From Aliiroseovarius salicola (lineage in GTDB: Bacteria; Pseudomonadota; Alphaproteobacteria; Rhodobacterales; Rhodobacteraceae), in contig NZ_JAQIIO010000002.1 of the NCBI RefSeq assembly GCF_027891095.1, positions 434,001 to 498,000 on the forward strand: a stretch of DNA of 64,000 nucleotides, given 5' to 3'. The position numbers were made by a program, and so were the translations under genes. This document shows, in pieces, positions 1-64,000 of this stretch (its first letter is position 1; each line of letters opens with the position of its first letter). The notes below the pieces were generated by a model. That model had not been told where the DNA came from, did not search any database, and was given only the letters and a program-made list of their open reading frames with translations.

Positions 1-213
1 ACCCCGCCACCGCCACCCGCATCGGACCATCAGGGCGAACGGCACTCTGACTCGCGATCGGAACGGCATCACGAGCCACGCTCAGAAAAGAAATGGCGTG
101 AGGATCGCGACGACACACGCCGCTATGACGATAAATACGACAAACGCGAAAAATATTATCGCAAGAAAAAGCGCAAATCGATCCTGAAGGAAATCTTTGA
201 TGTGTTCGACTGA
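1..213 (+). CDS. 3' end of a gene with a charged C-terminal tail, possibly a TFIIB-type zinc-ribbon protein
   Basis: The reading frame is open from base 1 and stops at TGA 211-213, giving 70 residues of a gene that begins outside the window. The visible part starts with a proline stretch, is very rich in Arg, Lys, Asp, Glu and His, and ends in a basic run followed by KSILKEIFDVFD. This kind of tail, a disordered charged linker plus a short amphipathic end, is seen at the C-terminus of small TFIIB-type zinc-ribbon proteins of Rhodobacteraceae. The zinc ribbon itself would lie upstream, so the family is a guess. No enzymatic function can be read from this fragment. Confidence 0.55.
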   Translation, partial: TPPPPPASDHQGERHSDSRSERHHEPRSEKKWREDRDDTRRYDDKYDKREKYYRKKKRKSILKEIFDVFD

Positions 214-312
214 TCCCGTCTGATCAGGCCAGTGTTTTGTTCCATGTGGCGAATAAACTGTTCATATCTTTGAAGACCCGCGCTAGGCTTTCCTTATAAC
301 AAGGAGGAAGCC

Positions 313-633
313 ATGCCGAAGATCAGCAAAGCCCCCGACTATCAAACCGTCATCACCACGTTTGAAATGACCCCCGGCACCTGTCAGGACCTATTGGATG
401 CCCTGACCGATGCCTATGAGAATTTCATCTCGAAACAACCCGGTTTCATGGGCGCGGGCCTGCATGTGAATGACGCTCAGACCCGGATCGCTAATTATTC
501 GCAATGGCAAAAGCGTGAAGATTTTCAAGCCATGCTACGCACCCCAGAAATGCGGGAGCGCAATCGCAAGATTGCGGAGCTTTGCAAGAATTTCGAACCG
601 GTGATGTACGACGTAATTGAAACCTACAACTGA
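313..633 (+). CDS. antibiotic biosynthesis monooxygenase (ABM) domain protein
   Basis: This 106-residue protein has the size and pattern of the ABM-like ferredoxin fold: a YQTVITTFEM first strand, a helix, the QPGFMGAGLHVN strand-turn, then NYSQWQ and a closing helix. Family members include small monooxygenases and heme-degrading enzymes, but many are uncharacterised stress proteins. A strong ribosome binding site, AAGGAGG at 300-306, fixes the start. The gene stands alone 33 bp before a secreted rhodanese gene in the same direction. The substrate cannot be predicted. Confidence 0.8.
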   Translation: MPKISKAPDYQTVITTFEMTPGTCQDLLDALTDAYENFISKQPGFMGAGLHVNDAQTRIANYSQWQKREDFQAMLRTPEMRERNRKIAELCKNFEPVMYDVIETYN

Positions 634-665
634 CGTGATTTGCTCGAAAACATCAGGACAGCTTT

Positions 666-1250
666 ATGAATAAGATTTTTCTTGCAACAGCCTTGGTTTT
701 GGCAACGGCCCCGGCCACTGCAGGTGAGGTAAATATTCAACGTGATCTGCCTTCGGTTACGGTACCCGCCGGCGAAGGCAATGTGGTGATTGAGCGTATT
801 CAGGACACGGGCAATCAGATTGTCGGAGAATGGGCGCGGACCTCACGCAATTGTCCAAATTTCTGTGTGCAGCCGATGATCCCGGCGCCGGGTGTGACAC
901 CAATTGGTGAGCTTGAAATGCTGGGCTTTCTTCAGGATCCCGACGTGGTCGTCGTCGATAGCCGAGTGCCAGATCACCATGCAAGCGGCACCATACCCGG
1001 AGCCATTTCGATCCCTTACAATGAAGCGGCTGACCGGTTGGATGAGCTGGGATGCGAGCTTGATTTTGATGGGTTCGACTGTAACGAGGCCACAACCGTT
1101 GCGCTGTTTTGCAACGGCAATTGGTGTGGCCAGTCTCCGACCGCCATTCGTCGTATGATCAAGGCCGGATATCCAGCGGATCGGATCCACTATTATCGTG
1201 GAGGAATGCAAGCCTGGAGATTGCTGGGCCTGACCGTGACCGGAGGCTGA
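666..1250 (+). CDS. exported rhodanese-like domain protein
   Basis: The 194-residue product begins with a Sec signal peptide (residues 1-20, cleavage after ATAG likely). A single rhodanese domain follows from about residue 75, with the DSR strand near residue 98, GTIPGAISIPYNE at 108-120, and the active-site loop CNGNWCGQS, in which Cys149 is the candidate catalytic cysteine and Cys154 a nearby second cysteine. Rhodanese domains carry sulfane sulfur as a persulfide; this one should act in the periplasm. The 80 residues before the domain, with Cys63 and Cys67, are not recognised. AGGAC before the ATG is the probable ribosome binding site. Confidence 0.8.
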   Translation: MNKIFLATALVLATAPATAGEVNIQRDLPSVTVPAGEGNVVIERIQDTGNQIVGEWARTSRNCPNFCVQPMIPAPGVTPIGELEMLGFLQDPDVVVVDSRVPDHHASGTIPGAISIPYNEAADRLDELGCELDFDGFDCNEATTVALFCNGNWCGQSPTAIRRMIKAGYPADRIHYYRGGMQAWRLLGLTVTGG

Positions 1251-1363
1251 GAAGCGGTTATCCTGACGCAGGTTAAATTGCTCCACTTACAGAGCTTGAA
1301 TGACGCGGCTGGTGATTGACGCAGACGGTCGGGCGCTTCAAGGTAACGGGAAAAGGAAACAGT

Positions 1364-1765
1364 ATGCGCATCTTTAAATCCATATGCTTTGTCTCTCTGT
1401 TCGCCGCGGTTTTATTCGGGGGAACGCAGCAGGCTCACGCTGACGATTTGATTGGCGCATATGTTGCCTATATCGGACCACAGGATTTGACCAACTCCAA
1501 GGGTGCGCGGCTGAGAGAGCCCTGGCAGATTTTACGGCAGGACCGGGCCAATTATCACCGTTATGGAATTAGCCAATCCGGCGACGAATGGGACCCGTTT
1601 TTCGGGTCGATCGACAATCGGGCCGTAATGGAAAAGATGGTTATGAATGGCAAGATCGATCCGCGTGCCGCACGCAATCTGGTCGAAGGTGGGGCAACGG
1701 TCTTTGTGCGTATCTACGGGCGTGGTAGCCTTGGTACATCTGTGCACGTAACGGTGGCGAAATAG
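1364..1765 (+). CDS. secreted hypothetical protein
   Basis: The start at 1364 follows a good AAAAGGA site; an open frame extends upstream to 1316 but lacks such a site. The 133-residue product has a clear signal peptide (hydrophobic core about residues 5-20, cleavage near AHA-DD). The mature part of about 106 residues contains an N-terminal AYVAYIGPQDL segment and a C-terminal beta-rich end. I do not recognise the family. It follows the exported rhodanese gene by 113 bp in the same direction, so the two may both serve the periplasm, but nothing in the sequence ties their functions. Confidence 0.7.
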   Translation: MRIFKSICFVSLFAAVLFGGTQQAHADDLIGAYVAYIGPQDLTNSKGARLREPWQILRQDRANYHRYGISQSGDEWDPFFGSIDNRAVMEKMVMNGKIDPRAARNLVEGGATVFVRIYGRGSLGTSVHVTVAK

Positions 1766-1795
1766 TCTCAAGATTGAATTCTCTCAGGCCTGCTT

Positions 1796-2299
1796 TCAGA
1801 ACTTCCCAACAGCCAGTCGGAACAGGAAAACAAGAAGGGCAAAGGCCTCCCGAGTATACCCTTTGAAGCGTACCCATACAGGGGTTCGGGGCGTGCGCGG
1901 ACAGTCAAACTCAACGTCCATTCTCAATCTTTGTGCCATCAGACCTGCCCTGAAAGCATGATACCGATCCGTCACCAGAACCACCATGGCCCCATCCGGT
2001 AGCAATTCACGAGACAGGGAGAGGTTCTCCCACGTATTCCGGGCTAATTTTTCGCAGATGATATTGCTCTCGGGCACCCCCTCAGCGATCAAAACCTCTT
2101 GCATGGCCTCTGCTTCGCTGCGCCCCGATTGCTCCATCCCCCCACTTGCGATGATCTGCTCTGCTTTGCCTTGATGCCATAGCTCCGCCGCGTGACGTGC
2201 GCGCCGCATTAGGGCAGGGGAGGGGAGCCCGTCAGGGCGCAATGCCGCACCGAGCACAAGGGCCACCCGAGGTGTGGATCGGCTCGGTGCTGAATTCAT
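1796..2299 (-). CDS. YdcF/SanA-like (DUF218) family protein
   Basis: This 167-residue protein carries the DUF218 pattern: VALVLGAALRPDGLPS at the N-terminus, ASGGMEQSGRSEAEAM in the middle, an ENLSLS segment, and VLVTDRYHAFRA toward the end. DUF218 proteins are usually envelope-linked with unproven roles; some affect vancomycin sensitivity or carry lipids. The C-terminus is hydrophobic (FALLVFLFRLAV) and may be a membrane anchor. The ATG overlaps the stop codon of the upstream lipoprotein gene by 4 bp (ATGA), which indicates translational coupling. Confidence 0.8.
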   Translation of the reverse strand: MNSAPSRSTPRVALVLGAALRPDGLPSPALMRRARHAAELWHQGKAEQIIASGGMEQSGRSEAEAMQEVLIAEGVPESNIICEKLARNTWENLSLSRELLPDGAMVVLVTDRYHAFRAGLMAQRLRMDVEFDCPRTPRTPVWVRFKGYTREAFALLVFLFRLAVGKF

Positions 2300-2673
2300 T
2301 CTGGGTATTGGGCGATGCAGGTTTCAGTGGCCAATGCCACCTTCGGCACCTCTTCTGCGATCATTATTTTCAAGGCTGCCAGCTTGCGCCGTTCCTCTTC
2401 AGCGTCGATCGCCACCGGGGTCTCAATGATGCGATGTTTGTGTTCGAAGCAGCGATAGGCTGCCCCGTCTCGCGTTTTGCATAAATCGACGGTGGGAACC
2501 AGAATGGTCTGACGATGCACCGCATAGCCGCGCTCAAGATTGCCTTCAATTTCCTTGGCCTTGCGTTCGGCTTTGCGAAGGGGCAGCGATGCCTTGGCTA
2601 TGCATTGTTTTTGAGGAGTCGCGCAGGCAGCCAGAACCAGAAGAGACAGGAGAACGGATATAGGACGATACAT
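2296..2673 (-). CDS. putative lipoprotein, hypothetical
   Basis: The product has 125 residues and a lipoprotein signal peptide with lipobox LAAC, making Cys16 the likely lipidated residue. The mature part is rich in charged residues (KAERKAKEIEGN), with three further cysteines at about 24, 64 and 75 and one near the C-terminus, so disulfides are possible in the periplasm. I do not recognise a family. It is the first gene of a two-gene unit with the DUF218 gene at 1796-2299, overlapping it by 4 bp. Confidence 0.7.
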   Translation of the reverse strand: MYRPISVLLSLLVLAACATPQKQCIAKASLPLRKAERKAKEIEGNLERGYAVHRQTILVPTVDLCKTRDGAAYRCFEHKHRIIETPVAIDAEEERRKLAALKIMIAEEVPKVALATETCIAQYPE

Positions 2674-2751
2674 GTGGGGCCCCCGATAGACATCTGCACC
2701 ATAACAGCTAGTAAGGAGGGCAGAAATCCTGATTATCGAAGGCCCAGCCAG

Positions 2752-2785
2752 ACAGGCGGTGGCCTGCCAATGCAGGACCGCCTGT
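2752..2785. terminator. strong intergenic hairpin after choV
   Basis: A two-part stem is visible: ACAGGCGGT (2752-2760) pairs with ACCGCCTGT (2777-2785), and inside it CCTGC (2763-2767) pairs with GCAGG (2772-2776) around a CAAT loop, with only two unpaired bases on one side. It sits 11 bp beyond the choV stop. No U-tract follows in either direction, so it may stabilise the 3' end or act with Rho rather than being a classical terminator. Confidence 0.6.
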
Positions 2786-2796
2786 GGCTACTAGTT

Positions 2797-3828
2797 TCAC
2801 GCGCCGACGCCGCGCGGGTCCAGAATGCCGGTGATTGCCTGGGCGCGGCTGACCTCTCCAATCAATTCACCTTGGTGTAGGACCGAGACCCGGTTTTCCG
2901 TGTCGGTCATTATTTCGAGGATCTCTCGCACCGGGGTGAATTTGCCGACCTGAAGGGGTAGGGTTTCAGTGGCGGGTTCCATCACGTCACGGGCCGTCAG
3001 CACACCAAGGGGGTTCATATGGGCAACGAAATCGGCCACATATTCATTTACCGGACCGGTGAAAATATCACGCGGAGTGCCGCACTGCACAATGCGTCCG
3101 CCTTCCATGATGGCAATCCGATCCCCCAGCTTGAACGCTTCATCAAGGTCGTGGGACACGAAGATGATGGTGCGTTTCAGCTTTTCCTGAAGCTCGATAA
3201 GCTCGTCTTGAAGACGGGCCCGAATGAGCGGATCAAGCGCCGAGAAGGGTTCGTCCATCAAAAGGATCGGCGCTTGTGTAGCAAAGGCACGGGCAAGACC
3301 CACACGCTGCTGCATCCCGCCAGAAAGTTCCCCAACTTTGCGGTCGGCCCAGTCGCTGAGATGCACCAGTTCGAGCTGTTCATCCACACGGGCTTTGTGT
3401 TCGGCCTTGTCCAAGCGGGCCAGTTCCAGCCCCAGCCCGACATTTTCGCGCACAGTGCGCCAAGGCAGAAGTCCGAACTGCTGAAACACCATGGCGACGT
3501 GGTTCTGGCGGATGCGGCGTAGGGTATTTGCACCGGCATTTGTGACATCCACCAGCCCGTTGCCATCATTGACGCGCACGCAACCGCGCACAACGGGGTT
3601 CAGAGCATTCACCCCGCGCAATAGGGTGGATTTGCCGGATCCCGACAGGCCCATAAGCACCAGGATTTCGCCTTCATCCACCGAGAGCGAGCAATTGTGG
3701 ACGCCCAGAACCTGACCGGTTTCGGCCTTCACCTCATTGCGTTCTTTACCTTCATCCATGGCTGGCAAGGCCGAGTGTGGTTTGTCACCAAAGACGATCG
3801 AAACGTTATCGAATTCTACAGCAGTCAT
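2797..3828 (-). CDS. choV: choline/glycine betaine ABC transporter ATP-binding protein
   Basis: The 343-residue ATPase energises osmolyte uptake at the cytoplasmic face. It shows Walker A GLSGSGKST near residue 60, the Q-loop in VFQQFGLLPWRT, signature LSGGMQQR, Walker B ILLMDEPF and the H-loop VSHDLDEA. The last 60-70 residues resemble the partial CBS region found in ProV/ChoV-type ATPases. The stretch HSALPAMDEGKERNE near the N-terminus is typical of ChoV-like proteins. The gene is 2 bp downstream of choW and is the last gene of the choX-lysE-choW-choV unit. Assignment to choline rather than betaine rests on the adjacent bet genes and on the ChoX-like binding protein. Confidence 0.9.
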   Translation of the reverse strand: MTAVEFDNVSIVFGDKPHSALPAMDEGKERNEVKAETGQVLGVHNCSLSVDEGEILVLMGLSGSGKSTLLRGVNALNPVVRGCVRVNDGNGLVDVTNAGANTLRRIRQNHVAMVFQQFGLLPWRTVRENVGLGLELARLDKAEHKARVDEQLELVHLSDWADRKVGELSGGMQQRVGLARAFATQAPILLMDEPFSALDPLIRARLQDELIELQEKLKRTIIFVSHDLDEAFKLGDRIAIMEGGRIVQCGTPRDIFTGPVNEYVADFVAHMNPLGVLTARDVMEPATETLPLQVGKFTPVREILEIMTDTENRVSVLHQGELIGEVSRAQAITGILDPRGVGA

Positions 3829-3830
3829 GA

Positions 3831-4661
3831 TCAGCTCTCCACACGCAGCATACGGTCAAGGGCGATGGCGACCGCCACAATGACAAGCCCACTTTCAAAT
3901 CCCAATGAGGCGTTCACGGTATTAAGAGCCCGGACCACCGGCACACCAAGACCATCCGCACCCACAAGGGCGGCAATTACCACCATCGAGAGCGATAGCA
4001 TGATGGTCTGGTTCAGGCCGGTCATGATTTGTGGAAAGGCTGATGGAAGTTCGATTTTCAGCAAAGTCTGCATCTTTGTCGCGCCAAAGGCTTCACCCGC
4101 TTCGGTCAGGGCAGTTGGCACCTGGCTGACACCCAATTGGGTCAAACGGATAGGGGCGGGGAGCACGAAGATGAAAGTCGCCACAAGGCCCGGCACCATG
4201 CCGATACCAAAAAGCACGATCATCGGGATCAGGTAAACGAACGTGGGGATGGTTTGCATCATGTCCAGAACCGGCAGGATTGCTTTGAAGAACCGGGGCC
4301 GGTGGGCGGCGTAGATACCAATCGGCACCCCAACCCCCATACAGAAGATCACCGCAAATACGATTAGGGTCAGGCTTTCAGTGGTTTCTTCCCAATATCC
4401 TTGATTGAGCACATAGGCGAAACAGATTACCACCACGGCCACCCGGCCCCAGCTGCGTTGAAGATACCAGGTGAGGGCCGCAAAAAGTGCCACAATCAGG
4501 ATCGCGGGTGGGGCTTGTAACAGCCAGAGAAACCCGTCAATGCCATTTCCCAGCACATCGTCCACAGTGTCGAAGAACGGGCCGAACGCGTCGGTCAGCC
4601 AGTCGAAGGCGTTGGCAATGCTCTTGCCAACGGGGATTTTAGCGTCGGTCAACCATTCCAA
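3831..4661 (-). CDS. choW: choline/glycine betaine ABC transporter permease
   Basis: This 276-residue inner-membrane permease belongs to the ProW/ChoW family. Hydrophobic segments occur at about residues 55-70, 77-90, 97-115, 130-155, 205-235 and 250-268. The EAA-type coupling loop is visible as TEAGEAFGATKMQTLLKIELPSA (about 186-208). It forms the channel through which choline brought by ChoX crosses the membrane, driven by ChoV, whose gene follows after 2 bp. The upstream neighbour is a LysE-family exporter gene, an unusual insertion between the binding-protein and permease genes. Confidence 0.9.
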   Translation of the reverse strand: MEWLTDAKIPVGKSIANAFDWLTDAFGPFFDTVDDVLGNGIDGFLWLLQAPPAILIVALFAALTWYLQRSWGRVAVVVICFAYVLNQGYWEETTESLTLIVFAVIFCMGVGVPIGIYAAHRPRFFKAILPVLDMMQTIPTFVYLIPMIVLFGIGMVPGLVATFIFVLPAPIRLTQLGVSQVPTALTEAGEAFGATKMQTLLKIELPSAFPQIMTGLNQTIMLSLSMVVIAALVGADGLGVPVVRALNTVNASLGFESGLVIVAVAIALDRMLRVES

Positions 4662-4664
4662 GGG

Positions 4665-5279
4665 TCAGGGCCTTTCGCTGAGGGCCATTGTCAGGCCGGA
4701 GAAGATGAGAAACCCACCGACACCTCGGTTCAGACGATAGAGGCGGATGGGAGTGAGAAAGCCCTTCATGCCCGCGCCAAGGCCAGCGTAAAGCGCCACG
4801 GCCAGAACCTCCAACCCCAGAAACAAAGCGCCCAACGTCACATATTGTGGCGCAAGTGGCTGGCTGAGGTCGGTGAATTGCGGGAAGAAAGCGGTGAAGA
4901 TCGCAATCGCTTTTGGATTGCCGATCGCAATCAGGAAATCACGACGTATCAACGTGCTAACGGAACTGCCCGCCGCAGTGATGTCGGTCTCGGGTTTTGG
5001 CGCGCGCCACATGCGCCAACCCACATAGGCCAGATACGCGGCCCCTAGATATTTAACTGCGGTAAATGCAGCCGTAGATGCGGCAAGGATTGCCCCCAGC
5101 CCAAGCCCCACAAGCGCAATCATCAGTGCAAACGGAAGCATCCGTCCCATCCCCCCCGCAAAAGCTGTCCAGAAATCCAGACGCGACGCGTTGGCGAAAG
5201 CCAGCACATTGTTCGGCCCGGGGGCCACATTCAGCGCAAAACAGGCTGGAAGAAACAAGGCGAGCATCGTGAGGGTCAT
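4665..5279 (-). CDS. LysE family amino-acid exporter
   Basis: The 204-residue product has the LysE/RhtB layout: an N-terminal segment with NVAPGPNN, five to six hydrophobic helices, the GAAYLAYVGWRMWR segment, and a central IGNPKAIAIFTAFFPQF motif diagnostic for the family. Such proteins export amino acids or related small solutes. It lies 3 bp upstream of choW and 84 bp downstream of choX on the same strand, inside the choline importer unit. No good ribosome binding site precedes the ATG at 5279; an in-frame GTG at 5321 would add 14 residues overlapping a hairpin, which I consider less likely. Confidence 0.85.
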   Translation of the reverse strand: MTLTMLALFLPACFALNVAPGPNNVLAFANASRLDFWTAFAGGMGRMLPFALMIALVGLGLGAILAASTAAFTAVKYLGAAYLAYVGWRMWRAPKPETDITAAGSSVSTLIRRDFLIAIGNPKAIAIFTAFFPQFTDLSQPLAPQYVTLGALFLGLEVLAVALYAGLGAGMKGFLTPIRLYRLNRGVGGFLIFSGLTMALSERP

Positions 5280-5310
5280 TGGGGCGCTAACTTTGGAAGA
5301 GCAAAGAATA

Positions 5311-5347
5311 CCCCCTTCCACCAGTCAGGATGAAAGGTGGAAGGGGG
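5311..5347 (-). other. 12-bp intergenic stem-loop between choX and the lysE-family gene
   Basis: CCCCCTTCCACC (5311-5322) is perfectly complementary to 5336-5347, leaving a 13-base loop. On the coding (minus) strand it lies directly after choX and is not followed by a proper U-tract. Stem-loops between the gene for an abundant binding protein and its membrane genes commonly protect the upstream mRNA and reduce downstream expression. That role is inferred here. Confidence 0.7.
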
Positions 5348-5363
5348 CAGGTTTCAAGCTGGA

Positions 5364-6290
5364 TCAGAGGCCCAGTGCGCCTTTTACAGCAGCCACGGCA
5401 TCGCCACCGTCTTTGGTGGTCACACCATCAAGCCAGCCCATGAAGGCATCCGGGTTGGCTGCGAGCCAAGCTTTGGCAGCCTCAGTCGGATCCTGACCAT
5501 CATTCAGGATCGCTCCCATGATCTCATTTTCCATAGCAAGCGAGAATGCCAGATTTTGCAGCAGTTTACCGGTGTTTGCACATTCGGTCGCGTAGCCTGC
5601 ACGGGTGTTGGTATCGACCACGGCACCACCCAGGTTGGGGCCAAAGTAATCGTCACCACCGGTCAGGTAGGACATTTCAAAGTTGGCGTTCATCGGGTGT
5701 GGTTCCCAGCCAAGGAAGACAATCGGTTCTTCTTTCTTGTCTGCACGCGCCACTTGGGCCAGCATCCCCTGTTCCGAGCTCTCAGCCACTTCAAATCCGT
5801 TCAGACCAAACGCGTCGCCATCGATCATCGACTGGATCAGGCGGTTGCCGTCATTGCCCGGCTCGATGCCGTAGATCTTGCCGTCCAGAGCGTCGGCTTG
5901 TGCTGCGATATCCGCAAAATCCTTGATGCCAAGATCCGCTGCAACCTTGTTCACCGCCAGCGTATATTTCGCGCCTTCAAGATTGGTGCGCACGGTGTCG
6001 ACGGTGCCAGCTTCACGATATGGGGCGATGTCGGCTTCCATGGTCGGCATCCAGTTGCCAAGGAAAACATCGATGTCACCTTTGGCCAGCGACGTGTAGG
6101 TCACCGGTACCGACAGAACTTTGATGTCGGTCTCGTATCCCAGTGCATCCAGCACCACGGTGGTCGCGGCGGTGGTGGCGGTAATGTCGGTCCAGCCGAC
6201 ATCAGAGAAAGTCACTGTGCCGCAATCGGCCATGGCGGTGCTCGCGGTGGCCATCAGGGCCAGGGCGGAGAGGGTGGATTTCAATTTCAT
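5364..6290 (-). CDS. choX: choline ABC transporter substrate-binding protein
   Basis: The 308-residue product has a Sec signal peptide (cleavage after TAMA, residue 20). The mature protein is an OpuAC-type betaine/choline-binding protein: GWTDITATTA near the start, VFLGNWMPTMEADIAPY (aromatic cage and acidic residues), GIEPGNDGNRLIQ, and FLGWEPHPMNANFEMSYLTGG. These match ChoX, which binds choline in the periplasm for ChoWV. It is the first gene of the leftward unit and is divergent from betI. The shared 200-bp intergenic region contains a BetI-type palindrome, so choline-responsive control is likely. Confidence 0.9.
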   Translation of the reverse strand: MKLKSTLSALALMATASTAMADCGTVTFSDVGWTDITATTAATTVVLDALGYETDIKVLSVPVTYTSLAKGDIDVFLGNWMPTMEADIAPYREAGTVDTVRTNLEGAKYTLAVNKVAADLGIKDFADIAAQADALDGKIYGIEPGNDGNRLIQSMIDGDAFGLNGFEVAESSEQGMLAQVARADKKEEPIVFLGWEPHPMNANFEMSYLTGGDDYFGPNLGGAVVDTNTRAGYATECANTGKLLQNLAFSLAMENEIMGAILNDGQDPTEAAKAWLAANPDAFMGWLDGVTTKDGGDAVAAVKGALGL

Positions 6291-6433
6291 TTTTCACTCC
6301 CAGTGTTTGTGCGGTTTCGTATGTCGTTCAAGAGAAAGGAGGAAAACGTCTCCTTTGCGCCTGATTGCGACCCTATCCCAGCGTTAGCCGGGGTGAAACC
6401 GCGTTCATTGGCATTGATTTCTGTTTTTTATTG

Positions 6434-6447
6434 ATTGACGAGTCAAT
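6434..6447. promoter_or_regulatory. BetI-type operator between choX and betI
   Basis: The perfect palindrome ATTGAC-GA-GTCAAT lies 47 bp before the betI start and 144 bp before choX. It resembles the inverted repeat bound by BetI repressors in enterobacteria and rhizobia. Its position would let BetI control itself, betCBA and choX. Assignment is by sequence resemblance and gene context. Confidence 0.7.
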
Positions 6448-6493
6448 TAAAAAAACGCAAGCCTGTCAAAAGAAATCTTTCGAGGATCGTGAA

Positions 6494-7090
6494 ATGCCCA
6501 AGGTGGGAATGGAACCAATTCGGCGGGAAGCCCTTGTAAACGCAACGATAAGTGAGATCGGGCGCGTGGGTTCTCTGGACGTGACGGTTAGCCAGATCGC
6601 CAAACGGGCGGGCATGTCTTCGGCTTTGGCGCATCACTACTTTGGTGGGAAAGACCAGATTTTCCTTGCCGCAATGCGCCATATTCTCTCGGTTTACGGG
6701 GCGCAGGTGCGCGCAGCTTTATTGGGAGCCAAAACCCCGCGTGATCGGGTAGAAGCAATCATTCGCGCAAATTTCGAAGCTGGCAACTTTCGCCCCGAAG
6801 TCATTGCAGCGTGGTTGAATTTCTATGTGCTCAGCCAGTCGATGGACGGCGCGCGGCGCCTCCTGACGGTCTATCAACACCGGCTTCATTCAAATCTCGT
6901 GCACGGGCTAAGACCGATTCTCGGCGAAGACGCGCTTCAAGATGCCCATGATCTGGCCGACATGATCGCCGCCCAGATTGACGGTCAGTTCATTCGGCAT
7001 GCTCTGCGTGAAGAAACGCCAAGCGGCAAACGCGCCACTGCACAGGTGCTCGACTTTGTCGACGCGATGCTGAAAGCCCGCGGGAATTGA
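6494..7090 (+). CDS. betI: TetR family choline-responsive repressor BetI
   Basis: The 198-residue protein starts MPKVGMEPIRREAL, the standard BetI beginning, preceded by GAGG at 6482-6485; an open frame running back to 6365 is not used. The N-terminal TetR helix-turn-helix covers about residues 10-56 (VSQIAKRAGMSSALAHHYFGGKD). The C-terminal domain binds choline in characterised BetI proteins, which releases DNA and induces betaine synthesis. It heads the betI-betC-betB-betA operon and is transcribed away from choX. A BetI-like palindrome lies just upstream, implying autoregulation. Confidence 0.92.
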   Translation: MPKVGMEPIRREALVNATISEIGRVGSLDVTVSQIAKRAGMSSALAHHYFGGKDQIFLAAMRHILSVYGAQVRAALLGAKTPRDRVEAIIRANFEAGNFRPEVIAAWLNFYVLSQSMDGARRLLTVYQHRLHSNLVHGLRPILGEDALQDAHDLADMIAAQIDGQFIRHALREETPSGKRATAQVLDFVDAMLKARGN

Positions 7091-7131
7091 TCTGTAATTC
7101 TAAAAACTCAACAAGATAGGGAGGTGCTCCG

Positions 7132-8640
7132 ATGTCCAAACCAAACATACTCATCATCATGGTGGATCAATGTAATGGCACGCTCTTCCCAGACGGGCCT
7201 GCTGATTGGCTGCACGCGCCAAACCTGAAAAAGCTTGCCGAAAAATCGGTGCGGTTCAAGAACAGCTATACCGCCTCGCCGCTCTGCGCGCCGGGCCGGG
7301 CCAGCTTCATGTCAGGCCAACTTCCACAGCGAACGGGCGTTTATGACAACGCCGCTGAGTTCCGCTCGGACATTCCGACCTATGCCCACCATCTGCGCCG
7401 TGCAGGCTACTACACCGCGCTGTCCGGCAAGATGCACTTCGTTGGCCCCGACCAGATGCATGGTTTCGAGGAGCGACTGACGACCGATATCTATCCCGCC
7501 GATTTCGGCTGGACGCCCGACTATCGCAAGCCCGGCGAGCGGATCGACTGGTGGTATCACAATATGGGATCCGTGACGGGTGCTGGGGTCGCCGAGATTT
7601 CCAACCAGATGGAATATGACGACGAGGTTGCCTATAACGCCTGCGCCAAGCTTTATGATTTGTCGCGCGGTAATGACGACCGTCCGTGGTGCCTGACCGC
7701 GAGCTTCACCCACCCGCATGACCCCTATGTGGCACGCCGCAAATACTTGGATCTTTACGAAGATTGCGAACATCTTCTGCCGGAAATTCCCGCATGGGAT
7801 TACGAAGATCACGACCCGCATGCGAAACGCATCTTTGATGCCAATGACTGGCGTAGTTTCGACATCACCGAAGAAGACATTCGCAAGTCTCGCCGCGCCT
7901 ATTTCGCCAATATTTCCTACCTCGACGACAAGGTAGGCGAGATGCTCGACATCCTCGAAGCCACCCGGCAAGAGGCGGTCATCGTCTTTGTCTCGGATCA
8001 CGGTGATATGCTGGGCGAACGAGGCCTGTGGTTCAAGATGAACTTCTACGAAGGCTCGGCGCGTGTGCCGCTGATGGTCTCGGCGCCGGGACTGGAACCG
8101 GGTCTGATCGAAACGCCGGTCTCCACGCTCGATGTCACTCCAACCCTTGCCGATCTGGCAGGCGTGTCGTTGGATGAAGTCATGCCCTGGGTGGATGGTG
8201 AAACCCTGCTGCCGCTCGCCAGAGGCGAAGCGCGCACAAGCCCCGTGGCAATGGAATATGCTGCTGAGGCATCTTATGCGCCGCTGGTCTCGCTGCGCTA
8301 TGGCAAGTGGAAATACAACCGCTGTGCGCTCGACCCGGATCAACTGTTCGATCTCGAAGCCGACCCGCATGAGCTGAACAATCTGGCCGATGAACCGGCC
8401 CATCAAGGCACGCTCACAACTCTGCGGGCGAAATCCGAAGCGCGCTGGGATCTGGCCGCTTACGATAACGAAGTGCGTGAAAGTCAGGCCCGCCGCTGGG
8501 TGGTCTATGAGGCGCTCCGCAATGGCGCCTATTTCCCTTGGGATTACCAGCCGCTGCAACAAGCATCCGAACGCTACATGCGCAACCACATGAATCTCGA
8601 CAATCTGGAAGAAAGCAAACGGTTCCCGCGCGGCGAGTGA
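7132..8640 (+). CDS. betC: choline-sulfatase
   Basis: The 502-residue sulfatase hydrolyses choline-O-sulfate to choline and sulfate. Metal-binding residues occur in MVDQ at 10-13, and the sulfatase signature SPLCAPGR places Cys52 as the residue converted to formylglycine. SDHGDMLGERGLWFKMNFYEGSARVP near residues 285-310 is the second conserved metal/substrate block. The C-terminal region YEALRNGAYFPWDYQP is characteristic of BetC. There is no signal peptide, so it acts in the cytoplasm. It lies between betI and betB, so imported choline-sulfate can feed directly into betaine synthesis. Confidence 0.93.
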   Translation: MSKPNILIIMVDQCNGTLFPDGPADWLHAPNLKKLAEKSVRFKNSYTASPLCAPGRASFMSGQLPQRTGVYDNAAEFRSDIPTYAHHLRRAGYYTALSGKMHFVGPDQMHGFEERLTTDIYPADFGWTPDYRKPGERIDWWYHNMGSVTGAGVAEISNQMEYDDEVAYNACAKLYDLSRGNDDRPWCLTASFTHPHDPYVARRKYLDLYEDCEHLLPEIPAWDYEDHDPHAKRIFDANDWRSFDITEEDIRKSRRAYFANISYLDDKVGEMLDILEATRQEAVIVFVSDHGDMLGERGLWFKMNFYEGSARVPLMVSAPGLEPGLIETPVSTLDVTPTLADLAGVSLDEVMPWVDGETLLPLARGEARTSPVAMEYAAEASYAPLVSLRYGKWKYNRCALDPDQLFDLEADPHELNNLADEPAHQGTLTTLRAKSEARWDLAAYDNEVRESQARRWVVYEALRNGAYFPWDYQPLQQASERYMRNHMNLDNLEESKRFPRGE

Positions 8641-8654
8641 CCCTGAACGTCTTT

Positions 8655-8691
8655 TCTTCTGACCCCAAATATCCCCGCCGGAGGCAAAAAA
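8655..8691 (+). repeat. short copy of a dispersed intergenic element carrying the betB ribosome binding site
   Basis: The stretch TTCTTCTGACCCCAAATATC followed by CCCGCCGGAGGCAAAA closely matches the right half of the element at 39810-39848. The GGAGG within it (8679-8683) is spaced correctly for the betB ATG at 8692. It lacks the GGGGCAGCGCCCC palindrome of the longer copies. Confidence 0.6.
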
Positions 8692-10152
8692 ATGAATATC
8701 GAAATCCAACCCAAAGCCAGCCACTTCATTGGCGGCGAATATGTTGAAGACACCAATGGTGCGCCGATCGAAGTGATTTACCCCGCCACCGGCGAAGTGG
8801 TCGCAAAGCTGCATTCCGCCACCCATGAAATTGTGGAGAAAGCCTTGGCGGCAGCGCGCGCAGCCCAGAAGGAATGGGAAGCCATGTCAGGCACTGAACG
8901 CGGCCGTATCCTGCGCCGTGCCGCCGACATTATCCGCGAGCGCAACCACGAACTGTCAGTCTTGGAAACCTATGACACCGGCAAGCCCTATCAGGAAACC
9001 TCGGTGGCGGATGCCACTTCGGGGGCAGATGCTTTGGAATATTTCGGCGGCCTGGCGGGTTCGCTGACTGGTGAGCATATCCAGCTTCCTGGGGGCGATT
9101 TTGTCTATACCCGACGCGAGGCGCTGGGCGTGTGCGTGGGCATTGGGGCGTGGAACTATCCGACTCAGATCGCCTGCTGGAAAGGTGCGCCTGCACTGGC
9201 TTGCGGCAACACGATGGTGTTCAAACCTTCGGAAACCACGCCTCTCTGTGCATTGAAAATGGCCGAAATTCTCGTCGAGGCGGGGGCGCCTGCAGGTGTT
9301 TACAACGTCGTGCAGGGATATGGCGATGTGGGCGCAGCACTGGTGTCGCATCCGGGTGTCAATAAAGTCTCTCTCACCGGATCGGTGCCAACCGGTCGCA
9401 AGGTTTACGCCGCCGCCGCCGAAGGTATGAAACATGTGACCATGGAGTTGGGTGGCAAATCCCCGATGATCGTCTTTGATGACGCCAATGTGGATGACGC
9501 CGTGTCTGGGGCTATTCTGGGCAACTTCTACTCCACCGGTCAGGTTTGCTCAAACGGCACCCGCGTGTTTGTGCAGAAAGGCATCAAGGAAGCTTTCCTC
9601 AAGCGTCTGGCAGAACGTCTGGAAAACGCGGTGATCGGCGATCCGCTGGACCCCGATACCTCGTTCGGTCCGATGGTCAGCGAAGGGCAACTTAACATCG
9701 TGATGAACTATATTGCCAAGGGCAAAGAAGAAGGCGCGCGCGTGGCCTTTGGTGGTGAGCGGATCGAGGGCGACGGGTTCTATCTGAAACCCACAGTCTT
9801 TGCCGATGTGACCGACGACATGACCATCGCCCGCGAGGAGATTTTCGGCCCAGTCATGGCGGTGTTGGATTTCGACAACGAAGAGGAAGTGATGGCGCGC
9901 GCCAATGATACTGAGTTTGGTCTCGCCGCGGGTGTCTTTACCCAAGACATCACCCGCGCCCACCGCGTTGTGGCCGGATTCGAAGCCGGTACCTGCTTCA
10001 TCAACTCCTACAACGACGCGCCCGTAGAGGCCCCGTTTGGTGGGTCGAAAATGTCGGGCGTGGGCCGTGAAAACTCCAAAGCCGCGATCAACCACTATTC
10101 CGAGCTCAAAACCGTCTATGTGCGGATGAGCCAGATCGAAGCGCCGTTCTAA
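8692..10152 (+). CDS. betB: betaine aldehyde dehydrogenase
   Basis: The 486-residue NAD(P)-dependent aldehyde dehydrogenase oxidises betaine aldehyde to glycine betaine. ELGGKSP supplies the general base Glu252 and [11 protein letters not shown] the catalytic nucleophile Cys286. The cofactor-binding region includes [23 protein letters not shown] and a GSVPTGRKV turn. The C-terminal segment [13 protein letters not shown] is typical of BetB. Length matches the family. It is followed after 10 bp by betA, which makes its substrate. Confidence 0.95.
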
Positions 10153-10162
10153 GGATCAGATA

Positions 10163-11818
10163 ATGCAAGCAGAATACGTGATCGTTGGGGCTGGAAGCGC
10201 AGGTTGCGCCATGGCATATCGCCTCGCAGAAGCGGGGAAAAAGGTGATCGTGATCGAGCATGGTGGCACGGATGCAGGTCCCTTCATCCAGATGCCGGCG
10301 GCCCTGAGTTACCCGATGAACATGAAGACCTATGATTGGGGCTTCATGACCGAACCCGAGCCGCATTTGGGTGGGCGTACACTTGTGACCCCGCGCGGCA
10401 AGGTGATCGGCGGGTCGAGTTCGATCAACGGGATGGTCTATGTGCGCGGCCATGCGCGCGACTTTGACCATTGGGCTGAACAGGGGGCGGATGGCTGGTC
10501 CTATGCCGATGTGCTGCCTTATTTCAAACGGCAGGAATCCTGGCATGATGGGGGCCATGGCGGAGACAGTGACTGGCGCGGATCCGATGGCCCGCTTCAT
10601 GTTACCCGCGGTCCGCGTAAAAACCCGCTGTTCCATGCCTTTGTCGAGGCAGGTCAACAAGCAGGCTACCCGGTGACAGGCGACTATAACGGCCAGCAAC
10701 AAGAAGGCTTTGGCCCGATGGAGCAGACTGTCTGGCAAGGCCGTCGTTGGTCCGCTGCCAATGCCTATGTCCGCCCTGCGCAGAAGACTGGAAATTGCGA
10801 GGTCGTGCGAGCCTTTGCCCGCAAGGTTGTGATCGAAGACGGTCGCGCCACCGGGGTTGAAGTGGAACGTGGTGGCAAAATCGAAGTGATCAAGGCGCAG
10901 GGCGAAGTGATCATCGCTGCCAGCTCGATCAACTCGCCGAAACTCCTGATGCTTTCCGGCATCGGTCCGGCGGCGCATCTGAAAGAACATGGGATCGAGG
11001 TTGTGGCGGATCGCGCTGGAGTAGGCCAGAACCTTCAGGACCACCTCGAGGTCTATATGCAATATGCCTCGAAACAGCCAATCACGCTGTTCAGATACTG
11101 GAACCTCTTTTGGAAAGGGGTGCTGGGTGCTCAATGGCTGTTCACCAAGAAAGGCCTGGGGGCATCGAACCAGTTCGAAAGCGCTGCTTTCATCCGCTCG
11201 CGTGAGGGCATCGAATACCCAGATATCCAGTATCACTTCCTGCCCATCGCCGTGCGCTATGACGGGCAGGCGGCGGCCGAGGGGCATGGGTTCCAGGCCC
11301 ATGTCGGCCCGATGCGCTCGCCTTCTCGCGGTGAAATCACGCTCAAATCGTCTGACCCGAAGGAAGCACCGCGCATCTTCTTCAACTACATGTCGACCGA
11401 TCAGGATTGGGAAGATTTCCGCACCTGTTTGCGCTTGACGCGCGAGATCTTTGCACAAGACGCGTTTGAGCCTTTCGTGAAACACGAAATCCAGCCGGGG
11501 GTGAACTATCAGTCGGACGACGAACTGGATGATTTCATCCGCGAACATGCCGAAAGCGCCTATCACCCATGTGGCACCTGCCGCATGGGGCGCGCGGATG
11601 ACCCCACTGCGGTGGTTGATCCGGAAATGCGCGTGATTGGTGTCGAGGGGCTGAGGCTTGCTGACAGCTCAGTTTTCCCACGCATCACCAATGGCAACCT
11701 CAATGCGCCCTCAATCATGGTGGGAGAAAAAGCCTCAGATCACATTCTGGGCCGCAAGTTGCCACGCGCCAACGAAGGTCCCTGGATCAATCCCGACTGG
11801 GAAACCAGCCAGCGATGA
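10163..11818 (+). CDS. betA: choline dehydrogenase
   Basis: The 551-residue FAD-dependent enzyme of the GMC oxidoreductase family oxidises choline to betaine aldehyde. The dinucleotide-binding motif [19 protein letters not shown] is at residues 7-25. The first GMC signature [14 protein letters not shown] follows near residue 83, and [16 protein letters not shown] is the second. The C-terminal active-site region HPCGTCRMG contains the conserved His. It is the last gene of the bet operon and is followed by a rho-independent terminator. The enzyme is usually membrane-associated and passes electrons to the respiratory chain. Confidence 0.95.
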
Positions 11819-11836
11819 TCTAAGCGATGACAAAAC

Positions 11837-11867
11837 AGGGCGGCTTTTATCGGCCGCCCTTTTTTCT
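11837..11867 (+). terminator. rho-independent terminator of the bet operon
   Basis: AGGGCGGC (11837-11844) pairs with GCCGCCCT (11853-11860) around an 8-base loop, followed by a run of six T. It lies 19 bp after the betA stop. Confidence 0.9.
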
Positions 11868-11917
11868 TGCCGGAAATACCTCGGGGTGAGGCCTTCAGGC
11901 CGAGGGGCAGCGCCCCT
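11865..11917 (+). repeat. dispersed GC-rich palindromic intergenic element
   Basis: The element contains TTCTTGCCGGAAATACCTCG, then GGGGTGAGGCCTTCAGGCC, then GAGGGGCAGCGCCCCT. Two small palindromes are nested in it (GGCCTTCAGGCC and GGGGCAGCGCCCC). Close relatives occur at 33925, 39737 and 51104, with weaker ones at 29497 and 8655. Confidence 0.7.
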
Positions 11918-12029
11918 TAAATCCGTCACTTTCAAAATCAACGATAATTCGTTTTTTTGATCCGCGTCAAAGTCCCGACTCGCCCTTCGGCGCACACTCT
12001 ATTTGACCAAAGCGAGAGGAGAGCCGCGA

Positions 12030-12266
12030 ATGTCCCACACCCCCCACGAGTTGCATGAAGAATTTCCGGAACACGCAGACAAGATCTCGGACATGAAGGC
12101 GTCGGATGCCCATTTTTCCAAGCTGGCAGATGACTATCATGAGGTGAACCGCGCGGTACACCGTGCAGAAACCAACGTGGAGCCGACAGACCAGTTCACC
12201 GAAGAGGACATGCGCAAAAAACGAGCCGCGCTGAAGGACGAGATATACCGGATGCTCAGCGCCTGA
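12030..12266 (+). CDS. YdcH-like DUF465 family protein
   Basis: This 78-residue protein is small, charged and almost wholly helical (HELHEEFPEHADKISDMK, then YHEVNRAVHRAETN, then MRKKRAALKDEIYRML). The pattern matches DUF465/YdcH, whose function is unknown. The start at 12030 is preceded by GAGAGGAGAG at 12014; an upstream in-frame ATG at 12003 is less well placed. It is monocistronic, followed by a terminator. A second DUF465 gene lies at 41582-41800. Confidence 0.8.
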   Translation: MSHTPHELHEEFPEHADKISDMKASDAHFSKLADDYHEVNRAVHRAETNVEPTDQFTEEDMRKKRAALKDEIYRMLSA

Positions 12267-12303
12267 TTGCGCAAGCGTCTAGCACAGAAGAATACCTCCC
12301 TTG

Positions 12304-12331
12304 CCCCGCTGCTTGCAGCGGGGTCTTTTTT
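12304..12331 (+). terminator. rho-independent terminator after the DUF465 gene
   Basis: CCCCGCTG (12304-12311) pairs with CAGCGGGG (12316-12323) around CTTG, followed by TCTTTTTT. It lies between the rightward DUF465 gene and the leftward hydrolase gene. Confidence 0.9.
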
Positions 12332-12338
12332 GCCGGGG

Positions 12339-13169
12339 CTATTGAAGGTCTTTCGACCAACGCTCCATTTTTTTCAAAACGCCCTTGCCCGCCCAGATTT
12401 TGCCATGAGACAGTTTTTTCCGGATTTCCAATTGTTTGTTTTTTGATGGTGAGGTTTTGAAAACAGCCCGCCCCTGCGCCACCGGAACCGCTGTGTCGCG
12501 CCCGCCATGCATTATGAAAAGGGGCAGTTTTAAATGTTTGATAAACCTCTCTGTCGGCCACGGATCAAAATTGCCGCGAAAAAACGGTGCCAGACTAGGG
12601 GCTTGGTGGGACACCAGCGCATGGATCGAGCGGTACGGGGCTTGCAAAACCAGACCCGCGGGTGGGGTTCCTTTCTGCGTTAACTCATAGCTGAGGCGGG
12701 TGGCCACACCAGAGCCCAGGCTCGCGCCCACCACCACAACCGGACACTCTCCCAATAGCGACGGAACAGCCTTCCAGGTTTTATGCGCAGCCCGCATGAT
12801 TGCAGTAGAGCTGGCGCGCCCTTTGCTGCCCGATGATCCGGGATAGCCCATGGCCACGACGCCATAACCCTTCTCGGCAAACCAATTGAGCTTCCACGCC
12901 CTGTCGTCCAGATTTCCAATCGAGCCGGGGAAAAAAAGAAAGCAGGGACCAGGGCGGCGCGCTTCGGACACCCAAAGCACCAGACCATCCAGCTGTTCTT
13001 CACGCATGTATTTTGCAACATGCTTGCTTTTGCTACGGGCCGGGTCTGTGCGGCTTTTGTCAAATTGAAACAGTACTGCTTCAAACGGTGATGGTCCTGC
13101 GGATGCTGGCAGAGAGGTCAGTGAAGTTGCAAGAAACAAAATCAGAAGGGCGGCAGGCAATCGTTTCAT
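12339..13169 (-). CDS. exported alpha/beta hydrolase
   Basis: The 276-residue product has a signal peptide (residues 1-24, cleavage after ASA). An alpha/beta-hydrolase domain follows: FLFFPGSIGN forms the oxyanion-side strand, VVVVGASLGSG is the nucleophile elbow with Ser in GASLG, and LFIMHGGRDTAVPVAQG carries the acidic residue; the His is probably in KKLSHGKIW near residue 256. Substrate is unknown. Its start overlaps the pccR stop by one base, so it may be co-transcribed with the propionate regulator. This may simply reflect compact gene packing. Confidence 0.8.
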   Translation of the reverse strand: MKRLPAALLILFLATSLTSLPASAGPSPFEAVLFQFDKSRTDPARSKSKHVAKYMREEQLDGLVLWVSEARRPGPCFLFFPGSIGNLDDRAWKLNWFAEKGYGVVAMGYPGSSGSKGRASSTAIMRAAHKTWKAVPSLLGECPVVVVGASLGSGVATRLSYELTQKGTPPAGLVLQAPYRSIHALVSHQAPSLAPFFRGNFDPWPTERFIKHLKLPLFIMHGGRDTAVPVAQGRAVFKTSPSKNKQLEIRKKLSHGKIWAGKGVLKKMERWSKDLQ

Positions 13170-14584
13170 TATCGCTCGATCTCATAGGGTAAAACTCCCC
13201 TGGAGTATGGATCGACCCTGAGTTTGCGTTCAAGGGGAGGAACCGAGCGTTGGTGACAATGCGCTCGTTCGCAGATTCGGCAACTGACTCCAATCGGTTC
13301 ATAGGCGGCGTCATTTGAGATGTCGAAATCGTCCGCGTAGACCAAGGCACCTGCATGTTTCACCTCGCAGCCAAGACCGATGGCATAGCGTCGAACGGGC
13401 GAGGCAAAGGTGCCGCCGGATTTTGTGACATTGCGAGCAAGGCAGAAGTATTTCACCCCATCCGGGGTTTGGGCCAGCTGACGCAGGAAGCGGCCGGGGG
13501 TTTCAAAAGCCTGATGCACATTCCAAAGCGGGCAGGCGCCGCCGAAACGGGCAAATTGCAGCCGTGTGGCTGAGTGGCGCTTGGTGATGGTGCCCGCCTG
13601 ATCCACACGCACAAAGAAAAACGGGATACCTTTTGCACCCGGTCGCTGAAGTGTCGACAACCGGTGGGCAACCTGTTCAATTGACGCCCCAAACCGGTCG
13701 GCCAAACGCTCCAGATCGTGCCGCGTCTCATGGGCTGCCTCAAGAAAGGTGCTATAGGGCAGAAGGGTTGCCCCTGCAAAGTAATTGGCCAACCCCAGTT
13801 TGGCGATCGAGCGCGCCTCGTCGGTCTGGAACCGGGCAAAATCCAGCGTGGCCTCAAGCAGAGCATCTTGAGTAATCAGAGCGACCTGCATCAAGAGCTG
13901 AAACTCCTGCGTGGCACGTGGAGGGCGGGTCGACAGGGTGAGGACCTTGTTTTCAGGGTCGTATTGACGGGTGGTATTGCTGTCTTCGCGCCGAATTGTG
14001 ATCCCGCGCTCGGTCAGGGTTTCTTCGGCCATTGCATATTTGCCCAAACCACGAGAAATCGCATTTGTTACAAAATGTTCTGCGGCGCGGTCGACCGCGT
14101 CAATGTAATTGTCGCAATAGTGAAAGAAGTCACGCACCTCGTCCCAGGGAGAGGCCTGGGTGGATCGCAATTCCCCCAATTGCTCTTCGCCCATACTTTC
14201 ATCAAGGGCGGCCAGCCGTTCGTGCCCCATGCGATAGGCCCGGTGCAATTCCAGAAGGGCGTGCGCAAGTGCGGGGGCATTTGATGCCGCGAGGCGCAGA
14301 TCCGCGAGCGGAGGGGCGTCTGAAAAGACAGGATCCGCAAACGCCTCACGCATATCGCTGACCAACCGCTCGGCGTCCCCGGTGGACAGCTCTGCAACAT
14401 CGAATCCAAACTCCTGCGCCAGCGCCAGAACCACACCGGTCGATACGGGGCGATTGTTGTTCTCCATCTGGTTCAGGTAGGGCAGGCTGACCCCGAGTTT
14501 TTCGGCAAACACTTTCTGTGTAAGTCCCAACCGCGACCGGATTTCACGCAGTTTGACCCCAGCGTAGAGTTTTTGGGTGGCCAT
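13169..14584 (-). CDS. pccR: PccR, short-chain fatty acyl-CoA regulator (ScfR family)
   Basis: The 471-residue regulator has an N-terminal XRE helix-turn-helix (about residues 10-60, RLGLTQKVFAEKLGVSLPYLNQMENN), a middle IrrE-like peptidase-fold region, and a C-terminal DUF2083 region ending in a cysteine-rich CRICERAHCHQRS segment. In Rhodobacter sphaeroides, PccR of this family activates propionyl-CoA carboxylase genes through TTTGCAAA sites. Here such sites occur upstream of this gene and upstream of pccB. The start at 14584 follows a GGAGGG site; an earlier in-frame ATG is rejected because it lies inside the operator region. Confidence 0.92.
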   Translation of the reverse strand: MATQKLYAGVKLREIRSRLGLTQKVFAEKLGVSLPYLNQMENNNRPVSTGVVLALAQEFGFDVAELSTGDAERLVSDMREAFADPVFSDAPPLADLRLAASNAPALAHALLELHRAYRMGHERLAALDESMGEEQLGELRSTQASPWDEVRDFFHYCDNYIDAVDRAAEHFVTNAISRGLGKYAMAEETLTERGITIRREDSNTTRQYDPENKVLTLSTRPPRATQEFQLLMQVALITQDALLEATLDFARFQTDEARSIAKLGLANYFAGATLLPYSTFLEAAHETRHDLERLADRFGASIEQVAHRLSTLQRPGAKGIPFFFVRVDQAGTITKRHSATRLQFARFGGACPLWNVHQAFETPGRFLRQLAQTPDGVKYFCLARNVTKSGGTFASPVRRYAIGLGCEVKHAGALVYADDFDISNDAAYEPIGVSCRICERAHCHQRSVPPLERKLRVDPYSRGVLPYEIER

Positions 14585-14619
14585 GATTGTCCCTCCTGTC
14601 GCATTCGGGAATTGACGAG

Positions 14620-14658
14620 TTTGCAAATGTTTCTTGCGAATTTCCTAACATTTGCAAA
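14620..14658. promoter_or_regulatory. PccR operator at pccR
   Basis: Two perfect TTTGCAAA palindromes (14620-14627 and 14651-14658) flank a degenerate TTGCGAA (14634-14640). Centre-to-centre spacing is 31 bp, about three helical turns. They lie 36 bp and more before the pccR start and match the motif described for PccR. Autoregulation is inferred. Confidence 0.8.
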
Positions 14659-14693
14659 GCAGGTTCGTCAAAACAGAAAGTGACCCGGCATTG

Positions 14694-15926
14694 CTATCTC
14701 AAGCCAAGTGTTCGTTCCCGTCTCAAGACCACTAGCATCGACAAGACTGCGATGGAGGTTGAGAAAAACATCAGCCATAACAGCGGCATGGCCGACTGAC
14801 CGTCCCCCAGAACCATCCCTGCCAATGCGGAAATGCCGCCGCCGCCGCACATCATCAGCGTGCCGCCAAGACCCGCAGCGCTTCCTGCCAGCTCCGGGCG
14901 AACACTCATCATGCCCGCGTTTGCTGAGGGGAGGGTCAGCCCGTTGCCGACGCCAACCAGGATCATGACGCCAAAAAACACGTATTCATTACCGGCACCA
15001 AGGGCGAATATTGCGATCGACAAGGCCATGCCTGCCGCAGTGATCAGGCATCCTCCCATGATCATTCGCGTCATGCCCATGCGGATTGAGAAGCGCCCAG
15101 ATAGAAAATTGCCGATCAAATAACCCGCAGCAGGGGCTCCAAAGAATATCCCAAGACGCGAAGGCTCCATCCCATAGATCTCACTTCCCACGTATGGTGC
15201 GCCGCCGAGATAGGCGAAAAATGCGCCGGAGGTGAAGGTGGCGCTCAGGCAATAGCCCCAGAATCGGGGAGAAGTCAGTAGCGCAGGATAGGCCCGGAAT
15301 TGAGCACGAAAGCCGCCGAACTGGCGTTGTGAGGTTTCACCCATATCGCGCCATATCAACGCAAGAGCCAGCAGCCCTGTGAGACTTTGAAGCCAGAAAT
15401 TCGCTTTCCAACCATAGAGTTGATCCAGAAAGCCACCCAGTGTCGGGGCCAGCATTGGCACCAGTGACATGCCCATGGTCACGTAGCCGATCATCGAAGC
15501 CGCTCGCTCACCCGGCACCATGTCGCGGATCGCTGCGCGCGAGATCACCATGCCAACGGCAACCGTGGCCTGTAGCATTCGAAAGCCAAGAAAGATCTGA
15601 ATGGTTGGTGCAAAGATACATCCCATTGTCGCAAGGATGTAGATGGCAAAGCCGGACAGGATCACTGGTCTGCGCCCAAACCGATCCGACAGGGGCCCGA
15701 CCACAATCTGCAGCGCGCCATTCATAAAGAGATACAAAGCCACGGACAGCTGCACCAGATGATAGTCGGCGTTGAAATATAGCGCCATGCCGGGCAATGA
15801 AGGCAGAAACACATTCATCGACACCGCCGCCATCGCCGCAACAAATGTCAGGGTAAACAGGCTGGGTGGCGTGCTTGGGTCGAGAAAATTCGACCGGGTT
15901 ATGTGATCAGTTTCTGTAGGCTGCAT
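14694..15926 (-). CDS. Bcr/CflA family MFS multidrug exporter
   Basis: The 410-residue protein has the twelve hydrophobic segments of a major facilitator. [12 protein letters not shown] in the loop between helices 2 and 3 is the family motif, and [21 protein letters not shown] is typical of the Bcr/CflA group. It would export small toxic compounds by proton antiport. It lies between pccR and pccB, on the pccR strand, with the PccR operators on both sides. The operators at 16007-16054 are 80 bp from its start, so it could be a PccR target, but no link to propionate is known. Confidence 0.85.
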
Positions 15927-16006
15927 AAGTTATCGCTAGAGCGGGCAGGCGGCGCCGTCCAATCATTTTCAGTGATTGATTGGATCATGAGAGGAAAAAC
16001 CAATAA

Positions 16007-16054
16007 TTTGCAACTTTTCAATTTGCAAATTTGCGATTGCAATTACTTTGCAAA
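16007..16054. promoter_or_regulatory. PccR operator cluster upstream of pccB
   Basis: TTTGCAAA occurs perfectly at 16022-16029 and 16047-16054, with near matches TTTGCAAC at 16007-16014 and TTTGCGAT at 16030-16037. The perfect sites are 25 bp apart. They lie 70-118 bp before the pccB start, the position expected for an activator, and are in the intergenic region shared with the divergent MFS gene. Confidence 0.82.
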
Positions 16055-16124
16055 TTCGCCCATTTTCCCTTCCGCAACGCAGCAATCCGGGCTAGTTTGC
16101 CCTGAAATCAAGGAGTGCCGCCAG

Positions 16125-17657
16125 ATGAAAGATATCCTCGAGGAACTGGAAAACCGTCGCGAAAAAGCCCGCCTTGGAGGTGGTCAGCGTCGGATCGATA
16201 GTCAGCATGCAAAAGGCAAGCTGACCGCACGTGAGCGGATCGAGCTGCTGCTCGACGAAGGCTCGTTCGAAGAGTTCGACATGTTCAAGACTCACCGTTG
16301 CACCGAATTCGGCATGGAGGCCGATAAGCCCTCTGGCGATGGTGTTATAACCGGGTGGGGAACGATCAATGGCCGTATGGTCTATGTGTTCTCGCAGGAT
16401 TTCACCGTGTTTGGTGGCTCTCTGTCAGAAACCCATGCGCAGAAGATCTGCAAGATCCAGGACATGGCCGTGCAGAATGGAGCACCAATCATTGGGTTGA
16501 ACGACTCGGGTGGTGCTCGCATTCAGGAAGGCGTCGACTCGCTTGCTGGTTACGCCGAAGTGTTCCAACGCAACATCATGGCGTCGGGTGTGGTGCCGCA
16601 GATCTCGGTGATCATGGGGCCATGTGCTGGTGGTGCGGTCTATTCGCCTGCCATGACTGACTTCATCTTCATGGTGAAAGACACCTCATACATGTTCGTG
16701 ACCGGACCGGATGTTGTGAAAACCGTGACCAACGAAGTGGTGACAGCCGAGGAGCTTGGCGGCGCCTCGACCCACACCAAGAAATCGTCGGTTGCTGACG
16801 GGGCGTTTGAAAACGACGTGGAAGCGCTGACTGAAGTGCGCCGCCTGGTTGATTTCCTTCCGCTGAACAACCGCGAGAAGGCACCGGTGCGCCCGTTCTT
16901 TGACGATCCCGGTCGGATTGACGAAAGCCTTGATACGCTTGTGCCGGACAATCCGAACACGCCTTATGACATGAAAGAGCTGATCGGCAAGATTGCTGAT
17001 GAAGGTGATTTCTACGAGATCCAGGAAGACTACGCCAAGAACATAATTACCGGCTATATCCGTCTGGAAGGGCAGACTGTCGGTGTGGTGGCGAACCAAC
17101 CGATGGTGCTGGCTGGTTGTCTGGATATCGACAGTTCGCGCAAGGCCGCCCGTTTCGTGCGCTTCTGTGATGCGTTCGAAATTCCGATCCTGACGCTGGT
17201 GGATGTGCCGGGCTTCCTGCCGGGGACCTCACAGGAATACGGTGGCGTGATCAAACATGGTGCGAAACTGCTCTTTGCTTATGGTGAAGCGACCGTGCCG
17301 AAAGTGACGGTGATCACCCGCAAAGCCTATGGTGGCGCTTATGACGTGATGGCATCCAAGCACCTGCGCGGGGACTTCAACTATGCCTGGCCGAAAGCCG
17401 AGATCGCGGTGATGGGGGCCAAGGGGGCGGTTGAGATTCTATACCGTCAGGATCTGGAGGATCCCGAAAAGATCGCACAGCGCACCGCGGATTACGAAGA
17501 TCGTTTCGCCAACCCGTTTGTGGCCGCAGAACGTGGCTTTATCGACGAGGTGATTCAGCCGCGTTCCACCCGCAAACGTGTTGCTCGTGCATTTGCTGCG
17601 CTTCGCGGCAAAAAGCTCCAGAATCCCTGGAAAAAGCACGACAATATTCCGCTGTAA
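16125..17657 (+). CDS. pccB: propionyl-CoA carboxylase beta subunit (carboxyltransferase)
   Basis: The 510-residue subunit transfers CO2 from carboxybiotin to propionyl-CoA, giving methylmalonyl-CoA. The N-terminal half includes [16 protein letters not shown], the oxyanion-hole segment [18 protein letters not shown] and [13 protein letters not shown]; the C-terminal half includes [17 protein letters not shown] and [10 protein letters not shown]. The start at 16125 is preceded by AAGGAG; the open frame upstream runs through the operator region and is not coding. It works with the biotin-carrying PccA encoded at 19192. Confidence 0.95.
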
Positions 17658-17680
17658 ACAACTCGGAGAGCTGAGAAGAG

Positions 17681-18157
17681 ATGATGCTGGCGCAGACATA
17701 TCAGGGCCGTTTCGGTCAGGTTGGAGGGGCGATTTTTGCCGCGCTCCTTTCCCTGACCGTTCCTCTGTCTGCGCCTGCTCAGGCCAGTTCAGAAGAACCT
17801 TCATGGGGGGGAGGTGGCGTGCTCACCGTGCCCTCGGGCCAGCCAGTAGAGTTGTTGGACGTGATCAGCGGAATGGACAGTGCCCTCGGTACCGCCATCC
17901 GCTATCGCTTTGTTGCCCCGCAGATTGCCCGCGATGGCGGAAATATTGCCTTTTCTCAGACAGAAGAGGACATGGTCGCGCTGTGCCAGAACTATGTGCT
18001 GCCCCAGCTTGTCGCCGATGCGGTCGACCTTCCTGACCAAATAATCATTGTCCTGACCGACCGTGAGGTTGAGTTCGGCGTGGCGGATCCCGCCGCGACA
18101 CAGTATTTCGAAGCCTACCGCCCCGAGGATGGGGCCTGTTTCTGGGAGGGCTTCTGA
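17681..18157 (+). CDS. exported hypothetical protein in the pcc cluster
   Basis: The 158-residue product has a signal sequence (hydrophobic about residues 16-32, cleavage after APAQA). The mature part contains a proline/glycine start, a possible beta strand region AIRYRFVAPQIA, and a C-terminal VLTDREVEFG segment with three acidic clusters. It resembles uncharacterised Rhodobacterales proteins that I believe are grouped as DUF6497, but I am not certain. It follows pccB after 23 bp and overlaps the next gene by TGATG. A periplasmic protein in an acyl-CoA operon is unexpected and its role is unknown. Confidence 0.75.
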   Translation: MMLAQTYQGRFGQVGGAIFAALLSLTVPLSAPAQASSEEPSWGGGGVLTVPSGQPVELLDVISGMDSALGTAIRYRFVAPQIARDGGNIAFSQTEEDMVALCQNYVLPQLVADAVDLPDQIIIVLTDREVEFGVADPAATQYFEAYRPEDGACFWEGF

Positions 18158-18522
18158 TGGCATTGCCATATATGTTGAAACATCGTGGGTTCCCGGGTCG
18201 TCTGCCCGGCACCGATTTCCAATTCACCCTGCGCCGCGCCAGTAAATCTGGTGCGACTGAACTGAAGCCGCGTGAGCGATACGCTGACCGCAAACCCGCA
18301 GATCGACGGGCAGATGCTGGCTTTATGCAGGCGCTGTGGGAAAATTTCGGCGACCAGCCGTTCGAGCGCGGAAATCTGGACGCTGGCCGTCTGAGCTGGC
18401 TTTTCGGACGGGAAGTGATCCCGGCGGAAGATCCGTTTGATCCGGCCAGTTACGAAGCGATGTTGGTCATTGATGCCGATCGTGCCCGCGCCTCGTTCCC
18501 TGAAGCGTTTGAAGGGGTGTAG
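18157..18522 (+). CDS. hypothetical protein in the pcc cluster
   Basis: The 121-residue protein is cytoplasmic by prediction (no signal peptide or membrane segment) and strongly basic in its first half (LKPRERYADRKPADRRADAG). It has an acidic C-terminal part with DPASYEAMLVIDADRARASF. No family is recognised. Its ATG overlaps the stop of the exported protein before it (TGATG), indicating coupled translation with that gene and therefore a place in the pccB operon. The last ORF of this unit is followed after about 175 bp by a terminator-like hairpin. Confidence 0.65.
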   Translation: MALPYMLKHRGFPGRLPGTDFQFTLRRASKSGATELKPRERYADRKPADRRADAGFMQALWENFGDQPFERGNLDAGRLSWLFGREVIPAEDPFDPASYEAMLVIDADRARASFPEAFEGV

Positions 18523-18850
18523 GCATGATTTCGCTTGGTCGCAAACAAAACCGGCAAGAACTGGCCCAAATGGCAAATGCGTTGCCATCGGCCTCTTGCA
18601 ATGGCGTTGTTGCGTGCCAATCTTCTACTCAGGCAAGCGCATTATCCCCGCGTTTTGCCGTGGTTCGTCGAAACCACAACCCTTCCCCTTCTTCTCCCCG
18701 GTCTCGGGCCTTCGGGCTTGAGCCGGGTTTCTTTTTCCGCCCGGAATTCGGTTGCGCAAACCCTCGCCCATTGCGCGGCGCGCACCTTGTATTGCGTCGG
18801 GTTAAACGCTCTATTTGCGTTACTCGCACAAACAATCAGGGCAGAAAAAC
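18523..18850 (+). other. intergenic stretch without a convincing gene
   Basis: This 328-bp stretch is crossed by open frames on both strands, but none has a ribosome binding site or protein-like composition. It contains one terminator-like hairpin (18697-18736) and presumably the promoter of the small lipoprotein gene at 18851. Confidence 0.6.
18697..18736 (+). terminator. terminator-like hairpin downstream of the pccB unit
   Basis: CCCGG (18697-18701) pairs with CCGGG (18723-18727); CTC (18703-18705) with GAG (18720-18722); and GCC (18708-18710) with GGC (18715-18717), giving an imperfect hairpin capped by TTCG-like sequence. TTTCTTTTT follows, as expected for a rho-independent terminator. 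Confidence 0.65.
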
Positions 18851-19048
18851 ATGCAAATCGGAAAACTTGTTGCAGGATTATGCTTCGCGGCTGCGCTGGC
18901 AGGATGCCAGTGGAATGATCTCGAACGCGCCGGCGCTGGCGCAGCGGCAGGCGCCGTCATTGCTGGCGTCTCAGACGGAAATGTCCTTACCGGAGCAGCC
19001 ATCGGCGCCGGTGCAGGGGCACTTTGCGACGACGTGGGCGCATGCTGA
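18851..19048 (+). CDS. small glycine/alanine-rich lipoprotein
   Basis: The 65-residue product has a lipoprotein signal with lipobox LAGC (Cys18). The mature part is only 47 residues and consists mainly of two AGA/GAAIGAGAG glycine-zipper-like segments separated by SDGNVLTG. Glycine-zipper lipoproteins of this type sit in the outer membrane, and their function is mostly unknown. The start at 18851 is chosen because it begins directly with the signal peptide; an upstream ATG at 18815 would bury it. Terminators lie on both sides, so it is a single-gene unit inside the pcc cluster. Confidence 0.75.
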   Translation: MQIGKLVAGLCFAAALAGCQWNDLERAGAGAAAGAVIAGVSDGNVLTGAAIGAGAGALCDDVGAC

Positions 19049-19106
19049 TCGTCTGATCCACACTGATACCAAGGTCGTGCACAGTGCAGCACGCCCATCG
19101 TACATG

Positions 19107-19140
19107 CCCACCAGAGGTTCGTCCTCTGGTGGGTTTTTTG
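19107..19140 (+). terminator. strong rho-independent terminator before pccA
   Basis: CCCACCAGAGG (19107-19117) pairs perfectly with CCTCTGGTGGG (19123-19133) around a 5-base TTCGT loop, followed by six T. It lies 58 bp after the lipoprotein stop and 52 bp before pccA. Confidence 0.92.
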
Positions 19141-19191
19141 TTGCCAATCTGCGGGGATGCGCCCTGCACACACATGAAGAAGGGACAGGAT

Positions 19192-21237
19192 ATGTTCAAT
19201 AAGATCCTGATTGCGAACCGGGGCGAGATTGCCTGCCGCGTGATCAAGACCGCCCGTAAAATGGGCATTGGGACCGTTGCGATTTACTCGGATGCGGACA
19301 AGAATGCGCTTCATGTGGAAATGGCCGATGAAGCCGTACACATCGGCCCGCCACCGGCCAACCAGTCATACATTGTCATCGACAAGGTGATGGATGCGGT
19401 CCGACAGACCGGTGCACAGGCCGTGCACCCGGGTTACGGATTCCTATCTGAAAACTCCAAGTTTGCCGAGGCGCTTGAAGCTGAAGGCGTGACCTTTGTT
19501 GGCCCGCCGAAAGGTGCCATTGAGGCGATGGGCGACAAGATTACTTCAAAGAAGATCGCACAGGACGCGGATGTGTCCACCGTTCCCGGCTATATGGGGT
19601 TGATTGAGGACGCTGAGGAAGCCGTGAAGATCTCGAACCAGGTCGGCTATCCGGTGATGATCAAGGCCTCCGCTGGCGGCGGCGGTAAGGGTATGCGGAT
19701 CGCATGGAATGATGACGAAGCGCGGGAAGGCTTCCAGTCCTCCAAGAACGAAGCGGCCAACAGCTTTGGTGACGACCGGATCTTCATCGAGAAATTTGTC
19801 ACCCAGCCACGTCACATCGAAATTCAGGTGCTCTGCGACAATCATGGGAATGGCGTGTATCTGGGCGAACGCGAATGCTCGATCCAGCGTCGCAACCAGA
19901 AAGTGGTGGAAGAGGCCCCGTCGCCGTTCCTTGACGAAGAGACGCGTCGAGCGATGGGCGAACAGGCTGTCGCACTGGCGAAAGCCGTGGGATATTCATC
20001 GGCTGGTACCGTGGAATTCATCGTTGATGGCGACAAGAACTTCTACTTCCTCGAAATGAACACCCGTCTGCAGGTGGAACACCCCGTGACCGAATTGATC
20101 ACCGGTGTTGACCTTGTGGAACAGATGGTTCGCGTTGCTGCAGGTGAAGAGCTGTCCATCACTCAGGATGATGTGAAGCTGAACGGCTGGGCCATTGAAA
20201 ACCGTCTATATGCTGAAGACCCGTATCGCGGCTTCCTGCCATCAATTGGTCGTCTGACCGCCTATCGTCCTCCGGCAGAGCGCGCCGCTGGTCCGCTTCT
20301 GGACAATGACAAGTGGCAGGGTGACGCCAAGACCGGCAAATATGCCGTGCGCAACGATACCGGCGTCTATGAAGGCGGCGAGATCAGCATGTATTATGAC
20401 CCGATGATCGCAAAGCTTTGCACATGGGCCCCGACCCGTGACGAAGCAATCGAAGCCATGCGCGTTGCTCTGGACAGTTTTGAGGTTGAAGGCATTGGTC
20501 ACAACCTGCCATTCCTCTCAGCTGTGATGGATCACCCGATCTTCATATCCGGTGACATGACGACTGCTTTCATCGAAGAGCAATACCCGGATGGATTTGA
20601 AGGGGTTGAACTCGGCGAAGACGCTTTGAAGCGTATCGCGGCCTCGGCTGCCGCTATGTATCGCGTTACCGAAATCCGCCGTACCCGCATCTCGGGCCGG
20701 ATGGATAACCACGAACGCAAGATTGGCAAGAATTGGGTTGTAACCCTGCAAGGCTTGGAATTTGCAGTGAAAACCAAAGCAGACAAAGAAGGCTGTACTG
20801 TCAAGTTTGATGATGGCAGCAAACTGCGTGTCGAAAGCAAGTGGACCCCGGGTGACAGTCTGGCCAAGCTTGAAGTGAGTGGTGAAAAATTGGTTCTGAA
20901 GGTGGACAAGATCACTTCGGGATTCCGTATGCGGAGCCGTGGCGCTGATCTTGATGTGCGCGTGCGCACCCCGCGCCAAGCCGAGCTTGCCCGCTTGATG
21001 CCTGAAAAGATTGCACCCGATACATCGAAAATGCTGCTCTGTCCGATGCCGGGCCTTGTTGTGAAAGTCGATGTGGAAGTGGGGCAGGACGTTCAGGAAG
21101 GCCAAGCCCTTTGCACCATCGAGGCGATGAAGATGGAAAACATCCTGCGCGCCGAGAAAAAGGGCAAAGTGTCCAAGATCAATGCAGGCGCGGGCGACAG
21201 CCTTGCCGTCGACGAAGTGATCATGGAGTTCGAATAA
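19192..21237 (+). CDS. pccA: propionyl-CoA carboxylase alpha subunit (biotin carboxylase and carrier)
   Basis: The 681-residue subunit begins MFNKILIANRGEIACRVI, the standard start of biotin carboxylases; the frame open upstream to 19084 crosses a terminator and is not used. The biotin carboxylase domain fills about residues 1-450, with the glycine-rich ATP loop KASAGGGGKGMR and the catalytic FLEMNTRLQVEHPVTE block. A linker domain follows, then the biotin carrier domain, whose EAMKM motif makes Lys647 the biotinylated residue. It carboxylates biotin for PccB. No TTTGCAAA site is visible in the 52 bp between the terminator and the start. Confidence 0.95.
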   Translation: MFNKILIANRGEIACRVIKTARKMGIGTVAIYSDADKNALHVEMADEAVHIGPPPANQSYIVIDKVMDAVRQTGAQAVHPGYGFLSENSKFAEALEAEGVTFVGPPKGAIEAMGDKITSKKIAQDADVSTVPGYMGLIEDAEEAVKISNQVGYPVMIKASAGGGGKGMRIAWNDDEAREGFQSSKNEAANSFGDDRIFIEKFVTQPRHIEIQVLCDNHGNGVYLGERECSIQRRNQKVVEEAPSPFLDEETRRAMGEQAVALAKAVGYSSAGTVEFIVDGDKNFYFLEMNTRLQVEHPVTELITGVDLVEQMVRVAAGEELSITQDDVKLNGWAIENRLYAEDPYRGFLPSIGRLTAYRPPAERAAGPLLDNDKWQGDAKTGKYAVRNDTGVYEGGEISMYYDPMIAKLCTWAPTRDEAIEAMRVALDSFEVEGIGHNLPFLSAVMDHPIFISGDMTTAFIEEQYPDGFEGVELGEDALKRIAASAAAMYRVTEIRRTRISGRMDNHERKIGKNWVVTLQGLEFAVKTKADKEGCTVKFDDGSKLRVESKWTPGDSLAKLEVSGEKLVLKVDKITSGFRMRSRGADLDVRVRTPRQAELARLMPEKIAPDTSKMLLCPMPGLVVKVDVEVGQDVQEGQALCTIEAMKMENILRAEKKGKVSKINAGAGDSLAVDEVIMEFE

Positions 21238-21240
21238 CCC

Positions 21241-21771
21241 ATGTTGGCCGCCGCCCGGCATATGCCAAACGGAGGAACGCTTTTAGCGTTTGCTGCCGTG
21301 ACGCTGCTGGGCGGCTGTGATCTGCACCAAGAGAGCAAACTTCGGGCCAGTCTTTCGGCATGGTTCCAACTGGGGGACACGCTCGCCTTTGCAAGCGGAC
21401 CGCGCTGTACCGCCGCGGTCTTTCGGGCACACAGCAATAAGGCCGGATTGGAACTTCCACTGGGCAAAAGCCCGTCCGATGCCCAACGCATTTATGGTTT
21501 GAAGGGGCGGGCCGGGATCCAGATGGAGGGGGTCTCGCCACATCAGATGACCGAAACGATGTTGAGGGCCAATGATGGTTGGTTCGGCAAACACGCGTTG
21601 GCCGCAGTGGCTCAAGTTGGCCCTTGTATCAATAGGGACATCGAGGCCGGGTTCCATGCGGCCATGACGCGCCCCGGTGCGCTTCTGGCCTACTCGGCCG
21701 AACTTGATGGGGTCATGGTGCTCGACCCGGTCGATCGCAAACTGTTTTTCGCCGCAGGGGATACCTACTGA
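21241..21771 (+). CDS. putative lipoprotein in the pcc cluster
   Basis: The 176-residue product starts 3 bp after pccA. Residues 12-26 form a hydrophobic stretch ending in a lipobox-like LLGGC, which suggests Cys26 is lipidated. The mature region contains LGDTLAFASGPRCTAA and a C-terminal VMVLDPVDRKLFFAAGD segment. I do not recognise a family. Being sandwiched between pccA and the mutase gene on one transcript, it is a second envelope-directed protein of unknown role in this metabolic cluster. Confidence 0.7.
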   Translation: MLAAARHMPNGGTLLAFAAVTLLGGCDLHQESKLRASLSAWFQLGDTLAFASGPRCTAAVFRAHSNKAGLELPLGKSPSDAQRIYGLKGRAGIQMEGVSPHQMTETMLRANDGWFGKHALAAVAQVGPCINRDIEAGFHAAMTRPGALLAYSAELDGVMVLDPVDRKLFFAAGDTY

Positions 21772-21832
21772 TCCCGTGGCAACAATGAACTGAATATGCC
21801 CGCCAGACCGGGTTGAGAAAAAGGATGACGCC

Positions 21833-23959
21833 ATGAGCGATACAGCGAAGTGGAAAGAGCTGGCCGAGAAGGAGCTGCGCGGTCGCGCGCTCGACGATCT
21901 CAACTGGGAAACCTTGGAAGGCATTGATGTAAAACCGCTTTATACGGCGGATGACACCAAGGATCTGGACCATATGGGCACGTTGCCTGGCTTTGGTCCC
22001 TTCACCCGTGGCGTGAAGGCCACCATGTATGCGGGCCGTCCCTGGACCATCCGCCAATATGCCGGTTTCTCAACCGCTGAGGAAAGCAACGCGTTCTACC
22101 GCCGCAATCTGGCCGCCGGTCAGCAAGGCGTGTCCGTTGCTTTCGACCTTGCCACCCACCGGGGCTATGACAGCGATCACCCCCGCGTTGTCGGTGACGT
22201 GGGGAAGGCCGGTGTGGCGATCGACAGCGTTGAGGACATGAAGATCCTTTTCGATGGCATCCCGTTGGATAAGGTTTCGGTTTCGATGACCATGAACGGC
22301 GCGGTGATTCCGATCCTCGCGAGCTTCATCGTGGCTGGTCAGGAACAGGGTCATGACAAGGGCTTGCTTGCCGGCACCATTCAGAATGACATTCTGAAAG
22401 AGTTCATGGTGCGCAACACCTATATCTATCCGCCCGAACCCTCGATGCGGATAATCTCGGACATCATCGAATACACCTCGAATGAAATGCCGAAGTTCAA
22501 CTCGATCTCGATTTCTGGCTACCACATGCAGGAAGCGGGCGCGAACCTTGTACAGGAGCTGGCCTACACACTCGCTGACGGCCGTGAATATGTGCGTGCG
22601 GCCATCGAAGCCGGCATGGACGTAGACAAGTTTGCAGGGCGTCTGTCGTTCTTCTTTGCCATCGGCATGAACTTCTTCATGGAAGCCGCCAAACTGCGCG
22701 CGGCCCGCACCCTATGGCACCGCGTGATGAGTGAGTTTGGCGCGAAATCCGAACGTTCAAAAATGCTGCGCACCCACTGCCAGACCTCGGGCGTGTCTTT
22801 GCAGGAACAGGACCCCTATAACAACGTGATCCGCACAGCTTACGAAGCCATGTCGGCCGCTCTCGGCGGCACCCAATCGCTGCACACCAATGCGTTGGAT
22901 GAAGCGATTGCGCTGCCTACCGATTTCTCGGCCCGGATTGCGCGCAACACCCAGATCATCCTGCAAGAAGAAACCGGCGTGACAAATGTGGTCGACCCGC
23001 TGGCAGGTTCTTACTACGTGGAAAGTCTGACCGACGAGCTGATCAACAAAGCCTGGGCTTTGATGGAAGAGGTCGAGGAAATGGGTGGCATGACCAAGGC
23101 CGTGGCCTCGGGGATGCCCAAGCTGCGCATCGAAGAAAGTGCTGCCAAACGTCAGGCGATGATCGACAAGGGTGACGAAGTCATTGTTGGCGTGAATAAG
23201 CACAAACTCGAAAAAGAAGATCCCATCGACATTCTTGACGTGGACAATATGGCCGTGCGTGACAGCCAGATTGCCCGCCTTGAAAATATCCGCGCAACCC
23301 GTGACGAGGCTGCATGTCAGGCTGCCCTTGACGAACTGTCCCGCCGTTCGAAAGAAGGCGGTAACCTGCTCGAGGCGGCTGTTGAAGCTGCCCGCACCCG
23401 CGCCTCAGTCGGAGAAATCAGCATGGCAATGGAAAAGGAATTTGGTCGTCACCGCGCCGAAGTGAAGACATTGGCTGGTGTTTACGGTGCCGCTTACGAA
23501 GGTGATGAGGGCTTTGCTCAGATCCAGAAATCCGTCGAAGCCTTTGCCGAGGCCGAAGGCCGTCGCCCCCGGATGCTCGTTGTGAAAATGGGCCAGGACG
23601 GCCATGACCGCGGTGCCAAGGTGATTGCCACCGCCTTTGCCGACATCGGCTTTGATGTGGACGTAGGCCCGCTTTTCCAAACCCCGGATGAGGCCGCTCA
23701 GGACGCCATCGACAACGATGTGCATATCGTTGGGATTTCGTCACAGGCCGCCGGTCACAAGACGCTCGCACCGCAGCTGGTTCAAGCTCTGAAAGAGCAG
23801 GGCGCCGAGGATATCATCGTGATTTGTGGCGGAGTGATCCCGCAGCAAGACTACGACTACCTTTATGAAAATGGTGTCAAAGCCATTTTTGGTCCGGGCA
23901 CGAACATTCCGGAAGCAGCTGAAAAAGTGCTTCAGATCGTGCGCGACGTGCGCAGCTGA
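21833..23959 (+). CDS. scpA: methylmalonyl-CoA mutase
   Basis: The 708-residue enzyme rearranges (R)-methylmalonyl-CoA to succinyl-CoA using adenosylcobalamin. The catalytic TIM-barrel half includes [21 protein letters not shown], and the C-terminal B12 domain has the base-off motif DGHDRG with His591 as the cobalt ligand, followed by [12 protein letters not shown] and ICGGVIP. Both domains are present in one chain, as in ScpA-type homodimeric mutases. It completes the route from propionyl-CoA to the citric acid cycle begun by PccBA. The epimerase gene is not in the window. A GGATG-type ribosome binding site (AAAAAGGA) precedes the start. Confidence 0.95.
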
Positions 23960-23971
23960 TCCAAGAATAAG

Positions 23972-24061
23972 GCCACTTTTCAAGTGTCCTACAGACCTTT
24001 CGTGGTCTGCCTGGCGTCCACTCCCGTCCCCCGGGGGTGGACGTATTTGGTTCAAAGTGGC
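23972..24061. other. three-way-junction inverted-repeat structure after the mutase gene
   Basis: GCCACTTT (23972-23979) pairs with AAAGTGGC (24054-24061), enclosing two hairpins: CAGACC/GGTCTG (23992-23997 with 24004-24009) and an 11-bp stem CGTCCACTCCC with GGGGGTGGACG (24015-24025 with 24033-24043, one G-U pair). The element starts 13 bp after the mutase stop and has no U-tract. It could be an mRNA 3' end, a small RNA, or a protein-binding DNA cruciform. Confidence 0.6.
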
Positions 24062-24141
24062 TACTGAGATAAACACATAAACCACTTGCGATCATTACAA
24101 TTTCCCGCCAGCCTTTATCTCGGACCGAATGGAGGATTTCC

Positions 24142-24756
24142 ATGGCGTTGGGAGCCATCGACCACCTTGTTGTTTCCTCTGCGACGCTTGCTGAAGGCGT
24201 GGCCTATGTTGAAGAGACATTGGGCATGCCAATGGCAGGGGGCGGTGAACATCCTCGTATGGGAACCCATAACAGGCTGCTCTCGCTTGGGCCGGACACC
24301 TATCTCGAAGTCATTTCCGTCAATCCCGCTGCATCGCGCCCAGATCATGCGCGCTGGTTCGATCTGGACTATTTCAGAGGGGACGCACGCCTAACCAACT
24401 GGGCGGTCCGGGTTCCGAATATCGAAGAGGCCTTGCATCGCGCCCCCGAAGGAACAGGAGATATCTTGCAGTTGGAACGAGGCGATTATCGCTGGCAGAT
24501 GGCGGTGCCGGAGGATGGGCGCCTTCCGTTTGGTGGATGTGCCCCAGGGGTGTTGTCATGGCAGTCTGAAGATCCTGCTCCGGGCTTGCCGGATCAAGGT
24601 TTGCGCCTTGTTGCGTTGGAAATCACTCATCCAGAGGCCGAGGCGCTGTCTGTAGCGCTCATGCCGCTGGTGATCGACACGCGCCTCACGCTGCATTCGG
24701 GAGAGCCAGGGATTGCGGCCTGGATCGATACTCCTAATGGAATGGTGAAACTGTGA
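24142..24756 (+). CDS. VOC (glyoxalase-like) family protein
   Basis: The 204-residue protein begins ALGAIDHLVVSSATLAEGVAYVEETLG, the typical opening of a glyoxalase-like domain with the metal-ligand His at residue 8. Later strands (NRLLSLGPDTYLEVISVNP) provide the paired beta-alpha-beta units. Members of this family include metal-dependent lyases, dioxygenases and isomerases, so the reaction is not predictable; a role as methylmalonyl-CoA epimerase is unlikely given the sequence. It overlaps the next gene by GTGA. Confidence 0.8.
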   Translation: MALGAIDHLVVSSATLAEGVAYVEETLGMPMAGGGEHPRMGTHNRLLSLGPDTYLEVISVNPAASRPDHARWFDLDYFRGDARLTNWAVRVPNIEEALHRAPEGTGDILQLERGDYRWQMAVPEDGRLPFGGCAPGVLSWQSEDPAPGLPDQGLRLVALEITHPEAEALSVALMPLVIDTRLTLHSGEPGIAAWIDTPNGMVKL

Positions 24757-25226
24757 TCCGTGTGGCCACTGCCGATGATGCAACGGCCATCCGGTCCCTT
24801 TGGAACATCGCCATCCGCGAGACCCTGATCACCTTCAACAGCACCGAAAAGACGCTCGAAGACGTGCGGGCCACTATTGAAATCAACGACGTCACTTTTG
24901 TTGCAGAAGAGGCTGGAGAGGTGATTGGCTATGCCTCATATGCTCCGTTTCGGGGCGGGGTTGGATATGCACATACCAAGGAACATTCGGTCATGTTGGC
25001 GGAAGCGGCCCGGGGAAGAGGGGTTGGACGTGCGCTCATGCGGGCCATCGAGGCCCATGCCCGCGCCAATAAGGTGCATTCCCTTATTGCTGGGATCTCC
25101 GCCGCTAATCCAATGGGCGAGCCGTTTCATGCGGCCCTTGGGTTTGTAAAGGTGGGGGTGATCCCCGAGGCCGGACAAAAATTTAACACCTGGCATGACC
25201 TGGTGTTGATGCAGAAGCGCCTTTGA
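24753..25226 (+). CDS. GNAT family N-acetyltransferase
   Basis: The 157-residue protein is a single GNAT domain: IRVATADDATAIRSLWN at the start, central strand VIGYASYAPF, acetyl-CoA loop AARGRGVGRALM, and a C-terminal FHAALGFVKVGVIPEAG. This resembles phosphinothricin-type acetyltransferases. The start is GTG within the GTGA overlap with the VOC gene, implying translational coupling. The acceptor is unknown. Confidence 0.85.
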   Translation: MIRVATADDATAIRSLWNIAIRETLITFNSTEKTLEDVRATIEINDVTFVAEEAGEVIGYASYAPFRGGVGYAHTKEHSVMLAEAARGRGVGRALMRAIEAHARANKVHSLIAGISAANPMGEPFHAALGFVKVGVIPEAGQKFNTWHDLVLMQKRL

Positions 25227-25257
25227 AGGCGGGCACCTCTGCTGATCTGCGGCAGGA

Positions 25258-26433
25258 TTAAACCTTCTCTTCTGCGTCCGGATTGCCGGCTAGGTAAAGC
25301 ACGGCAAACCCGATAACGGCGGACAGACCAGAGGCCAGAAGAACCCCCAGACGCACATCATTCATCAGGGTTGGGTCAGAGAAGCTCAGACCACCAATGA
25401 AGAGCGACATGGTAAATCCGATCCCCGCCAGCGCCGATACTCCATAGATATGACGCCAGTTCACCCCATGCGGTAGATGTGCTCGACCTGATTTTACCGT
25501 CAGCCAGGTCAGACCGAAGACGCCAACCTGTTTGCCAAGGATCAAACCCGCCGCGATGCCCAGCGGAACGGGAGCCATCAAAGCCGCGAGTGACATGCCT
25601 TCGAAGCTTACCCCCGCATTGGCGAAAGCAAAAATTGGTACAATCAGAAAGAAGACGTAGGGCATTAAGGCATGTTCCAGAGCATGCAAAGGCGACTTGC
25701 CCCACTTGTCCGTAAGCGGCACGAAAAAGGCGGTGGCAACGCCTGCCAGCGTGGCGTGTACGCCTGATTTCAAAACCAGAACCCACAGCACCACACCCAG
25801 CATCAGGATAGGGGCTACGCGGTGTACTTTTTTCATGTTCAACCAGCCCATCAATGCCAAAGGCACCAAGGCATAGAGTAGATACGAGATCTTCAATTCG
25901 GCCGTGTAGAATAGTGCAATAACCACAATTGCACCCAAGTCATCTAGAATTGCCAGCGTAAGCAGAAACACTTTAAGCGCAGTGGGCGCACGTTTGCCCA
26001 GAAGCGCGAGGACCCCAAGCGCAAAGGCAATGTCGGTGGCTGCAGGAATGGCCCAGCCACCCAAGGTGGAGGGATTTGACCAGTTGATCGCTGCATAGAT
26101 CAGAGCAGGCAACGCCATGCCACCGACTGCAGCCATGCCCGGAAGAACCACATCCCTCGGATTTTTCAGCTTCCCTTCCAGCATTTCGCGCTTCAACTCC
26201 AGCCCGATCAGAAAGAAAAACACGGCCATCAATCCGTCATTCACCCACAGAAGAATAGGTTTCGAAAGACCGTCACCGTTGATGAGAACAGACAGTTTGG
26301 CATCAAAAAGGGCTGTGAATACCTCCGCAACAGGTGAGTTTGCTGCGATAAGTGCGGCAACCGCCGAGAGCATCAGAATGATGCCTCCGGCCGCGTCATG
26401 GCGGAAGAAGGTGTCGATGAAACGAGTAAGCAC
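25258..26433 (-). CDS. nhaA: Na+/H+ antiporter NhaA (first copy)
   Basis: The 391-residue membrane protein matches NhaA: FLIGLELKREMLEG, the discontinuous-helix region with the paired aspartates in LALAILDDLGAIVVIA, and AGIGFTMSLFIGGLSF near the C-terminus. It exchanges external protons for internal sodium, for pH and salt control. It is convergent with the GNAT gene and divergent from the DjlA-type gene. A second, longer NhaA (54297-55616) occurs in the window; the two are clearly different in sequence and not a recent duplication. Confidence 0.95.
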   Translation of the reverse strand: MLTRFIDTFFRHDAAGGIILMLSAVAALIAANSPVAEVFTALFDAKLSVLINGDGLSKPILLWVNDGLMAVFFFLIGLELKREMLEGKLKNPRDVVLPGMAAVGGMALPALIYAAINWSNPSTLGGWAIPAATDIAFALGVLALLGKRAPTALKVFLLTLAILDDLGAIVVIALFYTAELKISYLLYALVPLALMGWLNMKKVHRVAPILMLGVVLWVLVLKSGVHATLAGVATAFFVPLTDKWGKSPLHALEHALMPYVFFLIVPIFAFANAGVSFEGMSLAALMAPVPLGIAAGLILGKQVGVFGLTWLTVKSGRAHLPHGVNWRHIYGVSALAGIGFTMSLFIGGLSFSDPTLMNDVRLGVLLASGLSAVIGFAVLYLAGNPDAEEKV

Positions 26434-26612
26434 TGAAAATCCCGATTATTTGTGTTGAGTTTGGTTGTATTTAAGAAACATCCGGGGCGGTTCAAGTCAA
26501 CAATCCCTTTTATTGCCGCATAACCTTGTCGTACCCTTCCCGCGCCCGTATTTCTCTTGTGCCAGCGGCCTTTACGCTCGTTATTGCGCTGCGAAGCGTG
26601 TAGGAAGAACAC

Positions 26613-27314
26613 ATGTCAATCTGGTCCCGCATATCCGATGCGCTGTCCGCGCTGGCCCAAGGTGAAAGCCTGTCTGATGTGTTTGCGCATCTGCGTACGC
26701 CGCCAGAACGCTCTGCCGGCTTTGCCATTGCTGTGATCGCCCTCGGGGCGAAGATGGCCAAGGCCGATGGGCTTGTGACCCGAGATGAGGTTTCCGCCTT
26801 CCGTGAAGTGTTCACCATTCCGCGCGACGAGGAAAAGCAGGCGGCGAAAGTGTTCAACCTCGCCCGCACTGACGTGGCGGGTTTTGAGCTTTATGCAAAA
26901 CGCATTGCCGACATGTTCGGCCCAGAAGACCCTGCGCTTTGTGACCTGATGGAAGGGCTGTTCTTCATTGCTTTGGCAGACGGGGAATATCACCCCAACG
27001 AAGATGAATTCCTGACCCATGTGGCCGGCATTTTCGGCATGCCTGATGAGAAGTTTCACGCCCTGCGCGCCCGTTTCGTGCCGGACGCCGAACCATGCCC
27101 CTACACGGTGCTGGGCGTGGCAAAAGACATGACCCTCGAAGAGATCCGCAAAGTCTGGCGTCAAGAAGTGCGCGACAGCCACCCTGACGTGATGCTGGCG
27201 CGTGGGGTTCCGGAAGAGGCGATTAAGCTGGCTGAAAAGCGCCTGATCGCCGTGAACCGCGCCTGGGAAGAGATCAATGCGCGACAGGCGACGTCCAAGA
27301 AGAACGGGGACTGA
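26613..27314 (+). CDS. DjlA-type TerB/DnaJ-domain co-chaperone
   Basis: The 233-residue protein has a TerB-like domain (about residues 35-155, AVIALGAKMAKADGLVTRDEV and FFIALADGEYHPNEDEF repeats) followed by a C-terminal J domain (about 165-228) with the hallmark HPD in SHPDVM. That combination is typical of DjlA. DjlA of enterobacteria has an N-terminal membrane anchor, whereas this one lacks a clear transmembrane segment. It should stimulate DnaK ATPase. It is followed 4 bp later by the EEP-family gene. Confidence 0.85.
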   Translation: MSIWSRISDALSALAQGESLSDVFAHLRTPPERSAGFAIAVIALGAKMAKADGLVTRDEVSAFREVFTIPRDEEKQAAKVFNLARTDVAGFELYAKRIADMFGPEDPALCDLMEGLFFIALADGEYHPNEDEFLTHVAGIFGMPDEKFHALRARFVPDAEPCPYTVLGVAKDMTLEEIRKVWRQEVRDSHPDVMLARGVPEEAIKLAEKRLIAVNRAWEEINARQATSKKNGD

Positions 27315-27318
27315 TCCC

Positions 27319-28338
27319 ATGCGTATAGCCACATATAACGTCGAATGGTTCAATACGCTGTTTGATGATGAGGGGAACCCGCTTGCAGATCAGGAGCTTG
27401 CCACCCGCAGGGGTGTGACACGTCGGGCGCAACTCAAAGCTGCAGGCATCGTTTTCAAATTATTGGAGGCCGATCTGGTCATGGTGGTGGAGGCGCCAGA
27501 CCAGAACCGACGGCGCTCGACTGTAAAAGCGCTTGAAACATTTGCCCGCATCTTTGGCTTGCGTGCCCGACGCGCTCTCATTGGATTTGCCAATGACACA
27601 CAACAGGAAATTGCGCTTTTATATGATCCCGATCAGTTCGAAGCGAAACATGATCCATGGGGGGCTGCACAGGGACAATATGCGCCGCGGTTTGATGCCG
27701 AGTTCCAGCTTGATCTCGATATCGATGCCGCCCCGGATAAAGTTCGGTTTTCCAAGCCGCCGCTTGAAGTGGCGTTGACGATGAAAAAGAATGGGCAAAA
27801 ACTGCGCTTGATTGGCGTGCATGTGAAATCCAAAGCCCCGCATGGGGCACGCAACGCCGAAGAAGCCACGCGCATTGCCATTGAGAACCGCCGCAAGCAG
27901 ATGGCGCAATGTATCTGGATCCGGCAGCGGATTGAGCAGCATCTTGATGCAGATAACCCGTTGATTGTTCTCGGTGATTTCAATGATGGCCCTGGTCTCG
28001 ATGAGTACGAAAAACTGTTTGGTCGCTCCGGGATCGAGATTGTGATGGGAGAAGAGGACGAAGCGCCCAGCATGTTTGATCCTCATGCTCATCAGGCGCT
28101 GTCCCGCAAGACGGGTGCGCGGCCCAGTTCATCACGGTTCTACATTTCAGAACAGAAACGATATTTGCAGGCACTTCTGGACTACATCATGATTTCGCCC
28201 GACCTGTGCCAGATGAATCCGAAATGGCGGATCTGGCATCCGTTTGACGACCCGCAATGCTATCGGGCGGATGCGCTGCGAGAGGCGTTGTTGACGGCCT
28301 CGGATCATTTCCCGGTCACTTTGGATATCGACCTTTGA
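27319..28338 (+). CDS. endonuclease/exonuclease/phosphatase (EEP) family protein
   Basis: The 339-residue protein starts MRIATYNVEWFN, the first catalytic block of the EEP fold. LIGVHVKSKAP, VLGDFNDGPG (catalytic Asp and Asn) and the C-terminal ASDHFPVT (catalytic Asp-His) complete the set. Family members cleave phosphodiesters in DNA, lipids or small molecules; the substrate here is unknown. The start at 27319 begins at the conserved motif; an in-frame ATG at 27277 inside the upstream gene is less likely. The gene is probably co-transcribed with the DjlA-type gene. Confidence 0.85.
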   Translation: MRIATYNVEWFNTLFDDEGNPLADQELATRRGVTRRAQLKAAGIVFKLLEADLVMVVEAPDQNRRRSTVKALETFARIFGLRARRALIGFANDTQQEIALLYDPDQFEAKHDPWGAAQGQYAPRFDAEFQLDLDIDAAPDKVRFSKPPLEVALTMKKNGQKLRLIGVHVKSKAPHGARNAEEATRIAIENRRKQMAQCIWIRQRIEQHLDADNPLIVLGDFNDGPGLDEYEKLFGRSGIEIVMGEEDEAPSMFDPHAHQALSRKTGARPSSSRFYISEQKRYLQALLDYIMISPDLCQMNPKWRIWHPFDDPQCYRADALREALLTASDHFPVTLDIDL

Positions 28339-28384
28339 TCCGCAGAAGGTTGGAAACTGTCGTTTCCATACCCATATTCCGAAT

Positions 28385-28711
28385 ATGAAACAGATCGCCA
28401 AACTGACCGTAATTGCCGGGCTGACGGCCCTCAGCTTTTCTCCGACCGTCAGCGCAGAAACGGAAAGCTCCGACTTGAAAGAAGGCGGTGAACTGATGTC
28501 GCGCGGTTTTCAGATGCTTTTGGAAGGGCTGGCGCAAGAGATGTCTCCGATGGCGGAAGAGCTGGCAGAAGGATGGTCCCAGCTCATGCAGGAGATGGAA
28601 GACCTGTCGGCCTATCATCCGCCCGAAGTGCTGCCGAACGGTGATATCATCATCCGGCGCAAGTATCCGCTGGTACCCGAAGTGACACCCGATGGTGAGA
28701 CCGAACTTTGA
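28385..28711 (+). CDS. exported hypothetical protein
   Basis: The 108-residue product has a signal peptide (residues 1-24, cleavage after VSA). The mature 84 residues begin with an acidic amphipathic helix containing several Met residues (LMSRGFQMLLEGLAQEMSPM) and end in a short proline-rich segment with RRKYPLVPEV. Similar small proteins occur widely in roseobacters without known function. The ATG lies inside a 15-bp palindrome (28373-28387) and has no clear Shine-Dalgarno sequence. Confidence 0.7.
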   Translation: MKQIAKLTVIAGLTALSFSPTVSAETESSDLKEGGELMSRGFQMLLEGLAQEMSPMAEELAEGWSQLMQEMEDLSAYHPPEVLPNGDIIIRRKYPLVPEVTPDGETEL

Positions 28712-28730
28712 AACCCGGCCGTACTTGTAT

Positions 28731-29162
28731 TCAGGCCAAAGCGGACCCGGTTCCCATCGCCATCACTGATCCAGGCGCGCGCAGCAATGGGGCAGGGGCG
28801 CTGGGGTGGTCCCCCCGATTGAGCGCAGCCTTGTTTGTGTCTGCATAAGCAACAAGTGCGCCAATATCCTCATCTTCTTCCACGTCGCCAAAAAGATAGG
28901 TGCTGTTTGGGGTGGCGTGATAGGCCAGCAGGCATTTGCGGTCACAATCCCCCAGTTCCACGTAGCCCGAGATTTCGAATTCATCCTGAATGCTGCTGCC
29001 CGCATCGGTAATGGACCTTTGCAACTGCGCCATCATGGCAAACCCTGCTTGACAGGCGATGCCTTTATGCGGGCAGGTGGTGCATAGCAGCAGGTGTTGT
29101 GTGGCCCGTGGCGTGCCTTGTGATGTGGTTGGTCCAACCGTTTGATCTGAGGTCCGGTTCAT
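28731..29162 (-). CDS. DUF1636 family metal-binding protein under a cobalamin riboswitch
   Basis: The 143-residue protein carries the DUF1636 cysteine pattern: LLLCTTCPHKGIACQAG near residues 25-42 and ELGDCDRKCLLAYHA near 70-85. These cysteines resemble the thioredoxin-like [2Fe-2S] ferredoxin arrangement. DUF1636 genes are often found with cobalamin synthesis or cobalt transport genes, and here a textbook cobalamin riboswitch precedes it, so it should be made when B12 is scarce. Its ATG overlaps the stop of a 23-codon ORF by 4 bp. Its exact role is unknown. No other cobalamin gene is adjacent. Confidence 0.85.
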   Translation of the reverse strand: MNRTSDQTVGPTTSQGTPRATQHLLLCTTCPHKGIACQAGFAMMAQLQRSITDAGSSIQDEFEISGYVELGDCDRKCLLAYHATPNSTYLFGDVEEDEDIGALVAYADTNKAALNRGDHPSAPAPLLRAPGSVMAMGTGSALA

Positions 29163-29230
29163 GACGCCCTCCGCGCGTTAGGTGCGGGGTATGGCGGGAT
29201 GGAAGGCAGGGGCGGTTTGAGGCCGGTCAT
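29159..29230 (-). CDS. 23-residue proline-rich leader peptide between riboswitch and DUF1636 gene
   Basis: ATG at 29228-29230 is preceded by AGGAGG with ideal spacing, stronger than any site in front of DUF1636 itself. The frame encodes MTGLKPPLPSIPPYPAPNAR plus three residues, and its TGA overlaps the downstream ATG as ATGA. Six prolines in PP and PxP arrangements could slow ribosomes. It may be a coupling leader rather than a functional peptide. Confidence 0.5.
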   Translation of the reverse strand: MTGLKPPLPSIPPYPAPNARRAS

Positions 29231-29274
29231 CTGCGCGATCCTCCTGCCGGGGCACCCCGCCCGGGTTGAGTTTC

Positions 29275-29465
29275 TTCAGATGGCAGGTCTCCTGACTTAC
29301 GGGTCGCTGCGCCTCTGATCCTTCCCGGGTGTCCCCAGTGGCCTGTCAGAAGAACTCGCCGCCTACAGTTGCGGGGGCAGTCGTGGATTTGGTCTGATCA
29401 GACCGCACCACATTCCCTTTTCACCCGGACATATCCGGGAACCATCTGAGATATGGGTGCCGGAG
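29275..29465 (-). ncRNA. cobalamin riboswitch
   Basis: Read on the minus strand, the conserved blocks occur in order: GGTGAAAAGGGAA (about 29413-29425), GCCCCCGCAACTGT (about 29363-29376), GCCACTG (about 29337-29343), GGGAAGG, and the B12 box AGTCAGGAGACCTGCCAT (about 29280-29297). Binding of adenosylcobalamin normally shuts off the downstream gene, usually by hiding the ribosome binding site. Here that would be the AGGAGG of the 23-codon leader ORF 45 bp downstream. The regulated gene is the DUF1636 gene. Confidence 0.95.
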
Positions 29466-29496
29466 CGCGCAGATTCTGTCAAGCCGCAAGGTGGCC

Positions 29497-29550
29497 AGGG
29501 GCTCTGCCCCTCGCCTCTTCTAGGCTCACACCGGGATAATTGAGACAAGG
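29497..29550 (-). repeat. degenerate copy of the dispersed palindromic element
   Basis: Read on the minus strand it contains CCCGGTGTGAGCCTAGAAGA followed by GGCGAGGGGCAGAGCCCCT, a diverged version of the element at 11865-11917. It lies between the ppx stop and the riboswitch. Confidence 0.55.
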
Positions 29551-29566
29551 AAAGAGGCGATTGCTC

Positions 29567-31105
29567 CTAGCGCCGTTTCTTGACGATGGGCGTTGCATCG
29601 AGGGCGGATGCGAGGGTGTCGAACCGGTTGGCGGCAACTTCGCCAAAAAGGTCCTGAGCATCACGGGCCAGACGCAGATGCAGCTCGCGCTTTTTCGGGA
29701 AATATCTCAGCTCTGCCTTGTTCTGCGGTCCGTCCATCGCAAACATCGCCCCGAAACGCATGGCTTTGCCAAGGACTTCTGCGCGGGATATGTCTTTCTC
29801 TTCCAGAATTTCAAAGAGATTTTCGAAACGCGATCCCTGACGGTTGTTTTTATAGCGATGCAGGAGAGCAAGTCCCAAAAATACCCGTTCTTGATGGGTG
29901 AGGCCACCCAGATTGGCCCGGGTGGCATTATCGAAACACACCTCATGGCGATAGTCGGGGTGGGCGCGCCAGCTGACATCATGCAAAAGACATGCCGCCT
30001 TCACGAGACGCTTCTGGTTTTGCTTGGCGGATTTATACAGCGGCATCAGAAAATCATACAGCGCCTTGCCAAAACCCGGCACGCGAGCATCTTTCTGTTC
30101 AGCAAATCGGCAAGCTTCAATGAGCGGATCACGGCGGCGGATCCGATCGGGCATCTGTTCATATAGCATACCCTCACGAATGCCGTAGGAACTGACAGCA
30201 ATTTCCTTCGGGCGAAATGTTCGTACGAGACGTTTCAGGACCTGCGCGGCAATTGGCACCAAAGCCATTCGTGTTGCTGAGGTGGAGGTACGTTGCCGAA
30301 CCTCATCCAGGTCAACCTCTTCGATCCACTTCAGCGTTTTCTGCAGCGACTTTGAAGACATACGGTATTCATGCAGAACGGTCAGCGGGTAGCCTCGCCG
30401 TTCCATGTCAAGCCGGGCAATGGCACGCCAGCTGCCTCCCACCAGAAACAGCCGCTTGTGGTCCGTTCCCATTTCGTTGGCCAAATCCTCAACCACTCGT
30501 TTGATCTCGGCCTTCAGCCCCTTCTTGCCGCCCGGCACGTCAGCCAGTTTCAGGGGGCCTAGCGGAGAGGTGATCCGTTTGCCCACCTGTCCCTCGTTGA
30601 TTTCGGCCAATTCCAACGAGCTGCCACCAATGTCACACATCAAACCCTTGGCATCCGGCCAGCCGAGCAGTACCCCCTGTGCCGACAGTCGCGCTTCTTC
30701 CTCACCATCAATGACATAGAGATTGAGGCCCGTTTCACGCAACACCTCGTCACGAAAGTCAGGACCGTCCGAGGCCTCGCGCACTGCTGCGGTGGCCACT
30801 GCGGTCAGGGGCGGCAAATGCATTCCTTTGGCCAAAAGTTGAAAACGTTTGATTGCAGACAGGGCTCGGGCCCGCCCTTTGCGGTTCAAATGTCCGGTTT
30901 GTGCAAGTCCGCTCCCAAGGCCGCAGAGTATTTTTTCGTTGAAGAAATACGCAGGCGACCGTGCAGCCCCGTCAAACACCACCATCCGGACAGAGTTTGA
31001 TCCCACATCCACAACACCCACGCGACTTAATGCGCGCGCGGACGGGTCTTCGAAGATCGGGCGACCAAACGGGCCCCACTCATCGGTGGAAGTCTCTGTA
31101 TTCAT
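29567..31105 (-). CDS. ppx: exopolyphosphatase / Ppx-GppA family phosphatase
   Basis: The 512-residue protein has the ASKHA-type phosphatase domain: VVDVGSNSVRMVVFDG near residue 31 and the second phosphate loop CDIGGSSLELAEI near residue 150. The C-terminal half resembles the HD-like domain of Ppx/GppA enzymes (ACLLHDVSWRAHPDYR). It would remove terminal phosphates from polyphosphate or convert pppGpp to ppGpp. It is downstream of ppk in the same direction, so synthesis and breakdown of polyphosphate are encoded together. Confidence 0.9.
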   Translation of the reverse strand: MNTETSTDEWGPFGRPIFEDPSARALSRVGVVDVGSNSVRMVVFDGAARSPAYFFNEKILCGLGSGLAQTGHLNRKGRARALSAIKRFQLLAKGMHLPPLTAVATAAVREASDGPDFRDEVLRETGLNLYVIDGEEEARLSAQGVLLGWPDAKGLMCDIGGSSLELAEINEGQVGKRITSPLGPLKLADVPGGKKGLKAEIKRVVEDLANEMGTDHKRLFLVGGSWRAIARLDMERRGYPLTVLHEYRMSSKSLQKTLKWIEEVDLDEVRQRTSTSATRMALVPIAAQVLKRLVRTFRPKEIAVSSYGIREGMLYEQMPDRIRRRDPLIEACRFAEQKDARVPGFGKALYDFLMPLYKSAKQNQKRLVKAACLLHDVSWRAHPDYRHEVCFDNATRANLGGLTHQERVFLGLALLHRYKNNRQGSRFENLFEILEEKDISRAEVLGKAMRFGAMFAMDGPQNKAELRYFPKKRELHLRLARDAQDLFGEVAANRFDTLASALDATPIVKKRR

Positions 31106-31169
31106 GCTGGAAATCCCCGCCCGTGTTTCCTGTCTTCGGCCCGACTATGCCGTGAAACGGGGCATTTGG

Positions 31170-31554
31170 TCAATCGGTGGAAGGGGGGAGATGAGGGTTC
31201 AACTCCGTTTCTTCCGATCTCAATTGCGCAAACTGGCTGACGACGGCAGCGAGTCCCAACCAAGAGGGTATATGTCCGATGAAACCCGTGGCGACAGCGG
31301 CCCAGAGATTTAAAGTGGGGTCAAACAAGGTCGACAGATCACTGACATTGGGCGTCTGAGTGTAGGCGATCAAAAATGGCAGTGTCCCGGCAATCCAATG
31401 TCAATTTTTATTGGCAGGCTTTGGGAAACGAATGGACAGGGCGAATTGACAAAAGCTGGGCTGTTGTGATCACCGCGGGAGCCAGCAGGCATATAAGGGT
31501 AAATACGGCGTTCTTAATCAGCAGCTTGACTGCGGCAATCGCAAGCGGAAACAT
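31170..31554 (-). pseudogene. possible frameshifted small membrane-protein gene between ppk and ppx
   Basis: An ATG at 31552-31554 with a strong AGGGAG site opens a 48-codon frame ending at 31408, whose product is hydrophobic (NAVFTLICLLAPAVITTAQL). In another frame directly after it, 31170-31400 is open and encodes a second hydrophobic/helical part (LWAAVATGFIGHIPSWLGLAAVV) with no start of its own. Together they look like one membrane protein of about 125 residues split by a frameshift. Alternatively the first part is a genuine 48-residue protein and the second is noise. Confidence 0.4.
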
Positions 31555-31602
31555 GGCAGCTCCCTTAATGGCAGCGCCTCGATAGGGTGCGCTTCTCCCG
31601 CG

Positions 31603-33819
31603 TCAATCCAGATCTGTGCGTTCTTCAGGGCTATGCGCCAGTTTTGGCACGTCCGACGCACCCGCTGATCCGCGGCCTGACAATGACGGGTTTTCCATGA
31701 AGAAGCGGTGACAGTTAAACGGGTGATCCAACGTCGAAAGATCTGCTCGGGCAAAGCCGCCATCCGGACCCATCACCCAGCTTTGGGCAACATCCGCGAG
31801 GTTGGCGGCCATGATCTGATTGACGATCTGCGCCTTGACCGTTGCGTTTTTGATCTCAACCAAGGTTTCCACGCGACGGTTCAGATTTCGCCCCATCCAA
31901 TCTGCCGACGACATGAACACTTTGGCTTTTTTGGATGGCAGTCCGTGGCCATTGCCAAAACAGACAATGCGGGAATGCTCAAGAAAGCGCCCTACGATTG
32001 ATTTGACCCGGATGTTTTCCGAAAGCCCTTTGATGCCGGGGCGCAATCCGCAAATGCCGCGCACCACCAGGCTGATTTTTACTCCGTCCTGTGATGCTTT
32101 ATACAACGCATCGATGACGTCGGGCTCGACCAGAGAATTCATTTTTGCCCAGATCTCAGCGGGTTTGCCCTCCCTGGCCATTTCCGCTTCGCGCATGATC
32201 CTTTTGATCAGGGTGGATTTTTGATTGAGGGGAGAAATCGCAAGGTTTTCAAGGCCCTGTGGCTCGGCATAGCCTGAGAGGTAGTTGAAGACCTTGGTTG
32301 CATCCCGCCCCAGTGCCGCATCGCAGGTGAAAAAGCTGAGATCGGTGTATATCCGCGCGGTGATGTGGTGGTAATTGCCGGTGCCATAGTGCGTATAGGT
32401 CACCAGTTCGTCGCCTTCGCGCCGCACCACGGTCGAGATTTTTGCGTGGGTTTTATAGTTGATGAACCCATAGGTCACATGGGCACCTGCGCGTTCCAGA
32501 CGTCGGGATTGACGAATATTGGCCGCTTCATCAAACCGCGCTTTCAGCTCGACAAGCGCGGTGACAGATTTGCCATCTTCTGCGGCCTCGCACAGTGCTT
32601 TTACGATCGGACTGTCATGTGAGGTCCGGTAAAGCGTCTGTTTGATCGCCACCACATTTGGGTCGCGCGCCGCCTGATGGAGGAAGCGCACCACCATGTC
32701 GAAGGTTTCATAGGGGTGGTGCAGCAGCATGTCCTTTTGCCGGATCGCCGCAAACATGTCGCCTTCATGATCTTGTACACGCTCCGGCACGCGTGGAGAG
32801 AAATTGGGCCACAGAAGGTCATGGCGATCCTTCAAGACCAGCTCTCTCAGGTCAGCCATGCCGATCATCCCTTCGACCTCAACGATCTCGTCATCGGTCA
32901 CGCGCAGCTCGCGCTTGATCATTTGCATCAGGACACCGGGGGCGCCGGCGGTGATTTTCATCCGCACCACCTCACCGCGTTTGCGGCGTTTCAGGGCGGT
33001 TTCGAATTCGCGCACGAGATCTTCGGCCTCATCCTCAACTTCAAGATCACTGTCGCGCAGGATGCGAAACGCGCAATTGCCTTTTTCGATGTATCCCGGG
33101 AAGAGGCTGGTGAGATGCTCAAGCAGAAGATCCTCAAGCGTGAGGAACCGCGCCTGACCTTCCGGGGCTGGCAGGCGGACAAAGCGGTTGATCTGATGCG
33201 GGATCGGCAATAGCGCCTTGAGCTTTTGACCATCTGACGCACGCTCCAATTGCAGCGCCAATGAGAACCCAGTGTTCGGAATGAAAGGGAACGGGTGGGC
33301 CGGGTCGATGGCCAAGGGGGACAATACCGGGAAGACCTGGGTCAGAAAGACATGATCCAAGTGGGCCTTGTCTTCATCGGTCAAATCGCTTCGCCGCGCG
33401 ATGGTGATGCCCTTTTCGCGCATCAATCCCATAAGAGAATTAAAGGTAGATTGCTGGCGCGCCATCAGCGCACGGGCATTCTGATTGATCAGCTTAAGCT
33501 GCTCTGCGGGAAGTAGCCCATCGGCCGCAGGGGTCGTCACATCTTCGCGCACCAACTCGCGCAAACCCGCGACACGCACCGTATAGAATTCATCCAGATT
33601 GGTGGCGGAAATTGACAGGAAACGCAGACGTTCCAACAGTGGCACACGCGGGTTTTCAGCCTCTTCCAGAACGCGCCAGTTGAATCCCAGCCAGCTCAGT
33701 TCGCGATTGAAGAAGCGTTTTGGGCCTGCGATGGCCTCTTCCGACAGTTTGGTGGCTGGCGGGAAGCCCGAGTGCAGGAAATCAGAGAGCGGGGTTTTGG
33801 GGGCGTCGGCTTTGGTCAT
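31603..33819 (-). CDS. ppk: polyphosphate kinase 1
   Basis: The 738-residue enzyme makes polyphosphate from ATP. The N-terminal part has KRFFNRELSWLGFNWRVLEEA (about residues 30-50) and LRFLSISATNLDEFYTVRVAGL. The two phospholipase-D-like catalytic modules contain YGTGNYHHITARIYTDLSFF, with the autophosphorylated His in the NYH motif, and a second block with MSSADWMGRNLNRRVE. Length is normal for Ppk1. It is transcribed before ppx. A dispersed palindromic element and a 165-bp gap separate it from the hdaA gene upstream. Confidence 0.95.
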   Translation of the reverse strand: MTKADAPKTPLSDFLHSGFPPATKLSEEAIAGPKRFFNRELSWLGFNWRVLEEAENPRVPLLERLRFLSISATNLDEFYTVRVAGLRELVREDVTTPAADGLLPAEQLKLINQNARALMARQQSTFNSLMGLMREKGITIARRSDLTDEDKAHLDHVFLTQVFPVLSPLAIDPAHPFPFIPNTGFSLALQLERASDGQKLKALLPIPHQINRFVRLPAPEGQARFLTLEDLLLEHLTSLFPGYIEKGNCAFRILRDSDLEVEDEAEDLVREFETALKRRKRGEVVRMKITAGAPGVLMQMIKRELRVTDDEIVEVEGMIGMADLRELVLKDRHDLLWPNFSPRVPERVQDHEGDMFAAIRQKDMLLHHPYETFDMVVRFLHQAARDPNVVAIKQTLYRTSHDSPIVKALCEAAEDGKSVTALVELKARFDEAANIRQSRRLERAGAHVTYGFINYKTHAKISTVVRREGDELVTYTHYGTGNYHHITARIYTDLSFFTCDAALGRDATKVFNYLSGYAEPQGLENLAISPLNQKSTLIKRIMREAEMAREGKPAEIWAKMNSLVEPDVIDALYKASQDGVKISLVVRGICGLRPGIKGLSENIRVKSIVGRFLEHSRIVCFGNGHGLPSKKAKVFMSSADWMGRNLNRRVETLVEIKNATVKAQIVNQIMAANLADVAQSWVMGPDGGFARADLSTLDHPFNCHRFFMENPSLSGRGSAGASDVPKLAHSPEERTDLD

Positions 33820-33924
33820 AATCGCTCTATCGGGAATATCTGTAACGGAGTGATGACGTTACGCCTGCGCTGCCTCCTTGTCCAGAAGGTGCGACGTCGC
33901 ATTCAAAAAACGCGCCCCATTTCC

Positions 33925-33977
33925 TCTTGCCAAAAATATCCCGGGGTGAGGCCGTCAGGCCGAGGGGCAGCGCCCCT
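33925..33977 (+). repeat. dispersed GC-rich palindromic intergenic element
   Basis: CTCTTGCCAAAAATATCCCG is followed by GGGTGAGGCCGTCAGGCC and GAGGGGCAGCGCCCCT. It differs from the copy at 11865 at only a few positions. It fills most of the gap between ppk and hdaA, right after the hdaA stop codon. Confidence 0.7.
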
Positions 33978-33984
33978 TCACGTT

Positions 33985-34653
33985 TCACTCATTGCCAAAC
34001 AGTCGTTGTGCAAGGGCCCGTGTGACCGGGCGCTGCTCGGCCAGGGCCATTCGATCAAGCATGTCAACCATTTGAGCGGCAGCTGCCAACGAACGTTCCA
34101 TGCGCGGCAGAAGATAGTCGACTAGATTGGCGTTCACGCTGATCTGGCGGTCGTCAAACAGCTTCACAAGCACCGCAGAAAGCAGCATGTCGTCCGGGGG
34201 CTCCAGACGCGCGAGCGTGGTGCCTTCCATACGAGAGCGCAAATCCGGCAGGGTCAGGCCCCAGCGCGACGGTGCGTCATTGGCGGTGAGCATCAGCCAG
34301 CCGCCTTCAGCCAGCACCAGATTGTGCAAATGGAAAAGCGCCGTTTCTGCAGCGCGATCCCCCGCAATTCGCTCTACATCTTCAACAACAACCGATCCAC
34401 CGGCCAACGCTTCGATGACTGTTGTGCCAAGTCGGGACGCATCAATGATCTCGGCACCGGATTGTTCGGCCCAGACATGGGACATGTGGGTTTTGCCGGT
34501 GCCCTTTGCACCCGCCAGAACCAGCTTCTGATTTGGCCAGAGTTCCCAGCCATCGACCAATGCCATCGCTGCCTGGTTTGAGGGTGTGACAAGGAAATCC
34601 GTCACCCCCTGAGCCGCATGCACAGGCAGGTCAAAAGTCAGCTGTTCCTGCAT
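33985..34653 (-). CDS. hdaA: HdaA, regulatory inactivator of DnaA
   Basis: The 222-residue protein is a DnaA-related AAA+ ATPase without a DNA-binding domain. Its N-terminus MQEQLTFDLP contains a QLTF-type beta-clamp binding motif, as in Hda/HdaA. Walker A is GAKGTGKTH (about residues 48-56), Walker B is SVVVEDVE, and an AAA+ lid follows (DLRSRMEGTTLARLEPPDD). HdaA promotes ATP hydrolysis by DnaA after replication starts. Its ATG overlaps the stop of the AI-2E family gene by one base. Confidence 0.9.
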   Translation of the reverse strand: MQEQLTFDLPVHAAQGVTDFLVTPSNQAAMALVDGWELWPNQKLVLAGAKGTGKTHMSHVWAEQSGAEIIDASRLGTTVIEALAGGSVVVEDVERIAGDRAAETALFHLHNLVLAEGGWLMLTANDAPSRWGLTLPDLRSRMEGTTLARLEPPDDMLLSAVLVKLFDDRQISVNANLVDYLLPRMERSLAAAAQMVDMLDRMALAEQRPVTRALAQRLFGNE

Positions 34654-35747
34654 CAGAGGTCCTCTGCCTCGTCTTCTGACAGGGCGACCTGCTGTCCGGT
34701 CACACCCTGATAAAGGCGCCCGGTGGTGTATTGCCCCACGAAAAACCGTGCCACAACGCCAATTGAGGCGGCCACAGGCACAGCAACCAACATCCCGACA
34801 AATCCAAAGAGCGATCCAAAGACCGCAAGCGCCAGCATCAACCAGACCGGATGGAGGCCGACGGAACTGCCGACCAGTTTTGGGGTGATGATGTTGCCTT
34901 CAAGGAACTGACCCAGAAAAAAGATCGCCACAACCGCGCCCAGTGACCACCACACGCCCCAGAACTGAAACAGGGCAAGGCCAATGGCCATCGCGCCTCC
35001 GACAATGGCGCCGACATATGGGATGAATGTGATCAGGCCCGCGATGAAGCCAATCACAAGACCGAATTGCAGCCCGACGATCATCAGTCCGACCGCGTAA
35101 TAGGTCCCCATCACCAGACAGACCGAGCCTTGTCCGCGAATGAAGCTGGCCAATGTCTTGTCGATGTCGCGCGCGATCTGGCGGATTGCAGGGGCGTGAT
35201 CCAGTGGCAATAACGCGTCAACACGTGCCACCATGTGATCCCAGTCGAGCAGCAGATAAAACGCTACGACAGGTGTGATCACCAGCAGGATTACGATGTT
35301 CAATACACTCATCGCAGATGAAACCAGGGTTCCAACCAGTTCGCCACCGCGCGACTGGATGGTTTGACCAATGCTTTCAAGCGATTGACGGATAGTGCCA
35401 TTTTCTTCCAGCAACGTCGGAAACTGCGTGTTTACGAAATCATGCAGCTGGGTGAAAAGTTGCGGGGCCGTGTTGACCAAAGCCAGGGACTGGCTGACCA
35501 ATGTGGGCACCACCAACAGTATCCCGATCACGAAAATCAGCAGGGTAAACAGCGAGATGACCACCGTGGCCATGACCCTGCTGAGCCCCATCGCTTCAAG
35601 CCGATCCGCGACGGGATCAAGAAAATAGGCAATTGCGCCGCCCAGCACAAATGGCAGGATCACATCGCCTAGATACCATAGTGCAAGTGCCAATATGACT
35701 GTGGCGATGGACCAGTATTTGGCTTGGGTCTGAACCGGAAGGGGCAT
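34653..35747 (-). CDS. AI-2E transporter/PerM family membrane protein
   Basis: The 364-residue protein has seven to eight hydrophobic helices: a pair at the N-terminus (ATVILALALWYLGDVILPFVLGG), a middle group near residues 60-85 and 150-175, and a C-terminal cluster with GFIAGLITFIPYVGAIVGG, the family signature. PerM-like proteins include quorum-signal exporters and Na+/H+ antiporters, and the substrate cannot be told. The start at 35747 was chosen over the upstream frame to 35837 because the preceding residues are not protein-like. Overlap with hdaA implies co-transcription. Confidence 0.85.
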   Translation of the reverse strand: MPLPVQTQAKYWSIATVILALALWYLGDVILPFVLGGAIAYFLDPVADRLEAMGLSRVMATVVISLFTLLIFVIGILLVVPTLVSQSLALVNTAPQLFTQLHDFVNTQFPTLLEENGTIRQSLESIGQTIQSRGGELVGTLVSSAMSVLNIVILLVITPVVAFYLLLDWDHMVARVDALLPLDHAPAIRQIARDIDKTLASFIRGQGSVCLVMGTYYAVGLMIVGLQFGLVIGFIAGLITFIPYVGAIVGGAMAIGLALFQFWGVWWSLGAVVAIFFLGQFLEGNIITPKLVGSSVGLHPVWLMLALAVFGSLFGFVGMLVAVPVAASIGVVARFFVGQYTTGRLYQGVTGQQVALSEDEAEDL

Positions 35748-35966
35748 GCAAAATCCTCGTGAACCTGTCCTTATGTCGCGCAACACCCACATATTTTCAA
35801 GTGGGGCTTTCAGCCGGTCCAATTGGAAAGCCTTCAAAATGCTATATGTTGCGTCCTGAGTTCGGTGGCAAAAAAGCGCTGAACGGAAGCGGAATGTCCA
35901 ATGTTGCTTTTCCTAGCACCGGATAGGGGACAAGTTTTTGCAAAATCAAGAGAAAGGCAGAGCGAA

Positions 35967-36158
35967 ATGCGAAATTTGGTTGCTCTAGGCGCAGTCGCCG
36001 CCCTTGTCGCTGGATGCGGCGGTCATCAGTATGAACCAGCGCCGCCGGGTGTCTCACTATCAGGCGAAGCCAAGGCCGGGGTGGTATACGAAGAGGGGCA
36101 AGGCACCAGTACCGTGTCCGATAGCGAGTTGAAGATCACTCTAGGAGCCTCGATCTGA
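35967..36158 (+). CDS. small lipoprotein, hypothetical
   Basis: The 63-residue product starts MRNLVALGAVAALVAGCGG, a lipoprotein signal with lipobox VAGC (Cys17). The mature part of 46 residues contains APPGVSLSGEAKAGVVY and VSDSELKITLGASI, a short beta-rich sequence. Small lipoproteins of this type occur across Rhodobacteraceae, with no function assigned. The upstream ATG at 35901 is not used because it would add residues before the signal. It is a single gene between the AI-2E family gene and the convergent oxidoreductase. Confidence 0.7.
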   Translation: MRNLVALGAVAALVAGCGGHQYEPAPPGVSLSGEAKAGVVYEEGQGTSTVSDSELKITLGASI

Positions 36159-36189
36159 TCCCGTATTAATCCGTATAAAACTGCGCGTT

Positions 36190-37554
36190 TCAGTGGATGC
36201 GCACGCCTTGTCGCCTCAGTTCGGTTTGCACTGCGGATATGTCCACGCTATGCGGGCTTGCTCCTGCCTTGATCGAAAGTGCCGCTGCAACACCTGCACC
36301 CTGACCAGCCACCGCACAACAGGCCATGTTTCGTGTCCCTGCATGGGCCACCTTGTCCCCCCCAATGGCGCGGCCCGTGACCAGCAGGTTCTCAACGCCT
36401 TTCGGCAACATCGCCCTGTAAGGTACCTGCATGTACCGCCCGGTGGTCGGCAGGATCAGGATGCCGTAACCATCAATAAACTCAGGATAGATACCGATAG
36501 TGTCCTCAAACCTTCCCTGATGGCGCATGTCATCTTCGGTCAGGTTGTAAGCCGCGTCGATTTTGCGCGTATCCCGAATGCCGATGGTCATGCCGAAGTT
36601 GCGCAGCCGCGCGCCGTCACAGCCCGGTGTGTAACGGCGCAGTGCATCAATGGCCATCATTGCTTGCTTACGTCCCTCAATCTCGCCTTTGGTCATGCTG
36701 TCGGGGTCGATCCCGTCGATCCCTGCCAAATGTACAAGGTTCATATAGGTCATCTCGCCACTGTCATGCACCGCGCCCCATGTGCCGCCTATGGTGTTGA
36801 GATGCGCGGGCATATGGCCGTCACGAATGGCCTGCGCAAAGGGTTTGGCCAGAAACGGAGAGAACATCTCGTCCTCTTTCCCGTCAGTCTCAACCTCCCA
36901 TTCGCCGGTTGACCAATTGGCATAGGTCTGCGGGTCGGCCTTTACGCCCTCCATGAATTTTTTCTTGTCGACGCCTGCGATGTGGAACATGACCGATGCC
37001 GCCTGCATCTCTTCCACGGGCGTTTTTAGTGTCGGCGCCCCCATCATCTGCGCAATATCTGCGTCCCCCGTGGCATCAATCACACGCGCGGCCAGAATAG
37101 CCTCACGGCCGGCTTTGCTTTCAACAATCACTCCGGTGATTTTGTTGCCCTCGCGAATGGGGGCAACAAACTGACGGTGCAGCATCGGATGAATGCCCGC
37201 TTCCTCCACCAAGGCGTCAGCGGTGAGTTTGAATCCTTCGCTGTCGAGCTCATACGAAAGGGATTGGCTTTCGGGCATCGCGGCGCCCATGGTCTTGGCG
37301 CGCTCCTCGAACTCCCAACCAATACCACCTGCTTCCACAGTTTTTTCATGGCGATACCAGGCAAAGCCTTCCACGCCGACCGTGGTGATATTGCCGCCGA
37401 AACAGCCGAACCGATCCAGTAGGGTCACTTCGACGCCTGCACGGGCCGCTGCCAGTGCCGCCGCCAGCCCTCCGGGGCCGGAACCCACCACCAACAGCTC
37501 GGTTTTGTGGATCACGGGGATTTCGCGGGCGGGTTCAAGAATGGTTTGGGTCAT
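36190..37554 (-). CDS. FAD-dependent oxidoreductase (FAD_oxidored family)
   Basis: The 454-residue enzyme has an N-terminal FAD-binding motif VVGSGPGGLAAALAAARAG (residues 22-40) followed by DRFGCFGGNITTVG, typical of the FAD_oxidored family related to thiazole-synthesis and fumarate-reductase-like flavoproteins. RVIDATGDADIAQ and a C-terminal GRAIGGDKVAHAGTRNMACC complete the flavin site. The substrate is unknown. The true start is ATG 37552-37554: the frame stays open for another 1.1 kb upstream, antisense to proS, but that part is not coding. Confidence 0.88.
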   Translation of the reverse strand: MTQTILEPAREIPVIHKTELLVVGSGPGGLAAALAAARAGVEVTLLDRFGCFGGNITTVGVEGFAWYRHEKTVEAGGIGWEFEERAKTMGAAMPESQSLSYELDSEGFKLTADALVEEAGIHPMLHRQFVAPIREGNKITGVIVESKAGREAILAARVIDATGDADIAQMMGAPTLKTPVEEMQAASVMFHIAGVDKKKFMEGVKADPQTYANWSTGEWEVETDGKEDEMFSPFLAKPFAQAIRDGHMPAHLNTIGGTWGAVHDSGEMTYMNLVHLAGIDGIDPDSMTKGEIEGRKQAMMAIDALRRYTPGCDGARLRNFGMTIGIRDTRKIDAAYNLTEDDMRHQGRFEDTIGIYPEFIDGYGILILPTTGRYMQVPYRAMLPKGVENLLVTGRAIGGDKVAHAGTRNMACCAVAGQGAGVAAALSIKAGASPHSVDISAVQTELRRQGVRIH

Positions 37555-37746
37555 GTGTCCTCCGGGTCGTCGGACCCATGGTGATGGTGGTGACTGATAT
37601 CGCAAACACAGTGGCGACAAAAGATAGGTCGGAAACGGGCAATCCTGCAATGTTAACGATCCACAGGCCCCGCCAGATTGCGCCCCATTGCTCTTGCTCG
37701 CCTGATCGCGTAGACCGCTTTGGAACATGGAATTTATGAGGACAAC

Positions 37747-39099
37747 ATGCGTCTTTCCCGCTATTTCCTGCCGGTCCTGAAAGAGACCCCCGCAGACGCC
37801 CAGATCGTCTCGCACCGCTACATGCTGCGCGCTGGTATGATCAAGCAACAAGCCGCCGGGATCTACACCTGGCTGCCGCTGGGCTTCAAGGTGCTGCGCA
37901 AGATTGAAAACATCGTGCATGAAGAGCAGATCCGCGCCGGTCACATCCCGATGCAGATGGCCACGATCCAGCCAGCTGACCTGTGGCGCGAAAGTGGGCG
38001 CTATGAGGATTACGGTGAAGAGATGCTGCGTATTGAGGACCGTCATGGCCGTGATATGCTTTATGGTCCCACCAACGAAGAGGTCATCACCGATGTCTTC
38101 CGCAGCCATGTGAACAGCTACAAAGACTTGCCGCTGACACTGTACCAGATCCAGTGGAAATTCCGCGACGAGATTCGCCCCCGTTTTGGCGTGATGCGTG
38201 GCCGCGAATTCTATATGAAAGACGGCTACAATTTTGACCTCACCAAAGAGGACGCGCTGCACGCTTATAACCGGCATCTGGTGAGTTACCTGCGGACTTA
38301 TGAGCGCATGGGCCTGCAGGCCATTCCGATGCGTGCCGATGGTGGCCCGATCGGTGGGGATTATACGCACGAGTTCCTCGTTCTGGCCGATACTGGCGAA
38401 AGCGAAGTCTTCTATGACAGCGCCGTGACCGATCTGACCTTCGGGGACCGCGAAATCGACTATGACGACGTCGCGCAATGCCAAGGTGTCCTGGAAGAGT
38501 TTACTTCGAAATACGCCCGCACCGATGAGACCCACGATGAGGCTAAGTTCAACGAGGTTCCGGAAGAGCGCCGCTGCGTGGCGCGCGGGATCGAAGTGGG
38601 GCAGATCTTCTATTTCGGCACCAAATATTCCGAAGCGATGAACGCCAGCGTGATCAACAACGAGCAAAAGCAGATCCCGGTGCATATGGGATCTCATGGC
38701 ATTGGCGTGTCCCGCCTTTTGGGGGCCATCATCGAAGCGTCACATGACGACAAGGGCATCATCTGGCCCGAGGGCGTGACCCCGTTCCATGTGGGTATCG
38801 TGAACCTGAAACAGGGGGACGATGAAGCTGACGCCGCTTGTGAGGCGCTTTACAAAAAGCTGACCAAGTCCGGGCTTGAGCCCCTTTACGATGACCGCAA
38901 GGAACGTGCAGGCGGCAAGTTCGCCACGATGGATCTGATCGGTCTTCCCTGGCGCATCACCGTGGGGCCGCGCGGCCTGAAAAACGGTGTGGTTGAGGTC
39001 ACGTCACGCCGCACCGGTGAAAGCGAAGAAATGGCACCGGAAGCAGCGGTGGCCAAAATTGTTGAGATCTACGCAAATCACCTCGTACGCGGACTGTAA
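37747..39099 (+). CDS. proS: prolyl-tRNA synthetase
   Basis: The 450-residue class II synthetase charges tRNA-Pro. [15 protein letters not shown] is the usual alphaproteobacterial start, and motif 2 appears as [18 protein letters not shown] with a preceding TNEEVIT block. The C-terminal anticodon-binding domain is present (about residues 340-450); the editing domain of long bacterial ProS is absent, which is normal for alphaproteobacteria. GAGGACAAC precedes the ATG at 37747. A strong terminator follows. Confidence 0.95.
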
Positions 39100-39120
39100 T
39101 CTCGTTCGAATGAACCTGGG

Positions 39121-39147
39121 AAAAGGGGGCTGTCGGCCCCCTTTTTT
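39121..39147 (+). terminator. rho-independent terminator of proS
   Basis: GGGGGC (39125-39130) pairs with GCCCCC (39136-39141) around TGTCG, preceded by four A and followed by six T. Confidence 0.92.
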
Positions 39148-39240
39148 GATGCGCGGAGCTTTGCAGATAGGCCCGCTTTCCCTTGACCCAAACCCCAATC
39201 GGCCGTCATCCTGACGATAACGAGCAGAAAGGGCAGGGCC

Positions 39241-39726
39241 ATGATCCGTGCATTGACAATGGTAGCTGGGCTGACCGGGGCGGTTGGCATGTCGCAATTT
39301 CCCGAATTTTCCCAACAATATCTGCAGCGATTATCGGGTGCGCGCGCCGAACTCATGGTGATAGCCAAAGGGTTCGACTTCACTGCACAGACAGCTGGAT
39401 ACACGCGCGATGAAGCGCTTGCGGCGATGGGTGGGTCCGAGTTCCAGAACGGTTTGCGCGACCAGATGGCGGGAAATCTCACCCGATATGACCGCTTGGA
39501 CGCGGCTTATGCCTCTCTCAAACAAAGTGATCCACTGATGCGACTGACCAAGCTTTGGCATTTTCGCGATACCGACCTGGTGCAGGACACATGGGAAGAG
39601 TTCCGCCCCGCGCTGCCCGTCACCGCAGATGGGCTGATTTGCGCTGCAATCGGATTCGTTGGCGGCTGGTCGCTGGTTTCATTTTTGCTGGGGCTGATCC
39701 TGATGCCGTTTCGCCGTTTTGCGTAA
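39241..39726 (+). CDS. DUF2937 family membrane protein
   Basis: The 161-residue protein starts with MIRALTMVAGLTGAVGMSQFPEFSQQYLQRL, an N-terminal hydrophobic segment followed by the conserved FPEFSQQY region of DUF2937. A central helical part contains RYDRLDAAYASL, and the C-terminus has one transmembrane helix (GWSLVSFLLGLILMPFRRF). The large middle part should therefore face the periplasm. Function is unknown. It is followed by a long inverted-repeat element before the convergent purK. Confidence 0.8.
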   Translation: MIRALTMVAGLTGAVGMSQFPEFSQQYLQRLSGARAELMVIAKGFDFTAQTAGYTRDEALAAMGGSEFQNGLRDQMAGNLTRYDRLDAAYASLKQSDPLMRLTKLWHFRDTDLVQDTWEEFRPALPVTADGLICAAIGFVGGWSLVSFLLGLILMPFRRFA

Positions 39727-39736
39727 GGTGGAAATT

Positions 39737-39850
39737 AGGGGCGCTGCCCCTCGGCTCTTCGAGCCTCACCCCGGGATATTTTCAAGTCAGAAGAAGACAG
39801 TGTGCGCTTTTCTTCTGACTTGAAAATATCCCCGCCGGAGGCAAGAAAAA
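39737..39850. repeat. two dispersed elements facing each other, with a perfect 21-bp inverted repeat
   Basis: The left half, read on the minus strand, is the AGGGGCAGCGCCCCT-type element. It runs into an arm at 39775-39795, which is perfectly complementary to 39810-39830 across a 14-base loop. The right half continues with CCCCGCCGGAGGCAAGAAAA. The structure lies between the convergent DUF2937 gene and purK and could end transcription from both sides. Confidence 0.8.
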
Positions 39851-39918
39851 TACCGAGCGCAGCTAGGCCACTGCCAGCGGCCTGATGCGTGAGCGGAAGG
39901 CCCCTTGTTTCTTTTGGA

Positions 39919-40995
39919 TTATTTGGTGGCGGGTGTGATCCGGTTCACATGGCCCATCTTGCGGCCCGGTTTCACATCGGCCTTGCCATAAAGGTGGAGG
40001 GTTGCTCCCGGTTCACGGGCAATCTCCGGCACGCGATCCATGTCGTCGCCAATGAGGTTTTCCATCACCACGTCTGCATAGCGCGATCCGTCGCCGAGCG
40101 GCCAACCTGACACGGCCCGGATGTGTTGCTCAAACTGGTCGATGGAGCAACCCTGCTGGGTCCAGTGGCCTGAGTTATGAACGCGCGGAGCGATCTCGTT
40201 CACGATGAGACCTTTGGGCGTGACAAACAATTCCACTCCCATCACGCCAACATAGTCGAGCGCATTCAAGATACGGCCCGCAAGAAGGATAGCATCGGTG
40301 CGCTGGGCGCCGGTCAGGCGGGCAGGAACGGTGGTTGTGTCGAGGATCCCGTCTTTATGCACATTTTCACCGGGGTCGAAGCAGGCGACTTCTCCGGTCA
40401 CGCCACGCGCGGCGATCACGCTGACTTCATGGCTGAAATCGACAAACCCTTCGAGCACAGATGGTGCGCCCTGCATGTCAGCAAATGCGGTGTCAGCATC
40501 TTCTGAAGATTTTAACCGAGCCTGACCTTTGCCGTCGTAACCAAACCGGCGGGTTTTCAGGATCGAGGGGGCGCCGATGGAGGCGACCGCTGCGACCATA
40601 TCCTCGACGCTCTCCACGTTGGCGTAGGGGGCGGTGGTCAGGCCGAGGTTGGACAGGAAGTCTTTTTCGATGAGGCGGTCTTGGCTTACGCGTAAGGCTT
40701 CGCGGCCTGGGCGGATCGGCGCGAGGGCTTCCAGCGCGTCGAGCGCTTCGGTTGGGATGTTTTCAAACTCATAGGTGATCACATTGACCGATTTGGCGAA
40801 AGCTTCCAGAGCTGTCACATCGTCGTAGCCAGCTGTGGTCACCTGATCCGCGACGTGCCCTGCGGGCGGGTTTGCACCGGGCTCAAAGATATGGGTTTTG
40901 AATCCCAATCGGCTGGCCGCGACCGAGAGCATCCGCCCCAGTTGTCCGCCGCCAAGTATGCCGATGGTTGCGCCAGTGGCTAGCATCTCACTCAT
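39919..40995 (-). CDS. purK: 5-(carboxyamino)imidazole ribonucleotide synthase
   Basis: The 358-residue ATP-grasp enzyme converts AIR, ATP and bicarbonate to N5-CAIR in purine synthesis. [22 protein letters not shown] is its N-terminal signature; [14 protein letters not shown] binds ATP, and [17 protein letters not shown] is the C-terminal active-site block. The start at 40995 overlaps purE by 8 bp; ATG at 40986 is an alternative without overlap. It is translated with purE, whose product takes the next step. Confidence 0.95.
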
Positions 40996-41476
40996 CAACC
41001 GGCACCTCCGGGATCGAAGCCGCCAGCGCCTCGCGCCAGGCGTCCAGGCGTTCAGCTAGATCTGTATCAGAGGTGGCGAGGATGCCAGCGGCCATCAGGC
41101 CGGCATTGGCGGCACCCGCCGCGCCGATCGCCATGGTGGCGACCGGGAAGCCTTTTGGCATTTGCACAATTGAATAAAGGCTGTCGACACCAGAGAGCGC
41201 ACGGGTCTGCACTGGGACACCGACCACCGGAACACGGGTTTTTGAGGCCATCATGCCGGGCAAGTGAGCGGCGCCGCCTGCGCCCGCAATGATCACATGC
41301 AGACCGCGGTCAGCTGCGGTCTTGCCATATTCCCACAAACGATCCGGGGTGCGGTGGGCCGAGACGATCCGAGTTTCATAGGGCACGCCCAATTCGTCCA
41401 GCACATTTGCGGCTTCTTTCATGGTGGGCCAGTCCGACTGGCTGCCCATGATGATCCCGACCTTCACATCGCTCAT
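40988..41476 (-). CDS. purE: N5-carboxyaminoimidazole ribonucleotide mutase
   Basis: The 162-residue mutase moves the carboxyl group of N5-CAIR to carbon 4. [19 protein letters not shown] is the substrate-phosphate block, [10 protein letters not shown] contains the catalytic His, and [15 protein letters not shown] and [22 protein letters not shown] complete the active site. It is the first gene of a purE-purK pair. Confidence 0.96.
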
Positions 41477-41581
41477 GTATTTCCCCCAAGTATCCTGCAG
41501 GTGTCATGCGAATAAAACTTGGCCTTCCTTATAGGCACCGCGCGATTTGATGCAATCGGGCAATGCTTCAGGTGCGCAAAT

Positions 41582-41800
41582 TCAGGCAATAATATCGGGT
41601 GTTATCATGTCCTCGATCCGCGCAATCCTGTCTTTCAGCGCCAATTTCTGCTTTTTCAACCGTCTCAGGCGCAGTTGATCGGCCCGCCCGCTTTCTTCAA
41701 GCGCGTGGATGGCTTCGTCGAGGTCTCGGTGTTCTGCTTTGAAAACCTCCAGCTCCACACGAAGCACGTCGTTGGTTTTCATTTCTTTGGCGTTGCTCAT
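41582..41800 (-). CDS. YdcH-like DUF465 family protein (second copy)
   Basis: The 72-residue protein is fully helical and charged, with the DUF465 pattern FKAEHRDLDEAIHALEE and RLRRLKKQKLALKDRIARIED. The C-terminus ends ITPDIIA. These small coiled-coil proteins are common in alphaproteobacteria and of unknown function. It is a single gene, upstream of purE in the same direction but separated by 105 bp. It differs clearly from the DUF465 protein at 12030-12266. Confidence 0.8.
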   Translation of the reverse strand: MSNAKEMKTNDVLRVELEVFKAEHRDLDEAIHALEESGRADQLRLRRLKKQKLALKDRIARIEDMITPDIIA

Positions 41801-41874
41801 GGTCGGCGAGTCGTTTCCCCAGTGATGTGAAGAGTTTATCTCGCAAAGGTGTTAACGCCAAGAAAAAGCCACCC

Positions 41875-41903
41875 CTTGCACCGACCTTCTTCGCGCCCCA
41901 TAT
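41875..41903 (+). promoter_or_regulatory. RpoH (sigma-32) type promoter of hsp20
   Basis: CTTGCAC (41875-41881), a 14-bp spacer, then CCCCATAT (41896-41903) match the sigma-32 consensus CTTGAAA-N11-16-CCCCATNT closely. The downstream hsp20 start lies 72 bp away, giving a leader of about 65 bases. Confidence 0.75.
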
Positions 41904-41974
41904 TCCAATCAGGGGTCGCCTTCATGGGGCCTTGAAAGATCCGTGTCGCTTTGCCAACAAAAAGGACCCGACAG

Positions 41975-42385
41975 ATGACCAAAATGACCCTGGGCGCGCA
42001 CCCGTTCCTGCTGGGCTTTGAACAGCTTGAGCGGATGGTTGAACAGGCTGCCAAGTCAAAAGATGGCTATCCCCCATTCAATATCGAACAGGTAAGCGAG
42101 CGTGCGTATCGCATTACGCTGGCGGTGGCCGGGTTTGCCGACAACGATCTGTCGATCACCGTGGAAAATGCCAAGCTGGTGGTGCGAGGGGCACAGGAAG
42201 ACACCAGCGAAGAACGTGTGTTTTTGCATCGTGGGATCGCCGGGCGCCAATTCCAGAAAAGTTTTGTATTGGCTGACGGCGTCGAAGTGGTTGGGGCCAC
42301 GACAGAAAATGGTTTGTTGCATGTCGATCTGGAGCGGGCTGAACCCGAACAGGTTGTGCAAACCATTCAAATAAACAAGCGCTAA
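41975..42385 (+). CDS. hsp20: small heat-shock protein, Hsp20/IbpA family
   Basis: The 136-residue protein has a short N-terminal region (GFEQLERMVEQAAKSKDGYPPFNIE), an alpha-crystallin domain with RAYRITLAVAGFADNDLSITVEN and RGIAGRQFQKSFVLADGVEV, then a short tail. It holds unfolded proteins during heat stress. The start at 41975 fits AAAGGACC upstream. A near-consensus RpoH promoter precedes it. DUF1150, the usual alphaproteobacterial partner gene, follows after 87 bp. Confidence 0.92.
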   Translation: MTKMTLGAHPFLLGFEQLERMVEQAAKSKDGYPPFNIEQVSERAYRITLAVAGFADNDLSITVENAKLVVRGAQEDTSEERVFLHRGIAGRQFQKSFVLADGVEVVGATTENGLLHVDLERAEPEQVVQTIQINKR

Positions 42386-42472
42386 GCTCTCAGTCAGATC
42401 AAACCGGCGTTACCTGACGGGCAAACCGTCTGGGCCGTGCCTATGTCTGAAAGAAGAGGAAGGAGTGGTGTC

Positions 42473-42700
42473 ATGGATATAAAATTCGACGTTCTGCCAG
42501 AAGCAGAAAATCGCATCGTTTATGTGCGGAAAGTGAACCCGGAAGATCTGCCTGCAGAGATACGGGAACAGACAGAGGGGATGGAGCGCCTGTACGCCGT
42601 TCATAACGTTGATGGCGAGCAGCTTGCGATTGTTCAGGGGCGCCGCACAGCATTTGCATTGGCGCGCCAACATGATCTAACCCCCGTGAACGTGCATTGA
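42473..42700 (+). CDS. DUF1150 family protein
   Basis: The 75-residue protein shows the DUF1150 pattern: RIVYVRKVNPEDLPAEIREQ, then RLYAVHNVDGEQLAIVQGRR and a C-terminal ALARQHDLTPVNVH. DUF1150 genes are regularly next to small heat-shock genes in alphaproteobacteria, which suggests a stress role, but no function is proven. AAGGAG is correctly spaced before the ATG at 42473. A bidirectional terminator follows. Confidence 0.88.
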   Translation: MDIKFDVLPEAENRIVYVRKVNPEDLPAEIREQTEGMERLYAVHNVDGEQLAIVQGRRTAFALARQHDLTPVNVH

Positions 42701-42744
42701 TCAGAAATGGATATCCTCTGATTGGTGAGGCATCTCCCAGAATG

Positions 42745-42775
42745 AAAAAGGCCGGAGAAACACTCCGGCCTTTTG
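42745..42775. terminator. bidirectional terminator between DUF1150 and the sulfate-activation gene
   Basis: GGCCGGAG (42750-42757) pairs with CTCCGGCC (42763-42770). Runs of A (42745-42749) and T (42771-42774) flank the stem, so it can end both the rightward DUF1150 transcript and the leftward sat-cysC transcript. Confidence 0.85.
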
Positions 42776-42799
42776 TATATTTGATAGGCAGGGCAGGGC

Positions 42800-44872
42800 T
42801 TACCCTTTGATCAATCCCATGCTTTCAAGCGTGAGCAGGACCTGGTGGGCGCAGTTGTCCACTTCCACATTCTCGGTCTCAACACTCAGTTCCGGGTTGG
42901 TCGGAACGTCATAGGGATCGGAGATCCCGGTAAATTCCTTGATCTTGCCTTCGCGGGCCAGTTTGTAGAGACCTTTGCGGTCACGGCGTTCGCATTCTTC
43001 GATCGTGGTGGCCACATGAACTTCGATAAAGGCGCCAAACTGCTCAACATCCTCACGCACGGCGCGGCGGGTGGTGGCATATGGCGCAATCGGTGCGCAG
43101 ATTGCGATGCCACCATTTTTGGTGATTTCAGAGGCCACGTAGCCGATGCGACGAATGTTCAGGTCGCGGTGCTCTTTCGAGAAACCCAGCTCGGAGCTGA
43201 GGTTCTTGCGCACAATGTCACCATCCAGGAGCGTGACCGGGCGGCCACCCATTTCCATCAGCTTGGTCAGTAGCGCGTTGGCGATGGTGGATTTACCCGA
43301 CCCCGAGAAGCCGGTGAAGAACACGGTGAAACCCTGTTGCGAACGTGGCGGATAGCGGTGACGCAGTTCCGTAACCACTTCTGGGAACGAGAACCATTCC
43401 GGGATTTCCAGACCTTCCCGCAGGCGGCGGCGCAGTTCGGTGCCCGAGATGTTCAGGATGGTTACGTCATCCTTGTCTTCGATCTCGTCAGCAGGCTCGT
43501 ACTGGGCGCGTTCCTGAACATAGACCATGTGTTTGAAATCGACCATTTCGATGCCGATTTCTTCCTGATGCGCGCGGAACAGGTCCTGTGCGTCATAAGG
43601 ACCGTAGAAATCTTCACCGGCCGAGTTCTTGCCGGGGCCAGCGTGGTCGCGGCCAACGATCATGTGGGTGCAGCCGTGGTTGCGACGGATGATCCCGTGC
43701 CAGACAGCTTCACGCGGGCCAGCCATACGCATTGCCAGGTTCAGAAGCGACATCGAGGTGGTGGCTGCCGGGTATTTGTCCAGCACGGCCTCATAGCAAC
43801 GTACGCGGGTGAAGTGGTCCACGTCACCCGGTTTGGTCATGCCGACAACCGGGTGGATCAGCAGGTTGGCCTGTACTTCGCGTGCGGCGCGGAAGGTCAG
43901 TTCCTGGTGGGCGCGGTGCAGCGGGTTGCGGGTCTGGAACGCAACGATCTTGCGCCAGCCCAGCTTGCGGAAATAGGCGCGCAGCTCGTTCGGCGTGTCG
44001 CGACGGGCGCGGAAATCATAATGAACCGGCTGCTGGATGCCCACGACGGGACCGCCGAGATAGATCTTGCCAGCTTCGTTGTGCAGGTAGTTGACGGCAG
44101 GGTGGGCGTCGTCATCAGCACCAAAAACCTTCTCGGCCTCGCGCGATTTGTTCGGCTCATATTTGTCGGTCACAGTCATCGTGGCAAGGATCACGCCTTC
44201 CTGATCGCGCAGCGCAATGTCCTGACCCAGTGTGACGGTTTCAGCGAAATCTTCCGACACATCGAGGGTGATCGGCATTGGCCACAGTGAGCCGTCGGCC
44301 AGACGCATGTTTTCAACGACGCCATTGTAATCTTCTTCGCCGAGGAACCCCTTGAGCGGGTTGAAGCCACCATTCATCAGCAACTCCAGATCGCAGATCT
44401 GGCGCGGGCTTAGGTCGTGGCTGGTCAGGTCAGCGGCTTCAACTTTCAGTTTCTGCGCACTGTCGTAGGAAACGAAAAGCTCCGGGATCGGGGCGAGATG
44501 GGTGTCCATGGGAATAGTCCTGTGTTTGAGCGGTGAAAAACCGCTGGTGGTTCCGGTAAGCTCCGCATGCAAGGCGTTGTATTCCGCCAGTTTGCGGGCA
44601 AGAAATTTATCTGTGAGCCGATGTTTCTCAGCGCCCCCGCGTGGGGTCAGCGCATAGGCAAAGCGTTGCCGCTTGTCCGGGCCATCGCGCTCGCTGATCT
44701 TGATGAGGCCGCGTTCAACCGCCATGCGCATCAGCGCATTCAGCCGCCCAAGCGAAATACCGATGGCCGCTGCGGTTTCCCGCTGTGACGCTTCGGCTGC
44801 GGCATCAAGCTGACGCAGCAGGCGGAAGAGCTGGTCTTCCTCATCCGAATTTGGCTTTGTTTCCGACGACAT
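42800..44872 (-). CDS. sat-cysC: MarR/EPS-type winged helix fused to sulfate adenylyltransferase and adenylylsulfate kinase
   Basis: The 690-residue frame has three parts. Residues 1-121 match MarR-like EPS-associated regulators: AAAIGISLGRLNALMRMAVERGLI is the helix-turn-helix, FAYALTPRGGAEKHRLTDKFL the wing and following helix. Residues 122-505 are ATP sulfurylase, starting MDTHLAPIPELF, with FQTRNPLHRAHQEL and GRDHAGPGKNS. The rest is APS kinase, with Walker A GFSGSGKST. The enzyme makes APS and then PAPS. No stop separates the parts, but ATG 44509, with AGGAC upstream, could start a separate enzyme. A 14-bp palindrome at 44892-44905 lies just before the gene. Confidence 0.9.
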   Translation of the reverse strand: MSSETKPNSDEEDQLFRLLRQLDAAAEASQRETAAAIGISLGRLNALMRMAVERGLIKISERDGPDKRQRFAYALTPRGGAEKHRLTDKFLARKLAEYNALHAELTGTTSGFSPLKHRTIPMDTHLAPIPELFVSYDSAQKLKVEAADLTSHDLSPRQICDLELLMNGGFNPLKGFLGEEDYNGVVENMRLADGSLWPMPITLDVSEDFAETVTLGQDIALRDQEGVILATMTVTDKYEPNKSREAEKVFGADDDAHPAVNYLHNEAGKIYLGGPVVGIQQPVHYDFRARRDTPNELRAYFRKLGWRKIVAFQTRNPLHRAHQELTFRAAREVQANLLIHPVVGMTKPGDVDHFTRVRCYEAVLDKYPAATTSMSLLNLAMRMAGPREAVWHGIIRRNHGCTHMIVGRDHAGPGKNSAGEDFYGPYDAQDLFRAHQEEIGIEMVDFKHMVYVQERAQYEPADEIEDKDDVTILNISGTELRRRLREGLEIPEWFSFPEVVTELRHRYPPRSQQGFTVFFTGFSGSGKSTIANALLTKLMEMGGRPVTLLDGDIVRKNLSSELGFSKEHRDLNIRRIGYVASEITKNGGIAICAPIAPYATTRRAVREDVEQFGAFIEVHVATTIEECERRDRKGLYKLAREGKIKEFTGISDPYDVPTNPELSVETENVEVDNCAHQVLLTLESMGLIKG

Positions 44873-44891
44873 TTCATGCGACTCAAAGTAT

Positions 44892-44905
44892 GTTCACGCG
44901 TGAAC
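44892..44905. promoter_or_regulatory. perfect palindrome upstream of the regulator-sat-cysC gene
   Basis: GTTCACGCGTGAAC is a perfect 14-bp palindrome 20 bp before the start codon of the fusion gene. Its place and symmetry suit a dimeric winged-helix repressor, possibly the N-terminal domain of the same gene's product. This is inference from position. Confidence 0.55.
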
Positions 44906-45114
44906 GCATCGCATAAATCTGGCGTTTGGCAAAGAAATTATTCAGCTATATTTCCAAACACGGCGAATATGGCGGGGATTGTGGGGAATGGGGAACACCA
45001 TTCCATATTTCCTGTTGATTGAGGAACGTGAAGTGATCCTACGCCGGTGAATGCCACCGAAATCGGAACAATTGGATTGGCTCGATCCAGTGCAGAGAAA
45101 GGTGTCTCGCGGGT

Positions 45115-45615
45115 TCAGAAGGTTTGTGGTGAACCTCCACGGGCAACACGCGGTTCGGACACTCCATTCCAACGAAAGAGGGTCAGATGGGTTAAGTCTG
45201 GACGTGAGCGAGACGGGGTAAGCACCCCATCTGCTCCTTCGTCACGCAACGCGTCGCTGATCCTCCACGTAGAGGGGTGGATCCCCTCAGAGTGAAGCGT
45301 TGCCCAAAAGACGTGCAGATCATCCAGAGAGATCCCGAGGGCATTGCGTATTTCCGGAAGGCGCAGATCAACGATCCGATCAGCCTCAACGTCAATTGGG
45401 AAGATCCCGCGCGGCGGATCTTCAGACCGCTGATAGGCTTTTACGGCGACACGGCACCCTTCAGGCGACCCGGAAAGATAAAGAGCCTTTTGTCCGCCAT
45501 AGTGCCAGCGTCCGTGCGGGGCTTTTGCCGGGGCAAGAAGGTTCTCTTCCTGCCCCAGAAATATTGAGCGCCAGAAACGCCCCTGTAGGCTTTTGATATG
45601 CCTCTGAAAGGTCAC
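45115..45615 (-). CDS. RES-domain family protein coupled to trxB
   Basis: The 166-residue protein has the RES-domain core [22 protein letters not shown] toxins degrade NAD+ with Arg, Tyr and Glu residues; here Arg36 and Tyr46 are in place, but the position 11 residues after the Tyr, normally Glu, is Ala57. [21 protein letters not shown] near residues 118-138 is the second conserved block. The gene overlaps trxB by 4 bp (ATGA). No antitoxin gene (Xre/DUF2384) lies on either side, so a conventional toxin role is doubtful. Confidence 0.75.
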
Positions 45616-46553
45616 TCCTGCTCGGCGAGGAACTGTTCAGCCTCAAGGGCTGCCATGCAGCCCATACCGGCAGAGGTCACGGCCTGACGGTACTTGTGAT
45701 CAGTCAGGTCGCCCGCAGCGAAAACACCAGGGATTGAGGTGGCTGTGCTGTCCGGCTTGGTCACGACATAGCCGCCCATGTGGGTTTCCAGCGTGTCTTT
45801 CACCAATTCGTTTGCTGGGGCGTGGCCGATGGCGATGAAAACGCCCTTGGCTGGGATCTCGGTGATCTCGCCGGTTTTCACATGTTTGGCGCGCACGCCA
45901 GTCACGCCCAGCGGGGATTCGTCGCCCACCACTTCTTCCAACGTGTGATCCCACAGCGGTTCGATTTTTTCGTTTTTCATCAGTCGATCAATCAGGATCT
46001 TTTCCGCGCGCAGTTCGTCGCGACGGTGAATCAGCGTGACTTTCGATGCGAACTTGGTGAGGAACAGCGCTTCCTCAACTGCGGTGTTGCCGCCGCCGAC
46101 CACGACAATCTCTTCGCCGCGATAGAAGAACCCGTCACAGGTGGCACAGGCTGACACACCAAAGCCCTTGAATTTTTCTTCTGACGGCAAGCCCAGCCAT
46201 TTGGCGCGTGCGCCTGTGGCGAGAATCACAGCGTCGGCTGTGTAGATTGTGCCGCTGTCGCCTTTTGCGATGAAGGGGCGTTCGGACAGATTAAGATCCA
46301 CAATGATGTCGCCGATGACCTCGGTGCCCATTGCGCGGGCGTGTTCTTCCATCTTCATCATCAGCTCGGGACCCTGAATGTCGATAAACGACGGGTAGTT
46401 CTCCACTTCGGTTGTGGTGGTCAACTGCCCCCCCGGCTCTATCCCCTGCACCAGAATGGGGTCCAGCATCGCACGGGCTGCATAGACGCCTGCGGTATAG
46501 CCTGCGGGGCCGGAACCGATGATGAGGACTTTGGTGTGGCGGGGGTCGGACAT
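45612..46553 (-). CDS. trxB: thioredoxin-disulfide reductase
   Basis: The 313-residue flavoenzyme reduces thioredoxin with NADPH. FAD motif [17 protein letters not shown] is at residues 11-27; the redox pair is Cys136 and Cys139 in CATCDG; the NADPH motif [15 protein letters not shown] follows; and [23 protein letters not shown] closes the flavin site. Length is normal. Its stop overlaps the RES-domain gene, and it is divergent from lrp, with an inverted-repeat-rich 220-bp region between. Confidence 0.96.
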
Positions 46554-46680
46554 AGTGGCATTCCTGCTTTGAATCTTTCAATGCTACTGGATATAGGGGG
46601 CCGCGCTGCCGGTGGAAACCCCCTTGCAAAATGGGCGCGCGCAGGTGCCGCCTTCATGAGCGAAATGGTCGGCCTGAAAG

Positions 46681-46718
46681 AATGTTGCGTTTTCGCGAAA
46701 GATTGTTGCGCAAGCAAC
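46681..46718. promoter_or_regulatory. TTGCGCAA-centred repeats between trxB and lrp
   Basis: TTGCGCAA (46706-46713) is a palindrome inside GTTGC-GCAA-GCAAC (46705-46718). A related GTTGCG lies at 46684-46689 and TTCGCGAA at 46692-46699. The array sits 56-93 bp before the lrp start and could be an Lrp autoregulatory site. Confidence 0.45.
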
Positions 46719-46773
46719 CTAGGGCGGGTAGTGTTTGCGCAATTTCACCCCTTTGGTGCCAGAAGGATCTCGC

Positions 46774-47274
46774 ATGGCCGGACATAAACTAGACCCGATC
46801 GACCGCATGATTCTCGCCGAATTGCAGGCAGATGGGCGCATGACGAACGTCGAGCTGGCCAAACGGGTGGGAATTTCCGCACCACCTTGCCTGCGCCGCG
46901 TACGCACGCTGGAGGAAATGGGGCTGATCAAGGGTTATCACGCCGATGTGGACGCCCGTGCGCTCGGATTTGAGGTGCAGGTTTTTGCCATGGTTGGGCT
47001 GGTCAGCCAGGCCGAGGCAGATCTGTCAGCGTTTGAAGAGAAGTGCCGCGAATGGTCTCTGGTCCGTGAATGCCACATGCTGAACGGCGAGGTGGATTTC
47101 ATCCTGAAATGCGTGGCGCCTGATCTGTCGACCTTCCAAAGCTTTCTGACCGAAGACCTGCTGACCACACCCAATGTGGGATCAGTGAAGACCTCTCTGG
47201 TCATTCGCGGGGCCAAAGACGACCCGGGTGTGCCCTTTGACGTGCTGGAAGCGCGGATGGCAGAAACGCCCTGA
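46774..47274 (+). CDS. Lrp/AsnC family transcriptional regulator
   Basis: The 166-residue protein starts MAGHKLDPIDRMILAELQADGR, the Lrp opening. The helix-turn-helix is MTNVELAKRVGISAPPCLRRVRTLEEMGLI (residues 24-53) and the C-terminal RAM domain (about 70-155) binds amino-acid effectors in this family. AGAAGGA precedes ATG 46774. It is divergent from trxB, and alphaproteobacteria often keep this pair together, so it may regulate trxB. The effector is unknown. Confidence 0.9.
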   Translation: MAGHKLDPIDRMILAELQADGRMTNVELAKRVGISAPPCLRRVRTLEEMGLIKGYHADVDARALGFEVQVFAMVGLVSQAEADLSAFEEKCREWSLVRECHMLNGEVDFILKCVAPDLSTFQSFLTEDLLTTPNVGSVKTSLVIRGAKDDPGVPFDVLEARMAETP

Positions 47275-47318
47275 TGCAACCTGAAGACTTCAGTGCTGAA
47301 TAAGAAAAAGTAGAAAAA

Positions 47319-47351
47319 ACAAAAGCCGCCCGGGAGGAAGGCGGCTTTTGT
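47319..47351. terminator. bidirectional terminator between lrp and a small gene
   Basis: ACAAAAGCCGCC (47319-47330) pairs perfectly with GGCGGCTTTTGT (47340-47351) around a 9-base loop. The A/T-rich outer ends can act as the U-tract in either direction. Confidence 0.88.
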
Positions 47352-47369
47352 CTTGCAGGTGTACTTACT

Positions 47370-47513
47370 TCACGCTGCGTTTTGTGTCTTCTGTTCTGTC
47401 TTCCCCTGCCGGTTTTCACGGGTGAAAGGGAGCGCGCTGGTGTCCGCCTCGGCTTGGATGATCCATTTCATCCAGCGCCGGTTTTTGGGACGGGTTTTGG
47501 CCTCTGTCTTCAT
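47370..47513 (-). CDS. 47-residue basic small protein
   Basis: A 48-codon frame runs from ATG 47511-47513 to TGA ending at 47370, ahead of a bidirectional terminator. GAGG is spaced 6 bases before the ATG. The product starts MKTEAKTRPKNRRWMKWIIQ and is basic at both ends, with a short amphipathic helix around residues 12-22. It resembles small conserved roseobacter proteins starting with MKT and an RRWMK motif, as far as I recall. Function is unknown. Confidence 0.6.
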   Translation of the reverse strand: MKTEAKTRPKNRRWMKWIIQAEADTSALPFTRENRQGKTEQKTQNAA

Positions 47514-47767
47514 GAACTGCCTCTTGACCTTATGTCCCGTCTTGGCGGGAGTTTTCTTTCGTTAAGACCACCCTAAAGTCGGATTCGGGCGCATCTTGGG
47601 CAAAGATGAGGAATTCGCAGTATTGTTTCGAATTTGAGGTCAATCGACGCGAGCAGCCACAAAAACAGGGATTTTCTTGTGCTTTCGTGGATAATCCGGT
47701 CGTTTGTTCGCGATTGTCCGAGGTGCAGACGTCGGAAATTGAGGCAAAAACGAGGCGCGGCGAGGGG

Positions 47768-48526
47768 TTAAAGCCGGATTGCTGAGATCAGACGCCCGTA
47801 ATCTGCCTCTTTGCGGTGGCAAGACCGGCGATAAGAAAAGAATCGCGCTTCGTCATCATAGGTGCAGTGACGGACCCAATCTGCTTTGCCTACCCCCGCT
47901 TCATGCAGGCGATGAAGGCCGAAGGAGGGTAGATCAAACAAGACGCGATCACCTTCCCCATCAATGAAGAACCGGCCATAGTCGGGATTTGCAGTCATGA
48001 AGGTGTCTAGAAACTCGGGTCCGACTTCATAATTGCGTTGGCTGATACAGGGACCGATCACAGCAACGATCCCCTCGCGTGTTGCGCCAAGCGTCAACAT
48101 TGCCTCGATGGTGTTTTCAAGAACGCCATCCAACGCGCCCTTCCAGCCCGCGTGGGCTGCTCCAATCACGCCAGCGGCGCGATCTGCAAACAAAACGGGT
48201 TGGCAATCGGCGGTCAGGATAGAGAGCGCAAGACCCGGCGTGTTGGTCACAATTGCGTCGGCCTCTTGTTTGTCACCCGCAACGGTTTCATCAATTACCA
48301 CGACGTGTGGCGAATGCACCTGATACACGCCGCAAAGCGCATCCGGCGAAACGTCCATCGCCGCGGCCACGCGATCCCGGTTGATCTTGACCAGCTCGGC
48401 TTGATCCTGACTGCCCGACCCGCAATTCAGCCCCGTATAGACACCGGAAGACGCCCCACCTTTGCGTGTGAAGAACCCATGACGAACAGGGCTCAGCGCA
48501 TCGGAATTCAGCATCTCCAGCATCAT
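47768..48526 (-). CDS. pgeF: peptidoglycan editing factor PgeF / YfiH (laccase-domain) protein
   Basis: The 252-residue protein belongs to the YfiH/DUF152 family. VRHGFFTRKGGASSGVYTGLNCG begins the fold; LSILTADCQPVLFAD and GAAHAGWKGAL hold the conserved Cys and His metal-site residues; and VIGPCISQRNYEVGPEF is a second block. YfiH proteins were first named multicopper polyphenol oxidases; later work implicates PgeF in removing wrong residues from peptidoglycan precursors and in purine nucleoside cleavage. It is the last gene in a leftward set after lgt and the methyltransferase. Confidence 0.9.
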   Translation of the reverse strand: MMLEMLNSDALSPVRHGFFTRKGGASSGVYTGLNCGSGSQDQAELVKINRDRVAAAMDVSPDALCGVYQVHSPHVVVIDETVAGDKQEADAIVTNTPGLALSILTADCQPVLFADRAAGVIGAAHAGWKGALDGVLENTIEAMLTLGATREGIVAVIGPCISQRNYEVGPEFLDTFMTANPDYGRFFIDGEGDRVLFDLPSFGLHRLHEAGVGKADWVRHCTYDDEARFFSYRRSCHRKEADYGRLISAIRL

Positions 48527-48571
48527 GTGATCACCATTGGGTTTCGGTGTGGTGGTTGGGTATTGGAACGG

Positions 48572-49669
48572 TTATGCGTCGGGGCGGGCCATTTCCAGTC
48601 CCGGCAGCCCAGACGCACCGGGGCGAGTCAGCCCCACCACTTTAAAGAGCGTCCCCATTTCGTCGGGGTGGGTCAAGCGGCGATGTGCAGAGATATGCTC
48701 ATCCAGCGTATCACCGCGCATATTTTTGGCCAGCGTCTGCGCGCGATTGGTGATGCCAAGGCGCTCCAGAAACACACCTTGAGGGGTGAGGAGCGAATGG
48801 GCGAGCGGTGCTGCAAAATGCGCGATACGTTCAAAATCGACATGGGCCGTCAGGTCAGCCAAACCGGGTGAGGCCAACGGGTCGGTCTTTTTGTGGGCCG
48901 ACAGCGCCTGAAATGTGTCCCCCAGCGAACGCCAGTCCCCATAGTCAATGATCAACGCTACGCCGCCATGTGTGTTGATACGCGTGGCGAATTCTTCAGT
49001 GATCGGACCGAGCGCCGGGCAGACTTCCACAAGATCACCGTCCCGCGTGTCGTCAGAACGATGATCCAGCAGAGGCTGCGGCAGGGGGGCAGTCAACCCC
49101 ATAGAGAGCTTTCCATCCGTTTCTCCAACCTGATGCTCGCGCCACATATCCCCTTCGCGGATAAACTGGCGGATCGGTAATGCGTCGAAGAATTCGTTAG
49201 CGACAAGGAAAAGCGGTTGATCCGGCAGGGTCTGGACCACGTCGTGATGTATCACGGCCAGGGGGGCCAACCGCTCGGCCTGTGCATTGCGCAGCACGGG
49301 CGAGGCCTCCACAAGATGCAGCTCAAGAGCAGAATGGAATCCAGGAACGCCTTTGGTGGCGCGCAGCATGTCCGCCATCAGCGTTCCCCGTCCGGGGCCA
49401 AGTTCGGCAAGCGTAAAGGGGGCAGGGCGCCCCTGATCGATCCAGACCTGCGCCATGAAAAGCCCAAGCATCTCGCCAAACATCTGGCTTATCTCAGGCG
49501 CCGTGATGAAATCACCCGCCTGCCCAAACGGGTCGCGCGTGGCATAGTAGCCGTACTCAGGGTGCATCAGACATTCGCCCATATAGTCTGACAGGGTAAT
49601 TGGTCCGGTCTTGGCAATACGACGGATCAGCAGGTCCGCCAGGGGTGTTGAGGCGTCCGGCAGGCTCAT
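48572..49669 (-). CDS. MidA/NDUFAF7-like SAM-dependent methyltransferase
   Basis: The 365-residue protein has MHPEYGYYATRDPFGQAGDFITAPEISQMFGE near residues 36-67, the hallmark of the NDUFAF7/MidA group, followed by the SAM-binding motif LAELGPGRGTLM. In mitochondria the homologue methylates an arginine in complex I; the bacterial target is unproven. The ATG at 49669 overlaps the lgt stop by 4 bp, which decides the start against a longer frame to 49921. Confidence 0.88.
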   Translation of the reverse strand: MSLPDASTPLADLLIRRIAKTGPITLSDYMGECLMHPEYGYYATRDPFGQAGDFITAPEISQMFGEMLGLFMAQVWIDQGRPAPFTLAELGPGRGTLMADMLRATKGVPGFHSALELHLVEASPVLRNAQAERLAPLAVIHHDVVQTLPDQPLFLVANEFFDALPIRQFIREGDMWREHQVGETDGKLSMGLTAPLPQPLLDHRSDDTRDGDLVEVCPALGPITEEFATRINTHGGVALIIDYGDWRSLGDTFQALSAHKKTDPLASPGLADLTAHVDFERIAHFAAPLAHSLLTPQGVFLERLGITNRAQTLAKNMRGDTLDEHISAHRRLTHPDEMGTLFKVVGLTRPGASGLPGLEMARPDA

Positions 49670-50565
49670 GCGTTTTGGTCCTCGGGGGCGGGGCCGCGAC
49701 GGAACGCCCAGACCAGCGTTATGATCCCAATTGCAATCATCGGCAGGGTCAGGCTTTGCCCCATGGTGATGCCCAAATCCCCAACCCTGATCACATGTCC
49801 CCACGGATTGTCTGGGGTGATGAATTGTGCGTCCGCCAGCCGGAAGAACTCGACGGTGAAGCGCGCAAGCCCGTAGCCGAGAAAAAAACCGCCCGTCAGG
49901 GCGCCGGGCCGTTTCAACCAACCGGACCGGAATGCAAGATACAACAGGATTGTTGCCAGCACGGCACCTTCAAGTGCGGCTTCGTATAGCTGGCTTGGAT
50001 GGCGCGCACAGGGGCCGAGAACGCCGGCGCAGGCTTGAGCAGCCTCACCGGGAAAGATCACACCCCAGGGCAGATCTGTGGGGCGGCCCCAAAGCTCGGC
50101 ATTGATGAAATTGGCAATCCGCACAAGACCAATACCGATGGGCGCAGCAATCGCCAGGCAATCGGCAATCGAAGCCACCGGCAGTTTGTGGCGCTTTGAC
50201 CAGAAAAAGACCGCTGCAATGACACCGAGAAATCCACCATGGAATGACATGCCGCCTTCCCAGACCTTCAGGATCTCAATCGGATTGGAAAGGTAATATT
50301 CGGGTTGATAAAAGAAAACGAACCCAAGCCGACCACCGGCAATGATCCCCAGCACAATCCAGGTCGCCAGATCTTCAAGCTGCGCCTTGTCCATCGGCGG
50401 TTCACCGCGCCAAAGAAACGGGCGTTTCAGGGCTTGCAGGATGATCCACCAGCCAATTCCAATTCCAACAAGATAACCAAGCGCATACCAACGCAGCGCA
50501 AAGGAAATAGGTCCGAGCTCGAGTGTAAAGATCTCGGGCGACAGGGGCGGGAAGGGAATGGCCAT
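49666..50565 (-). CDS. lgt: prolipoprotein diacylglyceryl transferase
   Basis: The 299-residue inner-membrane enzyme attaches diacylglycerol to the lipobox cysteine of prolipoproteins. Seven hydrophobic helices are visible. LRWYALGYLVGIGIGWW is near the N-terminus, GGMSFHGGFLG contains the conserved His, and GLVRIANFINAELWGRP is the Lgt signature, followed by RHPSQLYEAALEG. The start at 50565 is spaced correctly after AAAGGGG. It is the first gene of a leftward lgt-midA-pgeF unit. Confidence 0.95.
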   Translation of the reverse strand: MAIPFPPLSPEIFTLELGPISFALRWYALGYLVGIGIGWWIILQALKRPFLWRGEPPMDKAQLEDLATWIVLGIIAGGRLGFVFFYQPEYYLSNPIEILKVWEGGMSFHGGFLGVIAAVFFWSKRHKLPVASIADCLAIAAPIGIGLVRIANFINAELWGRPTDLPWGVIFPGEAAQACAGVLGPCARHPSQLYEAALEGAVLATILLYLAFRSGWLKRPGALTGGFFLGYGLARFTVEFFRLADAQFITPDNPWGHVIRVGDLGITMGQSLTLPMIAIGIITLVWAFRRGPAPEDQNA

Positions 50566-50732
50566 CAACATGCCCCTTTCCTGCCGGTCCATTCAGGGGG
50601 TGTCAATGGGGTGGAGGCGTGCGGGTGAAAACTGGCATTTCCAGACAGCTTCGCCTTGTCTCATCCGGCAAATGCCCCCATATAAATGGTAATTTCGCAT
50701 CGAGACTTTGCCGAGATCGTTAGGAGACCAAA

Positions 50733-50972
50733 ATGCAGACCCGCAACAAGATGTTTGATGACCTGTCGCAGATCATGACCAATGCGCTGGGCGTGGCGCA
50801 AGGTGCAAAAGATGAGGCCGAGACTGCAATGAAATCCTGGATGGATCGCTGGCTCGCGGATCGTGACCTCGTCACCCGTGAAGAGTTTGATGCCGTGCGC
50901 GCAATGGCCCAGAAAGCACGTGAAGAAAACGAAGCGCTCAAAGCCCGCATCGAAGCGCTGGAAGGCAAGTAA
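50733..50972 (+). CDS. ubiK: UbiK/YqiC accessory factor family protein
   Basis: The 79-residue protein matches the UbiK (BMFP, formerly DUF526) pattern: NKMFDDLSQIMTNALGVAQGAKDEAETAMKSWMD forms the amphipathic N-terminal helix, LVTREEFDAVRAMAQKAREENEALKARIEALE the C-terminal coiled coil. UbiK helps assemble ubiquinone synthesis enzymes, and trimeric binding to membranes has been described for YqiC. A single gene with TTAGGAGACC before the ATG. Confidence 0.88.
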   Translation: MQTRNKMFDDLSQIMTNALGVAQGAKDEAETAMKSWMDRWLADRDLVTREEFDAVRAMAQKAREENEALKARIEALEGK

Positions 50973-51103
50973 TCCTCCCGGAATTTATGGTTTGTACGGA
51001 ACAATGCCCCATTGCTTGGGGGGGTAATCCATGCCTGCCATCAGTGGCATCATTAGCATCGTGCCCCGATATCGCCGGATAAAGCTGACACATGGTGTAT
51101 TTT

Positions 51104-51158
51104 TTCTTGCCATAAATACCTCGGGGTGAGCGGCGAAGCCGCGAGGGGCAGCGCCCCT
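51104..51158 (+). repeat. dispersed GC-rich palindromic intergenic element
   Basis: TTCTTGCCATAAATACCTCG, then GGGTGAGCGGCGAAGCCGCGA, then GGGGCAGCGCCCCT. The inner palindrome is GCGGCGAAGCCGC rather than GGCCTTCAGGCC as in other copies, a compensated change that keeps the hairpin. The following bases CCGAGCACAGCGAGGCCA resemble those after the copy at 39850, so the unit may be longer. Confidence 0.7.
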
Positions 51159-51228
51159 GCCGAGCACAGCGAGGCCACCAAATGCGCGCTTGAGCATAAG
51201 CGAAAGCGCACGTGTTACACCGCAGGCA

Positions 51229-52038
51229 TTATTTCAGGATCGGCGGTTTCTCCGGATCAGACCCTGGGGCCACGGGTTTCAACGGCTCCGGCTTTTCCGG
51301 CGCCGGGAGGTCAAACCGCAATCCGTACGCAGCCAGTTTGCGGGCCATCACATCATTCCCCGTGAAGAATCCCACATCCATCTGTCCCGCTTCGATACCT
51401 GAAAACGTCAGCGCCTCATTGGCCGCCCCCGCCAGCGCATTTTCTGCACCTTCCGCGGCATCAATAAACCCAAGCACATGGCCTTTTCGTCCGTCAGCAT
51501 AGGTCACGCCCGCAAGACAGGCCGCGGCAGCCAGCCCACCGGCAGATGCAAGTTTGGCATCGAGAGCTGAGATCAACGCCTCCGGCGCGGCGGGCGCGTG
51601 GATTTCAACAACTCGGGCCTCAATCGCTTCCGGGCCAGACTTGAGCGTGTCCGACAGCCATTCCATCGCTTCAGCAGGGATCAGAATGGAGGACGGTGCA
51701 ACCGACAGGTTGACCCCAAGCCCAATCCCTTGCCCCGCCAGCATCCCTGCAATCACCCGACCGGGGAGCGCTGCATAGGGGGCAGGATGTCCGACAAAAC
51801 CGCTCAATCGCTCTTCCTTGTCAAAAACAAGTAAATACTTGTCATTATCAAGTTCAAACACTTCGGGTTCAATGTCTTCGTCCTGCCCGGTGGCCTCCTT
51901 GGCCAGAAGCACAAATAACTCGCCATCCGCGAGCCGTTCATAAAAGCGCAGCCGCGACGCTTCGTTTTCCAGATCGGCCTGCATCGCGGCATGAGCATGA
52001 TCAAGTGGTGTTTCGAGGGGAAGATCGGTGTCGGTCAT
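51229..52038 (-). CDS. SseB family protein
   Basis: The 269-residue protein resembles SseB-domain proteins: an N-terminal region with LRFYERLADGELFVLLAKEATG (about 33-54), a DKEERLSGFVGHPAPYAALPGR segment, and a C-terminal domain with AACLAGVTYADGRKGHVLGFIDA. SseB was named from enhanced serine sensitivity; its biochemical role is unclear. It lies 16 bp downstream of the uracil-DNA glycosylase gene on the same strand. Confidence 0.75.
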   Translation of the reverse strand: MTDTDLPLETPLDHAHAAMQADLENEASRLRFYERLADGELFVLLAKEATGQDEDIEPEVFELDNDKYLLVFDKEERLSGFVGHPAPYAALPGRVIAGMLAGQGIGLGVNLSVAPSSILIPAEAMEWLSDTLKSGPEAIEARVVEIHAPAAPEALISALDAKLASAGGLAAAACLAGVTYADGRKGHVLGFIDAAEGAENALAGAANEALTFSGIEAGQMDVGFFTGNDVMARKLAAYGLRFDLPAPEKPEPLKPVAPGSDPEKPPILK

Positions 52039-52054
52039 CTGGTCTGCCTGTTGT

Positions 52055-52642
52055 TCAATCCGTCATCACGGCGGTGATCCGGGCACGCAATGCAGGAAGC
52101 AGCTCGTCCTCGAACCATGGATTTTTCTTCAACCAACCCGTATTGCGCCAGGACGGATGTGGCAAGGGAAAGAGCTGCGGCGCGTGCGCGCGCCAGTCCC
52201 GAACGGTCTCAGTCACACCAGTTTTGACGTCCAGATGCCATTTCTGAGCATATCCACCCACCAGCAGCGTCAGCGGGACGCTCTCAAGCGCTTTGTCCAC
52301 CTTGCCCGCCCATGTTCTGGCGCAGACTGGTGGTGGAGGCAGGTCGGCGCCCTTGGCCGTGTATCCGGGAAAGCAGAAGGCCATCGGCGTGATGGCCACG
52401 CGGGACTTGTCGTAAAACGTGGCGCGGTCAAATCCCATCCAGCCCCGCAGCCGGTCGCCGGACGGATCATCAAACGGCACGCCCGACTTATGCACACGCA
52501 TCCCCGGTGCCTGACCGATAATGCGGATCCGCACCCCGGGCTGGAACCAGACAACCGGGCGGGGGGCGTGGGCCGTATGTGTTGTGGAAAACCGTTCTGA
52601 GCAGAGCGCGCAGCGCGATATATCCTTTTGAAGTGCATTCAT
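52055..52642 (-). CDS. uracil-DNA glycosylase family protein
   Basis: The 195-residue protein has the family fold: IIGQAPGMRVHKSGVPFDD (motif 1 as GQAPG at 43-47) and the C-terminal loop PLPHPSWRN (motif 2). A CALC pair at residues 11-14 is near the N-terminus, but a full four-cysteine iron-sulfur set is not seen. This is the YcdH/DUF4918-like group rather than Ung. It may remove uracil from DNA, although activity for this subgroup is not well established. Confidence 0.85.
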   Translation of the reverse strand: MNALQKDISRCALCSERFSTTHTAHAPRPVVWFQPGVRIRIIGQAPGMRVHKSGVPFDDPSGDRLRGWMGFDRATFYDKSRVAITPMAFCFPGYTAKGADLPPPPVCARTWAGKVDKALESVPLTLLVGGYAQKWHLDVKTGVTETVRDWRAHAPQLFPLPHPSWRNTGWLKKNPWFEDELLPALRARITAVMTD

Positions 52643-52700
52643 ATTGTCACTCTAGCTGTTGGCGAAAGTGGTGAAAATGGTTGGTCGTGCCGGATTTGAA

Positions 52701-52747
52701 ATTTCGATGATTGTCGAAATAAAGCTTGCGTCGAGGTAATATTTCGA
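52701..52747. promoter_or_regulatory. ArsR-type operator
   Basis: ATTTCGA (52701-52707) and TCGAAAT (52714-52720) form a perfect inverted repeat with a 6-bp spacer, and ATTTCGA recurs at 52741-52747, 14 bp before the arsR start. A winged-helix repressor of the ArsR family would fit this site. Confidence 0.7.
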
Positions 52748-52760
52748 TATTTCTGAAAAT

Positions 52761-53099
52761 ATGAAAATGGAATCAAACCACACCGCCTGTCCACTTGATG
52801 CCCCAGTCGCTGCGTCGCAATTTGCCGCATTGGGGTCTGAACAACGTCTCGCCGTCTTGCGCATTCTGGTCCGCGCAGGGGAAGAGGGACTGACCATCGG
52901 CACGCTGGGCGAACGCTCGGGCGTGACCGGATCGACGCTGACACATCACATGAAGATCCTGGCTGCGGCTGGGTTGGTAACGCAGCAAAAGCAAGGGCGT
53001 TCGATCATATGTGCCGCTGCGGATTATGACGTGATGCGTGCTTTGTCGAATTACCTGTTGTCAGAATGCTGCGCCGACTGCGCAGATGAGAAAGAGTGA
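52761..53099 (+). CDS. ArsR family metal/metalloid-responsive repressor
   Basis: The 112-residue protein has the ArsR winged-helix core: ASQFAALGSEQRLAVLRILVRAGEEGLT, recognition helix TGSTLTHHMKILAAAGLV and wing QKQGRSIICA. A C-terminal vicinal cysteine cluster (Cys103, Cys104, Cys107) could bind As(III) or another thiophilic metal; Cys10 is a further candidate ligand. The downstream permease gene begins within or 2 bp after its stop, so the two form one unit. Confidence 0.9.
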   Translation: MKMESNHTACPLDAPVAASQFAALGSEQRLAVLRILVRAGEEGLTIGTLGERSGVTGSTLTHHMKILAAAGLVTQQKQGRSIICAAADYDVMRALSNYLLSECCADCADEKE

Positions 53100-53101
53100 C
53101 C

Positions 53102-54148
53102 ATGACCGATATTACTGCGCCTTCGAGCAGAAAATTCAAACTTGATCCGGCCTGGCTGATCTCAGCGTTGATCCCTGTGCTGCTGGCACTCTTTGCCCCA
53201 GAGCAGGTCTGGCCCACCATTTCCTTTGCTCTCTCGGCCATGGGAAATACAGCCCCGTTCATCCTGTTCGCGATTTTTGCGGTTGGCTATCTGAAGGCGA
53301 CCAATGCCGAGACGCTGTTGGCCAAGGCATTTGAGGGGCGGGAAGCGCGGATGATCATGCTGGCGGCCCTGTTTGGCGGATTGTCGCCATTTTGCTCTTG
53401 CGAGGTGATCCCCTTTATTGCCGCAATGCTGGCGGTGGGCGCACCCTTGTCTGCTGTCATGGCGTTCTGGCTGGCGTCGCCTCTGATGGATCCGGCGATG
53501 TTTGCCATCACGGCGGGCACCTTGGGAGTGGATTTTGCCCTTGCCAAAGGCGTGTCGGCGGTGCTGATCGGCTTGATGGGGGGCTTTGTGGTCAAGACCC
53601 TTGCCGGTTCCTTTCTGTTCGCGGATCCGCTGAAAAACACCCCGGTGAAAAGCTGCTGCTCATCAAGCTGTGGCACCAGTGAGGACGTGTCCCCTCTGTC
53701 CGGTCAGGTAAACTGGCGCTTTTGGCAAGAGGCCGATCGTCGCGATACGTTCCGCGCAACGGCTTGGGAGAACGCGATTTTCCTCGGGAAGTGGTTGCTT
53801 CTGGCCTATCTCCTCGAAGCCCTGATGCTGGAATATATTCCGGCGGAGTGGGTGGCTCAGGTTCTTGGTGGCGACGGCATCAGGCCAATCCTACTGGGCG
53901 CGTTTGTCGGTGCGCCGGCTTACCTCAATGGCTATGCGGCCGTGCCGATGGTCGAGGCGCTTTTGGCTCAGGGTATGAGCCAGGGGGCCGCCATGTCCTT
54001 TGTCATTGCCGGAGGCGTAAGCTGTATCCCCGCAGCTGTCGCGGTTTGGGCTTTGGTGAAACCCCGTGTCTTTGTTGCATATTTGGGTCTGGCTGTCGTA
54101 GGCGCAGTCCTTGCCGGTCTCGGCTGGAATATGCTGGCCCCGGTATAA
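53102..54148 (+). CDS. YraQ/ArsP-type permease
   Basis: The 348-residue membrane protein has about eight to ten hydrophobic helices in two halves. The first half ends in LFGGLSPFCSCEVIPFIAAML, a signature of the permease family that includes YraQ and ArsP; the second half has a symmetrical GAFVGAPAYLNGYAAVPMVEALL block. A cytoplasmic loop between the halves contains KSCCSSSCG. ArsP members export organic arsenicals; others are uncharacterised. GTG at 53096 is an alternative start overlapping arsR. The preceding repressor and the cysteines suggest metalloid export. Confidence 0.85.
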   Translation: MTDITAPSSRKFKLDPAWLISALIPVLLALFAPEQVWPTISFALSAMGNTAPFILFAIFAVGYLKATNAETLLAKAFEGREARMIMLAALFGGLSPFCSCEVIPFIAAMLAVGAPLSAVMAFWLASPLMDPAMFAITAGTLGVDFALAKGVSAVLIGLMGGFVVKTLAGSFLFADPLKNTPVKSCCSSSCGTSEDVSPLSGQVNWRFWQEADRRDTFRATAWENAIFLGKWLLLAYLLEALMLEYIPAEWVAQVLGGDGIRPILLGAFVGAPAYLNGYAAVPMVEALLAQGMSQGAAMSFVIAGGVSCIPAAVAVWALVKPRVFVAYLGLAVVGAVLAGLGWNMLAPV

Positions 54149-54296
54149 CTTCCGTTTGACACGAAAGAGCTTTAGCTGGCAGGCCCATTGTCGAAATCCC
54201 CTCGTTGTATTATTTCGGGTGATAAGGAAGAAAAAAATGCAGATTGGCCACCCGGCAAAAGGGGGCCAGTCTGTGCTAATAAGAACGGGGTAAATC

Positions 54297-55616
54297 ATGT
54301 ATCGTGTGTGGAATTTTGTCGCCACCTATTCGGTGCTGCTGATCGGCGGCGCCCTTATTGCATTGGTTTGGGCCAATATCGACGCCCATTCCTATCATCA
54401 CTTTGTCGAATATCCGCTTCTGTTCAACTCCACCTTCGGAATTGACATTGGCTATTGGGAAAAAGCCTACGGCGAAGGCGCGCAACATTTTGAGTATGGT
54501 GATGTGGAGAAGGTGCTGACGCTTCACTATCTCGTGAATGACATGCTGATGGCGCTGTTCTTTGCCATCGCTGGTAAAGAGGTGTGGGAAGCGGTGATCC
54601 TGAAAAATGGCTCGCTGCGCGGCAAGAAAGCAGCGACACCTCTGTTTGCGACCGCTGGCGGAATGTTCGGTCCCATTGCGGTCTATCTTGGAATTGCGGC
54701 TCTTCTGGGGTCGTCCACTTTTGATGCTGTGGCGCGTGGCTGGGCCATTCCCACGGCAACGGATATCGCGTTTTCATATCTTGTGGGGCGTCTGGTCTTT
54801 GGGGCGGGCCACCCGGCGGTGCGTTTCCTTCTGCTCTTGGCAATTGCAGATGACGCGGCAGGCCTGATCATTCTGGCGATTTTCTATCCGTCTAAGGAGC
54901 TGGCCCCGGAATGGTTGCTTCTGTCGGTCTTTGCTTCGGTTGCCGTATTCTTCTTGTTCAACTGGTTGCCTCGCAAGATGGATGTAGGAGACCAGTTACG
55001 TCGCCGCTCAACATTTGTTCGCAAGCGCCTCGGCTGGATGCCCTATGCCGTTGCCGGTGCGCTGAGCTGGTTTGGCTTTGCCGAGGCTGGCATCCACCCA
55101 GCCCTTGGTCTGTTGCCGGTCGTCCCTGCCATTCCCCATGCGGATCGGGCCTTCGGGATCTTTGCCGAGGCCGAGCAATACCTCAAGGATACGCTAAACC
55201 AGATGGAACATGCGCTTGCTATTCCGGTGGAAATCACCTTGTTCTTCTTTGGCCTTCTGAATGCGGGGGTCGAGTTTAGCGCGATTTCCGCGGCCACCTG
55301 GTTGGTGCTTGCTGGCCTGATTATCGGGAAACCCATAGGCATCCTGCTCTTTGGCTGGTTCGCGGCCTATCCGATGAAGCTGGGCCTGCCCGCCGGGATG
55401 CGAACGATGGATCTGATTGTGATCGGATTTGTCGCGGCCATCGGCTTTACGGTTTCGCTGTTCGTGGCCTCGGTTGCCTTCCCGTCAGGGGCGGTTCAGG
55501 ACGCGGCAAAAATGGGTGCTCTCTTCAGTTTCTCGGCTGTATTCCTATCGTTCATCGCAGGCAAACTGTTGCGAGTTGAGAAACAAAACGGCGAAATTGG
55601 CATGGATCACCACTGA
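54297..55616 (+). CDS. nhaA: Na+/H+ antiporter NhaA (second copy)
   Basis: The 439-residue protein is a longer, diverged NhaA. It has the paired aspartates in LLLLAIADDAAGLIILAIFY and IGFVAAIGFTVSLFVASVAF near the C-terminus. The N-terminal helix region contains NDMLMALFFAIAGKEVWEAV, where most NhaA proteins have GLELKRE. The extra length lies partly in an inserted loop after helix 8. Two terminators follow. Na+ or Li+ efflux is likely, but the different first motif may change ion preference. Confidence 0.9.
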   Translation: MYRVWNFVATYSVLLIGGALIALVWANIDAHSYHHFVEYPLLFNSTFGIDIGYWEKAYGEGAQHFEYGDVEKVLTLHYLVNDMLMALFFAIAGKEVWEAVILKNGSLRGKKAATPLFATAGGMFGPIAVYLGIAALLGSSTFDAVARGWAIPTATDIAFSYLVGRLVFGAGHPAVRFLLLLAIADDAAGLIILAIFYPSKELAPEWLLLSVFASVAVFFLFNWLPRKMDVGDQLRRRSTFVRKRLGWMPYAVAGALSWFGFAEAGIHPALGLLPVVPAIPHADRAFGIFAEAEQYLKDTLNQMEHALAIPVEITLFFFGLLNAGVEFSAISAATWLVLAGLIIGKPIGILLFGWFAAYPMKLGLPAGMRTMDLIVIGFVAAIGFTVSLFVASVAFPSGAVQDAAKMGALFSFSAVFLSFIAGKLLRVEKQNGEIGMDHH

Positions 55617-55630
55617 TTGTTGATGGATGC

Positions 55631-55655
55631 CGGTGTAAATTCACCGGATTTTTGC
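55631..55655 (+). terminator. first of two terminators after the second nhaA
   Basis: CCGGTG (55631-55636) pairs with CACCGG (55643-55648) around TAAATT, followed by ATTTTT. Confidence 0.8.
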
Positions 55656-55666
55656 CAAAAAAATAC

Positions 55667-55704
55667 GCCCAAACCGGTTATGCCCCCGGTTTGGGCGTTT
55701 CATT
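55667..55704 (+). terminator. second terminator after the second nhaA
   Basis: CGCCCAAACCGG (55667-55678) pairs perfectly with CCGGTTTGGGCG (55687-55698), a 12-bp stem with an 8-base loop, followed by TTTCATTTT. Confidence 0.9.
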
Positions 55705-55845
55705 TTGGAAGGGTATCAGACATAATAGCGCCAAAATGGCGGATTAAAGCGCCTCGTTAACCAAGCTCGTGTTATGAGCAAAAAAGCCCACCCGTGTTCC
55801 GAGTTTGGGATGGGCATAGAGGCAAAGCAGTGTCGGAGCGTGTGC

Positions 55846-56505
55846 ATGCTCGAATTCATGAATGTCAGCAAGTCCTTTTGGACAGGCGAAAGGCGTAAGG
55901 TCATCCTAGACAATGCGTCGTTTCGTGTGGATGTGGGCAATTCGCTGGGAATTCTGGCGCAGAACGGTACCGGTAAAACCACCTTGGTCAATATGATGGC
56001 CGGTCTTGAAAAACCGGATGAAGGAGAAGTTCGTCGGGAATGTCGGGTGTCCTTTCCTCTGGGGTTCATGGGAGGAGTCAGCAGCAAGCTCACCGCCAAG
56101 GATAATGCGCGTTATGTGGCGCAGCTCTACGGGCTTGATCCTGATTATATCGAAGCCTTCACCCGTTGGCTTTGCGGGCTTGAGGAATACTATGATTTCC
56201 CGGTGGGCACCTATTCCTCGGGGATGAAATCGCGGTTTACCTTTTCACTGCTGCTGGCGCTGGATTTCGACATCTATCTGATTGACGAAGGGATGCCGCA
56301 AACCACCGATGCCGAGTTTAATCGCAAAGCCGGTGATGTGCTAAATGAACGCCTGCAAAACTCAACCGTGATCATCGTCTCGCATCAGGCCAAGACGATT
56401 GAAAAGTTTTGCAGGTCGGCTGCCGTTCTACGGGATGGCAAGTTTTACATGTTTGATACCTTGGAAGAGGCGAAGCAACTTTATGACTACGAAACCCAAG
56501 GCTAA
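55846..56505 (+). CDS. kpsT: capsule polysaccharide ABC transporter ATP-binding protein (KpsT family)
   Basis: The 219-residue ATPase is the right length for KpsT. Walker A is unusual, AQNGTGKTT instead of GxNGAGKST; the signature is SSGMKSRF (the SGM form of KpsT), and Walker B is FDIYLIDEGMPQ. MLEFMNVSKSFWTGERRKVI is a standard KpsT start; the frame open upstream to 55774 is not used. It powers export of capsule or Kdo-linked polysaccharide with a KpsM permease, but no kpsM lies in the window. The kpsE-type gene overlaps by 23 bp. Confidence 0.9.
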   Translation: MLEFMNVSKSFWTGERRKVILDNASFRVDVGNSLGILAQNGTGKTTLVNMMAGLEKPDEGEVRRECRVSFPLGFMGGVSSKLTAKDNARYVAQLYGLDPDYIEAFTRWLCGLEEYYDFPVGTYSSGMKSRFTFSLLLALDFDIYLIDEGMPQTTDAEFNRKAGDVLNERLQNSTVIIVSHQAKTIEKFCRSAAVLRDGKFYMFDTLEEAKQLYDYETQG

Positions 56506-58159
56506 GAAATTCCGCATTCGTCGCTCATCTGCGGCCTCTGAGATCCAGACGGATCTCACCGAAGGCGCGCCCGCGGCAAATACGCCACGGCCCGCTGCCT
56601 CGGTGCGCCCACAACCGGCGCAGGATCATGTAACGCCACGCAAGCTCAACCCGATGGAAGAGGCCGCATTGGAGCCGCATGAAGACGGGTTTCCTGATCG
56701 CAAATTTGCCACCGCAACCGATGTTGGCAGCAATGCCTCTGCCGAAGAAGATATTTTGGCGATCCGCAATGAGGGGCTGACCGGTCGGCAACTTCGCATG
56801 GCCCGACGTGTCGCCCAGAAACATGGCATTTCCGCGAACTCGGACTACGATGCGGTTCGCCAGTTGCGCAAAGCGGGGATTGATCCGTTTCAGCGTGCGG
56901 CAATGCTGGACCTGGTTGCACCTGATGGCGGGGACAAGAATGAGGAAGAGGTCAAGCTTCCGCAGACTGTAGACAAGCCGAAATTGCCGGGTCCACAGGT
57001 TTTTGACGCAGCTGATCGGGCCCAGGCGATCATGGATATCCAGATGGGAATCGTCCAGCGTCGCCGCAGAAAGCTCCTGATGTTGGTCACGCGTTTGGCC
57101 TTTTTCGTGCTGCTGCCCACAATTCTGGTTGGATATTATTACCACAATATCGCGTCACCGATGTATGCGACCAAGTCGGAATTCATCATCCAGCAAGCTG
57201 ATGGGGCCGGCGGGAGCGGGCTGGGTGGGCTTTTCGCCGGATCCGGGCTGGCCACCTCGCAAGATTCCATCACTGTCCAAAGCTATCTCAGTTCCCGCGA
57301 TGCAATGCTGAGATTGGATCAGGATTTTGGGTTTAAGCAGGCCTTCACCGCCGATGGCATAGATTCCATCCAACGCATGCCAGAAAATGCCAGCAATGAA
57401 GAAGCCTATAAAACTTACAAGAAAAACATATTGATTGGCTATGATCCGACAGAAGGCATCATACGAATGGAGGTTGTCGCGCCGACAGCTTCACTTAGTC
57501 AGAAGTTTTCTCAGGCGCTGATCGGATATGCGGAAGCGCGGGTTGATAATCTCTCTCAACGTTTGCGCAATGACCAGATGAAAGGATCGCACGAAACCTA
57601 TGAAGAGGCTGAACGCGATATGCTGGCGGCTCAGGATGAAGTGCTGCGTCTGCAAGAAGAGCTTGGCGTGTTTGATGCCACTACGGATGCTTCGGCTTTG
57701 ATGGGGCAGATCAACGGGTTTGAAGCCCAAGTGCGGGAAAAGACGCTGAGTTTGCAACAGCTGCTCGACAACCCCCGCCCGAACAAGGCGCGGGTGGATG
57801 GTATACGTGGCGATATCAAGCGATTGGAAACTCTGATCGCCGAATTGCGGGATGAGTTGACGGTAGGTGGGGCCGAAGGGTCACTTGCGTCCGTCAGTGC
57901 CAGGCTGCGTGTGGCCCAGACCAATCTGGAAACCCGCGTGATGTTGATGCAGCAGTCTTTGCAACAATTGGAGACCGCCCGGATCGAGGCCAACAAACAA
58001 ACCCGCTATCTGGAACTTGGTGTTAACCCGGTTGCACCAGACGAACCGACCTACCCGAGAAAGTTTGAAAACACTGTTCTGGCGTTCCTGATCTTTTCCG
58101 GGATCTACCTGGTCCTGTCACTGACGTTCTCGGTGCTGCGCGAGCAGGTCTCTGCCTGA
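56483..58159 (+). CDS. kpsE: capsule export inner-membrane periplasmic auxiliary protein (KpsE family)
   Basis: The 558-residue protein is longer than KpsE of E. coli (about 380). A cytoplasmic N-terminal region of about 195 residues is mostly disordered and proline-rich, with one conserved-looking helical unit, [17 protein letters not shown] (99-115). Transmembrane helix 1 is at about 199-221; a periplasmic coiled-coil region follows (about 370-520); transmembrane helix 2 lies near the C-terminus ([17 protein letters not shown]). It belongs to the polysaccharide co-polymerase group and links inner and outer membrane export parts. Confidence 0.88.
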
Positions 58160-58160
58160 T

Positions 58161-58994
58161 ATGCGCGTTGTGGACCTTGGCGCGGTGCAGATCAGCAATA
58201 CTCTGCCGTTGACGGTCATTGCCGGGCCTTGCCAGCTTGAAGGGCTAGACCAAGCGCTGATGATTGGTGAACATATGGCTGAGATCTGTGCAAGGCATGG
58301 GCTGGGCTATGTGTTCAAAGCGTCATTTGACAAGGCCAACCGCACCTCGCTGACCGGTCCGCGAGGGCCGGGGCTCGAGGAAGGGTTGCACCTCCTGTCA
58401 GAGGTCAAGACGCAGCTGGGTGTTCCGATCCTGACCGATGTACATGAGCCTGCCCAATGCGCCACCGTGGCCGAGGTGGCGGATGTCCTGCAAATCCCGG
58501 CCTTTCTGTGCCGCCAGACCGATCTCCTGATTGCTGCGGCGCAAACCGGACGGGTGGTGAATGTGAAAAAGGGCCAGTTTCTTGCTCCTTGGGATATGGA
58601 GCATGTGGTTGGAAAACTGTCCAGGTCTGGCCACAATCAGATCATGCTCACCGAACGCGGCACGTCATTTGGATATAACACCCTGGTGGCCGACATGCGC
58701 AGCCTGCCCGCGATGGCGCGCTTGGGATATCCGGTGATCATGGATGCAACACATGCGGTACAGATGCCGGGCGGGCAGGGTGAGGCAAGCGGTGGCCAGC
58801 GCGAGTATGCTCCTGTTCTGGCCCGCGCAGCCGTGGCGCTTGGCATTGCCGGTATCTTCATCGAAACCCACCCCGACCCTGATGCCGCTCTCTCTGATGG
58901 TCCAAATATGATTCCGCTGCAGGAGATGGCTCAACTGATCGAAGAGCTTTCCGAATTTGACCGCCTCGCCAAGAAATTCCGGATCTCGGTCTGA
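58161..58994 (+). CDS. kdsA: 2-dehydro-3-deoxyphosphooctonate aldolase (Kdo-8-phosphate synthase)
   Basis: The 277-residue enzyme condenses arabinose-5-phosphate with phosphoenolpyruvate. [10 protein letters not shown] (residues 20-29), [12 protein letters not shown] (about 53-64), LTDVHEP and [12 protein letters not shown] are the conserved active-site blocks. It supplies Kdo for lipopolysaccharide and for group 2 type capsules. Its start is 1 bp after the kpsE stop, so it is in the export operon. A cysteine in AGPCQ is at the metal-binding position of metal-dependent KdsA. Confidence 0.95.
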
Positions 58995-59216
58995 TCGGAT
59001 AATCCCGATTTCCCATTAAGCAAAGCGGCTCATAATGGGCCTGGGTTGTTGCCTATTCTACATGGGCTTATCAAATCCGATAGCTAATCTCTATCGACAC
59101 TTCCGTTTGATTTTATGGCGCGCGCGCGGGTGCGATAGGAAAGTCAATTTTTCCGATTTTTGCGTTATTTTGGGGTTGCGCCCTATTCGTGCTTTGGTTA
59201 CTTACACGCCCACTGC

Positions 59217-59291
59217 TGGGGTGTAGCCAAGTGGTAAGGCAACTGTTTTTGGTACAGTGTACCGTAGGTTCGAATCCTACCACCCCAGCCA
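59217..59291 (+). tRNA. tRNA-Gln(UUG)
   Basis: The 7-bp acceptor stem TGGGGTG/CACCCCA, a D-arm with AGCCAAGTGGTAAGGC, the anticodon loop TTTTGGT with anticodon TTG, and T-arm GTAGGTTCGAATCCTAC are all present. Discriminator G and an encoded CCA end the gene. The 3' part, from the T-arm onward, is repeated at the right edge of the window. Confidence 0.97.
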
Positions 59292-59325
59292 CTTTCATGA
59301 AGACTTGAAACTAAAGATTGCTAAG
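59268..59325 (+). repeat. left direct repeat (attL-like) at the tRNA-Gln 3' end
   Basis: Fifty-eight bases from the T-loop of tRNA-Gln through 34 bp beyond the gene are identical to 63943-64000. The first mismatch is at 59267/63942 on the left. The right limit cannot be seen because the window ends. Confidence 0.9.
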
Positions 59326-59589
59326 GTGATCTCTGGACGTCGTTGCCCCAGATGGGGCCACAGGTGTCTGATCAGGAAGGTCATACTGGGGTGGCTGGGG
59401 TTGGTTTGAAGGCACACTGCGGTCTTCATTCAATATCCGCGACTTGGACGACGGAATATTTTGAAACGAAGATGTATCTTCTGTTAGTTTAAAACATAGG
59501 ATGGATCGAACATATCAGTGTATAAACCGCCCCAATTTAGGCACTTAGGATAAACACCTCCAGATGTGGGGGCAGGGCAGGATATTCGA
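59292..59589 (+). other. noncoding flank of tRNA-Gln
   Basis: About 300 bp without a gene. GCCCCAGATGGGGC (59344-59357) forms a small palindrome just after the repeat, and its counterpart is recognisable at 61982-61996. The remainder is AT-richer than the upstream chromosome and presumably holds the promoter of the polyamine-binding gene. Confidence 0.6.
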
Positions 59590-60687
59590 ATGAGAATTGT
59601 CAATCTCGGGCGCATCATTGCAGTGATCGCAACTACGCTTTCATCTCAAGTTCTAGTGGCCGAAGAGCAGGTTCTGAACGTTTCTAATTGGGATGGGTAT
59701 TTCGGCGAAACCACGCTGGCGGATTTTACTGCGGAGACGGGGATTGCGGTCAACTACAGTCCCTTTGATGCTGCTGAAACGCTTGAGACAAAGCTGCTTG
59801 CCGGAGGCAGCCAGTATGATGTGGTGTTTCCTTCATCATATATGCTGGCCCGCTTGCATCCAATCGGAGTGTTTCAGCAATTGGTTCACAGCTCCCTGTC
59901 CAACTGGGAAAACCTAGACGATGAATTCCTGCGTATCCTGAGAAAGGTTGATCCCGGCAACACCTTTGCCGCGCCATACATGCGTGGTACGTCAGGAGTG
60001 GTCTATAGTAAAGGAGCCGTTGCCAAGCGGATACCTGATGCCCCGATTGACAGCTGGGATATGGTTTTCAATCCTGATGTAGCTTCGAAACTCGCCGATT
60101 GTGGTGTCTTTTTTATGGATGCGCCCGGTGAGGTGGTATCGGCAGCGCTCAACTATATCGGCAAAGATCCAAACAGCAAAAATGAGGATGATCTGAACGA
60201 GGCGATGGACATGCTGGCTGCGGTCAGGCCTTACGTTCGTCATTTCAATAACAGCCATATTATCGACGAACTGGCAAAGAGTGAGATCTGCGTGGCTCTA
60301 ACCTATAGCGGGGACGCCGCCACCGCTGCGTGGCGCGCCGAAGAGGCAGGATTGGAAACTGATCTCGCGTATTCGATACCACGTGAAGGGGCGGAGATCT
60401 GGTTTGACGTGATGGCAATCCCTGCAGATGCGCCTCATCCGGATAACGCTCATAAGTTCATCAACTTCCTGATGCGCCCTGACGTCATCGCAGATGTGAC
60501 CAACAACGTCTATTACGCAAATGCGATCAGCGCTTCACTTCCTTTCGTCTCGGATGAAATCAAGACGGATCCGCAAATCTATCCGGCGGATGCTACGGTT
60601 GGAAAACTGTTCACACTGTCACCGCATACATCAGACTTCCTGAGGATGCGGCAGCGGGCCTGGACAGAATTCAAGTATGGCGAGTAG
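59590..60687 (+). CDS. orphan spermidine/putrescine-binding protein (PotF/PotD family)
   Basis: The 365-residue product starts MRIVNLGRIIAVIATTLSSQ, a signal peptide cleaved near VLVA. LNVSNWDGYFGE, FPSSYMLARL, the LTYSGDAATA block and AEIWFDVMAIPADAP match the aromatic and acidic ligand residues of PotF, which binds putrescine or spermidine in the periplasm. The ATG 59590 follows AGGA; an upstream ATG at 59566 is less likely. No ABC permease or ATPase genes are adjacent. It ends 2 bp from the convergent XRE regulator. Confidence 0.85.
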   Translation: MRIVNLGRIIAVIATTLSSQVLVAEEQVLNVSNWDGYFGETTLADFTAETGIAVNYSPFDAAETLETKLLAGGSQYDVVFPSSYMLARLHPIGVFQQLVHSSLSNWENLDDEFLRILRKVDPGNTFAAPYMRGTSGVVYSKGAVAKRIPDAPIDSWDMVFNPDVASKLADCGVFFMDAPGEVVSAALNYIGKDPNSKNEDDLNEAMDMLAAVRPYVRHFNNSHIIDELAKSEICVALTYSGDAATAAWRAEEAGLETDLAYSIPREGAEIWFDVMAIPADAPHPDNAHKFINFLMRPDVIADVTNNVYYANAISASLPFVSDEIKTDPQIYPADATVGKLFTLSPHTSDFLRMRQRAWTEFKYGE

Positions 60688-60689
60688 GG

Positions 60690-61442
60690 TCAGTCTTTTC
60701 GCGGAATTGAAGAGAGCATAGAGAAGGCCTCCTCCATCTCATATCCTGCTTCTACGAGTTTGCGCAGCCGAAACATCTGGATTTCACGGTTCATCGCGTG
60801 CTTGGCGTCTTCACAATATTTCTCAAAACTTGGGCAGCCACTTCGCACATAAATATTCCGGGAGATCTCGATCCGGTCGGTGTCAGTATCATACCAACTC
60901 GTGAATCCTTCTAGCCAGTCGTTATTCCTCGATGAAGCTAAAATAAGGGTGCCCATTCCAAGCGGCGGTTCCCACTCCTGTGTGAAAATGGTGCCGATTA
61001 CAACGTTTCTAAATACTTTCGTAGTATCAAACGCTTCGGTGCGTTCTTCGTCCGTAGTTTCGACCACGGCTTTACCAGTGACTTGACTTCCATGTTGGAA
61101 AAACTCCACTGCCTCTTCCACCAAATAGGGTGGTTTCCCATGGTCAGTCTCCACAAAATATGATGTCCATTTTCCTTCAACAGAAATCACATAATCGTTC
61201 TTTTTTTCCGATAGCTCTGAGGCGAAATACCGTTCAATTGGCTGCTCAAGCACTGCCGCCATGCGCTGCAATGAGGTTTTGATAATCCTGTGACCCTGTT
61301 CCGCACGACGCACGGTAACCAAGGAAACCGAAGCACAGGCCGCACTGAATGAGGATTGAGTATATCCTGCCGCTTTTCTGTCAGCCTTGAGTAGAGCTCC
61401 GTTGACAAGAACTGATGGGTGGACACTGGCGGTTTCTGACAT
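60690..61442 (-). CDS. XRE-family helix-turn-helix regulator with unknown C-terminal domain
   Basis: The 250-residue protein has an N-terminal helix-turn-helix (about residues 14-70): LLKADRKAAGYTQSSFSAACASVSLVTVRRAEQG, where the second and third helices are clear. Residues 80-250 form a domain I do not recognise, with KWTSYFVETD, FTQEWEPPLGMGTLILAS and SWYDTDTDRIEISRN strands, possibly a ligand sensor. It converges on the polyamine-binding gene and may regulate it, although the operator-like repeat lies at its own promoter. Confidence 0.75.
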   Translation of the reverse strand: MSETASVHPSVLVNGALLKADRKAAGYTQSSFSAACASVSLVTVRRAEQGHRIIKTSLQRMAAVLEQPIERYFASELSEKKNDYVISVEGKWTSYFVETDHGKPPYLVEEAVEFFQHGSQVTGKAVVETTDEERTEAFDTTKVFRNVVIGTIFTQEWEPPLGMGTLILASSRNNDWLEGFTSWYDTDTDRIEISRNIYVRSGCPSFEKYCEDAKHAMNREIQMFRLRKLVEAGYEMEEAFSMLSSIPRKD

Positions 61443-61475
61443 GCGAGTCGAGCCCCAACTGAGTAATTAGTGATT

Positions 61476-61495
61476 ATCATTGTATTATTAATGAT
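61476..61495. promoter_or_regulatory. operator-like inverted repeat upstream of the XRE gene
   Basis: ATCATT (61476-61481) and AATGAT (61490-61495) are perfect inverted arms with an 8-bp AT-rich spacer, 34 bp before the XRE start codon on its strand. An autoregulatory site is likely but inferred. Confidence 0.5.
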
Positions 61496-61725
61496 CAATA
61501 ACTTCAATCTACAGTATTGGGTGATCATAGGATGAGTGCGACCCAGATGAAACCTTCGGCTAAACTTAATAACTGTGAGTGAGTGGCGTGGGAGTCTTCG
61601 ATCAATTCCCGTGATCGTAAAGGGTTTCACGAGTTTTCACGAAAATGGCTTTTAAAACTTCTGACGGTCATCGCATTGCTACGGCAGGTGATGGCCGTCA
61701 ATTTTTGATGGTGTGGTAGGGCATA

Positions 61726-61770
61726 GTCGGAGGAAACAAACTTCGAGCGGGCAGGGTCCACGCTTCCGTC
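61726..61770 (+). repeat. relic of an IS6-type left end
   Basis: GTCGGAGGAAACAAACTTCG then AGCGGGCAGGGTCCACGCTTCCGTC is similar to the 50 bp immediately before the IS6 transposase start at 63773 and to 63664-63716. No transposase follows it here. Confidence 0.5.
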
Positions 61771-61902
61771 TTTAACCACTTCAATCAGGATCGTAGCCTG
61801 TCAAATAGAGATCAATTCAAGCTCGATCGAACCGTCGCTCTTACCGAGTGGCGCAGTCTCTGCGCGGGATAAGGGACAGTCATGCTGGCCAAGCTGAGAC
61901 TG

Positions 61903-62000
61903 GTTCGAATTTGTCTGACACCACAGCCACTTTCAAATAACCATGATGCTAAGGCATGCTAGGGCTGTATCTGGTTGCCGCTGCCCCAGTTGGGGGCCCG
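61903..62000 (+). repeat. diverged copy of the tRNA-end/attachment sequence
   Basis: GGTTCGAAT, then CAGCCACTTT, then ATGCTAGGGCTGTATCTGG and GCTGCCCCAGTTGGGG correspond in order and spacing to the tRNA-Gln T-arm, CCA end and 60 bp beyond it at 59267-59360. Similarity is imperfect, roughly like an old or foreign tRNA end. Confidence 0.6.
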
Positions 62001-62250
62001 GTTTGAGGGGTGTGGGGTTGTTTCGCGGGTCTGGCTGCGGCGGGTTGGGATTGGTCTGGGTGTGCATATTGAGGGCAGGCAGCCAACATCACTTACCTTG
62101 ACTAGATTTCAGGAAGAAATGGTGAAACAGAATGTTTCTGCTTCCTGAAATTTACCTTTTGACAAATTTTTGCCATATTCTGGTACTCTTATTGCCTTGG
62201 ATCCGCGGATTTTGTCTGGGTGAGGGCATAAATTTGAACGGATAAAAACG

Positions 62251-63654
62251 ATGCCTCGCAAAAACTCAAGTGGTGGCGGGAAGAATTCCAATAGCACCCC
62301 TCCTGCTGGTGCCATCGTCGGTACTGATGGCAATGACACGATTGACGTGCTCTCTCTTCTCGGTCCTGCAACAACAGGTGACGATGAAATTTGGGGACTC
62401 GGAGGCGACGACTTTATCGATGGTGGCCCCGGGAATGACACCATCGAGGGTGGAGACGGAAATGACACGCTCTACGGTGGGGAAGGTGACGATATCATCA
62501 ATGGCGGCGCTGGCGGCGATCTGATCTGGGGTGGCCCCGGCAGTGATGTGATCGACGGAGGTGGAGGCAAATTCGACACCGTGATCTATTATGGGATCGA
62601 AGGTGTTGACTATTCCGTTGAAGAGATTACCGAAACCAAACCTAACGGACGCTCCACTGTTATTGGATATACCGTTACATCTCTTGACGGTTCTGGTGAT
62701 ATTGACACGCTAACAAATGTCGAGACAATTCTCTTTGTGGAAACGCCAGCGCCCGGCACGGTCATCACCCAAGGGGACGCGGATTTTACCCAGTTCGACC
62801 AGTCTGTTTCAATTGACGTATTGGCCAATGATTATATCGAAGGGTCTACGCCTGGAACCGGCCTCTCAATTACTGCAATCACCGATGTTCAAATTGACCT
62901 GGATGGTGATGGGATTAACGATGTTGACCTGATTCCGGATGGTGCCGACTTGAACTACTTCAATGATGCGGATGGCGGCATCCTCAATGACGGTTCGATA
63001 TTAACGCTTAACCCTGATGGCACGTTGACATGGGACCCGAATGGTCAATACGACACTCAGCCGGCTCAGGGGGATAGCCCTCCTGTCGTTCATTTCTGGT
63101 ATGAAGCCTCCGACGGAGCAGGTGGCGCAGACTATGGTGATGTGACTATTCAAGTGACCTATCCCGCACCATCAGGCACAATATCCTTCGAAAACATGGA
63201 GCTTATTGATCCATACCACGCACTCGTGTTGGGCATTTATCAATATGCTGATGGGCCAGATGGAAGCTACACCGTGTCGCAACTTAACTCCGCGACACAG
63301 TACTTTGAAGAGCGCGATACCAGCACCACCGATTATGATTATGACGGAGATGGCGACGATGAGTTCAAGGTCTGGACTGATCCAAATGGTACAACCCACG
63401 AGATGAACATCCATCACCGGGATCTGGACGTATTCGATTTTGTCAGTGTGGATTTCTCGGAATTGGATGTCGGTGAAACGGCGACTATCTCGCTCGCGGA
63501 TACCAGCGGTGCCATCTATGCGCAATTGATGGTGACCGAGGCAGATCTAGATGCAAACGGGACCTACTTACTGAATGAGGCGGACGTCGGGCAGTTTTCG
63601 ATCGAAGCGAATGCTGGGGGTGAATTCTACATCGACGACGTCTTTGTGCTTTAG
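62251..63654 (+). CDS. RTX-repeat protein with N-terminal calcium-binding nonapeptides
   Basis: The 467-residue protein has no Sec signal. Residues 24-107 are seven or eight GGxGxD-type nonapeptides (GDDFIDGGPGNDTIEGGDGN), which bind calcium. Residues about 165-305 resemble a bacterial Ig/cadherin-like domain with SVSIDVLANDYIEG and DGTLTWDPNGQYD. A third part (about 310-467) is acidic, with YDYDGDGDDEF, a calcium-loop pattern. RTX substrates are normally exported by type I secretion with the signal at the C-terminus. The repeats being at the N-terminus is unusual. No secretion genes are nearby. Confidence 0.85.
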   Translation: MPRKNSSGGGKNSNSTPPAGAIVGTDGNDTIDVLSLLGPATTGDDEIWGLGGDDFIDGGPGNDTIEGGDGNDTLYGGEGDDIINGGAGGDLIWGGPGSDVIDGGGGKFDTVIYYGIEGVDYSVEEITETKPNGRSTVIGYTVTSLDGSGDIDTLTNVETILFVETPAPGTVITQGDADFTQFDQSVSIDVLANDYIEGSTPGTGLSITAITDVQIDLDGDGINDVDLIPDGADLNYFNDADGGILNDGSILTLNPDGTLTWDPNGQYDTQPAQGDSPPVVHFWYEASDGAGGADYGDVTIQVTYPAPSGTISFENMELIDPYHALVLGIYQYADGPDGSYTVSQLNSATQYFEERDTSTTDYDYDGDGDDEFKVWTDPNGTTHEMNIHHRDLDVFDFVSVDFSELDVGETATISLADTSGAIYAQLMVTEADLDANGTYLLNEADVGQFSIEANAGGEFYIDDVFVL

Positions 63655-63663
63655 CAGGGGATT

Positions 63664-63716
63664 GTCGGAGAAAATCATCTTGAGGCGGGCAGGGGGCTAA
63701 ACAAACGTGCTGCCAG
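63664..63716 (+). repeat. second IS6-type left-end relic
   Basis: GTCGGAGAAAATCATCTTGA then GGCGGGCAGGGGGCTAAACA aligns with the bases leading into the IS6 transposase start just downstream (63722-63775). The two copies stand in tandem. Confidence 0.5.
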
Positions 63717-63772
63717 GCAGTGTCAGAAGAAACCGGCTTGAGACGGGCATGGCGCTGACATAGCGTTCCGTC

Positions 63773-63922
63773 ATGTCCAAACGCTCCCCATTCAAGTATT
63801 TCAAAACCAGCCCAGAGATCATCAAGCTGGCAGTGATGATGTATGTGCGGTTTCCACTGTCGCTTCGGAATGTGGAGGAGCTGCTAAGTGAACAAGTTCG
63901 CCGTGCAGAATGTGGGAGGTGA
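63773..63922 (+). pseudogene. truncated IS6-family transposase
   Basis: ATG 63773 opens a frame encoding MSKRSPFKYFKTSPEIIKLA followed by VMMYVRFPLSLRNVEELL, the conserved N-terminus of IS6/IS26-family transposases. After about 38 residues the similarity ends and the frame stops at 63922. The DDE catalytic domain is missing altogether, so the gene is dead. The break lies about 55 bp before the right direct repeat. Confidence 0.85.
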
Positions 63923-63942
63923 TGCTGGATGGGTTGAAACGA

Positions 63943-64000
63943 GTTCGAATCCTACCACCCCAGCCACTTTCATGAAGACTTGAAACTAAAGATTGCTAAG
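63943..64000 (+). repeat. right direct repeat of the tRNA-Gln end (attR-like)
   Basis: Identical to 59268-59325 across all 58 visible bases, including the tRNA CCA end and the flank beyond it. The 5' part of the tRNA is absent here: the preceding sequence ends GGGTTGAAACGA and bears no anticodon arm. Confidence 0.9.

Follow-up and report, generated by a model that had tools for sequence, protein, structure and literature searches.

Why would an enzyme of sulfate activation carry a DNA-binding domain, and what might that domain control? Both sulfate assimilation and sulfation begin with the activation of sulfate, and in our literature searches we found no account of its control in these marine bacteria. 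The question is raised by one gene of Aliiroseovarius salicola in a window of 64,000 nucleotides, by which we mean the whole stretch of DNA that was analysed. The first-pass annotation had read there one uninterrupted 690-codon frame for a regulator, an ATP sulfurylase, and an APS kinase, and both the frame and the profile matches agree with that reading: the minus strand is open from the ATG at 44872 to the stop at 42800, 690 codons with 0 internal stops. The parts of the gene product are as follows.

42800..44872, minus strand: long product, a fusion of a MarR_EPS winged helix-turn-helix, ATP sulfurylase, and APS kinase, 690 aa (open frame, profile matches)
44555..44842, minus strand: MarR_EPS winged-helix domain with a long C-terminal helix, residues 77–106 (profile, models, dN/dS)
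44510..44554, minus strand: linker, residues 107–121, with pLDDT <50 from residue 112 onward (structure model)
44033..44497, minus strand: PUA-like domain of ATP sulfurylase (profile match)
43358..44002, minus strand: ATP sulfurylase catalytic domain with QTRNPLHRAHQEL and GRDHAGPG (profile match, sequence)
42881..43336, minus strand: APS kinase domain with an intact P-loop, GFSGSGKST (profile match, sequence)

The profile search places the MarR_EPS family, TIGR04176, at residues 11–106; residues 1–121 alone score 91.5 bits, above the cut-off of 88, and the domain in the whole protein scores 86.9, slightly below it. Membership is borderline elsewhere too, the fused protein of genome G120 scoring 83.7 bits against the same cut-off. 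The enzyme domains are matched at residues 126–280 (PUA_2), 291–505 (ATP-sulfurylase), and 513–664 (APS_kinase), and residues 120–689 match NF004040, the bifunctional sulfate adenylyltransferase/adenylylsulfate kinase, with 1040 bits against a cut-off of 669. Since HRAH, GRDHAGPG, and GFSGSGKST, which we take to be catalytic and P-loop motifs, are all intact, the sulfurylase–kinase part is predicted to be a bifunctional enzyme. The model of the N-terminal domain has a pLDDT of 85.5 and Foldseek matches to MarR repressors; by profiles and Foldseek, therefore, an enzyme and a DNA-binding domain share one chain, as in trigger enzymes. The full-length model reaches a pLDDT of 55, its alignment being too shallow, so that a contact carrying a signal is not visible in it, and its enzyme part was set aside. 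Within the genus, dN/dS is about 0.10 for the MarR_EPS domain and 0.05 for the enzyme (141 and 153 of 153 pairs used, with 124 for the linker), figures that are rough because dS is near saturation (median 1.34); the domain thus evolves faster than the enzyme. Judging from this comparison, coding selection acts on the fused domain, and with invariant residues across the helix-turn-helix, an untranslated N-terminal part is unlikely.

Of 100 genomes sampled from the family, 20 have the fusion in the same frame (in one of these, G032, it ends at a contig edge), as do 18 of 21 genomes of the genus and 47 of 121 genomes of the order-level draw, three samples that overlap one another. Two of the remaining genus genomes are unfused, and in the third the gene is split at contig ends. 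A search with the N-terminal domain gave 80 fetched loci, of which 79 are full-length with the same architecture, the 80th ending at a contig edge. The three-domain architecture that the first-pass annotation proposed to look for thus recurs across the Rhodobacteraceae and in the genus and order samples. Because the same frame recurs in many independent genomes, a sequencing or assembly artefact is ruled out as its origin, so that both dangers which that annotation had named, sequencing error and absence in close relatives, are excluded. Elsewhere in the class (240 genomes, 3 of them Rhodobacteraceae), a long frame around TIGR04176 was found only in G000 and G120; both happen to be Rhodobacteraceae. 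Five further matches above the cut-off are stand-alone frames of 117–173 aa, and the remaining ones (47–72 bits, frames of 80–343 aa) were assigned to other families by score alone.

In a tree of 28 fused domains, a selection from 76, and 22 stand-alone MarR_EPS domains, the fused ones group together to the exclusion of the others, with a support of 100/100. A FastTree of 154 of 161 rows (without L044, L045, L099, and L100, and without L053, L086, and L173, which have an upstream-extended match) gives 29 changes, a rough figure because 55 of 151 inner branches have support below 80. The order-level fused loci that were fetched leave out genomes G138, G187, and G223. The search for domain remnants upstream of unfused enzyme genes gave matches only in locus L170, where a MarR_EPS gene stands separately.

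What, then, would the domain bind? The region ahead of the long start contains the following elements.

44929..44934, minus strand: CTTTGC, likely -35 element, 29 bp upstream of the operator (column conservation)
44908..44915, minus strand: TATGCGAT, likely -10 region adjoining the operator (column conservation)
44892..44905, minus strand: predicted operator GTTCACGCGTGAAC, 19 bp ahead of the long start, overlapping or adjoining the predicted -10/transcription-start region (sequence, comparison)

The palindrome is where it had been described, upstream of the start. Among 132 distinct fused loci, the CTTT columns of the putative -35 element are 79–96% conserved and the GC columns 52–64%, loci without a palindrome in a window narrower than that of the full operator counts being skipped; the gene's promoter is absent from the listing of a consensus promoter scan. 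Searched for up to 900 bp from the enzyme start, the loose pattern GTTC-N6-GAAC is present in 76/76 and 80/80 fused loci and in 5/84 unfused ones, and the strict pattern GTTCA-N4-TGAAC in 74/76 and 78/80 fused loci (the exceptions being L004, L152, L274, and L282) and in 1/84 unfused ones. At that sole unfused locus, the site stands ahead of a separate MarR_EPS gene. The unfused set of 84 excludes L044, one of the two halves into which contig ends have cut a fused gene. For the 154-row tree, an operator was counted as GTTCA-N4-TGAAC or GTTC-N5-TGAAC lying between 150 bp ahead of the first start and 45 bp past it; it is near the start in 74/74 fused loci and absent in 80/80 unfused ones. Supported branches give 11 independent pairs, and in all 11 the operator changes with the domain (p=0.001). 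L042 and L043, unfused loci of the same genus, lie behind trxB like their fused relatives, and domain and operator are both missing. Because the locus occurs naturally with and without domain and operator, even within a genus, it allows a direct test of what the fusion does.

By these comparisons, the fused domain and the palindrome are coupled in evolution. Of 26 stand-alone MarR_EPS matches in the family, genus, and order samples, 22 were examined; the strict site lies within 350 bp of 10 of these genes and is not found there in the other 12. GTTCA-N4-TGAAC is thus a candidate operator motif for the MarR_EPS family, and we consider it highly probable that the domain of the fusion protein binds its own promoter. 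The host genome contains seven exact GTTCA-N4-TGAAC sites, six of them inside coding frames and the one at the gene's own promoter the sole non-coding site. G025 and G035 have one exact palindrome each, and in G104 four of the six other exact sites were examined, all within reading frames. Judged by exact sites, a wider regulon finds no support, since those examined beyond the own promoter, in the host and in G104, are all in reading frames.

The second question is whether the gene gives one product or two, and here the junction between linker and enzyme is informative.

44517..44521, minus strand: internal Shine-Dalgarno sequence AGGAC, with Arg codon 118 always AGG (132/132 distinct fused loci)
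44507..44509, minus strand: internal start at codon 122, for a predicted enzyme-only short product of 569 aa (start codons in 132 loci)

The enzyme part's own ATG at 44509 and the AGGAC upstream of it (44521–44517) had been pointed out before, and both are present. The loci compared are distinct by DNA and fused, with a match reaching residue 240 or beyond (L045 is left out), and the pattern sought, an Arg three residues before Met, Val, Leu, or Ile, occurs in every one. The Arg codon 9 nt ahead of the internal start is AGG in all 132, and AGG accounts for 39 of 6,755 (0.6%) of the other Arg codons in the same genes. L004, L019, and L100, for which no ATG was found, are included in the 132 and missing from a smaller Arg-codon table. 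The start codon is ATG in 121 loci, GTG in 10, and ATA in one (L274), so that 131 of 132 keep ATG or GTG, a conservation beyond what the protein needs. Only 26 of 77 unfused enzyme genes have AGG in the -15 to -5 stretch, so that the enzyme does not in general require this exact site. Comparison of the fused genes thus indicates that the internal start is under selection in them, and it is very likely that long regulator–enzyme and short enzyme are both made from the one gene.

The first-pass annotation had left a choice between a regulator built into the enzyme and two products of one frame. We favour both at once: the operator goes with the domain, and the internal ribosome site goes with the fusion. 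Since the fusion, the palindrome, and the internal start are conserved in related genomes, they are more than chance. Our main reading, to which we give a probability of about 0.8, is that the gene encodes a PAPS synthetase that regulates its own expression, a trigger enzyme made in a long and a short form. The MarR_EPS winged helix would pair through its long C-terminal helix and, so paired, would bind GTTCA-N4-TGAAC at its own gene's promoter, most likely as a repressor rather than an activator. The same mRNA would also initiate in frame at the AGGAC...ATG, giving the enzyme-only form; long and short forms would probably assemble into mixed oligomers, and their ratio would tune the feedback. 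As trigger enzymes do, the catalytic part may signal to the DNA-binding domain whether APS or PAPS is bound; on this analogy, gating of DNA binding by such a ligand is conceivable, with odds somewhat short of even. It is tempting to extend this, tentatively, to an enzyme that is itself the transcription factor reading APS/PAPS, in which the long form would act as sensor and repressor and be diluted by the short form in mixed oligomers, and the long:short ratio set by two ribosome sites would fix the feedback gain; after one fusion, domain and operator would have been lost together repeatedly, the enzyme keeping its own start. Many marine Rhodobacteraceae have a sulfate-activating enzyme joined to a DNA-binding switch that very probably controls the enzyme's own gene. 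The locus is a candidate one-gene feedback circuit, in which operator, DNA-binding part, and domain-free form are mapped to the base.

Could the long protein alone be made, the AGG-N9-ATG being a relic of a once separate enzyme gene? A ribosome site at the junction would be expected upon fusion if the enzyme once had its own start, and the pairing energy of the internal site is not outstanding: the median is -4.0 against -2.2, and 19 of 75 internal sites reach -5 or below against 14.8% of 1,108 other in-frame ATGs, which does not single it out. The low share of unfused enzyme genes with AGG at that distance also fits a relic. However, a relic would decay, and here AGG is invariant where other Arg codons vary, and 10 of the 11 departures from ATG are to GTG, likewise a start codon; we regard this explanation as unlikely. 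Another regulator might instead read the palindrome, leaving the fused domain some other role. Exact palindromes exceed a reversed-pattern control in most of the 20 genomes searched, unfused ones included (7 against 2 in the host, 10 against 0 in unfused G114, 4 against 1 in unfused G112), so that another source of such palindromes exists. Yet gain or loss of the site goes with that of the domain, the same site stands at 10 of 22 stand-alone MarR_EPS genes, and only G109 among 79 distinct fusion genomes has a further MarR_EPS match (E ≤0.001), all of which makes a different reader very improbable.

A more serious rival keeps the autoregulation and dispenses with the ligand: the domain would repress its own promoter according to protein level, and fusion would only equalise sensor and enzyme. 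The single non-coding exact site in the host genome, at the own gene, agrees with such a homeostat, as does the linker, modelled at low confidence and without a fixed contact to a domain, although the model is too weak to settle the matter. A separate regulator would serve equally, though, and the retention of the fusion in 132 distinct loci suggests that coupling matters; we would call the homeostat a real possibility, short of an expectation. Finally, the fusion could serve polysaccharide sulfation through an exopolysaccharide regulon, as the first-pass annotation had suggested. The name MarR_EPS points that way, as do one Sulfotransfer_3 gene in the host genome (in a search for that family only) and L170, where the separate MarR_EPS gene lies upstream of a second sulfurylase–kinase copy, beside a frame that we read as NusG-like; the L170 arrangement implies that a link of MarR_EPS with polysaccharides may be ancestral. 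Against it, the host genome has no second non-coding exact site and no match to the fusion protein (E ≤1) beyond its own gene, and the trxB neighbourhood is common to many unfused orthologues. The neighbours examined, trxB, RES, DUF1150, Hsp20, and frames that we read as purE/purK-like, are not exopolysaccharide genes, so that the protein is a relative of MarR_EPS by domain and not by setting; the family name reflects the setting of the stand-alone relatives. The proposal is thus unsupported at this locus and, in our view, quite improbable.

The gene trxB precedes the enzyme gene, in the same orientation, in no fewer than 54 of the 76 fused loci of one set, in 77 of the 80 of the other, and in no fewer than 54 of the 85 unfused loci; the counts for the sets of 76 and 85 are lower bounds (about 1 to 2 kb upstream), and the 85 include L044, cut by a contig end. 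Since fused and unfused loci share it, movement of the gene as a cassette is unlikely in most cases. A last element follows the gene.

42746..42774, strand unassigned: terminator-like hairpin of 12 pairs, directly after the stop (hairpin scan)

From its position, the fusion gene may be monocistronic; alone, the hairpin is weak evidence, because the window has 3 such sites against 2.5 expected. It was listed on the plus strand; its stem is nearly symmetric, and a T-run follows on the minus strand too. The hairpin described at the junction does occur in the window sequence but is no general feature of the fused loci, as 88 of 132 distinct fused loci are without a perfect stem of at least 4. Stems of 5 or 6 occur in 28 of 132, against about 6 after shuffling, and are thus enriched in a minority only; a functional junction hairpin was rejected for want of conservation.

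Our literature searches did not find a description of a fused, autoregulated sulfurylase–kinase, and the known systems resemble it in part. BirA differs from the fusion protein in fold and pathway. As a group II biotin protein ligase, it has an N-terminal DNA-binding domain fused to an adenylate-forming enzyme (PMC4016012). Both systems have domain-free relatives (group I for BirA, unfused enzymes here), whereas the apparent target of the fusion is its own gene, and its conserved internal start should give a domain-free form. In NadR, a DNA-binding domain is followed by a nucleotidylyltransferase of the HxGH kind and a P-loop kinase. The fusion protein has the same order of functions, by which alone the two are likened; NadR serves NAD and the fusion sulfate, and we know of no internal start of this sort in NadR. 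NadR is named as a trigger enzyme, and PutA and other single-target trigger enzymes are described as enzymes that are also transcription factors with very few targets (PMC8249747). The fusion is likewise an enzyme and a predicted transcription factor, probably with very few targets, but with another enzyme and another DNA-binding domain. Its best PDB sequence match is the fungal ATP sulfurylase 1i2d/1m8p, presumably from Penicillium chrysogenum. In the fungal enzyme, PAPS acts on the sulfurylase through a C-terminal kinase-like domain (PMC4220642). Both carry an APS-kinase-like domain C-terminal to the sulfurylase, but the fungal protein is without a DNA-binding domain and its kinase-like domain is regulatory, whereas the P-loop of the fusion is intact. 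Stand-alone MarR_EPS proteins share domain family and, in part, palindrome with the fusion, and differ in being unfused and outside its group in the tree. A MarR EPS-associated regulator is named in PMC10599003 and PMC8007912. A 64.4 kDa protein of Roseobacter litoralis is annotated as sulfate adenylyltransferase subunit 1/adenylylsulfate kinase (PMC4103551), which we do not use as evidence, and in Ruegeria pomeroyi a transposon insertion in SPO0900, a sulfate adenylyltransferase gene, lowers the growth rate (PMC7426152).

The first-pass annotation had read the winged helix, the ATP sulfurylase and the APS kinase as a single uninterrupted frame, and this reading was borne out:

42800-44872, minus strand: fusion gene, 690 codons in one frame without a stop

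In profile searches, residues 11-106 of the product match MarR_EPS (TIGR04176), and the model for bifunctional sulfate adenylyltransferase/adenylylsulfate kinase covers residues 120-689 with 1040 bits, the cut-off being 669. This locus is the only match to the fusion protein in the A. salicola assembly (3.58 Mb, 99.98% complete). The fusion was sought in relatives, as the annotation had proposed, and the same fused match recurs in family, genus, and order-level samples, which partly overlap and together hold 79 distinct fused genomes. It is present in 20 of 100 Rhodobacteraceae genomes (A. salicola counted, and G032 interrupted by a contig end), in 18 of the 21 sampled members of the genus (of the other three, two have the enzyme unfused and one has the gene split over contig ends), and in 47 of 121 genomes of an order-level draw, all coded as the same family. 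In a class sample of 240 genomes, a long frame around a MarR_EPS match was seen only in two, both of Rhodobacteraceae, which contributes only three of the 240. A named collection of 84,980 species was also searched with the N-terminal domain, and the best 80 of 317 passing stretches were taken; 79 are full-length fusions and the remaining one ends at a contig end. The fused loci include Roseovarius, Leisingera, Shimia, Pelagimonas, Octadecabacter, Tropicimonas, and Phaeobacter italicus. One record (L265) is titled Nocardioides marinus, yet its locus is of the Roseobacter group, and the label is probably wrong.

The putative operator is a GTTCA-N4-TGAAC palindrome at 44892-44905. The loose form GTTC-N6-GAAC, sought up to 900 bp from the enzyme start, occurs in 76/76 fused loci obtained by whole-genome searches (38 of which were fetched once the pattern had already been noticed), in 80/80 from the named collection (the best 80 of 317; 57 of them encode proteins not previously in the analysis, judged on the last 400 residues), and in 5/84 unfused loci. 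For the strict form, the counts are 74/76, 78/80 (again the best of 317), and 1/84, and at that single unfused locus, L170, the site belongs to a separate MarR_EPS gene. On an enzyme tree of 154 rows, built with FastTree and having many weakly supported branches, the domain state changes at least 29 times; in the pairs independent on supported branches, operator and domain change together in 11 of 11 (p = 0.001). In the genus of A. salicola itself, loci L042 and L043 branch within the fused sequences and lie behind trxB like many fused relatives, and both are missing domain and operator alike. Judged from these sequence comparisons, the palindrome tracks the fused domain, and the site noticed at the promoter in the first pass is upheld by its conservation and by this joint change.

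In 132 DNA-distinct fused loci, the inner four bases vary, and the outer GTTC/GAAC are fixed by the search pattern itself; the base next to them is A in 129/132. A second palindrome is found in 24/132 (L012, L013, L143, L150, L159, L162, and others), in 16 of these at 32 or 49 bp upstream, and suggests cooperative binding. Since a conserved CTTT(GC) sits 29 bp upstream of the palindrome, the latter is probably located at the -10/start-of-transcription region, the usual position of a repressor; these promoter-element roles are putative, and a sigma-70 consensus scan did not list the fusion promoter.

Which protein reads the site? Among stand-alone MarR_EPS genes of relatives, 10 of the 22 examined have a strict site within 350 bp upstream, the chance expectation being 0.0004 per gene by a simple equal-base estimate. 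In these ten (L170, L193, L199, L201, L202, L203, L205, L207, L210, and L211), the site lies 59-325 bp upstream of the matched part, and GTTCA-N4-TGAAC is a candidate operator motif for the MarR_EPS family. A further MarR_EPS match (E up to 0.001) appears in just one of the 79 distinct fused genomes, G109; therefore, the fused domain is the sole such protein seen in nearly all of them. The A. salicola genome has seven exact strict sites, namely, the fusion promoter and six within coding frames, of which two are tuf copies, one is infC-like, and one is nuoF-like (named by reading only), and two other genomes, G025 and G035, have one each. As a point against a single target, exact sites outnumber a reversed-pattern control in most of 20 genomes searched, including unfused ones (10 vs. 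0 in G114, 4 vs. 1 in G112). Since this excess exists even without the fusion, part of such palindromes has another cause. Judged on exact sites only, it is likely that the fusion domain has a single target promoter. An excess also occurs in G105, and part of the excess is one copy per tuf gene.

The predicted short, enzyme-only product would start at codon 122 (44509). Nine bases before this codon, Arg 118 is AGG in 132/132 distinct fused loci, against 39 of 6,755 remaining Arg codons of the same genes, and codon 122 itself is ATG in 121, GTG in 10, and ATA in 1. Protein constraint accounts neither for AGG being chosen nor for GTG as the near-only alternative; a ribosome binding site with its start codon, as read from these codons, explains both. 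The single ATA locus (L274, an Octadecabacter metagenome bin) retains the AGG. Median anti-Shine-Dalgarno pairing is -4.0 at the internal site and -2.2 at both the long start and other in-frame ATGs, but pairing energy does not single the site out, -5 being reached by 19/75 vs. 14.8% of 1,108 other ATGs. Unfused enzyme genes have AGG in the comparable stretch in 26/77. The part upstream of the internal start is nonetheless coding: within the genus, its dN/dS is 0.10 in the domain and 0.11 in the linker, compared with 0.05 in the enzyme, dS being near saturation.

We propose that the long protein would bind the promoter of its own gene in an autogenous circuit and, given the operator position, would repress it, with the short protein supplying enzyme. 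The ligand state of the enzyme part may gate DNA binding, APS or PAPS being the natural signals; such gating is proposed because it would be a natural reason for keeping both parts fused.

Modelled alone (pLDDT 85.5), the N-terminal domain folds into three helices and a beta wing, followed by a C-terminal helix of 30 residues. In a Foldseek search, MarR repressors are the top-ranked hits (E 3e-5; TM 0.46-0.58 when scaled by query length), and among the hits listed the highest TM-scores (0.74-0.76 by target length) belong to Sso10a-2, a winged helix whose long helix pairs into a coiled coil. In the full-length model, whose enzyme part is too weak for use, residues 112-135 have a pLDDT under 50, as would be expected of a flexible tether. 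By sequence, the closest solved enzymes are 1i2d and 1m8p, which we take to be Penicillium chrysogenum ATP sulfurylase, followed by 2gks, presumably the Aquifex bifunctional enzyme. PMC4220642 describes PAPS-mediated allosteric control of the Penicillium enzyme via its kinase-like domain.

By analogy, the fusion would work like a trigger enzyme. NadR has DNA-binding, nucleotidylyltransferase, and kinase parts in that order, and the order of functions in the fusion is the same. According to PMC4016012, BirA likewise joins an adenylate-forming enzyme to a DNA-binding domain, which is absent from group I and present in group II. Of five E. coli trigger enzymes named in PMC8249747, none is a sulfate-activating enzyme. 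The fusion is set apart by its pathway, its MarR_EPS domain, its apparently autogenous single target, and its conserved second start. No description of fusion or operator was found in the part of the open-licence PubMed Central literature covered, which does not prove absence.

PF01507, which we take to cover CysD as well, yields one A. salicola protein, a CysH; hence, the genome apparently lacks a CysND-type sulfurylase, and the fusion enzyme would be the sole visible route of sulfate activation. This CysH has a CC pair and CxxC, presumably marks of APS reductases, and scores higher with TIGR02055 (APS reductase, 179.8) than with TIGR02057 (PAPS reductase, 158.4), both below cut-off; it is above the cut-off of NF002537 and TIGR00434, both named phosphoadenylyl-sulfate reductase. 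Its substrate may be APS or PAPS; if it reduces APS, then the routes to cysteine and to PAPS would diverge at APS.

As to origin, 28 fused domains form one group in the domain tree, separate from 22 stand-alone ones (support 100/100), and the junction, including AGG-N9-start, is common to the 132 distinct fused loci. A single fusion with many later losses is a better fit than repeated fusion, and exchange between lineages may have occurred beside it. A same-strand trxB lies upstream in at least 54/76 and at least 77/80 fused loci (the 80 being the best of 317) and in at least 54/85 unfused ones; therefore, fused and unfused enzymes mostly occupy the same locus. At L170 (genome G147), a second, unfused sulfurylase-kinase copy is preceded at about 250 bp by a separate MarR_EPS gene with the palindrome, an arrangement that could illustrate a possible ancestral pair. 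The pair adjoins a NusG-like reading frame, and the locus is a candidate for polysaccharide sulfation.

Between trxB and the fusion lies a RES-domain gene (PF08808; 45115-45615, minus strand), with no partner antitoxin apparent in adjacent frames; a similar frame is upstream of the fusion in 6/80 named-collection loci (the best 80 of 317).
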